This document shows positions 1-32,575 of a stretch of 32,575 nucleotides of DNA, one piece after another. The notes under the pieces were generated by a model. That model did not search any database and had not been told where the DNA came from. It was given only the letters and a program-made list of their open reading frames with translations. This stretch comes from a virus. The stretch is taken from the IMG/VR virus record IMGVR_UViG_3300025264_000059, positions 1 through 32,575 of that record. One strand, written 5' to 3'. Made by a program: the position numbers and the translations under genes. Position 1 is the stretch's first letter, and every line of letters starts with the position of its first letter.

Positions 1-62
1 CATATATATAGAATGGGGTGCCACATATTTACCTAAAATTACAGGGTCATAGTAAAAATCAT

Positions 63-91
63 TTGGATGTTCACCACTTTTGTTGTATAAT
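63..91 (+). promoter_or_regulatory. sigma70-type promoter upstream of the terminase gene
   Basis: A TTGGAT -35 box (63-68) and a perfect TATAAT -10 box (86-91) are separated by 17 bases, the optimal spacing for a bacterial sigma70 promoter. Transcription would start near position 98 and read into the terminase gene at 176 through an AT-rich leader. The same TTG...17...TATAAT arrangement occurs at 6167-6195. AT-rich DNA gives chance -10 boxes, so the case rests on the spacing, the position in one of the few intergenic gaps, and the second matching copy. Confidence 0.6.
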
Positions 92-175
92 TATATATAA
101 AATAAGTAGATCAACTAAAATTATTAAAACTTATTTGAATATTTTTTATTTTTTATTATTTTTTTAGAGCTAATA

Positions 176-1717
176 ATGAATTTACAAGAAGATTCTATTG
201 TATCTCCGTATGTTAACCTTCAAGGTCTATTAAATCTAAGTGTACTACAGGAAACTAAAGATGATTTCCTGTCATTTGTCCGTTTAATGGCCCCGATGCT
301 TGTCTCCGATTGGAAGATGGGTAAGCATATAGAGGTAATTTCCAATAAATTAAGACAATTAGAGGCTGGAGAGATAAAAAGGCTGATGGTATTCCTACCA
401 CCACGGAGTTCCAAGTCTGTTATCTGTTCCAAATTGTTTCCAGCATGGTATATAGGGAGAAATCCAGAACATGAAATTCTTACTGTTTCTCACAGTGATC
501 AACTTTCTAGTGATTTTGGCCGTTCTGTTCGTGACGTTGTTAACTCTGAACAGTTTCAGGAGATATTTAAAGGAGTTTCGTTACGGACGGACGTTAGAGC
601 AGCAGGAAAGTGGAAAACAAACCAGAATGGCACCTATTACGCAGCCGGGGTCCGTAGTCAGATTGCAGGACGAGGGGCTAATATAGCCATATTGGACGAT
701 GTGATGTCCGAAGAGGACTCATATTCCGAAGCTGGCCGTAGATATGTCAAAGAATGGTATCCTGCTGGCCTACGTACACGTATAATGCCCAATGGTTCCA
801 TACTCATCATTAATACAAGGTATCATTTCGATGATTTATGTGGCTGGTTGCTAAAACAACAAGAGGAAATGAGTGAATATGAGACTCTACCTTGGGAAGT
901 TGTACGAATACCTGCATGGTTAGATGATGAAGCGGCAGAACTTTTAGAGCTACCAGTGGGTTCTTCCTATTTTCCCGAATGGAAGCCCAAAGAAGTATTA
1001 CAAATTGATGAGAATGAGATTAAAGCCTCGAATGGAGCACGATACTGGAATGCATTGTACATGCAAGATCCAACTCCAGAAGAAGGTGGACTGATAAAGA
1101 AGAAATGGATACGAGAGTGGGAATACGAAGATCCACCAACATGTGACTTTATCCTGCAAACATATGATACGGCCTTTTCCACTCGAACTACGGCAGACTT
1201 TAGTGTAATACAGACATGGGGTATATTCTCCATGTTTGATGAGGAGGAAGACGGACGAGAATCTTATGTATCCAATCTGATTCTTCTTGGTAATCTTAAA
1301 GGTCGCTTTGAATATCCAGAACTACGTAGAATATCACAAATGTTGTACGATCAGTTTAAACCAGATGTATGTATTATAGAGAAGAAGGCAAGTGGTCAGT
1401 CACTCATACAGGATATGAGAAGAAGTGGCCTACCTATAAGAGAATATCTTCCAGATAGGGATAAAGTCAGCAGGGTATATGCAGCTTCTCCCATGATGGA
1501 AGCAGGAAAGGTTTGGATACCTGTACATAAGAAGTGGGCTGCTGATCTTATAGAAGAACTGATACAGTTTCCCAATGCAGCCCATGATGATCAGGTAGAT
1601 GCCTTGACAATGGCTATACATTTCCTAAGAGAATCATGGCATGTAACACATCCAGAAGATCCTCAATGGGAAGATGAACCAAGAAAGCAACAAAGGGTTG
1701 CATATTGGAGAACTTAG
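176..1717 (+). CDS. terL: terminase large subunit
   Basis: ATPase-nuclease motor that pumps DNA into the prohead through the portal and cuts the concatemer. The N-terminal ATPase has a Walker A-like loop PPRSSKS (about residues 75-81), a Walker B strand with acidic pair AILDD (171-175), and a following IINTRYH segment (211-217) like motif III. The C-terminal RNase H-like nuclease has its usual three acidic positions: Asp331 in QTYDTAFS, Glu402 in CIIEKKASG and the HDDQVDA pair near 470-475. The 513-residue length is normal for the family. The ribosome-binding site is weak (AGAG about 10 bases upstream). It is the first gene after the promoter at 63-91. No small terminase subunit is visible here, so it must lie outside the window or be unrecognisable. 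Confidence 0.96.
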   Translation: MNLQEDSIVSPYVNLQGLLNLSVLQETKDDFLSFVRLMAPMLVSDWKMGKHIEVISNKLRQLEAGEIKRLMVFLPPRSSKSVICSKLFPAWYIGRNPEHEILTVSHSDQLSSDFGRSVRDVVNSEQFQEIFKGVSLRTDVRAAGKWKTNQNGTYYAAGVRSQIAGRGANIAILDDVMSEEDSYSEAGRRYVKEWYPAGLRTRIMPNGSILIINTRYHFDDLCGWLLKQQEEMSEYETLPWEVVRIPAWLDDEAAELLELPVGSSYFPEWKPKEVLQIDENEIKASNGARYWNALYMQDPTPEEGGLIKKKWIREWEYEDPPTCDFILQTYDTAFSTRTTADFSVIQTWGIFSMFDEEEDGRESYVSNLILLGNLKGRFEYPELRRISQMLYDQFKPDVCIIEKKASGQSLIQDMRRSGLPIREYLPDRDKVSRVYAASPMMEAGKVWIPVHKKWAADLIEELIQFPNAAHDDQVDALTMAIHFLRESWHVTHPEDPQWEDEPRKQQRVAYWRT

Positions 1718-1732
1718 GTGTATAATGGAGTT

Positions 1733-1740
1733 AAAGGGGA
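1733..1740 (+). promoter_or_regulatory. strong ribosome binding site that selects a GTG start
   Basis: AAAGGGGA lies 6 bases before the GTG codon at 1747. It is one of the best Shine-Dalgarno matches in the window. An ATG at 1725 is in a different frame and ends after nine codons, so this site argues for GTG initiation of the 323-residue protein. Confidence 0.65.
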
Positions 1741-1746
1741 ACTCTC

Positions 1747-2718
1747 GTGGCTAATGATAAGAAAACAAATTTACCTGATATAATACCTGAAGTAGATCGG
1801 AGGGAAGTTTTACGTGGTGGTCTAGCAACAATAGGTAGAGCCGTTCTGCCTTCCCTTCCCGGTGCTATAGCAGATCTTACTCTAGGTGATATAGTACCTA
1901 GTAAATCAAAAGGATCTTCACCTGAAGTTCTAAAATCTTTAGTATCTAAGTTCCTAGATCTTGGTAATGAAAGAGAAGATATGGAAATGAATCCTGACTA
2001 TGTAACACATGGAATAAATTCATGGAAACATCTTAAGAATGCTCTATCAGATAATTTTCACAATTTAAAACAAGAATTAATGAAGGATGGAATTAGTGAG
2101 GATAAAGCTAACTATATAGCTACACGATTAGCTAGAGATACTTATCAAGGTTATATGTCGAATCTGGACAAATATTCTAAATTTATTGGATACCATTATG
2201 GAGAGGAAGGTAAAGAACCAGAATTTGAAATACTTTCTGGTGAAGAATTAGATACTGCAATAGAAACAGAAATGGAAAATATTATCAATACTGCAATAAA
2301 AGATTATGAAGCTGGAGAACCTGTAGGAACTAATTTTGATCAGATAGTTGATGTGTGGGAAGATGATGAAGAATCGGAAGATGATGAATTTTCAATAGAA
2401 GATATTGTAGCAGAACTTCCAACTGAAAGAAAAAAAGATACACCAGAAGAACGTATAAAAGATGTAGGTAAAACGGTTGGTACACATGCATTAGGAAGAT
2501 TACTAACTCAACTGGCTGATAAAAAAGATACAAAGCCTAAAGGTTCAAAACAGATAACAGGTCCAAAAGAAACTGATAAGCCATCTATAAATAAATTACT
2601 ATCAGCTCTATCAGTATTTAAAAGAGGAACTCCACTGGGAGCTGCTGCTTATGTAATGGGTCCAACACCTACAGCACATGATGATGATTATGATTTTCAA
2701 ATACCAGTAGATAGATAA
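1747..2718 (+). CDS. hypothetical protein with Tat-like N-terminus
   Basis: I do not recognise this 323-residue protein. Its GTG start is supported by the Shine-Dalgarno AAAGGGGA 6 bases upstream. Residues 17-25 read DRREVLRGG, followed by a moderately apolar stretch ending PSLPGAI. This resembles the twin-arginine signal motif RRxxLxG, although the hydrophobic core is short and contains an Arg. The middle is helical and charged, with a very acidic segment near residues 198-220 (EDDEESEDDE). It then has the linker DKKDTKPK, repeated exactly in the LysM protein at 13943, and a small apolar segment (PLGAAAYVMGP) before an acidic tail. It sits between terminase and portal. Export is only an inference; the RR motif could be incidental. 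Confidence 0.7.
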   Translation: MANDKKTNLPDIIPEVDRREVLRGGLATIGRAVLPSLPGAIADLTLGDIVPSKSKGSSPEVLKSLVSKFLDLGNEREDMEMNPDYVTHGINSWKHLKNALSDNFHNLKQELMKDGISEDKANYIATRLARDTYQGYMSNLDKYSKFIGYHYGEEGKEPEFEILSGEELDTAIETEMENIINTAIKDYEAGEPVGTNFDQIVDVWEDDEESEDDEFSIEDIVAELPTERKKDTPEERIKDVGKTVGTHALGRLLTQLADKKDTKPKGSKQITGPKETDKPSINKLLSALSVFKRGTPLGAAAYVMGPTPTAHDDDYDFQIPVDR

Positions 2719-2734
2719 AGACGGGAAAATAAAT

Positions 2735-5338
2735 ATGGCAACAGAACGAAATCCATTTGAACAAATACCACAGGAAGTATCTAATGTAGTTCCTATGAGT
2801 CCTGTTCCTATGGAAGAAGAAACAGAAGCAACATTTGAATTAGATCCTGATGGTGGAGTTACTGTAGATTTTAGCAATACTGTTGAAATGGAAGCAGAAG
2901 CTCCTATAAAAGAATGGTATACAAATCTTGCAGAAGATCTAGATGAAAGTACTCTGGGAGAAATTGCAGAGGATACTTATAATAATTACGATGCAGATAA
3001 GAACTCCCGACAAGAATGGGAGTCCATGTTTGAACGTGGCTTCGATCTGCTTGGTCTGAAGATACAGGAATCCTCCGAACCATTTGAAGGTGCATGTACG
3101 GCTGTACATCCATTGCTAATTGAATCAGCCGTGAAGTTCCAGAGTAAAGCATCACAGGAATTGTTTCCATCAGCAGGTCCGATAAAGACACAGATACTTG
3201 GCAAGTCCACTCCTCAACGTGAGACACAAGCTAATCGTGTTAAGAACTTTATGAACTATCAGCTTACAGAGCAGATGCCAGAGTACTTTGACGAATTTGA
3301 AAAGATGCTCTTCCATCTTCCATTAATAGGCTCTGCATTTAAGAAAGTATATTACGATGCAAATCTTAAACGACCAGTGTCAGAATTTGTACCTATTGAC
3401 CAGTTTTACGTATCTTATTATTCCAGTAATCTTTCCAAGGCTGACAGGTATACACATGTAATTTATCGTAGTCCAGTTGATTTGGCAAAAGATATTCGTT
3501 CAGGAATATATTCCGATACAGAATTACCGGAAGCATCCAATCCTGAACCCACGGCATTTGCATCCAAGATGGATACAATATTAGGGTTCTCTCCAACACA
3601 GGATACAGATCCTCAATATGTTTTACTGGAACAGCATTGTTATCTGGAATTGGATGAACCTAATAAAGAAGAGGGAATAGCACTTCCCTACATTGTAACA
3701 ATAGAAGAACAATCCAGAAAAGTTTTATGTATTCGTAGAAACTATAAACCTGATGATCCGAATAAAGAAAAAGTGAATCACTTTGTACATTATAGATTCG
3801 TACCGGGTTTTGGTTTCTACGGTTTTGGCCTCATGCACTTCCTTGGTAATCTAACCATGAGTGCTACAGCAGCAATGAGAAGTCTCATTGATGCAGGTCA
3901 ATTTGCGAACCTGCCGGGAGGCTTTAAGGCAAAAGGTGTTAGGATGGTTGGTGACAATGATCCTATCAGCCCCGGTGAGTTTAAAGAAGTTGAATCTACA
4001 GGTATGGACTTGGCAAAGGCTATCGTTCCTCTCCCCTACAAAGAGCCTTCCTCGACCTTGTTCCAGATGTTGGGTTTCGTAACAACAGCAGGTCAGAAGT
4101 TTGCCGACAGTACAGAACAGATTGTATCGGAAGCATCTTCTTACGGACCTGTGGGTACAACTATGGCACTACTGGAAGCATCCAGTAAATTCTTCTCTGC
4201 AATCCATAAGCGATTGCATAAATCCCAGAGAGATGAATTTAGGATCTTGGCTAGAATAGATTATGATTATCTACCAAGTGAATATCCCTATGATGTGCCG
4301 TATGAAAGTCGGAGTATATTCAAGTCCGACTTTGATGGAAGAGTGGACGTTATCCCCGTCAGCGATCCCAATATTCCATCCAATGCTCACCGCCTTATGA
4401 TTGCACAAATGGCTATGCAAATGGCACAGCAATCACCTCCCGGCATGTTTAACTTGGAAGCATTAAACAGAACAATTTTAAATGCAGCCAACATGCCGAA
4501 TATGGAAGAGATACTTCCACCTAAACGTAAACCAAAAGAACTTGATCCTGTATCAGATATCATGGCTGCGACAAAGGGTATACCTATTGGTGCCTTTCCC
4601 GGTCAGAATCATGATGCTCATATACAGGTTAAGACAGCTTATTTACAAGATCCTGTTCATGGAAAGAATCCAGCTATGCAACGTACGAAGCCTATATTGG
4701 AAGCTAATATTCAGGAACATATGGTACATAAGTATCAAGAGCAGATTAATGGTGTTGCTCAACAGGCATTACAACAGGTTCCAGAACAATCTCCAGAAGT
4801 TATGGAAGGTGCTATGGTTTATGCTGCTCAACAGGTACTTAATGCTAATCAGGCTATGGGTCAGGCACAGTCTCCTGAACAACAACTAGTTGCTCTCGAA
4901 CAGAAAAAGGTAGAACTGCAACAGCAGAAATTACAATTAGATGCTGCACAGAATGCTGCGGAAGCTGCATTGGATGCACAGAAGTTACAATTGGAAGAAG
5001 CCAAGTTAGCTCAAGATGCTATGGAATCAGGTTTAAATTCTGCATATAGGCAGGAGAAGTCTGATCTGGATAGAGCAAGTAAGGAAACTATGAAGACTGT
5101 TGAATTACTAACTAAAGCTGGTATAGATGAATTAAAACTAAATCAAGATAGTGAGTTAAAAATGGTAGACATGGCAATTAAAGCATCTATCGGTAAGAAT
5201 AAACATAATATGGATATCGAAAAAATACGAAGTAAGGCTTTAGAAAAGTCAGCTGATATAGATAAAGATAAGCAGTTAAAACTTGTTGATATAGTAAGTG
5301 ATCTTATGAAAGATAAATCTAATAGGAAAGGAGAATAA
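2735..5338 (+). CDS. portal protein with long coiled-coil C-terminus
   Basis: The dodecameric portal forms the vertex through which DNA enters and leaves, and docks the terminase and tail connectors. At 867 residues it is long; P22 portal is 725. The N-terminal 45 residues are acidic. The core, beginning near the segment FERGFDLLGLK and continuing through VHPLLIESAVKFQSKASQEL, resembles P22-like portals of marine phages. The last roughly 155 residues (from about 710) are Gln-, Lys- and Ala-rich heptad-like sequence, consistent with a helical barrel extending into the head. Position directly after terminase supports the call. The start is ATG after ACGGGAAA. Two small genes and a co-chaperonin follow with almost no spacing. 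The family assignment is from pattern memory. Confidence 0.88.
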   Translation: MATERNPFEQIPQEVSNVVPMSPVPMEEETEATFELDPDGGVTVDFSNTVEMEAEAPIKEWYTNLAEDLDESTLGEIAEDTYNNYDADKNSRQEWESMFERGFDLLGLKIQESSEPFEGACTAVHPLLIESAVKFQSKASQELFPSAGPIKTQILGKSTPQRETQANRVKNFMNYQLTEQMPEYFDEFEKMLFHLPLIGSAFKKVYYDANLKRPVSEFVPIDQFYVSYYSSNLSKADRYTHVIYRSPVDLAKDIRSGIYSDTELPEASNPEPTAFASKMDTILGFSPTQDTDPQYVLLEQHCYLELDEPNKEEGIALPYIVTIEEQSRKVLCIRRNYKPDDPNKEKVNHFVHYRFVPGFGFYGFGLMHFLGNLTMSATAAMRSLIDAGQFANLPGGFKAKGVRMVGDNDPISPGEFKEVESTGMDLAKAIVPLPYKEPSSTLFQMLGFVTTAGQKFADSTEQIVSEASSYGPVGTTMALLEASSKFFSAIHKRLHKSQRDEFRILARIDYDYLPSEYPYDVPYESRSIFKSDFDGRVDVIPVSDPNIPSNAHRLMIAQMAMQMAQQSPPGMFNLEALNRTILNAANMPNMEEILPPKRKPKELDPVSDIMAATKGIPIGAFPGQNHDAHIQVKTAYLQDPVHGKNPAMQRTKPILEANIQEHMVHKYQEQINGVAQQALQQVPEQSPEVMEGAMVYAAQQVLNANQAMGQAQSPEQQLVALEQKKVELQQQKLQLDAAQNAAEAALDAQKLQLEEAKLAQDAMESGLNSAYRQEKSDLDRASKETMKTVELLTKAGIDELKLNQDSELKMVDMAIKASIGKNKHNMDIEKIRSKALEKSADIDKDKQLKLVDIVSDLMKDKSNRKGE

Positions 5339-5339
5339 G

Positions 5340-5549
5340 ATGCCTAAGTATAGAGGAGTACACTACCCTAACGATTTTAAGGGTGTAACTAATGGATACC
5401 CAGAACATGTACCCAACGGTGACGGTGGTGCATATGGTGATTTCACTAAGAAGTCTGAGGCAGATGGCGGTGTTGGTGCCAGAGCACGTAAAGGTGTGCT
5501 GAATGAACGAGATGCATCTGCATGGAAATATCCCAAGCCAGTTAGATAA
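5340..5549 (+). CDS. small hypothetical protein downstream of the portal
   Basis: A 69-residue Gly/Tyr/Asp-rich protein of unknown function. It is preceded by a good AGGAG ribosome-binding site (AAAGGAGAATAAG) within the end of the portal gene and starts two bases after the portal stop. The composition (many Gly, Asp, Arg; few aliphatic residues) suggests an extended or partly disordered structural protein rather than an enzyme. Its stop overlaps the next ATG in a TAATG junction, so the two small proteins should be translated together. Its place in the head-assembly cluster is the only functional hint. Confidence 0.7.
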   Translation: MPKYRGVHYPNDFKGVTNGYPEHVPNGDGGAYGDFTKKSEADGGVGARARKGVLNERDASAWKYPKPVR

Positions 5550-5740
5550 TGGAAATTTGGGATGAGGTAATAAAAGAATATAATAACGAATTACAGAAGT
5601 TACAAACTGTAGTCTCTGAAGGTGGTGCCGAAAGTTTTTCTAACTATAGAGAACTTGTCGGACATATGCAGGGTATTCGTTGGAGTAGAGAAATTTTTAC
5701 AACTATTCTCAAGAAGAGAATGTATGATGATGAGGAGTAA
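5549..5740 (+). CDS. small helical hypothetical protein
   Basis: A 63-residue, probably all-helical protein, translationally coupled to the previous gene (TAATG overlap) and directly abutting the co-chaperonin gene. The sequence has a leading amphipathic helix (EVIKEYNNELQKLQTVVSEG), a Gly turn, then YRELVGHMQGIRWSREIF and an acidic end (MYDDEE). I recall similar short proteins between portal and capsid genes in other marine phages, but no function is known to me. A minor head or assembly role is an inference from context. Confidence 0.68.
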   Translation: MEIWDEVIKEYNNELQKLQTVVSEGGAESFSNYRELVGHMQGIRWSREIFTTILKKRMYDDEE

Positions 5741-6163
5741 ATGCAACAGGTACATTTAGGAAACGCTATCAAGAATGATATGTGGATCACAGAGGATGAG
5801 GTCAAAGATCCCAATCCTCTACCAGAACTACCGGGCTTTCATATTTTAGTTAGGCCCATAAGTATAAAAGGTGTGACAAAGGGTGGCATTATGCTACCTG
5901 ACTCAACCAGAGATGATATGGCATATCTCACAACGGTAGGCAAAGTCCTATCTTTAGGAGAACTGGCATATGACGATGAAGGAAAATTTCCAAATGGAGC
6001 ATGGTGCCAAGAAGGAGATTTTGTATGTTATGCTAAACATGCTGGTCAGAAATTATTTTATAAGTCAGTAAGACTTATTCTACTATTTGATGATCAGATA
6101 ATATGTAGAGTAGAACATCCAAGAGATCTAGATCCTACATTTAATTTAACAACTGGATCATAG
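5741..6163 (+). CDS. GroES-like (Cpn10) co-chaperonin
   Basis: Predicted lid for the host GroEL chamber, used by phages to fold their capsid protein. Residues about 30-125 follow the Cpn10 pattern: PGFHILVRPI (first strand), a mobile loop with GGIMLPDS in which Ile50-Met51-Leu52 is the hydrophobic tripeptide that contacts GroEL, a VGKVLSLG segment, then EGDFVCYAKHAGQKL and a final strand with LLFDDQIICRV. GroES is about 97 residues. This version has about 29 extra N-terminal residues, an insertion around 75-88 and a short C-terminal tail. T4 gp31 is the established functional precedent, though its sequence is very different. It lies just before the scaffold and major capsid genes, as expected for a capsid-folding helper. 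Its ATG directly abuts the previous stop. Confidence 0.85.
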   Translation: MQQVHLGNAIKNDMWITEDEVKDPNPLPELPGFHILVRPISIKGVTKGGIMLPDSTRDDMAYLTTVGKVLSLGELAYDDEGKFPNGAWCQEGDFVCYAKHAGQKLFYKSVRLILLFDDQIICRVEHPRDLDPTFNLTTGS

Positions 6164-6166
6164 TAC

Positions 6167-6195
6167 TTGCACATTTATATAATTTATAGTATAAT
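6167..6195 (+). promoter_or_regulatory. sigma70-type promoter for the capsid genes
   Basis: TTGCAC (6167-6172) and a perfect TATAAT (6190-6195) are separated by exactly 17 bases in the only substantial gap of the left half. A start near 6202 gives a leader of about 45 bases carrying a 5-bp stem TGCTT-CGT-AAGCA (6218-6230) and the ribosome-binding site AAAGGAA before the scaffold ATG. It would give the capsid genes their own transcript in addition to read-through from the terminase promoter. Confidence 0.68.
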
Positions 6196-6245
6196 AAAGT
6201 AGTAACGTAAATCCGTATGCTTCGTAAGCAACGAAAGGAACTGAA

Positions 6246-7181
6246 ATGATTGAGAAAGAAGAATGGACTGAAGTAGAAGCACCCTCGTCCAAAGAGGAAA
6301 CTAAAGTCGAGTTTGAAGTAGAACAAGAGGAGGAAAAGGTTACAGCTAAACCAGAAGCTCCTTCAGATACCGAAACAAAAGAAGAATCAAAAGAATTAGA
6401 GGGTATAGAAACTAAAGGTGCTCAGAAACGTATACGTCAACTGGTTAAACAACGTAAGGATCGTGATGATCAGATCTCGCAGCTTATACAACAGAATGAG
6501 CAACTCTCTAGTAGAATTACCAGTAGAGAAAAAGAATTTACTAATATTAATAAACTTAACTTAGATGCAAGTGAAAAGCAGTTAACAGATAAATTAGAAC
6601 TTGCCAGAGCTGCCTACAAATCAGCACATGATGAGGGAGACACAGGTAAAATATTACAAGCACAAGAGTTTTTAAATGATGCACAGAATGATCTTAAAAC
6701 ATTAACTGTAACAAAAACTCATTTTGAACAAGAGCCTGAACAAGTTCAGCAACAGGTACAGCCTGTACAACAGACGAATAGGCCAGATCCTAAAGCTGTT
6801 GAATGGACACAACGAAATGAATGGTTTGGACAGGATAGGATTATGACCGCTGCTGCTCTGGCTTTAGATGCAGAATTAAAAGAACAGGGGTATGATCCAA
6901 ATGATCCAGAATTTTATAACGAAGTTGACAACAGAATTAAGGAAGCATTTCCAACTAAGTTTAACTCTGATGTCACTCAAAGTTCGGTGCAGGAACAACC
7001 GTCAAAACCTGCTCAAGTAGTAGCTGGAGCGTCACGTTCCACTCCAGCCCCAAATAAAGTAAAGCTGACGAAAGAAGATGTGAGGCTTGCACAAAATTGG
7101 GGTATACCACTTGAACAATATGCTGCTGAAAAGCTAAAGGTACAGGATGCCGATGGCGAATACACAGCAATTAAACTGTAA
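6246..7181 (+). CDS. capsid scaffolding protein (predicted)
   Basis: A 311-residue, highly charged, mostly helical protein with the features of a head scaffold, which guides capsid assembly and is then removed. The first 55 residues are Glu/Lys-rich and probably disordered. Residues about 58-100 form a likely coiled coil (from KRIRQLVKQRKDRDDQISQL). Another helix-rich part follows, then a Gln-rich linker (VQQQVQPVQQ). The C-terminus has a compact conserved-looking segment LTKEDVRLAQNWGIPLEQYA, the sort of tail that contacts capsid protein. It is two genes upstream of the major capsid protein and is the first gene behind the promoter at 6167-6195. No protease domain is seen in it. Confidence 0.78.
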   Translation: MIEKEEWTEVEAPSSKEETKVEFEVEQEEEKVTAKPEAPSDTETKEESKELEGIETKGAQKRIRQLVKQRKDRDDQISQLIQQNEQLSSRITSREKEFTNINKLNLDASEKQLTDKLELARAAYKSAHDEGDTGKILQAQEFLNDAQNDLKTLTVTKTHFEQEPEQVQQQVQPVQQTNRPDPKAVEWTQRNEWFGQDRIMTAAALALDAELKEQGYDPNDPEFYNEVDNRIKEAFPTKFNSDVTQSSVQEQPSKPAQVVAGASRSTPAPNKVKLTKEDVRLAQNWGIPLEQYAAEKLKVQDADGEYTAIKL

Positions 7182-7196
7182 CGTGGAGGAGAAATT

Positions 7197-7688
7197 ATGA
7201 CACGTATTGAATCACGTAATTCTCAAACAAGGGAAAATGAAACCAGAGAAGAAACAGAGTACGTCTTTGAAGAACCAAACGCAACTTATATACCTCGTGA
7301 AGTTGAGGAAAGATATCGTCAGCAAGATATGTCTCTTGGTTGGCTACGTATCCTTCTTAATGGTCAGGATGATTACCAAGAAGTTGGTAAGAAACAAGGT
7401 CAAGGATGGGAGTTTGTTTCTCCTGAAGAAGTTCCTGAGATGGGAGCCACTTCTACCGTGAGAGAAGAAGGTCGATATGCTGGAGTTGTCTGTCGTGGAG
7501 ACATAGCCTTGGGTAAGATACCCACGGTAAAGCTAGAGGCCAAAAGAAAGCATTATAGGAATAAGGCTAATGAGATGCTGGAAGCTGTTAATTCACAGTT
7601 GATGAGACATTCCAGTTCACAGATGCCTATTTCCAATAATAGCAAATCGAGAACATTTAAAGGACGAACTCCTACGTTTCAGGAGTAG
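7197..7688 (+). CDS. hypothetical structural protein between scaffold and capsid
   Basis: A 163-residue hydrophilic protein of unknown function with a strong ribosome-binding site (GGAGGAG). The N-terminus is rich in Glu, Arg, Asn and Thr. A central part (LGWLRILLNGQDD ... GQGWEFVSPEEVPEMG) looks folded. The following VVCRGDIALGKIPTVKLEAK and the basic, Ser/Asn-rich tail look surface-exposed. Its place between scaffold and decoration-like genes implies a role in the head or its assembly. Small proteins containing a 'GW-FV-P-E-VP' stretch occur at this locus in other marine phages as far as I recall. No motif allows a biochemical call. Confidence 0.72.
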   Translation: MTRIESRNSQTRENETREETEYVFEEPNATYIPREVEERYRQQDMSLGWLRILLNGQDDYQEVGKKQGQGWEFVSPEEVPEMGATSTVREEGRYAGVVCRGDIALGKIPTVKLEAKRKHYRNKANEMLEAVNSQLMRHSSSQMPISNNSKSRTFKGRTPTFQE

Positions 7689-7714
7689 TTCTTAAACATT
7701 GGAAGGAGAATACT

Positions 7715-8332
7715 ATGTCTAGTACAAGAGCACTACGTGGCTTCCTTCCTGCTCGAAAAAAGGGACAGAATTATAATACGGGTGGAACAAGTACTTTGAT
7801 TTCCCCTACTACTATAACTCGTGCTCCCAAGAAACTGTATACTGGTGACTTGATATGTATTGAAGCTAGTGGTACTATTTCAGAATCTATTGGTGCAACC
7901 TTGAAGCCTTCGGGTGTATTCATGGGTTGTAACTATGTGGACTCTGATGGTAGTCAAAAGTTCTCACGGTATTGGCCGGGAGAAGCTATCACTGCTGCAA
8001 CTAGTATTGAGTTCCATGTCATAACTGATCCTGATCAGACGTATTACATTCAAGGTAATGCAACCTGTAGTCACGGTGAGATTTGTAAAGTACTTAACTA
8101 TGTAGCAACTGTTTCGACAGCTTCTGCTGGTAGTACCAAGACAGGTCAATCTGCATTTTTTGTAGAGACATCGGCTGCTGGCTTGGAAACCATTGTAGGT
8201 AATGTACGAGTTGTTGGATATGCTAAAGATCCCGGTGAAGGAGCCGATGGTCTTGACCAATTCCCAATGCTTGAAGTTTGGTTACCCACACACAGGGATC
8301 GGTTTGCGACTACTACAGTTTCAACGGCATAA
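7715..8332 (+). CDS. putative capsid decoration/minor head protein
   Basis: A 205-residue, beta-rich, Gly/Thr/Ser-rich protein immediately upstream of the major capsid gene, with a very good ribosome-binding site (GGAAGGAGAATACT). The N-terminal arm is basic (RALRGFLPARKKGQNYNTGG). A beta core includes GVFMGCNYVDSDGSQKFSRY and a stretch of alternating polar and apolar residues (TYYIQGNATCSHGEICKVLN). High predicted expression, beta content and position fit a head-decoration or stabilising protein, but I cannot link it to a named family from the sequence. It has three Cys residues. Confidence 0.7.
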   Translation: MSSTRALRGFLPARKKGQNYNTGGTSTLISPTTITRAPKKLYTGDLICIEASGTISESIGATLKPSGVFMGCNYVDSDGSQKFSRYWPGEAITAATSIEFHVITDPDQTYYIQGNATCSHGEICKVLNYVATVSTASAGSTKTGQSAFFVETSAAGLETIVGNVRVVGYAKDPGEGADGLDQFPMLEVWLPTHRDRFATTTVSTA

Positions 8333-8350
8333 CTAGGAAGGAGATAAACA

Positions 8351-9250
8351 ATGGCTATTAACAGAGCTAGTATTGCTAAAGAACTTCTCCCCGGTTTAAA
8401 TGCCGTCTTCGGGTTGGAATATGGTCAGGTTGACGATGAGCATAAATCACTTTATGACACCGAAAACTCTGATCGAGCCTTTGAAGAAGAAGTTCTATTT
8501 ACAGGTTTCGGCACTGCTCCAGTTAAGTCTGAAGGAGCTGCTGTATCCTATGATGATGCACAAGAGAGTTACACTGCCCGTTACACGGCAGAGACTGTAG
8601 CTCTAGCTTTTGCAATTACAGAAGAAGCAATGGAAGACAACTTGTATGATACGTTTGCTAAGTTACGTGCCAGAGGTTTGGCCCGTGCAATGGCAAATAC
8701 CAAGGAAGTCAAAGCTGCCAATCTGTTTACTAACGGATTTACCGATACGATTGGTGATGGAGTTGCATTCTTTGCTTCTACCCATCCTACCATTTCTGAC
8801 GGTAACCAGAGTAATCTGGAATCTGCTGGTGCATTGGCTATTGCTTCTCTTGAGACTGCTATCACCAATGTCCAAAAGACAAAGGATGATCGTGGTATCC
8901 TCATAGGTGCAAGTGCTGTATCTTTGCATATTCCTGTTGATTCATGGAATATTGCTGATACCGTTTTGAACACTCCCGGCAAACCCGGTGGTGCTAATAA
9001 CGATATCAATGCCACCCGTCACATGGGCATGGTTCCTAACGGATTCTATGTCAATAGACGGTTCACTGGAACTGATGATTGGTTTGTAAAGACCGATGTT
9101 CCTAATGGTACAAAGATGTTTGCACGTACTCCACTTCAGACAAAGATGGAGCCAGATTTCGACACTGGCAATCTTCGATTTAAGGCACGGGAGCGGTATA
9201 GCTTCGGTGTTTCCGATTGGAGAGGCTGGCGTGGTAACGCTGGAAGCTAA
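8351..9250 (+). CDS. major capsid protein (HK97 fold, Mu F-like)
   Basis: Forms the icosahedral shell. The 299-residue protein resembles Mu F-like major head subunits: an N-terminal helix and arm, a central ALAFAITEEAMEDNLYDTF helix, the segment AANLFTNGFTDTIGDGVAFF followed by STHP (about residues 122-145), and the C-terminal PVDSWNIADTVLNTP ... KARERYSFGVSDWRGWRGN. There is no long cleavable N-terminal delta domain, which fits a separate scaffold gene upstream. The ribosome-binding site AGGAAGGAGAT is nearly perfect, as expected for the most abundant virion protein. A strong hairpin follows the stop codon. Confidence 0.92.
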   Translation: MAINRASIAKELLPGLNAVFGLEYGQVDDEHKSLYDTENSDRAFEEEVLFTGFGTAPVKSEGAAVSYDDAQESYTARYTAETVALAFAITEEAMEDNLYDTFAKLRARGLARAMANTKEVKAANLFTNGFTDTIGDGVAFFASTHPTISDGNQSNLESAGALAIASLETAITNVQKTKDDRGILIGASAVSLHIPVDSWNIADTVLNTPGKPGGANNDINATRHMGMVPNGFYVNRRFTGTDDWFVKTDVPNGTKMFARTPLQTKMEPDFDTGNLRFKARERYSFGVSDWRGWRGNAGS

Positions 9251-9261
9251 AGGCAACTAAT

Positions 9262-9295
9262 GTGAGGGGGGTGATGCGTTAGCCATCCCCCTTAC
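9262..9295 (+). terminator. GC-rich hairpin after the major capsid gene
   Basis: GTGAGGGGGGTG (9262-9273) can pair with CATCCCCCTTAC (9284-9295) as a 12-bp stem with two G-U pairs and a 10-base loop. In an AT-rich genome this GC core is exceptional. The 3' side runs into TATTAAGG without a U-tract, so it is not a textbook intrinsic terminator. It may be a partial terminator, an RNase barrier or an mRNA-stabilising 3' end for the capsid transcript. Confidence 0.6.
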
Positions 9296-9311
9296 TATTA
9301 AGGAAATAAGC

Positions 9312-9677
9312 ATGGCTGAAAAGAAATCTAGTTATCAAAGAGGGATAAAGATACCTACTGATATTATAAAATCAGCAGCTAGAGCAGGTATTACACCTGA
9401 AGAGATGATGGTAAAAAGATTAAAGGAAGAAAAGGCATATCTAAAAAGAAATAAACTTTTGAAAACAACTGGAAACAAATTAAAAACATTTGGAAAATAT
9501 GCAATGAAAGGTATTCTTCCCGTTACACTTCTAACAGAATTAATGGATTCTAAACCAGCATATTATACAGGTGGGAAACCTGTAATAAAAAAGAAGAAAA
9601 AGAAAAAGAACAAAAAGAAGACGTATAATACTGGTGGTAAAATAATGCAAGGCTATAAAGCTGGTGGTAAAGTTTAA
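9312..9677 (+). CDS. small Lys/Gly-rich basic protein
   Basis: A 121-residue strongly basic protein of unknown function. The N-terminal half has a short helical region (IPTDIIKSAARAGITPEEMM) and a weakly apolar stretch (GKYAMKGILPVTLLTELM). The C-terminal half is low complexity: YYTGGKPVIKK, a run of about 14 Lys/Asn residues, YNTGGKIMQGYKAGGKV. The last residues carry the Gly-Gly-Lys pattern that recurs in the other basic proteins of this block. It is the first gene after the capsid hairpin and has an AAGGAA ribosome-binding site. DNA binding or packaging inside the head is plausible from the charge but unproven. Confidence 0.7.
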   Translation: MAEKKSSYQRGIKIPTDIIKSAARAGITPEEMMVKRLKEEKAYLKRNKLLKTTGNKLKTFGKYAMKGILPVTLLTELMDSKPAYYTGGKPVIKKKKKKKNKKKTYNTGGKIMQGYKAGGKV

Positions 9678-9691
9678 TAAAGGAGAATAAC

Positions 9692-10012
9692 ATGGCTACA
9701 AATCTTACAGTTGCAATGGCAACAGTTGGAAGTGGACCTTTAAAAAGGGTGGATACAGGAGCAACGGTAGGTGCTGATGGTACGACTACTCGTATTGTGG
9801 CTATACATGCCACGGCTACTGTATCAGGAATAATTGAGATAATAGGTGAGCAGCAGATTACAAATAAGACTGCACAGGGAACAGCTATCCGATTAGCTAT
9901 TCAGGCAAATGGAGTAATTGATACATATTTAGGAGAAAATGGTGTGGCCGTATACGGTAAGGTAACGGTATCTGCACCTGATGCTGGACCTGTAACTGCT
10001 ATATTAGGATAA
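9692..10012 (+). CDS. small beta-rich hypothetical structural protein
   Basis: A 106-residue protein made of short alternating polar and apolar segments rich in Val, Thr, Ala, Gly and Ile (for example RIVAIHATATVSGIIEIIGE and VYGKVTVSAPDAGPVTAILG), suggesting a compact beta sandwich. It lacks Cys, Trp and charged clusters, unlike the lysine-rich neighbours. A good AAAGGAGAATAAC ribosome-binding site precedes it. Similar small beta proteins act as decoration or head-completion proteins in other phages, and its location between capsid and connector genes fits, but I cannot name a family. Confidence 0.7.
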   Translation: MATNLTVAMATVGSGPLKRVDTGATVGADGTTTRIVAIHATATVSGIIEIIGEQQITNKTAQGTAIRLAIQANGVIDTYLGENGVAVYGKVTVSAPDAGPVTAILG

Positions 10013-10016
10013 GCCT

Positions 10017-10697
10017 ATGCCTAATTATTCATTCCTAAAAACGGATCTTATAAATACGGCAGAGAATGATTCAACAGAATTTGAAGAGCAAATCTCCAAG
10101 TTTGTTGAAAAGGCTGAAGACCGTCTGGTGAAAGAACTGGATGATCCCGGTCTGGATAACTTTGCCTCGTTCTCTTTTACTGCCAGTAATCCAACGGTAA
10201 GTTTACCTGCCGATACACTTGTTGTAAGGAATGTAAATTTTAAAACAAGTGCTTCTTCTAACATTACCACACTACTACAAAGACCTTATGAGTATGCTAT
10301 AGATTACTGGCCTTATGCCAGTGCATCTGTAGGTACTCCACGTTACTACTCACGTAAGAATAATACATCCATTTATATAGTACCAACTCCTGCTTCAGCC
10401 GTATCAGGAGAAATACAGTATACTCGTAGACCTATCCCTTTATCTTCTGCAACAGGTACAAGTGCAACAACATCCAACTACTTTAGTGAGTTTACATATA
10501 ATGCTTTATTTAATGCATGTATGGTAGAGTCATGTAAATTTACAAAAAGTTGGGATGTAATAGAAGTATGGGAAAGTAGTTATAAATATTCAATTGATGG
10601 GTTAAGAAATCAAGCTAGACGTATGAGACAAGATGATATGGAAAGTCCACGGAATCCTGTGGGGGGTCCAAATCCTGTAATACAAGGAGCACAATAA
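10017..10697 (+). CDS. head-tail connector/adaptor-like protein 1
   Basis: A 226-residue protein with the layout of podovirus adaptors: N-terminal helices (EEQISKFVEKAEDRLVKEL), a central beta part with ASNPTVSLPADTLVVRNV, then GTPRYYSRKNNTSIYIVPTP, IQYTRRPIPL, and helical segments (YNALFNACMVESCKFTKS) before a Pro/Gly-rich tail. The 'LPADTL ... E ... GxPRYYSR ... IYIVPTP' order matches that of the connector-like protein at 15005 (ANDTL ... GRPSQFTVKR ... VLVWPIP), so both probably belong to one fold family. In phages, such rings dock under the portal. Which one touches the portal cannot be read from sequence. Its stop overlaps the next ATG. Confidence 0.65.
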   Translation: MPNYSFLKTDLINTAENDSTEFEEQISKFVEKAEDRLVKELDDPGLDNFASFSFTASNPTVSLPADTLVVRNVNFKTSASSNITTLLQRPYEYAIDYWPYASASVGTPRYYSRKNNTSIYIVPTPASAVSGEIQYTRRPIPLSSATGTSATTSNYFSEFTYNALFNACMVESCKFTKSWDVIEVWESSYKYSIDGLRNQARRMRQDDMESPRNPVGGPNPVIQGAQ

Positions 10698-11377
10698 TGG
10701 TTAGTCGAACTAATACTTCAAAAACAATTCGTAGACAAACTGGTGGAGTTGGAAGAAAGAAAACTGGTAAGGGAACTTCATTAGAGAAGATTAATAGGGA
10801 ACGTGGTGATTGGGAGATGGTTCCCGGTACTGGAACAAGTCCCTATAATCCTCCTAAATGGAGGAAGAAGAAGAAGACGACAAAGAAAGTAGTCGATTCT
10901 AATGTAGAAGCTGATAGTAGTAGAGCTATAGGAGAAGATGCTGCTAACAAAGTTTTTAATACACAGAGAGCTAGGAAAGCTAGAGGAGATAGAGCTAGGG
11001 AAAAAGTTTATTCTGGACATAAACCAGCACAAGATCCTATTCCTGTTACTATTGAAGATCTTCCTGAGACAGAAGCAATGAAAGCTCTTAGAAAAAAACA
11101 AGCACTAGAAAAAAAATTGAAGATGCAAGGAGTAACTGATCAGGAATACGAAAAAGACCTATATGAACGTATTAAAAAAGAAAATATAGGGGGTATGAAT
11201 GATCCTAATTTTGCAGCTAAAGCAGGTGGTAAAGTTTCCAAGTCAAAAGGTGGGACCGTAAAGAAAAAGTATGGTGGATCACCTAAAAAGAAGAAAGCTA
11301 CAAATAAAAAGAGACAGACTAAGAAAACTTACGGTGGGCATCATGGTAGTAAGTATGTTGCCAAACTATATGATTAG
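10697..11377 (+). CDS. basic Lys/Gly-rich protein with GG-tail repeats
   Basis: A 226-residue, very basic protein starting in a TAATG overlap with the connector gene. The N-terminus is Arg/Lys/Thr-rich (RRQTGGVGRKKTGKGTSLEK). The middle has an acidic-helical piece (IEDLPETEAMKALRKKQALE). The last 60 residues are low complexity with repeated Gly-Gly pairs (AGGKVSKSKGGTVKKKYGGS and later KKTYGGHH), ending in SKYVAKLYD. The Lys-rich repeats resemble those of the neighbouring genes at 9312, 11595 and 13943. I do not recognise a family. Charge and position suggest a DNA-associated or internal head protein, as an inference only. Confidence 0.68.
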   Translation: MVSRTNTSKTIRRQTGGVGRKKTGKGTSLEKINRERGDWEMVPGTGTSPYNPPKWRKKKKTTKKVVDSNVEADSSRAIGEDAANKVFNTQRARKARGDRAREKVYSGHKPAQDPIPVTIEDLPETEAMKALRKKQALEKKLKMQGVTDQEYEKDLYERIKKENIGGMNDPNFAAKAGGKVSKSKGGTVKKKYGGSPKKKKATNKKRQTKKTYGGHHGSKYVAKLYD

Positions 11378-11386
11378 GAGAATACA

Positions 11387-11587
11387 ATGGGACCACATAC
11401 AATATTAAAAAATCCACCGGATCTTGAAAAGATCTGTGGAAAGCCTACAGGACAGGGATACGGAGCTGCTCGTAAAGGCCCAGATGTTGTGGGTACTACA
11501 CATGAAGTAGTTGTAGATTCTAAGTATGAAAAGGGTGAAACTTTTACCCTTGATAATAATAGTGTAAAGAATATTCATATTAAGTAG
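11387..11587 (+). CDS. small hypothetical protein
   Basis: A 66-residue protein preceded by a TTAGGAGAAT ribosome-binding site. It is a Gly/Lys-containing polypeptide with no motif I can name (starting MGPHTILKNPPDLEKICGKP). The 26-base segment at 11414-11439 inside it is an imperfect inverted repeat, discussed as a rejected observation. It lies in the basic-protein block, is short, and has no hydrophobic segment. Its role is unknown. Confidence 0.62.
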   Translation: MGPHTILKNPPDLEKICGKPTGQGYGAARKGPDVVGTTHEVVVDSKYEKGETFTLDNNSVKNIHIK

Positions 11588-11594
11588 TATTACT

Positions 11595-13931
11595 ATGGCC
11601 GCAAGAAATATAGTAAAAGGTGTAGTTAAAGGTATCAAAGAACTACAAGAAATAATAGATGATACTAGTTTAAAGACTAGATCTAAAAAACCTGTTGTAC
11701 CTAAAACAAAGACTAAATCTAAAAAAACTACTCCACCTGCAAAACAAAAACAAGGTAGACCAAGGAAGTATACAACTCAAGAACATAATGAAGCTAGACG
11801 GGCTGGTTATAAATCTACAGGAAAGTATTTCGAAGATAAAGCAGCTGGTACACTTAAAAGCAGAGAAGTAAGTCCTGCTTCTGCTAAAAGAAGAAAAACA
11901 AAAGCAGCAGATAAAGCAACAAGATCACAATATAAAAGTACAGTTAAAGAAGCCTCCAAATTAAAATCACGTAATGCTCAAGCAAAGATTCTTGAGAAGG
12001 AAACTCCTGAATTATACAGAAACATATGGAAGAATCTCAATTTTAGTTCTCCAACGGCTTTTAAAAAATCTAGATTTAAAGGATTAGATGACGAGCTAGA
12101 AAGTTTATATGAAAGATATAAAGTTAAGAAACCAGAAAAAATACCTGATAAGGCACAAGAACAACTAACAGCATTAACTCTTAAACAGAGAAAGCAAGCA
12201 GAAGAAGCTGCACGAGAAGAAATAGGAAGACGATTAGGTTTACGTACAGGATCACCATACTTTAAAAAGGTAACAGAACAACGTAAATTTTCAGCTCCTA
12301 AACTTAAAGGAGAATCTCCAGAAGATAGACTTAAACGAGTTAGTCAGATTGGTCGTTTACTGGAAGAGACACCTAGCCAAAGAAATTTAAGAATGAGTGG
12401 AGAAGTACCTGCTGGTGGTATACGAGGTCATATTAAATCTCTTGATGAAACAGTTGAAGATCCATATCGTATAGGTGGTCAATACCATCGTGGTGATCAT
12501 ATGGTTGCCTCACCTATAACAAGACATAATATAGAACCAAACATTCATGCCGTAATGGATGAACGAATGGGTGCTCCTATTGGTAAACAAATTTTACATC
12601 ATGGCGAAACACGATTACCTTCTTTAGATATAATGGGGCCGGGACGTAGACCAGCACAAGGAGGATACTATAGTGAGACTATGATTCGGGGAGATAAGCC
12701 ACTTTCAAGAAATATAATGGCATCTCGTGATCCTCAGTTTGGAGTACTTAGACCAAAAACTCAAATGGATTTTACTCCTACACAAGCAAAACAATTTAAT
12801 AAATATTTAGATGATACATATCCTAAGTTAACACCATCTGAGAAAGAGGATATTACTGTAAGTATGATTAATACAGGTAGAGCTAAACTTCCCGAAGGTT
12901 TTACGAATCCTGTAACACAGAATAGAAATATATACGGAACACAACCACCAGCTTATGAAAGAAGAACTCCAGTTGAAACGGCTGGTCAATTACCACCAAG
13001 ATTTGATGAAGCTACTAATCAATGGGTTACAGATGCTCCAACATTAGGAATGTCTGGTAGATTACCTAAAGGACTTAGAGAAAGAAGAGAAACTTTAGTT
13101 CCTCCTGCTTCTCAAGTAAGTCAGGAAGCAGGATATATTATTCCTAAAGATAGAGCTATGGAATTAGAAAATCTAATAGATGCAGAAAATATCGGAGCAG
13201 CACCAAAGATGATATCTCCTCGTGCTCAGAAATATGCTACCGAATCTCCTTATCCTACTCTACCAAGACGAGCTACAGGACCAGATCCAGAAACCATTGT
13301 AGAAAATATTATTTTAAAACGTGTAGCTGCCAGACAGCAAATGGCTGGAGAAGATGTAGCAGCAGGAGAAACTGCTAGAATGGCAGCTAAAGCAGCTAGA
13401 CGAGAAACTACTCCTACCTTTCCTCCAACAAGACCTTTTACTCCTACTAATGTTCCAGCAGGTGTTAGAGGAACAAGGCAAGTAGAAGGCACAGCAAGTC
13501 CTTATAGTGAAGGAGTAGATCAATTTATAGATGCTCCACGGATACGAAGAGCACAAGGAGAAGTAGAAACTCTTGGATATTCTCAACCTTCTATGCCAAG
13601 GTTAACTAAAAAACAGTTGACACAGCAAAGAACAATGGATAAGATGGAAAGAGAGATTATAGCTATACGAGCTAAAGGAAATGAGTTTACCAGAAAATTA
13701 AATGAAACATGGGAAACTCCAGAAACTTTAGCTAAGACAGCAGATTATAAGAAATGGAAAAAGAAAAGAGAAGCCCTAAAGAAGAAGATTAAAAAACAAT
13801 TTCCTGATTGGCAGGATCAACGTACTGGAGATCCTATGGTCAATACATTTAAAAAGGGTAGTAGTATAAGACGTAGTAATGGTGGACAAATTAAAAAACC
13901 AAGAGGATGGGGCAAGGCCCGATATAAATAG
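11595..13931 (+). CDS. large basic protein with AT-hook-like motif
   Basis: A 778-residue protein of unknown function with a Lys/Thr-rich, probably disordered first 60 residues. Within it, KQGRPRKY (about 52-59) matches the GRP core of AT-hooks, which bind the minor groove of AT-rich DNA. The rest is charged, Arg/Lys/Pro-rich and mostly lacks apolar runs. A central segment (about 300-450) with repeated His, Gly and Pro residues (for example HHGETRLPSLDIMGPG) looks more ordered. The C-terminus has helical KKKIKKQFPDWQDQ and ends in NGGQIKKPRGWGKARYK, a tail echoed by the next protein. No transmembrane segment is clear. Its size and position suggest a virion-internal protein. No enzyme motif was found. 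Confidence 0.68.
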   Translation: MAARNIVKGVVKGIKELQEIIDDTSLKTRSKKPVVPKTKTKSKKTTPPAKQKQGRPRKYTTQEHNEARRAGYKSTGKYFEDKAAGTLKSREVSPASAKRRKTKAADKATRSQYKSTVKEASKLKSRNAQAKILEKETPELYRNIWKNLNFSSPTAFKKSRFKGLDDELESLYERYKVKKPEKIPDKAQEQLTALTLKQRKQAEEAAREEIGRRLGLRTGSPYFKKVTEQRKFSAPKLKGESPEDRLKRVSQIGRLLEETPSQRNLRMSGEVPAGGIRGHIKSLDETVEDPYRIGGQYHRGDHMVASPITRHNIEPNIHAVMDERMGAPIGKQILHHGETRLPSLDIMGPGRRPAQGGYYSETMIRGDKPLSRNIMASRDPQFGVLRPKTQMDFTPTQAKQFNKYLDDTYPKLTPSEKEDITVSMINTGRAKLPEGFTNPVTQNRNIYGTQPPAYERRTPVETAGQLPPRFDEATNQWVTDAPTLGMSGRLPKGLRERRETLVPPASQVSQEAGYIIPKDRAMELENLIDAENIGAAPKMISPRAQKYATESPYPTLPRRATGPDPETIVENIILKRVAARQQMAGEDVAAGETARMAAKAARRETTPTFPPTRPFTPTNVPAGVRGTRQVEGTASPYSEGVDQFIDAPRIRRAQGEVETLGYSQPSMPRLTKKQLTQQRTMDKMEREIIAIRAKGNEFTRKLNETWETPETLAKTADYKKWKKKREALKKKIKKQFPDWQDQRTGDPMVNTFKKGSSIRRSNGGQIKKPRGWGKARYK

Positions 13932-13942
13932 AGGAGATTATT

Positions 13943-14638
13943 ATGTTAAAAGCAGCAATTAATATTCTTAAAGCAGTATCGAAGGAAAGAAGAAAATCTA
14001 AGTGGAAGGGAGAGGGTGATGCTCCCATGAGAGGGCGTAGAAAACCTAAATCGGGTGAAGGCGAAGATCCTTTACAAGCTAAAGGTTATAGAGATGCAGA
14101 GAAAGCTCGTAAGGCAGCTGCTCGAAAACGAAGAGAAGCAGCCCGAAGAAGAAAGAAGCAGCCATCTAAATATTCAGAAGGTACAGATCCGTATGTAAAA
14201 GATCCTACTGTTCCTAGGAGAAGAAGGTCAAGGTTTAATAAAAAGAAGGCAGCTGCTGCTGTAATTACTGGTACAGCTGTTGGTTCTCTTCTTCCTGAAC
14301 GATCATCTGATAAGAAGGATACAAAGCCTAAGAAAAAAACTTATGTAGTAAAGTCTGGTGATACTCTTTCAGAAATAGCAAAACGAACTGGAACAACTCT
14401 TAAAAAATTAAAAGAAGCTAATCCACAGATTAAAAATATTCATAAAATATTTGCAGGACAAAAAATTAAATTACCCGGACGTACTGAGATATATAGAAAA
14501 TCTGTATATCAAGGAATGAAAAAGTCTGAACTTTCCCGGCGTAAGGGTGGAGTAGTTAAACGTAATCAAGGTGGCATGATTGGTGTAGGTGCTGCATTAC
14601 GTGGTTATGGTAAAGGATATAAAACAGATGCCTTTTAA
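13943..14638 (+). CDS. LysM-domain protein with basic N-terminus
   Basis: A 231-residue protein with a LysM peptidoglycan-binding domain at about 133-178 (TYVVKSGDTLSEIAKRTG, then LKEANPQIKNIHKIFAGQKI, LPG). Residues 15-100 are very rich in Arg, Lys and Ala, followed by a short apolar segment (AAAAVITGTAVGSLLP, about 103-118) that may span or touch a membrane. The linker DKKDTKPK (about 123-130) also appears in the protein at 1747. The tail RKGGVVKRNQGGMIGVGAAL then RGYGKGYK echoes the end of the upstream protein. No lysozyme, amidase or transglycosylase domain is present, so it is a cell-wall binder, not an evident endolysin. It overlaps the next gene. Confidence 0.78.
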   Translation: MLKAAINILKAVSKERRKSKWKGEGDAPMRGRRKPKSGEGEDPLQAKGYRDAEKARKAAARKRREAARRRKKQPSKYSEGTDPYVKDPTVPRRRRSRFNKKKAAAAVITGTAVGSLLPERSSDKKDTKPKKKTYVVKSGDTLSEIAKRTGTTLKKLKEANPQIKNIHKIFAGQKIKLPGRTEIYRKSVYQGMKKSELSRRKGGVVKRNQGGMIGVGAALRGYGKGYKTDAF

Positions 14639-14774
14639 GTCAAAAGCTCAAAGATCTTATATGTATGCTAATCATCCCAATATAGCTAAGAATTGGACAA
14701 AGAAGCATGGTGTAGCTGTACAAAAGAGAACAGGTAGTAAACCGATATTAAAAGGAAAAAGGAGAACAAAATGA
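14628..14774 (+). CDS. 48-residue 'PFKSKAQRSYMYANHP' protein
   Basis: A small basic protein (48 residues) starting MPFKSKAQRSYMYANHP. This opening is a recurrent theme of very small marine-phage proteins in my memory. The ATG at 14628 is preferred over the in-frame ATG at 14589: AAGGA at 14613-14617 gives a good ribosome-binding site, and the LysM gene ends at 14638, giving an 11-base overlap. Aromatic and basic residues are clustered and the tail is KRRTK. The function is unknown. Its location between the LysM protein and the holin-like gene could mean a lysis or head role. Confidence 0.75.
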   Translation: MPFKSKAQRSYMYANHPNIAKNWTKKHGVAVQKRTGSKPILKGKRRTK

Positions 14775-14959
14775 ACCGTATTATAAATAGATTTAAAGAA
14801 CCATCATCTTATGCTGCATTGGCAGGTGTTCTTGCTATGGTCGGTATTTCCGTACCAGTGGAACTATGGCAGAATATAGTTATGCTTGCATGTGGAGTAT
14901 CAGGTGTAGTAGGTTTCTTTATGAGTGAAACGAATCCTACTCATGGTAAAAAAAAGTAA
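14771..14959 (+). CDS. putative holin-like small membrane protein
   Basis: A 62-residue protein with two predicted membrane segments (about 13-29, SYAALAGVLAMVGISVP, and 35-51, NIVMLACGVSGVVGFFM) joined by a short polar loop, with a basic N-terminus and a Lys-rich C-terminus. Size, topology and composition are those of small phage holins, which permeabilise the membrane so an endolysin can act. It starts in an ATGA overlap with the previous gene, behind AAGGAGAAC. No endolysin is recognisable beside it. Membrane insertion is well supported, holin function less so. Confidence 0.7.
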   Translation: MNRIINRFKEPSSYAALAGVLAMVGISVPVELWQNIVMLACGVSGVVGFFMSETNPTHGKKK

Positions 14960-15004
14960 ATGATAAACAACAAAAGATACCTCTGTATTTAGCAGGAGTA
15001 AATA

Positions 15005-15679
15005 ATGGCTACGTCAGAAACATTTAACTTTAACTTAGATATAGATGAGGTGATCCAAGAAGCTACGGAGATGATTGGGGGTGAACAAACCCTTGGTCAT
15101 ACTCCTGCTTCTGCCCGTAGATCTATTAATCTGATGTTAAAGGATTGGCAGAATAGAGGTATTCTTCTCTGGACTACCTATACTACATTGGTAACTGTTG
15201 CTACCAGTACTACTTCGTATGCCTTGGCAAATGATACCTTGGATGCATTGGAAGTAGTATTACGTAGAGACAATACAGATATACAACTAGAAAGAATTAG
15301 TTTTGAGGAATATCAGATTATTCCCAATAAAACTCAGACAGGTAGGCCAAGTCAGTTTACGGTAAAAAGAAATAGAGATAATCCAACTGTTCTAGTATGG
15401 CCCATACCTGAGAATAGTACAGATATTTTAAATATAGAAGGAGTACGGGAACTGGAAGATGTTGATAAGTCTGCTGCTCAGAATGCAGATCTTCCCAAGA
15501 GGTTCCTTCCACCCCTTACATGTGGACTTTCCTACTATCTTTCCATGAAGACTGCTGGTACTCCTCCTGATAGAATAGCAATGTTAAAAGGAAATTATGA
15601 AGAATTACTTATGAGAGCATTGGAAGAAGATCGACAACGAGCTAGTATGTATATTGTACCTCATTTAAATACGGTGTAA
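15005..15679 (+). CDS. head-tail connector/adaptor-like protein 2 (P22 gp4-like)
   Basis: A 224-residue protein with the profile of podovirus head-tail adaptors such as P22 gp4: ASARRSINLMLKDWQNRGIL, a tightly packed N-terminal helical region containing the classic 'LMLKDWQ' phrase, then beta strands (TTSYALANDTLDALEVVLRR), GRPSQFTVKRNRDNPTVLV and WPIPENSTDILNIEG, followed by a C-terminal helical hairpin. It would sit under the portal and seal the packaged genome. The middle parallels the protein at 10017. A good ribosome-binding site (AGCAGGAGTAA) precedes it. Family assignment is high; exact position in the tail is inferred. Confidence 0.8.
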   Translation: MATSETFNFNLDIDEVIQEATEMIGGEQTLGHTPASARRSINLMLKDWQNRGILLWTTYTTLVTVATSTTSYALANDTLDALEVVLRRDNTDIQLERISFEEYQIIPNKTQTGRPSQFTVKRNRDNPTVLVWPIPENSTDILNIEGVRELEDVDKSAAQNADLPKRFLPPLTCGLSYYLSMKTAGTPPDRIAMLKGNYEELLMRALEEDRQRASMYIVPHLNTV

Positions 15680-15680
15680 T

Positions 15681-15956
15681 ATGGCTAGTAATAAGAATGC
15701 TCTAGCAATGTGTGATACATGTGGATTTGTGTATGCACATAGAGTTATGAAAATGAATAGTTATGGGATGCTGGTATGCCCACAAGATTATGAAGGTCAG
15801 TATGACTTGAAGAATCATCCTCAGAATAAAGTACCTGATGTTAGAGACAACCCGGCAATACGTAACCCTCGTCCTGATGATGGTGGCAGATTTATAGATT
15901 GGCAAAACTGCACCAGTAATTGGGATTCAGAAGATAGATGGTGGCAAACAATATGA
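15681..15956 (+). CDS. zinc-ribbon-like small protein
   Basis: A 91-residue protein with CDTCGF (Cys11, Cys14), an aromatic and basic hairpin of about 18 residues, then VCPQDYEG (Cys33) and LKNHPQNK (His46). The spacing resembles a treble-clef or zinc-ribbon knuckle, but the second CxxC is incomplete: CPQD has Asp in place of the second Cys, so His20, Asp36 or His46 may supply the fourth ligand. The following NPRPDDGGRFIDWQNC segment is Asp/Gly/Trp-rich. Such proteins accompany connector genes in related marine phages as I recall. Its stop overlaps the fibre gene start by ATGA. Confidence 0.68.
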   Translation: MASNKNALAMCDTCGFVYAHRVMKMNSYGMLVCPQDYEGQYDLKNHPQNKVPDVRDNPAIRNPRPDDGGRFIDWQNCTSNWDSEDRWWQTI

Positions 15957-18900
15957 GCACATTAACAGGAAGACAAATATCAGATACATATAAGCAGCTA
16001 ATTAAACTGGCTGTAAGTGCCAATGCTGGTGTCTCTGCTGATCTTACACAGATACAAACAGGTGATGGTACAAATATAGCTTTCCAGTTAGCAACTGGAG
16101 CAGCAAAGGCAACAGGTACATTTGGAGTAGACGGTAATGCTTCTGTATCTGGTAACATACAAATAGGTGGTACAGTATCTATTGATGGTGCCAATGTTGC
16201 AGCACCTAATGCAAAAGTGTGTGCCTCTGCCTTTTACGGTGATGGGTCCAATATTACAGGTGTTAATTCCAGTGTAGGTGGGAATGTCTGTGTAGGAAAT
16301 ATATCCGTAGTAGGTAATGCATATGTAAGTGGTACATCCCAATTTGTAAGTAAGGTAGAATTTGATGACGATGTATGTGTAAGTGGTAATACTGTACTCG
16401 TAGGTAACTTGACCGTAGGTGGAACTACCACCATTGGTGGTGCAGCTAGTATAGCAGGAGCCTTGAGTGTAGGAGGAGCTACGAACTTACTCAGTACACT
16501 TACAGCAGTAGGTAAGGCTGAGTTTGATGACGATGTATGTGTAAGTGGTAACACTGTACTTGTAGGTAACTTGGCCGTAGGTGGAACTACTACTTTAGGA
16601 GGAGCAGTTAGTATAGCTGGTGCTCTTAGTGTAGGTGGTGCTGCTCGTTTTGCGAGTACCGTAACTATCGCAGGTAATGCTAGAATAGCTGGGACAGCAC
16701 ATATTACTGGTAAAACAGACTTTGATGGAGATGTATGTGTATCAGGAAATTCAAGAGTTGTAGGTAACTTAACTGTAGATGGTACAGCTACCATAGGTGG
16801 TGCCGTAACAATGGCAGATTCACTTGGTGTTGGTGGAGCTTTATCCGTAGTTGGAAATGTATCTATGGGTGGTAATCTAAATATAGCAGGTACTGTAACG
16901 ATAGCAGGTACAGGTATACAAGCAGCCAATGCAAAGGTATGTGCTTCTGCTTTCTACGGTGATGGATCTAATTTAACAAATGTTCCAGCTTCCGGTAATG
17001 TTTCTGTTTCAGCTTTACGTGTAACAGGTAATGTTACGATTGGTGGAAATGTTAGTGTAGCAGGTGCTGTTAATTTCCTAAGTACAGCTACTGTATCTGG
17101 AGCCACTGGTTTCCTAAATACAGTACGTGTATCAGGAGCAACATCATTAGCAAGTACTCTTGATGTAGCAGGTAATACATCTCTTGGTGGTACACTGGCA
17201 CAAACAGGTATAGCTACCTTTGCTGCCAAGGCAGAGTTTGATGATGATGTATGTGTGTCAGGTAATACAGTTCTAGTAGGTAACTTAGCAGTAGGTGGTA
17301 CTACAACTATAACAGGTGCAGTTAGTCTTGCCAGTACATTAAGTGTAGGAGGGGCAGCTAATTTTGCATCTACTGTAACCATAGCAGGTACAAATGTACA
17401 GGCTGCAAATGCAAAGGTTTGTGCTTCTGCTTTTTATGGTGATGGATCTAATCTTTCAAATGTTCCTGCTGCTATTACAGGTAATATATCAGTTAATAAT
17501 GCTACTATAGGTGGAAACTTATATGTAGGTGGTACGGCAACTATAGTTGGTAATACAACTCTGACTGCCAATCTTGGAGTAGGTGGTACACTTACAGCCG
17601 TAGGTAAGGCAGAGTTTGACGATGACGTATGTGTGTCAGGTAATACAGTTCTCGTAGGTAATCTGGCAGTTGGAGGTACAACAACAATTGCTGGTGCTGT
17701 TAGTCTTGCAAGTACATTAAGTGTTGGAGGGGCTGCTCACTTTGCCTCCACTGTGACCATAGCTGGTAACACTACACTTACAGGTACATTAGGTGTAGGA
17801 GGTATTGCTACCTTTGCATCTAAGGTAGAGTTTGATGATGATGTATGTGTAAGTGGTAATTCAATACTAGTAGGTAATCTAACTGTAGGTGGTACAACTA
17901 CCATAGGTGGAGCAGTTAGCATAGCAGGTGCTCTCAGTGTAGGAGGTGCTGCTCACTTTGCATCAACAGTTACCATAGCAGGTAATACAACTCTAACAGG
18001 TACATTAGGTGTAGGAGGTGCTGCTACTTTTGCATCCACAGTTACCATAGCAGGTAATACAACTCTAACTGGTAATTTAGGAGTAGGTGGTACAGCTACC
18101 ATAGTAGGTAAAGCAGAGTTTGATGACGATGTTTGTGTATCAGGTAACTCTATTTTAGTAGGTAACTTAACCGTAGGAGGTACTACTACTATAGGAGGTG
18201 CTACTAGTATAGCAGGAGCTTTGAGTGTAGGTGGAGCTACCAATCTTCTAAGTACATTAACTGTAGCAGGTAAAGCAGAATTTGATGATGCAGTCTGTGT
18301 CTCAGGTAACACAATACTTGTTGGTAATCTAACTGTAGGTGGTACAACAACTATAGGTGGTGCTGTTAGTATATCAGGAGCTTTAAGTGTAGGTGGTGCT
18401 GCTAACTTTGCCTCTACTGTTACAGTAGCAGGTGCTACTCATCTTCAAAGTACTGTATCTGTTAATGGAGTCATGACTCTTAATAATAATTTAGATATGC
18501 AAGACGATGATAAAATTCTTTTAGGTACACATGATGATCTTCAGATTTATCATGATGGTTCACATTCTTATATCTCTGATGTCGATACTGGTTCTTTAAT
18601 TATCAAAGCAACTGATCTTTATTTACAGGATGCTGACGGTGATAGGTTTTTATTCGGAGATCAGGGTGGGGCAGTAGAGCTTTATCATAATGCAAGTGCA
18701 AGACTTACGACAACAGCAAATGGAGCTACTATAACTGGAACTTTACTTGCTACTACAGATACGGACACAACTAATTCTGGTGATGTACGACTAGACTACA
18801 GCACAAATCAGAATTTTGTCCTTACGTTTACAGGTAATGTTGTTCTTACCAATCCAACTACAGAGCAGGTAGGACAATCTGGAATTATAGTTTGTATTCA

Positions 18901-19066
18901 GGATGGAACAGGTTCAAGAACCTTGAGTTTAGGAACTGACTATGAGACTGCTGGTGGTGCAGGTATAACTCTCAGTACTGCTGGTAATGCTGTAGATGTT
19001 ATACCATACTTTGTTAAAGCATCAGGAAGTATTCAACTTGGTGCAGTACAGAAAGCATTTAGCTAA
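15953..19066 (+). CDS. large repetitive tail fibre/tailspike-like protein
   Basis: A predicted receptor-binding fibre of 1037 residues. The start at 15953 (MSTLTGRQISDTYKQLIKLA) is preferred over an in-frame ATG five codons upstream because of the ATGA overlap with the preceding stop; the 'LTGxQIxDTYK' opening is typical of such fibres. Residues about 132-832 consist of Gly/Thr/Val/Ser-rich beta-repeat units. These include eight copies of an F-D-x-x-V-C-V-S-G-N unit (usually EFDDDVCVSGN), three ANAKVCASAFYGDGSN-like units (the widespread 'FxGDGSxL' motif), and many T-V/I-A-G-N and L-S-V-G-G-A steps. This suggests a beta-helix or triple-beta-helix shaft. The head at about 850-950 has DDLQIYHDGSHSYI. 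The C-terminal module from about 950 resembles that of the fibre at 22960. Confidence 0.82.
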   Translation: MSTLTGRQISDTYKQLIKLAVSANAGVSADLTQIQTGDGTNIAFQLATGAAKATGTFGVDGNASVSGNIQIGGTVSIDGANVAAPNAKVCASAFYGDGSNITGVNSSVGGNVCVGNISVVGNAYVSGTSQFVSKVEFDDDVCVSGNTVLVGNLTVGGTTTIGGAASIAGALSVGGATNLLSTLTAVGKAEFDDDVCVSGNTVLVGNLAVGGTTTLGGAVSIAGALSVGGAARFASTVTIAGNARIAGTAHITGKTDFDGDVCVSGNSRVVGNLTVDGTATIGGAVTMADSLGVGGALSVVGNVSMGGNLNIAGTVTIAGTGIQAANAKVCASAFYGDGSNLTNVPASGNVSVSALRVTGNVTIGGNVSVAGAVNFLSTATVSGATGFLNTVRVSGATSLASTLDVAGNTSLGGTLAQTGIATFAAKAEFDDDVCVSGNTVLVGNLAVGGTTTITGAVSLASTLSVGGAANFASTVTIAGTNVQAANAKVCASAFYGDGSNLSNVPAAITGNISVNNATIGGNLYVGGTATIVGNTTLTANLGVGGTLTAVGKAEFDDDVCVSGNTVLVGNLAVGGTTTIAGAVSLASTLSVGGAAHFASTVTIAGNTTLTGTLGVGGIATFASKVEFDDDVCVSGNSILVGNLTVGGTTTIGGAVSIAGALSVGGAAHFASTVTIAGNTTLTGTLGVGGAATFASTVTIAGNTTLTGNLGVGGTATIVGKAEFDDDVCVSGNSILVGNLTVGGTTTIGGATSIAGALSVGGATNLLSTLTVAGKAEFDDAVCVSGNTILVGNLTVGGTTTIGGAVSISGALSVGGAANFASTVTVAGATHLQSTVSVNGVMTLNNNLDMQDDDKILLGTHDDLQIYHDGSHSYISDVDTGSLIIKATDLYLQDADGDRFLFGDQGGAVELYHNASARLTTTANGATITGTLLATTDTDTTNSGDVRLDYSTNQNFVLTFTGNVVLTNPTTEQVGQSGIIVCIQDGTGSRTLSLGTDYETAGGAGITLSTAGNAVDVIPYFVKASGSIQLGAVQKAFS
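16348..18450 (+). repeat. tandem and interspersed repeats encoding fibre units
   Basis: About 2.1 kb of imperfect repeats inside the fibre gene. Eight units carry the phrase encoding F-D-x-x-V-C-V-S-G-N-(T/S)-x-x-V-G-N-L, mostly spaced unevenly because other repeat types intervene. Copies usually differ at synonymous codon positions, so most duplications look old and selected at the protein level. A later pair, 17957-18028 and 18029-18100, is a 72-bp (24-codon) direct repeat with only two mismatches in its first 45 bases, indicating a recent duplication. Interpreted as coding repeats, not a CRISPR or regulatory array. Confidence 0.85.
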
Positions 19067-19578
19067 TGCCAGTATTTGGAACACAGATGTTTGGTAGTGG
19101 CTCTACCAGTACATCTTATAGATATTGGAGATTCAATGTTACGGATAGTTACGCAACCCACGGCACAGATCCACCCAATGAAGTTGCTGTAGGTCAGGTA
19201 AAACTTTTCGTTGACACTACACAATATCCTACGTCCAACATGACTGACAACACCTCTCCCTCGCCATTGGTAGCGTCTGCATCTTCTCAAGACAGCGCTC
19301 CAGCTTATGCATACCAAGCTTTTAACTCTGGTGGTACAGAATGGTCATCGCAGTTTGAGGAAGAGTTCCCGCAATGGGTGCAGGTGGATTTGGGCAGTGG
19401 AAACGAGATCGCCATTACTTCGTATAAGATAAAGGCAGGTGAAGACGGTAAAGAAGGTAATGGGCCAAAATCATGGACTTTGCAAGCATCAAATGACAAT
19501 TCTGAGTTTGATACACTGGATACGCAAACAGATGTCGGTGCTTGGTCTGAAAACCAAGAACGAACATATACTATTTAA
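19066..19578 (+). CDS. F5/8-type-C (discoidin-like) galactose-binding protein
   Basis: A 170-residue protein matching the coagulation factor 5/8 type C pattern: YRYWRFNVTD (about 18-28), EVAVGQVKLFVD, SSQDSAPAYAYQAFNSGGTEW (about 73-93, the 'A.D.....TAW' spike region), PQWVQVDLGSG (102-112), then ITSYKIKAGED and PKSWTLQASNDNSEFDTLDT. The fold typically binds carbohydrate or other cell-surface ligands, so a receptor-binding accessory protein is likely. The domain usually ends in an aromatic 'YRYYRL' strand that is missing here: the sequence stops at RTYTI, so the end appears shortened. It starts in TAATG with the fibre stop, implying co-translation and probably co-assembly. Confidence 0.72.
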   Translation: MPVFGTQMFGSGSTSTSYRYWRFNVTDSYATHGTDPPNEVAVGQVKLFVDTTQYPTSNMTDNTSPSPLVASASSQDSAPAYAYQAFNSGGTEWSSQFEEEFPQWVQVDLGSGNEIAITSYKIKAGEDGKEGNGPKSWTLQASNDNSEFDTLDTQTDVGAWSENQERTYTI

Positions 19579-19590
19579 TAGGAGTAAATT

Positions 19591-20157
19591 ATGTGGAGAG
19601 AAATCGAAACAGGAAATATTATAAGAGAAGGTTCTTCATGGAAAGATGTCAATAATATACGACATCCAAGGAACTGGCACATCTGGAGTGAAGATGAGAA
19701 GAAAGCTGCTGGTCTGGAAGAGCTAACTCCTGATCCTATTCCCAATAATATTACATGGTCATTTACACAAGACGAGGCTGGTAAGGTAACAAAGATAGCT
19801 AAGAAGTTAGATGATGAAAATACTACAGATGAAAATGGTAATCTAGTAAAGGATGATAAAGGAAATCAGAGGATTACTCGTGGAGTTAAATCTGTTTTAA
19901 TTGAACGAGTAAAGGATCAGCAAGGTAATCTTTTATCTCAAACTGATTGGGCTATTATTCGTAAAGCTGATAATGGAACTGCTATTCCAAGTAATATTCA
20001 AACTTGGAGAGATGCCATTCGTACTAAAGCTACAGAGATGGAGAATGCTATTAATAATGCAGTAGATACAGAAGCAATAGAAGCCTTGTTTTTAGTAACA
20101 GATAGTGAAGGTAATGTAACAGGTATTCTATATGATTGGCCTGAGTTAGAAAAATAA
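19591..20157 (+). CDS. putative tail-fibre assembly chaperone
   Basis: A 188-residue protein. Its C-terminal part, with SQTDWAIIRKADNGTAIPSN (about 130-150) and a following helix from TWRDAIRTKA, resembles the DUF4376/tail-assembly-chaperone pattern ('QTDW-IRK-TG-AIPS-V'), a common neighbour of tail fibres. The N-terminal segment (GSSWKDVNNIRHPRNWHIWS) is Trp/His-rich, and the middle is acidic and Asn/Lys-rich (DENGNLVKDDKGNQR). It lies between two adhesin genes and has a good AGGAG ribosome-binding site. Its likely job is to help the adjacent fibre or adhesin fold or trimerise. Family placement is from memory. Confidence 0.68.
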   Translation: MWREIETGNIIREGSSWKDVNNIRHPRNWHIWSEDEKKAAGLEELTPDPIPNNITWSFTQDEAGKVTKIAKKLDDENTTDENGNLVKDDKGNQRITRGVKSVLIERVKDQQGNLLSQTDWAIIRKADNGTAIPSNIQTWRDAIRTKATEMENAINNAVDTEAIEALFLVTDSEGNVTGILYDWPELEK

Positions 20158-20158
20158 A

Positions 20159-22567
20159 ATGAGTATTTTTACTAATCATATGATGGTAGCAGCAGTAAGA
20201 GCTGGAGCAGCTACTACATATACTATTGATAATTCTTGTATTTTTGATTTTGCTTCCAATTCATATATGACACGGACTCCCAGTTCTTCTAGTAATAGAA
20301 CAACATGGACTATCAGCTTCTGGTTTAAATTATGTACAAGAGCAAATGATACTTCTGGAGGAATAGTCTTATTTAAAGCAGGTACTACTGAAATTAAAAT
20401 ATCAGATACTGATGATAAATTCTATGTAAGTGATGGCACTATATTTAAAACTACCAATGGAGTTTTTAGAGATTTTACAGCTTGGAACCATATAGTTATA
20501 GCTGCTGATACAACAAGTGGAACAGCAGGTAATAGATTAAAATTATATGTAAATGGTGAAATAGCATCATTGGCAACTGATACAGCTCCAGATGAGGATT
20601 TTGCATTTGATGTAAATAATACTGAAGCACATCAAATTGGAAGAGAAGGTGCCAATTATATGGATGGGTACATAGCTGAATTTTATTTAATAGATGGTAC
20701 ACAAAAAGAAGCAGCAGACTTTGGAGAAACAAATACTAAAGGTATTTGGATTCCAAAAGAATATAGTGGAAGTTATGGTACTAATGGATTCTTATTAGAT
20801 TTTGAATCCAGTGGAGATTTAGGTAATGATGTTAGTGGTAATAATAATGATTTTAGTTTAAGTAATATAGATTCTAACGATCAATCATCAGATACACCTA
20901 CTAAGAATCATTGTACATGGAATGCAACTGATAACTTAGAAGATACTACTACATTATCACAAGGTAATAAACGATTTGTAAATAGTGGTGGAGCACAAGA
21001 TTCAGCTAAAGGAACATTTTTTCCCACTACTGGTAAATGGTATTGGGAAGTTAAATGGACAGCTACATCATCTACTGCTGGTGGGCTAGTAGGAATAAGT
21101 CAATGTGATGTACAGTCAAATCACGAACTAGGTAGTACTTCTAAGCATGGTACAGGTGATAGTCTTGGCTATAGATCATTTGATGGAAAAACATATAGAA
21201 ATAATACACTTGCTGACTTTGGAGATACATGGGATATAGGAGATATTATAAGTGTAGCTTTAGATGCTACTAATGGTTTTATATATTTTGGAAAGAATAA
21301 TACATGGCAGAACTCAGGAGATCCTACATCTGGATCAAGTGGAACAGGGGCAGCATATACAATAAGTTCTACATTAGTTAATGGAGGAGGATGGGGTCCA
21401 GCAGTTTGTAATGAATCATCGGTAATATTCGATGCATACTTTGCTGAAGCAGAGTGGAATTATGATGCTCCCACTGGTTTCCTAGCATTGAATACAACTA
21501 ATTTAGATGCACCCGTAGTAACAGATCCATCTACTAATTTTCAAGTAGCTACTTATACAGGTAATGGAAGTACACAATCTATTACTTTTGGTGGTAATTC
21601 TAATATGCAACCAGATTTAGTATGGGCAAAGAGTAGAAGTAATGCTGATGATCATGTTTTTCAAGATGCAGCTAGAGGAGTTGGAAAGGCTCTCTTCTGG
21701 AATAATACAGATACAGAAGATGCTGTAACGGATGCTGTAACATCTTTTGATACAGATGGTTTTGCACTTGGAGATGGTAGTGAATTGTCAGCAGGAACAA
21801 TTAATACAAGTAGTAGAACGTATGTGGCATGGAACTGGGCTGCTGGTAATACAGGAGCATCCAATACAGATGGTACTATAAATACAACGACAACATATGT
21901 AGACACAACGGCTGGAATTAGTATTGGTACATATACTGGAACAGGAAGTGCAGCAACTGTTGGACATGGTTTAGGAGTTACTCCAACTACTGTGTGGATA
22001 TTTCCTCGTAGTAATGGAACTAATCATCTTGCATCAAATTGGGAAACAGGGATTTCTGTCTATAGTGAAAAGTGGAAACTTCAAGATACTGATGGAGCAG
22101 AAAGTTCTTCTGGTCACGTCACAGGAGCATCTTCAACAACCTTTACATTGGGAACAGATGTTAATGTAAATGGATCAAGTAGAACTTATGCAGCTTATGC
22201 ATTTGTAGAAGTAGTAGGATTTTCCAAGTTTGGAACTTATACAGGAGAAGGAGAAACAGATGGCCCATATGCATTCTGTGGCTTTTCTCCTGAGATGGTT
22301 ATGATGAAATTTGATGGTGATGGTGAAGATTGGGTTATTTTTGATAGAGCAAGAGATACATATAATCCAGCAACAAAGTATATATATCCAAATGATTCAG
22401 CAGCAGAAGCAACTGATAGTACTATTGTAATAGACTTTCTTTCCAATGGTTTTAAACCACGAGGAACAGATGATCGAATAAATAAAAATGATGGTATTTT
22501 TATATTTGCAGCTTTTGCCAAGCATCCTTTTGGTGGAAGTGGAGTAGCACCCACTCTAGCAATATAA
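20159..22567 (+). CDS. LamG/SPRY-domain adhesin (tail fibre-type)
   Basis: An 802-residue beta-rich protein with three regions. Residues about 27-214 are a concanavalin-like laminin G domain (WTISFWFKLCTR, AWNHIVIAAD, LKLYVNGEIA, YMDGYIAEFYLIDGT). Residues about 290-447 are SPRY-like (KWYWEVKW, GLVGISQCD, DIISVALDATNGFIYFGKN, WGPAVC). Residues about 457-800 resemble the DUF7483 fibre domain (DLVWAKSR, YVAWNWAAGN, GVTPTTVWIFPRS, YAAYAFVEVVGFSKFGTYTG, FLSNGFKPRG, IFIFAAFAKHPFGG). Such combinations form host-recognition proteins of marine phages. Carbohydrate binding is likely but the ligand cannot be predicted. The start ATG follows the preceding stop by one base and has a weak ribosome-binding site, suggesting coupled re-initiation. 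Confidence 0.82.
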   Translation: MSIFTNHMMVAAVRAGAATTYTIDNSCIFDFASNSYMTRTPSSSSNRTTWTISFWFKLCTRANDTSGGIVLFKAGTTEIKISDTDDKFYVSDGTIFKTTNGVFRDFTAWNHIVIAADTTSGTAGNRLKLYVNGEIASLATDTAPDEDFAFDVNNTEAHQIGREGANYMDGYIAEFYLIDGTQKEAADFGETNTKGIWIPKEYSGSYGTNGFLLDFESSGDLGNDVSGNNNDFSLSNIDSNDQSSDTPTKNHCTWNATDNLEDTTTLSQGNKRFVNSGGAQDSAKGTFFPTTGKWYWEVKWTATSSTAGGLVGISQCDVQSNHELGSTSKHGTGDSLGYRSFDGKTYRNNTLADFGDTWDIGDIISVALDATNGFIYFGKNNTWQNSGDPTSGSSGTGAAYTISSTLVNGGGWGPAVCNESSVIFDAYFAEAEWNYDAPTGFLALNTTNLDAPVVTDPSTNFQVATYTGNGSTQSITFGGNSNMQPDLVWAKSRSNADDHVFQDAARGVGKALFWNNTDTEDAVTDAVTSFDTDGFALGDGSELSAGTINTSSRTYVAWNWAAGNTGASNTDGTINTTTTYVDTTAGISIGTYTGTGSAATVGHGLGVTPTTVWIFPRSNGTNHLASNWETGISVYSEKWKLQDTDGAESSSGHVTGASSTTFTLGTDVNVNGSSRTYAAYAFVEVVGFSKFGTYTGEGETDGPYAFCGFSPEMVMMKFDGDGEDWVIFDRARDTYNPATKYIYPNDSAAEATDSTIVIDFLSNGFKPRGTDDRINKNDGIFIFAAFAKHPFGGSGVAPTLAI

Positions 22568-22592
22568 AAAATAAGGTGAGGAAATATCAACG

Positions 22593-22949
22593 ATGAGAAC
22601 ATTGTTAATTACTATTTTTCTAATTATAAGTTTAGGTTTAATATTTATATTTACATCTAAATCAAGTAGTCAGGATAATGATAGTAAACCAGAAAATATT
22701 TTTCCACGAACATTTCAAAAGAAGATGATATGTTCTGAAAGTAATTTTGTACATAAGGATTTAGAAGATAGATTTCAGCAAAAGAAAGTTTGGTGGGGAT
22801 TAACAAGTAATAATGATCTTGCCGAATTATTTGTAAATTTAAATACAGGAAGATGGTCTTTGATAATATCAAATACAGATAATGTAACATGTGGACTTAT
22901 TGGAGGAGAAATGAGTGTTCCCTATGATAAGAATCCATACTTTAAGTAG
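22593..22949 (+). CDS. small secreted or membrane-anchored protein
   Basis: A 118-residue protein whose first 21 residues are a hydrophobic helix with an N-terminal Arg (MRTLLITIFLIISLGLIFIF), a signal anchor or signal peptide; no lipobox Cys is visible. The soluble part has two Cys (Cys47 and Cys100), possibly a disulfide in the periplasm, and a segment AELFVNLNTGRWSLIIS then TCGLIGGEM. I recall similar small secreted proteins in marine bacteria and their phages, but their function is not known to me. A lysis, exclusion or envelope role is possible. It has a GAGGAAAT ribosome-binding site and lies between two fibre-type genes. Confidence 0.68.
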   Translation: MRTLLITIFLIISLGLIFIFTSKSSSQDNDSKPENIFPRTFQKKMICSESNFVHKDLEDRFQQKKVWWGLTSNNDLAELFVNLNTGRWSLIISNTDNVTCGLIGGEMSVPYDKNPYFK

Positions 22950-22959
22950 GAGTTGAATA

Positions 22960-23901
22960 ATGGCATCAAGTTATACTAGTCGAATACGGCTAACAAAACA
23001 AGGAGATGGTGACAATCCCAATACGTGGGGTACTGTTCTTAATAACCAAGTCATTGATCTGGTAGACGATGCTATTGCTTCTTATACAACAGTATCAATC
23101 GGGTCAGCAGCTACAGTTACTTTGACAGAAAATGAAGGTTCAGAAGATCAATCTCGTTCTGCCATACTACATTTTAAAGGATCAGTAGGAGGTTCTCATA
23201 ATACTATATCATTAATTATACCTGCTAAATCTAAACAATATGTAGTTAATAATGCAGTATCAGCTAATACTACAGCATCAGACATTGTTAAGATGAAGAC
23301 TGCTGGTGGTGATGGTTATGATATTCCACTTGGTTCTGTTGGATTAGTTGTATGTGATGGTACATCCGTTCTACCAACTAATGCAAAAGGATTTAGTTTA
23401 GGTACAGCAGCCAGTGCAGATATCGGAGTATGTGCAACTAATGTACCTGATACTTCTCTTGCTGATATACGATATCTAAGAGTATCTACTTCCTCCAATG
23501 TTTCTTTAATAGGAAGTAAATTTATCGTAGGTGCTTCGGTAACTACTCCCGGTAATTTTGTTATAGGTACAAATGCAAGAGCATATAATCCAATAGTAAC
23601 AATTACAGATGCTGCTTGTATTAGTATTAATATGGCTCTGGGAAATAACTTCTTAGTTACCGTGGGAGGAAATAGAACTTTAAAGAAACCTGCCAATTGT
23701 ACAGTAGGACAAGGTGGAAATATATATTTTATACAGGATGGCACAGGTGATCGAACTTTAAGTTATAATACAGCTTGGCAATTTGTATCAGCTTCTGTAC
23801 CTAGTTTAAGTACAGGTGCTGCTGATGTAGATATGCTTGTATATAATGCACGAAGTAGTGCAACAATTGATGCAGTACTACTCAAGAACTTTGATAGGTA
23901 A
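22960..23901 (+). CDS. tail fibre protein
   Basis: A 313-residue protein with an N-terminal fibre-attachment-like segment (YTSRIRLTKQGDGDNPNTWG) common to marine-phage fibres. A beta-rich middle region (about 60-240) includes TAGGDGYDIPLGSVGLVVCD. The C-terminal module from about 235 contains FLVTVGGNRTLKKP, IYFIQDGTGDRTLSYN and SLSTGAADVDMLVYN. The last part parallels the end of the long fibre (GQSGIIVCIQDGTGSRTLSL ... LSTAGNAVDVIPYFV), so the two fibres share a C-terminal module that may bind a common partner or trimerise. A good ribosome-binding site (AGTAGGAGTTG) precedes it. Confidence 0.76.
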   Translation: MASSYTSRIRLTKQGDGDNPNTWGTVLNNQVIDLVDDAIASYTTVSIGSAATVTLTENEGSEDQSRSAILHFKGSVGGSHNTISLIIPAKSKQYVVNNAVSANTTASDIVKMKTAGGDGYDIPLGSVGLVVCDGTSVLPTNAKGFSLGTAASADIGVCATNVPDTSLADIRYLRVSTSSNVSLIGSKFIVGASVTTPGNFVIGTNARAYNPIVTITDAACISINMALGNNFLVTVGGNRTLKKPANCTVGQGGNIYFIQDGTGDRTLSYNTAWQFVSASVPSLSTGAADVDMLVYNARSSATIDAVLLKNFDR

Positions 23902-23903
23902 AT

Positions 23904-26120
23904 ATGTCTTCTTCAAATGCTAAACTTGGAAAGATGAATTTTGCTCCCGGCATTAGACGGGAATCTACTCAGTATGCAGAGGAAGGTTCTTGGTATGATG
24001 CCGATAGGGTAAGGTTTAGAGCTGGTAGACCAGAGAATCTACGTGGGTATGAGACAAAAGTATCTGCTACGTTTGATGGTGCTGCTCGTGATCTTCTTAC
24101 CTATACTGATTATGATCAGCAGAAGAGAGCAATCTTTGGTACACCTCAGAAGTTATATGAACATGATCAGGATAGAATTGTAGATATAACTCCTGTCTCT
24201 ACATCTGTAACTATTACAAGTGCATTCACCGTAGCTCTATCAGCCACTACAGTAACTGTTACGGCTGCTGGTCATGGACGAGCTACTGGAGATTATGTAT
24301 TCTTTACCAGTGTTTCAGGACCAAGTGGTGGTGTAACTATAGGTGGTAATATAATATTAGGTACAAGTGTTTTTCAGGTTAGTGTTATAGGAGCTAATTC
24401 ATTTGCCATAGATGTAGCAACTACAGCCAGTGCTGCTCAATCTCAGGCAAGTCAGGCAACAGCACATTACCTTATATTTACAGGGGTGTCTAATGCTGCT
24501 CCGGGTTTAGGATTTGGTGCAGCTAAATATACTGCTACTGAACCTACTTCAGTTGGTATAAGTAAGATTTCAACAACTGGCAGTAGTGCATTAGTTACTG
24601 TATCATGTGATGCTGCTCATAATGCTGCTGCCAATGATTTTGTATTCTTTAAGCCAACGAGTATTAATGCATCACCTGTTACAGTTGGTGGTAATTTAGT
24701 ACTATCTAAACCATTTGTTACAAATGGCAGTGGAACTACAGTAAGTGTTGGTGGTCCTCTATTTACTGTTACATCGGTAGCTAGTACACAAATTATTATT
24801 ACAGTCGATACTAATGCCAGTGCAACAGAAAATGCAACATCTAATTTGAATATGACTGCTCGTATCTTTCCTCAGAGTACAACAGGGAGAGCTTATAATG
24901 AACCTACATCTGTAGGAGCTACAGGTTTCTCAAGTCAGATTACACAATGGAGTCTGGATAACTGGGGTGAAGATATACTATGTAATCGTAGAAAGGGAAC
25001 TTTATATCTGTTTGATACAGATGCATCAACAACTCCTTTACGAGCAGCAAAGGTATCTGGAACTACCAATTCTACACCCACAACAATTTCTTCTATGCTT
25101 GTATCTCCTAATGATAGGCATGTAATAGCTTTAGGAGTTAATCAATTTGGAACTACAGCATCACCATCAGGTACATATGATCCCATGACAGTACGGTGGG
25201 CTAATCAGGAAGATCAGACTAATTGGGTTCCTTCTGTTAGTTCCACATCGGGTGAAGTACAGATTACAGATGGTAATAAAATAGTAGGTGGAGTACGATC
25301 CAGAAATGCTGTAAATATATGGACGGATAATGCTCTATGGTTACAGACATTTGTTGGTCCTCCCTTTACATTTAAGTTTACACAAATGGGTTCCAACTGT
25401 GGACTAATAGCACCACATGCAGCCGTTGATTATGATGGTCGTACTGCATGGATGGGCTTTGATAATTTCTATGTCTTTGATGGGCAGGTACGAACTCTTG
25501 ATTGTACAGTACGAAAATATATATTTGATAGATTAAATGAGAGCCAGAAAGATAAAATATTTGTAGGAATTAATTCAGAGTTTAAAGAAATAGTATGGTT
25601 ATATCCATCTACAGATTCCAATGAATGTGACTCTTATGTTATATGGTCACCTGATGAAAACTACTGGACATATGGAAGTGGTATTTTTACTACTTTTGTA
25701 GATAAGGGAACTTTTGATAATACAATTACAACAGGTGTAAGTGTAGCAGGTAATAATTTATATAATAATGAACCTGAAGATATCTTTACAGTAAATGGTG
25801 AAGCAGCTACTTCATTCTTGGAGTCAGCAGATTTTGATATAGATGAAGGTAATGAGTTAATGTTCATTGATCGTATTATACCTGATTTAACTATGAATGA
25901 TGGAACAATTAAATTTTCCATTAAGACAAAGAATTTTCCAGATCAACCTGATTCAGATCTGGTGGAGAAAGGGCCATTCTCCATAGCAAAGAATACAAGT
26001 AAAGTGGATTTAAGAGCACGAGGAAGGCAGGGGAGAGTAAGAGTATCCTGTGAATCTGGAGGTACGAAATGGCAATGGGGTTCCATTCGTATGTCAATGC
26101 AACCTGATGGGATGAGATAA
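23904..26120 (+). CDS. P22 gp10-like tail hub candidate
   Basis: A 738-residue protein with an opening typical of gp10-like tail-hub proteins in marine podoviruses (KMNFAPGIRRESTQYAEEGSW, then DADRVRFRAGRPENLRGYET). The body is a beta-rich Ser/Thr/Val repeat-like region (about 90-330). A more conserved second half follows: WSLDNWGEDILCNRRKGTLY, GVRSRNAVNIWTDNALWLQT, FTQMGSNCGLIAPHAAVDYD, GRTAWMGFDNFYVFDGQ. The C-terminus is beta-rich. In P22, gp10 forms the hub connecting gp4 to the needle and tailspikes, and helps retain DNA. Position after fibres and before ejection proteins fits. The assignment is from sequence pattern, without a search. Confidence 0.68.
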   Translation: MSSSNAKLGKMNFAPGIRRESTQYAEEGSWYDADRVRFRAGRPENLRGYETKVSATFDGAARDLLTYTDYDQQKRAIFGTPQKLYEHDQDRIVDITPVSTSVTITSAFTVALSATTVTVTAAGHGRATGDYVFFTSVSGPSGGVTIGGNIILGTSVFQVSVIGANSFAIDVATTASAAQSQASQATAHYLIFTGVSNAAPGLGFGAAKYTATEPTSVGISKISTTGSSALVTVSCDAAHNAAANDFVFFKPTSINASPVTVGGNLVLSKPFVTNGSGTTVSVGGPLFTVTSVASTQIIITVDTNASATENATSNLNMTARIFPQSTTGRAYNEPTSVGATGFSSQITQWSLDNWGEDILCNRRKGTLYLFDTDASTTPLRAAKVSGTTNSTPTTISSMLVSPNDRHVIALGVNQFGTTASPSGTYDPMTVRWANQEDQTNWVPSVSSTSGEVQITDGNKIVGGVRSRNAVNIWTDNALWLQTFVGPPFTFKFTQMGSNCGLIAPHAAVDYDGRTAWMGFDNFYVFDGQVRTLDCTVRKYIFDRLNESQKDKIFVGINSEFKEIVWLYPSTDSNECDSYVIWSPDENYWTYGSGIFTTFVDKGTFDNTITTGVSVAGNNLYNNEPEDIFTVNGEAATSFLESADFDIDEGNELMFIDRIIPDLTMNDGTIKFSIKTKNFPDQPDSDLVEKGPFSIAKNTSKVDLRARGRQGRVRVSCESGGTKWQWGSIRMSMQPDGMR

Positions 26121-26404
26121 TGGCTAGGTATCCAGAGTTTCCAGTAATTTTTCCTGATGATGTTAAAAGAGGAGTATCTTATATTTATAGTAGGTTTCAG
26201 CAATGGGGTGCTGCACTTGTTAATGAATTGGATACACGAGATCAAATACAGGATGCTACACCATCTACTAATATTTATGCAGTAGTAACGGTAGGTAGTA
26301 TTGAGAGGCCAGATAAAGGTGATATAGCTTACTCAGTTAGTGCAGGTAAGTTTAAAGGATACGTTAGTACGGCAGGAACTCAAGCATGGCAGGATTTAAA
26401 CTAA
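26120..26404 (+). CDS. small hypothetical structural protein
   Basis: A 94-residue protein translationally coupled to the previous gene (TAATG overlap) and to the next. The N-terminal half is helical (FPDDVKRGVSYIYSRFQQWG). The C-terminal half is beta-like, with a phrase DIAYSVSAGKFKGYVSTAG that resembles the 'KGYV....TWQDLN' ends of small tail proteins in related phages as I recall. It lacks known motifs. Its place behind the hub candidate suggests a tail role. Confidence 0.66.
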   Translation: MARYPEFPVIFPDDVKRGVSYIYSRFQQWGAALVNELDTRDQIQDATPSTNIYAVVTVGSIERPDKGDIAYSVSAGKFKGYVSTAGTQAWQDLN

Positions 26405-27471
26405 TGACTGACAGATCTCAACAAAATAAAACTAGTAATATAATTGAGCAGTTTTTGAAAAAAATTGTAGCTGATAGGAACCGAGCTCCAACAGTCACGA
26501 CTGACGATCAGCACAGACTTGGTGATCTGGACTACAGAGTGGAATTGGACCCAGAACTTGCACCCACTCCTCTGGGCCAACTGGCATACTGGGATATAAG
26601 AGAAAAGTCAGGAGGAGATGTTTCTCAATACATTAAAAATGTAATGGGTAACCCTGAGAAAGACTATATTATGGGTGATGATCCAGAAGATCCTATCTAT
26701 GGCACACGGACTAGAGGTATTCATGACCCATCAACAGGTATAGTTCGTGCAAACGTTACAGATTTGGTGGATCTGTTTGGTCCTGAACATGCAGAACTTC
26801 AGCATCAGACAGGAGGAGACATAGTTATGTCCCATGAACTGGGTCATGCTGGAATACAACTTCTTAGGGAGGCTAAAAAACTACCGGAAGGATCTAACCG
26901 TTTCTATGAAGAAGATATATTGCAGATACTGGATGCAATTGGATATGGAACGAGGGGAGGAAAAGTATCTCCTCCTTGGAAATCAGAGGGTATATTTTCG
27001 GGTGAAGGTCCAGTAGGTAAATCGGACAGGTCTTCTGAAGAAAAAAATGTTGACTATGCAAGAACTGCTACTGGAGTGATGACGGGAGAACTAGGTGACC
27101 TTACTCCATATGAACGGGAACTAGCTGCATACGTAACAGAGTTGAATAAAGTAGCTACAGAGGAACTGGCCTCCAGAAAGAAATCGTATAAACCACCAGT
27201 AAAAAAGGCTGAGGGAGGCTTGCTTAGTATGGCTTTAAGTACTGAATCACAAACATCTCCTATGATTAGTAAAGATATTTTAGATAGTACTTTAGTTCAA
27301 AATTTAAATCAAGGATTAGGAGTGCCTTCTTATCTTGAAGGAACAACTATACAAAAATTATTACAACCAAGTGTAGATTTGAATAATCCTGCTTATGCAA
27401 ACCAAAATACATTAGTAGCTGATAATACATTGGCACAATCAAATTATATGAATACACGGAGAATGGCATAA
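26404..27471 (+). CDS. HExxH metallopeptidase-like protein
   Basis: A 355-residue protein (MTDRSQQNKTSN start at 26404 preferred because of the TAATG junction with the preceding stop and AGGA at 26393-26396; an in-frame ATG at 26386 is possible). The segment IVMSHELGHAGIQLLREA (His144, Glu145, His148) is a textbook zinc-metallopeptidase helix with two His ligands and a catalytic Glu. The third ligand could be a Glu in YERELAAYVTEL (about 236-247), as in gluzincin-like folds, but is not certain. The C-terminus has the recurrent AEGGLLSMAL motif and a disordered Gln/Asn/Leu-rich tail. It sits just before the ejection-type proteins. Predicted roles are peptidoglycan opening or virion-protein cleavage; the substrate is unknown. 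Confidence 0.72.
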   Translation: MTDRSQQNKTSNIIEQFLKKIVADRNRAPTVTTDDQHRLGDLDYRVELDPELAPTPLGQLAYWDIREKSGGDVSQYIKNVMGNPEKDYIMGDDPEDPIYGTRTRGIHDPSTGIVRANVTDLVDLFGPEHAELQHQTGGDIVMSHELGHAGIQLLREAKKLPEGSNRFYEEDILQILDAIGYGTRGGKVSPPWKSEGIFSGEGPVGKSDRSSEEKNVDYARTATGVMTGELGDLTPYERELAAYVTELNKVATEELASRKKSYKPPVKKAEGGLLSMALSTESQTSPMISKDILDSTLVQNLNQGLGVPSYLEGTTIQKLLQPSVDLNNPAYANQNTLVADNTLAQSNYMNTRRMA

Positions 27472-29441
27472 TGGCATACAATGTAGAACAATTAATAAAT
27501 TTACAAAATCAAATAGGTAGTCAACCTGTTATGCCTGATGCTATGGATAGATATCAAGCTATGAGGCGAATGAGTTTTCCTGCAAATTCCGGTGGATTGT
27601 TATCTATGTTAGAAGGAGGCGGTCAACCTCAACATTCGGGTACAGCTCAAGCACTTGCATCTAAAGGTAGATTCGGAGATACTATGCTAATGCATGTAAA
27701 TCCAGAAGAAGTTCAAGGTATAGCTTCTGTAGCAGGTGGTTTAACAATAAATCCAGAAACAGGATTACCTGAAGCATTCTGGGCTGCACTCCCATTCCTT
27801 GCTAAAGCTGCTATTGTAGGGGCAGGTATAGGTGCTGCTCGTAAAGCAACGGGTGGTAGTGGTAGTTGGATACAAAATATTCTTGGTGGTGCTGGTATCG
27901 GATTAATGGGTGGAGCAGCTATAGGTCCAGCAGGATTAGGATTAATAGGGACTCCAGCAGCAGCAGGAGCAGGAGGAGCAGCTACAACAGCTGCTAATGT
28001 TGCTGGTCTTGCTGGAACCGGAGGGACAACCTTAACACAAGGAGCTTTAGCTGCACAATTAGCTAATCCAACTTTAATACCAACAGCTTATGGAACTGCT
28101 GGAATTGGTGGTAGTCTTATTCCTCATGCTACACAAGCAGGTATATTAAGTGGAGCCAATGTTCCTCTGCAACAAGCTGCCATTCAAAATGTAGCAGGTT
28201 CTCAAGGCTTTGGACAATTTGGCCTTAGTCCTCAAAATATGGTTGCTGCTTCTCAACCATCTTCTACTCCCGTACTATTTGGAGCTAATAAGATCCCAAC
28301 GGGTTCTGTTACTCAAGGATTACAGCAACAAATAGCAGGTTCTATTCCTAAAGCAGCTCCAGAACAAAAACTTAATTGGTTTGAAAAGTTATTTAGTTCT
28401 CCTGAAAAAGATGCATCAAAAAAAGAAACAGGAGGACTTTATGATACATTAATGTCAGAAGTAACTGAACATCCTTATCGAACAGGAGCTACTGCATTAA
28501 CTCTAGCTTCTCTATTACCTTCAGGTGAAGAATACGAAGGCTATGAAGTACCTGAATCTACATTTGGAAAAGATGCAGGTGAGGCAGAGTTTATAAAGAA
28601 AGATCCTAGAATAGTACGAGAAGATCTAACAGATGAAGAAGCAGATCTTTTAGCTAGTGAAGGTGGAGACTATGGATTTTTTAGTCAAACAGCTTCTAAT
28701 GGTGGTATTGTAGCATTACAAGCTGGTGGTCAGAGTGGTCCAAAAGCAGGAGGACATCCAGCTGCAATATCACGACAACAACAAAGTATTCCAAGAAAAC
28801 CAGATAGACCATCTACTCCTATACCTCCTGAACTAATAGCAGAATCTGCTGCACCATTTCAAACTAGATTGTCTTCATTTAATGTAGATGATATATTATC
28901 TAAGATAGGTGGAACATCTAATCCTGTAAGTATTTTAGATGTACCTAAAGTACCGTTAAATATTCCAGTAGGAATTACGAATCAATTAGATAGTTTAATA
29001 AATAGAGCTATAGAAACACCACAAATTTCTGAATCTCCAGATAATGGTGCATTAGCAGAGTTATTGAAGAGATATTCTACTTTATCTCAAGAACAACCTG
29101 TAATACAAACTTCAGCTGATGGTGGATCTATTCAATTAGCTACAGGTGGAGAATTTGAAGGACGAGTGCAAGGACAGGGAGATGGTATGTCAGATCAGAT
29201 AGCTTTTAATGTAGTACCTCAGACTCCAGCTGATATACCGAATACTCCTGATGTAGCTTTACTAAGTACCGATGAATATGTTGTACCTGCTGATGTTGTT
29301 TCCATGTTAGGAAATGGTAGTAGTACAGCAGGATCTAAAATATTAGATCATTTTAATCAGACTATGAGACAAAAAGCTCATGGAACAAACAAACAACAAA
29401 CTCAAATTAATGCAGGAAAGGAGCTATCCAGACTAACATAA
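27471..29441 (+). CDS. putative ejection/internal virion protein 1
   Basis: A 656-residue protein. It has a Gly/Ala-rich, weakly hydrophobic region at about 103-200 (AALPFLAKAAIVGAGIGAAR, then ILGGAGIGLMGGAAIGPAG), which could insert into a membrane. It carries the recurrent motifs SGGLLSML (40-47), NGGIVALQAGG (about 415) and DGGSIQLATGG (about 552). The C-terminus has GQGDGMSDQIAFNV, STDEYVVPADVVSMLGNGSS and HFNQTMRQKAHG, a conserved-looking ending in related phages. The module at 66-103 (GRFGDTMLMHVNPEEVQG ... TINPETGLPE) recurs in the protein at 29867. Position and composition fit a protein ejected with DNA to form a membrane conduit, but direct proof is lacking. Confidence 0.62.
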   Translation: MAYNVEQLINLQNQIGSQPVMPDAMDRYQAMRRMSFPANSGGLLSMLEGGGQPQHSGTAQALASKGRFGDTMLMHVNPEEVQGIASVAGGLTINPETGLPEAFWAALPFLAKAAIVGAGIGAARKATGGSGSWIQNILGGAGIGLMGGAAIGPAGLGLIGTPAAAGAGGAATTAANVAGLAGTGGTTLTQGALAAQLANPTLIPTAYGTAGIGGSLIPHATQAGILSGANVPLQQAAIQNVAGSQGFGQFGLSPQNMVAASQPSSTPVLFGANKIPTGSVTQGLQQQIAGSIPKAAPEQKLNWFEKLFSSPEKDASKKETGGLYDTLMSEVTEHPYRTGATALTLASLLPSGEEYEGYEVPESTFGKDAGEAEFIKKDPRIVREDLTDEEADLLASEGGDYGFFSQTASNGGIVALQAGGQSGPKAGGHPAAISRQQQSIPRKPDRPSTPIPPELIAESAAPFQTRLSSFNVDDILSKIGGTSNPVSILDVPKVPLNIPVGITNQLDSLINRAIETPQISESPDNGALAELLKRYSTLSQEQPVIQTSADGGSIQLATGGEFEGRVQGQGDGMSDQIAFNVVPQTPADIPNTPDVALLSTDEYVVPADVVSMLGNGSSTAGSKILDHFNQTMRQKAHGTNKQQTQINAGKELSRLT

Positions 29442-29442
29442 A

Positions 29443-29874
29443 ATGATTGTATTAAAAATAGAACCTCAGTATATAGATGTTCTTTGGCCTTATGTAGAAC
29501 CTCTATTGAAGAAACCAATGGAACGTACGTTAGATGAAATTACATTAGAAGATATTAAAAACTGGCTAAAAGCAAACCAACAACAGCTTTGGTTAGGTGT
29601 AGATGAGCAGGAACAAGAAATTATTTTAGCAATAACAACTCAAATATATGTATATCCAAAGCAATCACATTTACGTATACACATGGCAGGATCAAAAAAG
29701 CATACAATTGATAGTTGGATTAATGAATGGATAGAACCGATGGAAAAATTCTGTAAAGAAAATGAAATACGTTATTTAGAAACAGCTGGTCGAGATGGAT
29801 GGACAAGATTATTAAAGAAAAAAGGATACGAAAAGTATTATACTGTTCTAGTGAAGGAAATAAAAGATGACTGA
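29443..29874 (+). CDS. GNAT-fold-like small protein (T7 gp13-like position)
   Basis: A 143-residue protein with a GNAT-like layout: an opening beta-alpha unit (IEPQYIDVLWPYVEPLLKK), QQLWLGVDEQEQEIILAITT and LRIHMAGSKKHTIDSWINEW, with the familiar C-terminal phrase GRDGWTRLLKKKGYEKYYTV (116-135). Podoviruses often have such a protein beside ejection proteins; it may be structural (compare T7 gp13) or an acetyltransferase-like enzyme. The acetyl-CoA signature (Q/RxxGxG/A) is not evident, so catalysis is doubtful. It sits between the two large ejection candidates and overlaps the next gene by eight bases (ATGACTGA). Confidence 0.65.
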   Translation: MIVLKIEPQYIDVLWPYVEPLLKKPMERTLDEITLEDIKNWLKANQQQLWLGVDEQEQEIILAITTQIYVYPKQSHLRIHMAGSKKHTIDSWINEWIEPMEKFCKENEIRYLETAGRDGWTRLLKKKGYEKYYTVLVKEIKDD

Positions 29875-32428
29875 TACACAAAAACTTATATCAACTTTGG
29901 GAATGCCAGAGAAAGTTACATTGTTTAAGGAATTATACAGTGAACTTTCAGGATATGGCATAGAAGGAGATACAGAACTTGCTCATGTAAATACATTTGA
30001 AGTTAGTCTTCTGAAATCTTTTGGTGGATCTGGTACTATTAATGAAGTAACGGGTTTACGAGAGTATAAAGGTGGTGGTGGTTCTCCTCCTCCGCCGCCA
30101 GCCTCTAGTCAGACAGTATCACAGACTTCAGAATTTCCTACAGAAATAAAACCATTTATTACAGATATTTTAAAAGAAGGTAAGGGTGAATTTGGTAGGG
30201 AAAAAGAAGAAGGATATCTAAGATTTCCCGGTTCTCAACTTGCTGGATTTACACCTGAACAACTAGCTGTTTTTGGTTTAGGTAGACAACAGTTTACAGG
30301 ATTAGCTGGAACACCTCTTGGTCAAGCAAGCACATATTATACACCAGCATTAGCTGCTACTGGACTTGGTACATCTGAGATAGGTACAGGAGATATAGCA
30401 CGTAGAATGGACCCATTCATACAGAATGTGGTAGATGTAGCCAAGAGAGAAGCAGGAAGAGATGAAGAGTTAGCTAGGCAGCAACGTGCAGCACAAGCAG
30501 TAGGAGCTGGATCATTTGGTGGTTCCAGACAAGCTATATTAGAGGCTGAAGGAGAAAGAAATCTTGCAGAAAGACTTGGTGATATTCAGGCACGAGGATT
30601 ATCCACGGCATTTCAGAATGCACAACGAGCAGCTGAACAACAACGAGCCAGAGAGATGACAGGTGGTAGGCAGTTTGCAGCATTGGGAGATATAACAGGA
30701 ACACGAGCACGATCTGATCTGGCAGGTTTATCAGGTATAGGTGAAGTTCAGCAGCAACGTCAGCAGCAAGCATTAGATATTGCACGTAGAGAATTTGAAC
30801 AAGAAAAGGCTTTTCCTCAAACTGCTTTACAACGGTATGCCTCTCTTATTAGAGGATTTCCTCTTGCTCCTAACCAACAGCAAGTTACAACTACTAGAGA
30901 ACGACCTCCCTCTTTTGCTTCACAGCTAACAGCAGCTGGATTAGGAGCTGCTGGTATGTATGGTATGTTTGGAGGATTTAATCCTACTCCTCCTCCTGCT
31001 GCTAGTGCTGCTGGTGGTCTCGTAGGACTAGCTGAAGGTGGTACAGTACAACCACAAGAAGGAGTAACTAGTGGTAGTAAAGCTGGTAGTGGTGGTGGTG
31101 GTAAAGCTGGTGGTAATAATAGATATCTAAAATTATTGATGATGAACCCAGAGATTGCTAAACAATTAAAAGACAAATTTGGATTAACAATTGATTCAAG
31201 TGGAAACTGGAGCAGGGCTGTTAATCAAGCAGCACAACAAATTAGACAGCCTTTTGCTAATATTAATCTAGGAAATTATATCAAGACTAAGAGTGATGGT
31301 GGATTGTTATCAGTTATTAAGAGAGCAAAACAAGGTCCAGTATCATTAAGTGAAAGATTAGATCCACGATATAAAACAACTGAGCTATTTAGTCCTGAGT
31401 TTATGGAAGAATATGCATCTAAGGATTCTTCAGAAGCAGAACCTGTAGTAATTCCTGAAGTTCCTAAGGACGATCCTCCTCTTACTTCATATGAAGAGCT
31501 TATGGCAGCACAAGTGGAATTACTAAACAGACTAAGAGGAGAGAAAACTTTATTACAAGCAGATGTAACTGAAACTGAAAACTTAATTAATAAATTATTA
31601 AAGGACAGTCCAGAAAAAACAAAAGCAGCTGAACAAAAAGAAATAAGAGATTTCTATTTAGAAGAACAACGGTTAGCTGAAGAAAACAAAAAGAAAATAG
31701 GAGAACGATATGGGCAGAGTATGGGAATGGCTGCTTGGTCAGCTGCTCCCCATTTTCTAGAACCCGGAAAAACATGGGGAGAACAAGCAATTTCAGCAAA
31801 AGAGTCAACACTCCCACGTATTGAACAAGCTCAAGCAGATAAATATGCTGCTGAAGATTTAAGTACTGAAGCTGCACGAGATAGACGATTAGCTCAACGA
31901 GGTGAAGAGAAGTTAGTTGATGATATGATTTGGGAAAATAGATTAAAACGTATAGATCTAAACCGAGCTAAGACAACTGATAAACTAAAACTTGCTGCCT
32001 TAGATAAAGAAGCAGCAGCAATACATTTAGAAATGGAAAAATATGAACATCAGCTTAAACTATCATATGGTCTTGGTAATATAGAATTAGGTGATACAAG
32101 TTCTTTAGTAGCTGATATAGAATCAGGTATGTATGGAGATATTATAAAGTCTATGGATAAAGTAGCAATATATGCTATGGTACAGCAAGCTAAACAAAAT
32201 ATAATAAATAAATATTCTAGACCTGATGCTGAACCGATTGTAACTCCAGAGCAAACTATCTTAGAAGTAGAACGGGAAGTACAAAGATTGGTAGCTGCAG
32301 AACTAAAGAGACAACGACAAGCTGATCTAAACAAAGGAAATAAAGGAGGTAAAGGAGATGGAGAAAAGACAGGTGCTGCTCCTTTAAGTCAAACAGCTAT
32401 AGACGCATTAAATACGAGAGTATACTAA
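29867..32428 (+). CDS. putative ejection/internal virion protein 2
   Basis: An 853-residue protein. Residues 33-68 (EGDTELAHVNTFEVSLLKSF ... GTINEVTGLREY) resemble the module of the protein at 27471. A polyproline linker (SPPPPPASS) follows. The region at about 100-370 is a helical phage segment (FIQNVVDVAKREAGRDEELA, GAGSFGGSRQAILEAEGERN, AFQNAQRAAEQQRAREM, FEQEKAFPQTALQRYASLIR), like a family near the tail end of podovirus genomes. A short Gly/Ala hydrophobic region at about 345-370 and GG motifs (AAGGLVGLAEGGTV, SDGGLLSVI) follow. The C-terminal half is helical with coiled-coil stretches (about 545-620 and 700-730). It lies next to the GNAT-like gene. Role in genome ejection is inferred. 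Confidence 0.62.
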   Translation: MTDTQKLISTLGMPEKVTLFKELYSELSGYGIEGDTELAHVNTFEVSLLKSFGGSGTINEVTGLREYKGGGGSPPPPPASSQTVSQTSEFPTEIKPFITDILKEGKGEFGREKEEGYLRFPGSQLAGFTPEQLAVFGLGRQQFTGLAGTPLGQASTYYTPALAATGLGTSEIGTGDIARRMDPFIQNVVDVAKREAGRDEELARQQRAAQAVGAGSFGGSRQAILEAEGERNLAERLGDIQARGLSTAFQNAQRAAEQQRAREMTGGRQFAALGDITGTRARSDLAGLSGIGEVQQQRQQQALDIARREFEQEKAFPQTALQRYASLIRGFPLAPNQQQVTTTRERPPSFASQLTAAGLGAAGMYGMFGGFNPTPPPAASAAGGLVGLAEGGTVQPQEGVTSGSKAGSGGGGKAGGNNRYLKLLMMNPEIAKQLKDKFGLTIDSSGNWSRAVNQAAQQIRQPFANINLGNYIKTKSDGGLLSVIKRAKQGPVSLSERLDPRYKTTELFSPEFMEEYASKDSSEAEPVVIPEVPKDDPPLTSYEELMAAQVELLNRLRGEKTLLQADVTETENLINKLLKDSPEKTKAAEQKEIRDFYLEEQRLAEENKKKIGERYGQSMGMAAWSAAPHFLEPGKTWGEQAISAKESTLPRIEQAQADKYAAEDLSTEAARDRRLAQRGEEKLVDDMIWENRLKRIDLNRAKTTDKLKLAALDKEAAAIHLEMEKYEHQLKLSYGLGNIELGDTSSLVADIESGMYGDIIKSMDKVAIYAMVQQAKQNIINKYSRPDAEPIVTPEQTILEVEREVQRLVAAELKRQRQADLNKGNKGGKGDGEKTGAAPLSQTAIDALNTRVY

Positions 32429-32448
32429 TATATATTTAGGGAATTATT

Positions 32449-32575
32449 ATGGCATTAAGTATTGAATCTAAATCATTTCATGATATAAAAAATCATATCA
32501 ATTCACTAAGTGAAGTTGGTCAGAAAATAACTCCTGATGTTATTCGATCTGTAGTGGATAACTATGGTGAAGATA
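32449..32575 (+). CDS. partial hypothetical protein (runs off the window)
   Basis: The start of a gene behind TTTAGGGAATTATT (AGGGA ribosome-binding site); 42 complete codons are visible, opening MALSIESKSFHDIKNHINSL and continuing with a helical stretch. The protein has no identifiable domain in the visible part. It follows the ejection-protein gene by 20 bases and is presumably part of the same transcript. Confidence 0.66.
   Translation, partial: MALSIESKSFHDIKNHINSLSEVGQKITPDVIRSVVDNYGED

Follow-up and report, generated by a model that had tools for sequence, protein, structure and literature searches.

The ejection cluster and its genes

The window analysed here is the whole of a virus record of 32,575 bases. 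It encodes a terminase, a portal, head proteins, tail-fibre-like proteins, a virion structural protein (phrog_3287) and a cluster of genes marked by a Gly-Gly motif. The genes and motif sites of the cluster are listed in Table 1, together with tagged genes of related loci (L numbers). The gene placed at 26404 in the initial annotation exists, but its true coordinates are those in the table, and it is called 26386 here.

Table 1. Genes, motif copies and modules of the Gly-Gly cluster, and tagged genes of relatives.
Feature	Position	Strand	Basis
Putative metallopeptidase gene, 361 aa; zincin-type module (about aa 20–290) inserted in a small protein (73–83 aa in relatives)	26386..27471	+	Comparison with relatives
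HELGH putative zinc-binding motif, aa 150–154	26833..26847	+	Translation
Motif copy AEGGLLSMAL, end of peptidase module	27208..27237	+	Aligned with L004 tail KAAGGFVDKPLYDRNPYGYR
Ejection-cluster protein, 656 aa, mostly predicted disorder	27471..29441	+	AlphaFold2
N-terminal motif copy NSGGLLSMLEGGG, private to the window	27585..27623	+	Strict match; comparison with relatives
Middle motif copy SNGGIVALQAGG; in most relatives KQGGIVGLFSGG, KEGGLVSLQMGG, ANGGIISLYPGG	28695..28730	+	Strict match; relatives
Degenerate copy DGGSIQLATGG, directly before the C-terminal module	29118..29150	+	Comparison with relatives
C-terminal module FEGRV.GQGDGMSDQIAF...DEYVVPADVVSMLGNGSSTAG	29154..29438	+	AlphaFold2; sequence comparison
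Predicted DNA ejection protein, 853 aa	29867..32428	+	phrog_4287 match
Motif copy 1, AAGGLVGLAEGG, shortly after ...MYGMFGGF	31007..31042	+	Comparison with relatives; codon count
Motif copy 2, SDGGLLSV, 95 aa past copy 1	31292..31315	+	Second copy in 9/9
Tagged genes of marine phages	L002:6074-6640, L011:14880-15716, L016:16444-17040, L018:11233-12012; also L319-L352		

The product of gene 29867 is predicted to be a DNA ejection protein from the profile match of its residues 80–373 to phrog_4287 (DNA ejection protein; E 1.7e-13). A structure search of BFVD with its model returned as best matches only phage proteins without a named function. The 27471 protein has no match in PHROG or Pfam, Foldseek of its model against the PDB gave no match, and PDB sequence searches with both family profiles found nothing credible. 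The C-terminal module of the 27471 protein and its GG lead-in resemble the way in which the annotated tape measure protein of Caulobacter phage GB2A ends, which places them close to tail tape measure proteins whose C-terminal module has the form G-x-G-[TD]-G-x-S-D...GE-[FY]-V. Here, however, the module is on a separate 656-aa protein beside the ejection protein.

The 29867 and 27471 proteins also share a second module, GDTxLxHVNxxE...TINxxTGL (window 27675-27767 and 29966-30058). The ejection protein of phage Venkman has this module too, and L004:6357-8054 contains a looser version. A 143-aa gene (window 29443-29874) separates the two ejection candidates. Its position is kept in many relatives, and its protein has PHROG matches only to families without assigned function.

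Frequency of the motif in the window

All six peptides quoted in the initial annotation were found in the window translations. The strict motif, [ASND]-x-GG-[LI]-[LV]-x-[LM], was scored across the 32 genes of the window and has four matches, at 27208, 27585, 28695 and 31007. As had been claimed, it is common to the metallopeptidase and both ejection candidates, and the strict matches fall only in these three genes. The two other listed sites are looser than the pattern under which they were listed: SDGGLLSVI (31292) ends in V-I and does not satisfy the final [LM], and DGGSIQLATGG (29118) has a mismatch at the position after GG, its counterpart in L005 being TGGIVGLATGG. For five of the six sites, relatives also have GG at the corresponding position, for the metallopeptidase site in one relative only (L004), but the N-terminal SGGLLSMLEGG has no counterpart.

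The strict motif is far above chance in the window. Composition-preserving shuffles gave 0.055 matches expected over the 32 genes and 0.009 in the three named genes, and none of 1,600 shuffles reached four. With four observed, the possibility that the frequency equals chance in Gly-rich proteins, which would have counted against the motif, falls away. The Gly-richest gene, 15938 (15.9% Gly, 34 GG), lacks the strict motif, which argues that the motif is not a by-product of Gly content. This gene, the shuffles and the counts of the reversed peptide given below together rule out Gly-richness as the cause.

A predicted metallopeptidase module with its own GG tail

At the place of 26386, six relatives (L005, L007, L011, L014, L016 and L018) have a gene of head and tail only, 73–83 aa long, and in L004 the peptidase module is a stand-alone protein of 263 aa with 67% identity. 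The HELGH sequence agrees with the HExxH of zincins and is conserved in L004, and we predict that the product is a zincin-type metallopeptidase; it had no Pfam match at E 0.1 and no PDB sequence match at E 1. That the metallopeptidase carries the motif too is confirmed by AEGGLLSMAL at the module end, with which the L004 tail aligns: the C-terminus KAAGGFVDKPLYDRNPYGYR of the stand-alone enzyme corresponds to KKAEGGLLSMAL in the window. Since the GG tail is on both the embedded and the stand-alone peptidase, it belongs to the peptidase module, and the gene is an 83-aa protein into which the module was inserted, the GG tail arriving with it. Among the L004 neighbours, a protein of unrelated sequence ends in RKGGLVDKPLYDRNPYG and a third protein in GGARGSLMDKPLYDRQD.

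The metallopeptidase was considered as the protease acting on the motif and was rejected, because relatives without the peptidase retain the motif and the enzyme is not needed for it. The same retention counts against the motif as a proteolytic processing site, whether of the double-glycine type or for a phage maturation protease. The motif does contain a double glycine, and in other phages certain ejection and tape measure proteins do undergo processing. A possible cleavage of P22 gp20 is mentioned in a review of podophage ejection proteins (PMC8954989). A C39 double-glycine leader, however, is N-terminal, about 15–30 aa long and ends in GG, and the sites here are internal, some tens and others hundreds of residues into the protein, with GG at aa 41, 411 and 551 of the 27471 protein, 383 and 478 of the 29867 protein and 277 of the 26386 protein. 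Nor is the conserved hydrophobic/acidic pattern of the C39 type found before the GG; the upstream residues differ, are unalignable among relatives and form no conserved leader. We regard processing as improbable.

Copies in the two ejection candidates

Two copies recur in most relatives of the 27471 protein, the middle one and the one before the C-terminal module; L017 is an exception in which only the latter was seen. The N-terminal SGGLLSMLEGG was not found in these relatives. The counterparts of DGGSIQLATGG read TGGIVGLATGG, RGGLVSLAHGG and KGGLLGLANGG. The 27471 orthologues at L014:7278-9573 and L018:1983-4112 each occupy two frames, broken between the motif copies, which may reflect either a sequencing error or a genuine split; the L015 orthologue occupies a single reading frame.

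The close 29867 set consists of nine proteins, from the window and from L002, L005, L007, L011, L015, L016, L017 and L018. In each of the nine, the conserved N-terminal region (...MYGMFGGF) is closely followed by a first copy, and a second copy lies 86–117 residues beyond the first; the sequence around and between the copies is unalignable across the set. The first copy is GGLV[GS]L in every case, each position being encoded by two to five different codons, and so selection acts on the peptide. This bears on the idea of a recombination joint, in which the shuffling of domains is aided by conserved DNA at module borders and the peptide is simply carried along. The metallopeptidase insertion is the kind of event that such a joint would explain, as are the unrelated enzyme bodies joined to one tail that are described below. 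However, the DNA varies at synonymous positions under a constant peptide, which argues for selection on the protein. A recombination joint is quite improbable as the explanation, and it could be a secondary role.

The more distant 29867 relatives, L019-L024, keep one motif match. The isolated phage Venkman has an ejection protein with the same N-terminal module and no linker motif, which we count against the docking role proposed below. In the cultured Synechococcus phage MinM2, YAEGGALR and YADGGFLAP occur in two proteins that lie near each other. In 14 related records, a looser pattern gave 15 matches and its reverse gave none, and the located matches are mainly in the two ejection-cluster genes.

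Predicted structure around the motif

For the 27471 and 29867 proteins, AlphaFold2 models built from family alignments with 16 and 18 members had mean pLDDT 47 and 54. In the 27471 model, 447 of the 656 residues have pLDDT below 50, and the C-terminal module (about aa 577–640) is the best-predicted part. All five motif sites in the two proteins are in segments with pLDDT below 50; such low values are an indirect sign of disorder, and alignments as shallow as these also lower pLDDT. The description of the motif as lying between domains agrees with these models, which put the copies of both ejection candidates in low-confidence linkers. As between linkers and hairpins, disordered linkers fit, but hairpins are without support. 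A peptide conserved in nine of nine relatives within a region of pLDDT below 50 has the character of a short linear motif.

A Gly-rich motif within predicted linkers would also suit a flexible hinge or structural lead-in, that is, a weakly hydrophobic linker for unfolding and passage through the portal channel, or a strand opening the C-terminal module, with no separate partner. One copy does lie directly before that module in the 27471 relatives. Further copies, however, are far from it, and no strand pairing is predicted. A plain hinge needs no invariant GGLVxL core kept through codon change, and the order of residues matters, since the reversed peptide is rare. We consider a hinge or lead-in rather unlikely, with more in its favour than processing.

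The linker motif in viral and cellular sequences

IMG/VR was scanned with a DNA pattern for EGGI[VA]xLxxGG, and the frame was judged by the longest reading frame. Viral contigs gave at least 121 matches, and 115 of the 121 matches listed are in frame. A complete IMG/VR scan for the reversed peptide gave 30 matches, 13 of them in frame. In bacterial and archaeal genomes, 45 of 119 motif matches are in frame, with one obviously phage-like context. By Fisher test, the in-frame share among the matches listed, whose carriers include each other's relatives, differs at 6e-10 from the reversed peptide and at 6e-23 from cellular genomes. The real excess in viral contigs exceeds that given by the figure of at least 121. 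Comparison by blastp with the motif masked placed the carriers among the matches listed in 29 clusters, the largest with 75 members, and several singleton clusters among them resemble chance matches. The annotated carriers among the matches listed belong mostly to tape measure, virion structural, transglycosylase and tail fibre PHROGs. Taken with the codon counts and the models, these comparisons show a linker motif that is virus-biased, kept by selection on the peptide, in predicted disorder, and recurrent on many unrelated proteins.

A 16-residue C-terminal tag in relatives

Downstream of the ejection cluster, four relatives encode a protein with the C-terminus [TR]GGMI[QS]RNPYP[YH]NPRPI; in gene order, this slot lies past the end of the window. 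The bodies of the tagged proteins differ, being Phage_lysozyme (PF00959) in L016, Phage_lysozyme2 (PF18013) in L018, and one common body with no family assigned in L002 and L011. A scan for GG[ILMVF][IVM]xRNPYP found 34 stretches, and in 30 of them the first Gly is exactly 16 residues from the C-terminus; the consensus of the 16 residues is GG[MI][IV]xRNPYPxxxRx[IY]. About six unrelated groups can be told apart among the tagged bodies; they include HExxH proteins (L335, L340), a body resembling endolysins and tail injection transglycosylases (L328), and another group without assigned function. The DNA of the tag differs at synonymous positions and the peptide is constant. What the relatives show is one exact GG tag of 16 residues on unrelated proteins that are, judging from their family resemblances, cell-wall hydrolases and metallopeptidase-like proteins.

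Records mostly have one tagged gene, and one record has two that are adjacent; one tagged gene per record fits a swapped gene slot equally well as a general cargo tag. GG-hydrophobic peptides at C-termini generally are not enriched (26 observed, 25.2 expected), and a general C-terminal GG tag in the phage group was rejected on that ground. A tblastn search of cultured phages with a query of 23 aa, which has low sensitivity, did not find the 16-residue tag. A second tail type, GG...RGxGxA, is rare among the loci compared. The linker motif and the RNPYP tag have only GG and two hydrophobic residues in common; from these, and from the peptidase tail, we infer that the two may do the same job.

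A membrane-active element, aiding the entry of ejected proteins into the envelope, would account for the hydrophobic residues beside Gly in the ejection proteins. The hydrophobic run, however, is only 3–6 residues, which is too short to span a membrane, and peptides of this type are also in tape-measure-like proteins and on soluble enzymes as a tail. This role is very improbable.

GG-rich ends were also seen on other proteins. The window 11595-13931 protein, which has no assigned function, has the C-terminus NGGQIKKPRGWGKARYK, with GG again 16 residues from the end, and the LysM/endolysin-like protein of window 13943-14638 has the C-terminus KGGVVKRNQGGMIGVGAALRGYGKGYKTDAF, carrying two GG-hydrophobic pairs. 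In marine phage 023Pt_psg01 (L318:3905-5521), a protein adjoining ejection-type genes begins with MSKILRRPMFRGGPVSSYGTGIASGLADGGRVGY, a GG-rich end peptide.

A possible docking peptide for ejected proteins

Docking, cleavage and membrane activity had all been offered as roles in the initial annotation. Docking is the best supported; cleavage is weakened and membrane activity weak. On this reading, the GG-hydrophobic peptide would act as a short linear motif for docking, carried by ejection and tape-measure-like proteins of tailed phages. Placed in flexible linkers, two per protein in this lineage, it would bind, as the particle assembles, either a shared partner located at the portal vertex or another ejection protein. 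The ejection proteins and travelling enzymes would in this way be incorporated together and then exit through the tail. Binding to a partner, the identity of that partner and the presence of tagged proteins in the virion are themselves inferred.

We favour docking because a conserved peptide in predicted disorder recurs on unrelated virion-type proteins of one cluster. The 16-residue tag, constant while the enzyme body changes, argues likewise for cargo enzymes, and we count in favour that unrelated enzymes of relatives keep one exact C-terminal GG tag. Against docking, we count that the tag is usually on one protein per record, that C-terminal GG-hydrophobic peptides lack overall enrichment, and that linker motif and tag are so little alike. 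On balance, we put a docking or incorporation peptide for ejection proteins and companion enzymes tentatively, at a little short of an even chance.

The podophage ejection proteins (P22 gp7/gp16/gp20, T7 gp14/gp15/gp16) are alike in their neighbourhood after tail genes, in the phrog_4287 match and in being long helical and disordered proteins. The T4 capsid-targeting sequence would be alike if a short peptide on different cargo proteins serves incorporation. The prohead protease cuts off the T4 signal, which is N-terminal, whereas the peptides here are GG followed by hydrophobics, the conserved copies being internal and the tags of relatives C-terminal. Polyvalent proteins (Iyer et al. 2017, PMC5512222) include zincin metallopeptidases and lysozymes beside virion genes that are predicted to be injected with the DNA. 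They are alike in such enzymes, but those here are mostly single-domain proteins. The terms glycine and short motif are absent from the text of that paper, and under the terms searched the podophage review (PMC8954989) does not mention a paired GG-hydrophobic linker motif. That the motif has no described role accords with the open-licence literature, where no description of it was found; this is weak evidence of novelty.

A broader extension, doubtful at present, is a widespread phage peptide code in which the linker GG-hydrophobics and the 16-residue C-terminal tag would load ejection proteins and exchangeable enzymes onto one virion adaptor for co-delivery into the cell. How phages select proteins for packing and injection is known for few models. 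If the peptide marks ejection proteins and their companion enzymes, cargo would be predictable from sequence in the many uncultured phages that carry it, and proteins with hardly a family match of their own would become more accessible.

Follow-up and report, generated by a model that had tools for sequence, protein, structure and literature searches.

A portable 37-residue module in ejection-type proteins, widespread among uncultured viruses but scarce in deposited phage records

The podoviral ejection proteins (gp14, gp15 and gp16 of T7, and their P22 homologues) are modular and mosaic, as illustrated in passages of PMC8954989 by a peptidoglycan-hydrolase domain that has moved to a gp15 homologue. 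The two proteins described here, ORF A and ORF B, resemble them in their place in the late gene block with several ejection-type genes in a row, and in having apparently membrane-like segments and mosaic domain swapping; however, the 37-residue module that these two proteins share is not found in those passages, and while ORF B matches PHROG 4287, ORF A has no family match among the Pfam and PHROG profiles. Some tail tape measure proteins, recognized by PF20155 (TMP_3) or by several PHROGs, do carry the same module, which lies outside the coverage of the profiles seen, but unlike them neither ORF A nor ORF B matches a tape-measure profile and both sit in a podovirus-like cassette. A third comparison is with the phage-borne polymorphic toxins of the MuF type and the polyvalent phage proteins, which are proposed in passages of PMC5576092 and PMC5512222, respectively, to be delivered with phage DNA. 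These share with the module carriers the combination of a vehicle and an exchangeable cargo, and one carrier has a MuF-like PF04233 domain after its module; they are, however, defined by other domains, the same passages do not contain the module, and toxin-like cargo is seen only in relatives from a single MAG. Neither ORF A nor ORF B has a Pfam domain, and hence neither has a known C-terminal toxin domain. Modular ejection proteins and phage-borne toxins are thus already known; what appears to be new is a portable module not found in Pfam, the PHROGs, PDB sequences or the open-access papers searched.

The window, by which we mean the whole stretch of DNA analysed, is an IMG/VR virus record of 32,575 bases, and its gene order places ORF A and ORF B within the late structural block, beside hub/stabilisation genes (Table 1). 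Of the 80 loci with enough upstream DNA, 61 have a phrog_3287 homologue upstream of the module gene. The 143-aa gene between the two ORFs we take to be acetyltransferase-like, with a likeness to T7 gp13; two genes of this type stand beside ejection-type genes in L024 (8641-9075 and 9641-10066, by profile) and in L170 (665-1096 and 1104-1580, by reading), where L numbers denote loci retrieved in our searches. Only the C-terminal 60-65 residues of the HExxH protein match separate ORFs of 69-71 aa in L009 and L024, in which such short ORFs alone occupy the place of the HExxH gene, and its peptidase-like part therefore looks like a fusion or insertion in the window phage. The motif GGLLS[MV] occurs at 27591-27608 (ORF A residue 41), 27214-27231 (residue 277 of the HExxH protein) and 31298-31315 (ORF B residue 478).

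Table 1. Coordinates of the features of the window
Feature	Position	Strand	Remarks
Window, IMG/VR virus record	32,575 bases		Final genes: phrog_3287 gene to ORF B
phrog_3287 'virion structural protein' gene	23904..26120	+	Family match
Small gene	26120-26404		Between the phrog_3287 gene and the HExxH gene
HExxH protein gene	26386-27471		HELGH at residue 150; directly upstream of ORF A
ORF A, 656 aa	27471..29441	+	Upstream helix, module, hydrophobic Gly/Ala-rich segment, long variable middle, conserved C-terminal motif
ORF A helix (predicted), residues 54-65	27630..27665	+	Directly before the module; LAxxLASK-G-R pattern in relatives
ORF A module copy, residues 66-102	27666..27776	+	GRFGDTMLMHVNPEEVQGIASVAGGLTINPETGLPEA; form ending in A
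ORF A residues 103-190	27777..28040	+	Hydrophobic, Gly/Ala-rich, membrane-like by sequence; after the module
ORF A C-terminal motif	29160..29381	+	GDGMSDQI...LSTDEYVVPADVVSMLGNGSS; found in 71 ORFs
143-aa gene between ORF A and ORF B	29443..29874	+	Homologues between or beside A and B in relatives
ORF B, 853 aa	29867..32428	+	Residues 80-373 match phrog_4287 'DNA ejection protein', E 1.7e-13
ORF B helix (predicted), residues 13-30	29903..29956	+	Before the module
ORF B module copy, residues 31-67	29957..30067	+	GIEGDTELAHVNTFEVSLLKSFGGSGTINEVTGLREY; form ending in F/Y
ORF B Gly/Pro-rich linker	30068..30103	+	After the module; similar linkers lie at or near the start of many module-less B-type relatives

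A first-pass annotation of the window had proposed that ORF A and ORF B share a module and are otherwise dissimilar, and both parts of this proposal hold, the limits given for the two copies being right to within one or two residues. The best local A-B score is 76 and the top score among 1000 shuffles is 60 (Gumbel p ~5e-5, with strict gap costs); the ORF A copy as query retrieves that of ORF B at E 2.3e-5. Of the 378 pairs formed by 28 window ORFs, only one scores higher than A-B: the two fibre-like ORFs that begin at 15938 and 22960, with 148. The former (15938-19066) is a long repeat protein with VGGTTTIGGAVSIAGALSVGG-like units and the latter (22960-23901) a smaller fibre-like protein. Masking the module lowers the best A-B score to 45, which is inside the shuffle range, and the dissimilarity outside the module therefore stands; the remaining window ORFs score 41 or less with either copy, such that within the window the module is confined to A and B. 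Chance or low-complexity similarity between two Gly-rich proteins might be suspected from the Gly/Ala-richness of both and from the presence of the short TINPETGLPE by itself in RnfB-like ferredoxins, but it is refuted by the shuffles, the profile E-values and the hundreds of loci that hold the module, and we give it practically no credence.

The first scan of IMG/VR yielded at least 573 confirmed module stretches among the 599 candidates listed, and a second, with other module copies as query, at least 549 among the 599 listed. Viral loci kept and read from these scans numbered 80 and 79, and the module is present in all of them; the 79 locus identifiers of the second sample are new, although at least six denote first-sample contigs (L144, L147, L159, L165, L172 and L191), and L170, L186 and L187 are near-copies of one another. 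The loci were fetched by module or B query, and the counts of module-less genes are lower bounds. Matches in the first sample numbered 112 in 105 loci, including six ferredoxins (L103-L108, RnfB-like and named by reading) that matched TINPETGLPE only and were dropped as convergent, leaving 106 matches in 105 ORFs at 99 loci. Among deposited phage records, translated searches with each copy found the module in just four of 50,697 (Methylophilales phage Venkman, phage DSL-LC04 and two Manatee Spring phages), and a consensus query gave the same four; one such search listed 11 records, of which seven, with E of 4 or above, were set aside as chance matches. With the consensus query, three of 72,556 plasmids carry the module, two from Candidatus Megaera and one from Candidatus Bealeia. 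The endosymbiont plasmids pBealeia1 (L202) and pPCS109 (L203) have podovirus-like A genes with the module, the gene being in one piece in Megaera and in several pieces in Bealeia. Six of 385 genomes sampled from the Alphaproteobacteria, the class of the carrier MAG, contain the module at E 1e-6, two of which were already known carriers.

In a scan of 72 members at E 0.1, no Pfam or PHROG family covers the 37 residues; the families matched were each matched by one to five members only, and these matches either fit neighbouring domains such as endolysin and MuF or are weak. PDB sequences gave no match to the module, the best E being 0.069 over 18 profile positions, and the open-access papers searched for its letters held no relevant description. 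Its abundance in uncultured viruses, set against its near-absence from deposited phages, would account for the missing Pfam or PHROG family. Rather than two weakly similar segments in which D, T, H and T-G-L are unconserved, the searches found hundreds of loci with strong conservation; the first-pass annotation had seen here a conserved module of ejection-type proteins, and its recurrence in phages and prophages bears this out.

The consensus of the module is G-R-x-G-D-[TS]-M-L-[AV]-H-[MIV]-[TN]-P-x-E-[VA]-x-x-L-x-x-x-G-G-S-[GL]-T-I-N-P-x-T-G-L-P-E-[AFY]. In 88 non-redundant copies, Asp is found in 86/86 with a letter at that position, His in 87/88, Glu in 88/88, Thr in 86/87, Asn in 87/88, the second Thr in 88/88 and the Gly that follows it in 86/88. 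Two forms can be distinguished, one ending in F/Y (49 of 106 copies) and one ending in A (57 of 106), the latter often with four extra residues, and a helix of the type LxxLAxxLASK precedes the core to give a full unit of about 50 residues. Such invariance of D, H, E, N and T across unrelated proteins could indicate a metal-binding or small catalytic site, as the first-pass annotation had suggested for metal. We regard this as improbable, however, since no solved structure matches and degenerate copies persist: partly decayed further copies are seen in L009, L024, L070 and L120, with His replaced by Tyr in L070 and in the first copy of L009, the Asp missing from the first copy of L024, and two copies in L120, neither of which is complete. 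The AlphaFold model of ORF B residues 1-110 (72 rows) has helices at 3-10, 13-29 and 43-51 and two short strands, with pLDDT block means of 57-72 across residues 31-70; that of the whole of ORF A (40 rows) has helices at 55-64, 78-88 and 101-117, with block means of 60-73 over residues 61-110 and 83-93 over residues 601-640, and most of the middle below 50. A fold for the module is thus only suggested, at low to moderate confidence, and with pLDDT within it of just ~57-73 a rigid docking domain is no more than a possibility.

Most carriers are A-type podoviral proteins, and some are B-type (PHROG 4287, 'DNA ejection'). The motif GPGDGxSDSIPA...ADGEFVVPADVVSxLGNGS is found in 65 of the 90 complete module ORFs; in A-type relatives this C-terminal motif overlaps matches to tape-measure PHROGs that cover nothing else, and no Pfam family covers it in the proteins scanned. 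The possibility that the module is a repeat of this motif in ORF A (DSIPAxLxDGE, GEFVVPADVV) was rejected, the hhalign probability being below 1% both ways.

As a rule the module is on one gene of the A/B pair, and rarely on both. Among 63 loci with a B-type gene, it is on A only in 55, on both in five, on B only in one and on neither in two, the last class being under-counted because the loci were mostly selected by the module. The loci with the module on both genes are the window, L009, L011, L014 and L024; in Venkman (L005) and, from the second scan, in L170 and L186 it is on the B-type gene and absent from the hydrophobic neighbour, an arrangement that L181 and L193 of the same scan resemble. 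Whole viral records (n=49) hold one copy in 44 cases, two in four and three in one. Two modules per chain occur in the A-type proteins of L183, L185 and L196, the second copy in L183 lying far downstream. The borders of the module are sharp: it is missing from 58 of 64 B-type ORFs, many of which start at or near the Gly-rich linker, and an A-type ORF without it in L002 starts at the hydrophobic segment. It is, then, conserved across very different proteins, and either there or not there, with sharp borders. In a tree of the module, which rests on only 59 columns, with the bootstrap not settled and many forks open, the six B copies form a clade (100/99) apart from an A-type clade that includes window ORF A (99/92). 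On this tree a recent A to B duplication is rejected: the copies in ORF A and ORF B belong to separate, long-standing lineages.

Beyond the A/B pair, the module occurs in tail tape measure proteins recognized by PF20155 (L124 and L174, with an ORF in L125 that agrees in length and module), by PHROG matches (L096 and L100) or by reading only (L121 and L132); in L124 and L132 the module directly follows an LSPGEFV motif. One alphaproteobacterial MAG gave six module matches (L090, L093, L095, L098, L101 and the partial L117), in proteins laid out as PG_binding_1, then the module, then a variable end; PG_binding_1 is recognized by Pfam in L090, L093, L098 and L101, and L095 fits the layout by reading only. 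Known cargo ends include the MuF-like PF04233 domain of L101, a GH108 lysozyme with PG_binding_3 in L093 and, behind the module at L098:5737-6531 and beside phage genes, a serum amyloid A domain (PF00277, E 1.3e-30); domains of this kind may also end Rhs-type toxins. These proteins look like a polymorphic family. L101 lies near a PF12236 portal gene and L098 near terminase and DUF7483 genes, so these two are probably within prophages, while the L090 and L093 copies stand, by reading, beside housekeeping genes. A type VI secretion vehicle for the MAG proteins was rejected, that genome giving no TssC/VipB match. A small same-strand gene about 20 bases downstream of the cargo gene is found at L090 only; since the downstream genes elsewhere are mixed, immunity genes are not claimed.

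The carriers of recognizable type belong to, or adjoin, proteins thought to leave the virion with the DNA (L090 and L093 being exceptions), and the module marks a border: what follows it is a membrane-like segment, a linker or a cargo domain. Because the carriers are of the ejected type, the module is at borders and usually one of the pair has it, we tentatively favour, at somewhat less than even confidence, an N-terminal (or junction) docking or anchoring module of the ejection machinery. It would bind a common partner, or itself, and this binding would anchor or load the ejection complex in the virion channel, the complex leaving as a unit. One module-bearing member of the A/B pair would suffice, and a module on both, as in the window, would tie A and B to the same site; ORF A and ORF B are presumably themselves ejected. 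Conservation, portability, detachability, pairing, old lineages, a mostly single copy, and synteny with phrog_3287 and B point the same way, again tentatively. As most B-type proteins lack the module, it is not a tag needed by every ejected protein. Against docking, podoviral ejection complexes and long-tail tape measures have no common partner that is obvious apart from the DNA channel, the host envelope or the module itself, and a catalytic or metal site could equally account for the near-invariance of D, H, E and N. We found no virion proteomics for these phages, and PMC9004378, which mentions Venkman, gave no such passage when searched.

The junction position of the module in A-type, tape-measure and PG_binding-cargo proteins would also be expected of a processing site or propeptide, at which self-cleavage or a phage protease would free the membrane-active or cargo part after assembly. 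Many A-type genes have the module close behind the first Met, where a leader would lie (median distance 22 residues, 106 copies), the HExxH gene directly precedes ORF A in the window, near-invariant D, H and E would be predicted, and passages of PMC5512222 report that phage P1 DdrB is cut before packaging. However, the Asn-Pro pair suited to Asn-type self-cleavage reads Asn-Glu in ORF B, L100, L170, L186 and L187 and Asn-Ser in L121, conservation over all 37 residues exceeds what a protease site needs, and the HExxH part is not general, as L009 and L024 indicate; we therefore think processing unlikely. Also unlikely, and to a similar degree, is that the module caps membrane entry: lacking a specific partner, it would fold over and mask the amphipathic or hydrophobic segment behind it until the protein is ejected. 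Hydrophobic windows of 19 residues scoring at least 1.6 lie within 90 residues downstream of 38/106 copies and upstream of 0/77, and cationic amphipathic-looking stretches follow many second-sample copies. Against this, 68/106 copies are below the threshold, the module of B-type, MuF- and certain other carriers is not immediately followed by a segment of this kind, and the hydrophobic part occurs without the module in L002 and in the A-like neighbours of L005 and L170. Of the roles offered by the first-pass annotation, a shared partner or common assembly address thus fits best, given a portable and detachable unit on several unrelated kinds of protein, and a metal-binding or cleavage site less well. 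A broader form, in which the module serves tailed phages as a general delivery address by which ejection, tape measure and toxin-like cargo proteins are loaded into or through the DNA channel, seems rather doubtful; on that reading it would have stayed unseen because nearly all of its carriers are uncultured.

To our knowledge, the choice of ejection proteins for the virion and the manner in which they are held at the portal are largely open questions. A portable unit present on different ejected proteins offers a direct handle on them, as it can be moved or deleted and its binder sought. The module also provides an annotation key for proteins called 'hypothetical' in viral contigs that number in the hundreds, and it points to toxin-like cargo in prophages of Alphaproteobacteria.
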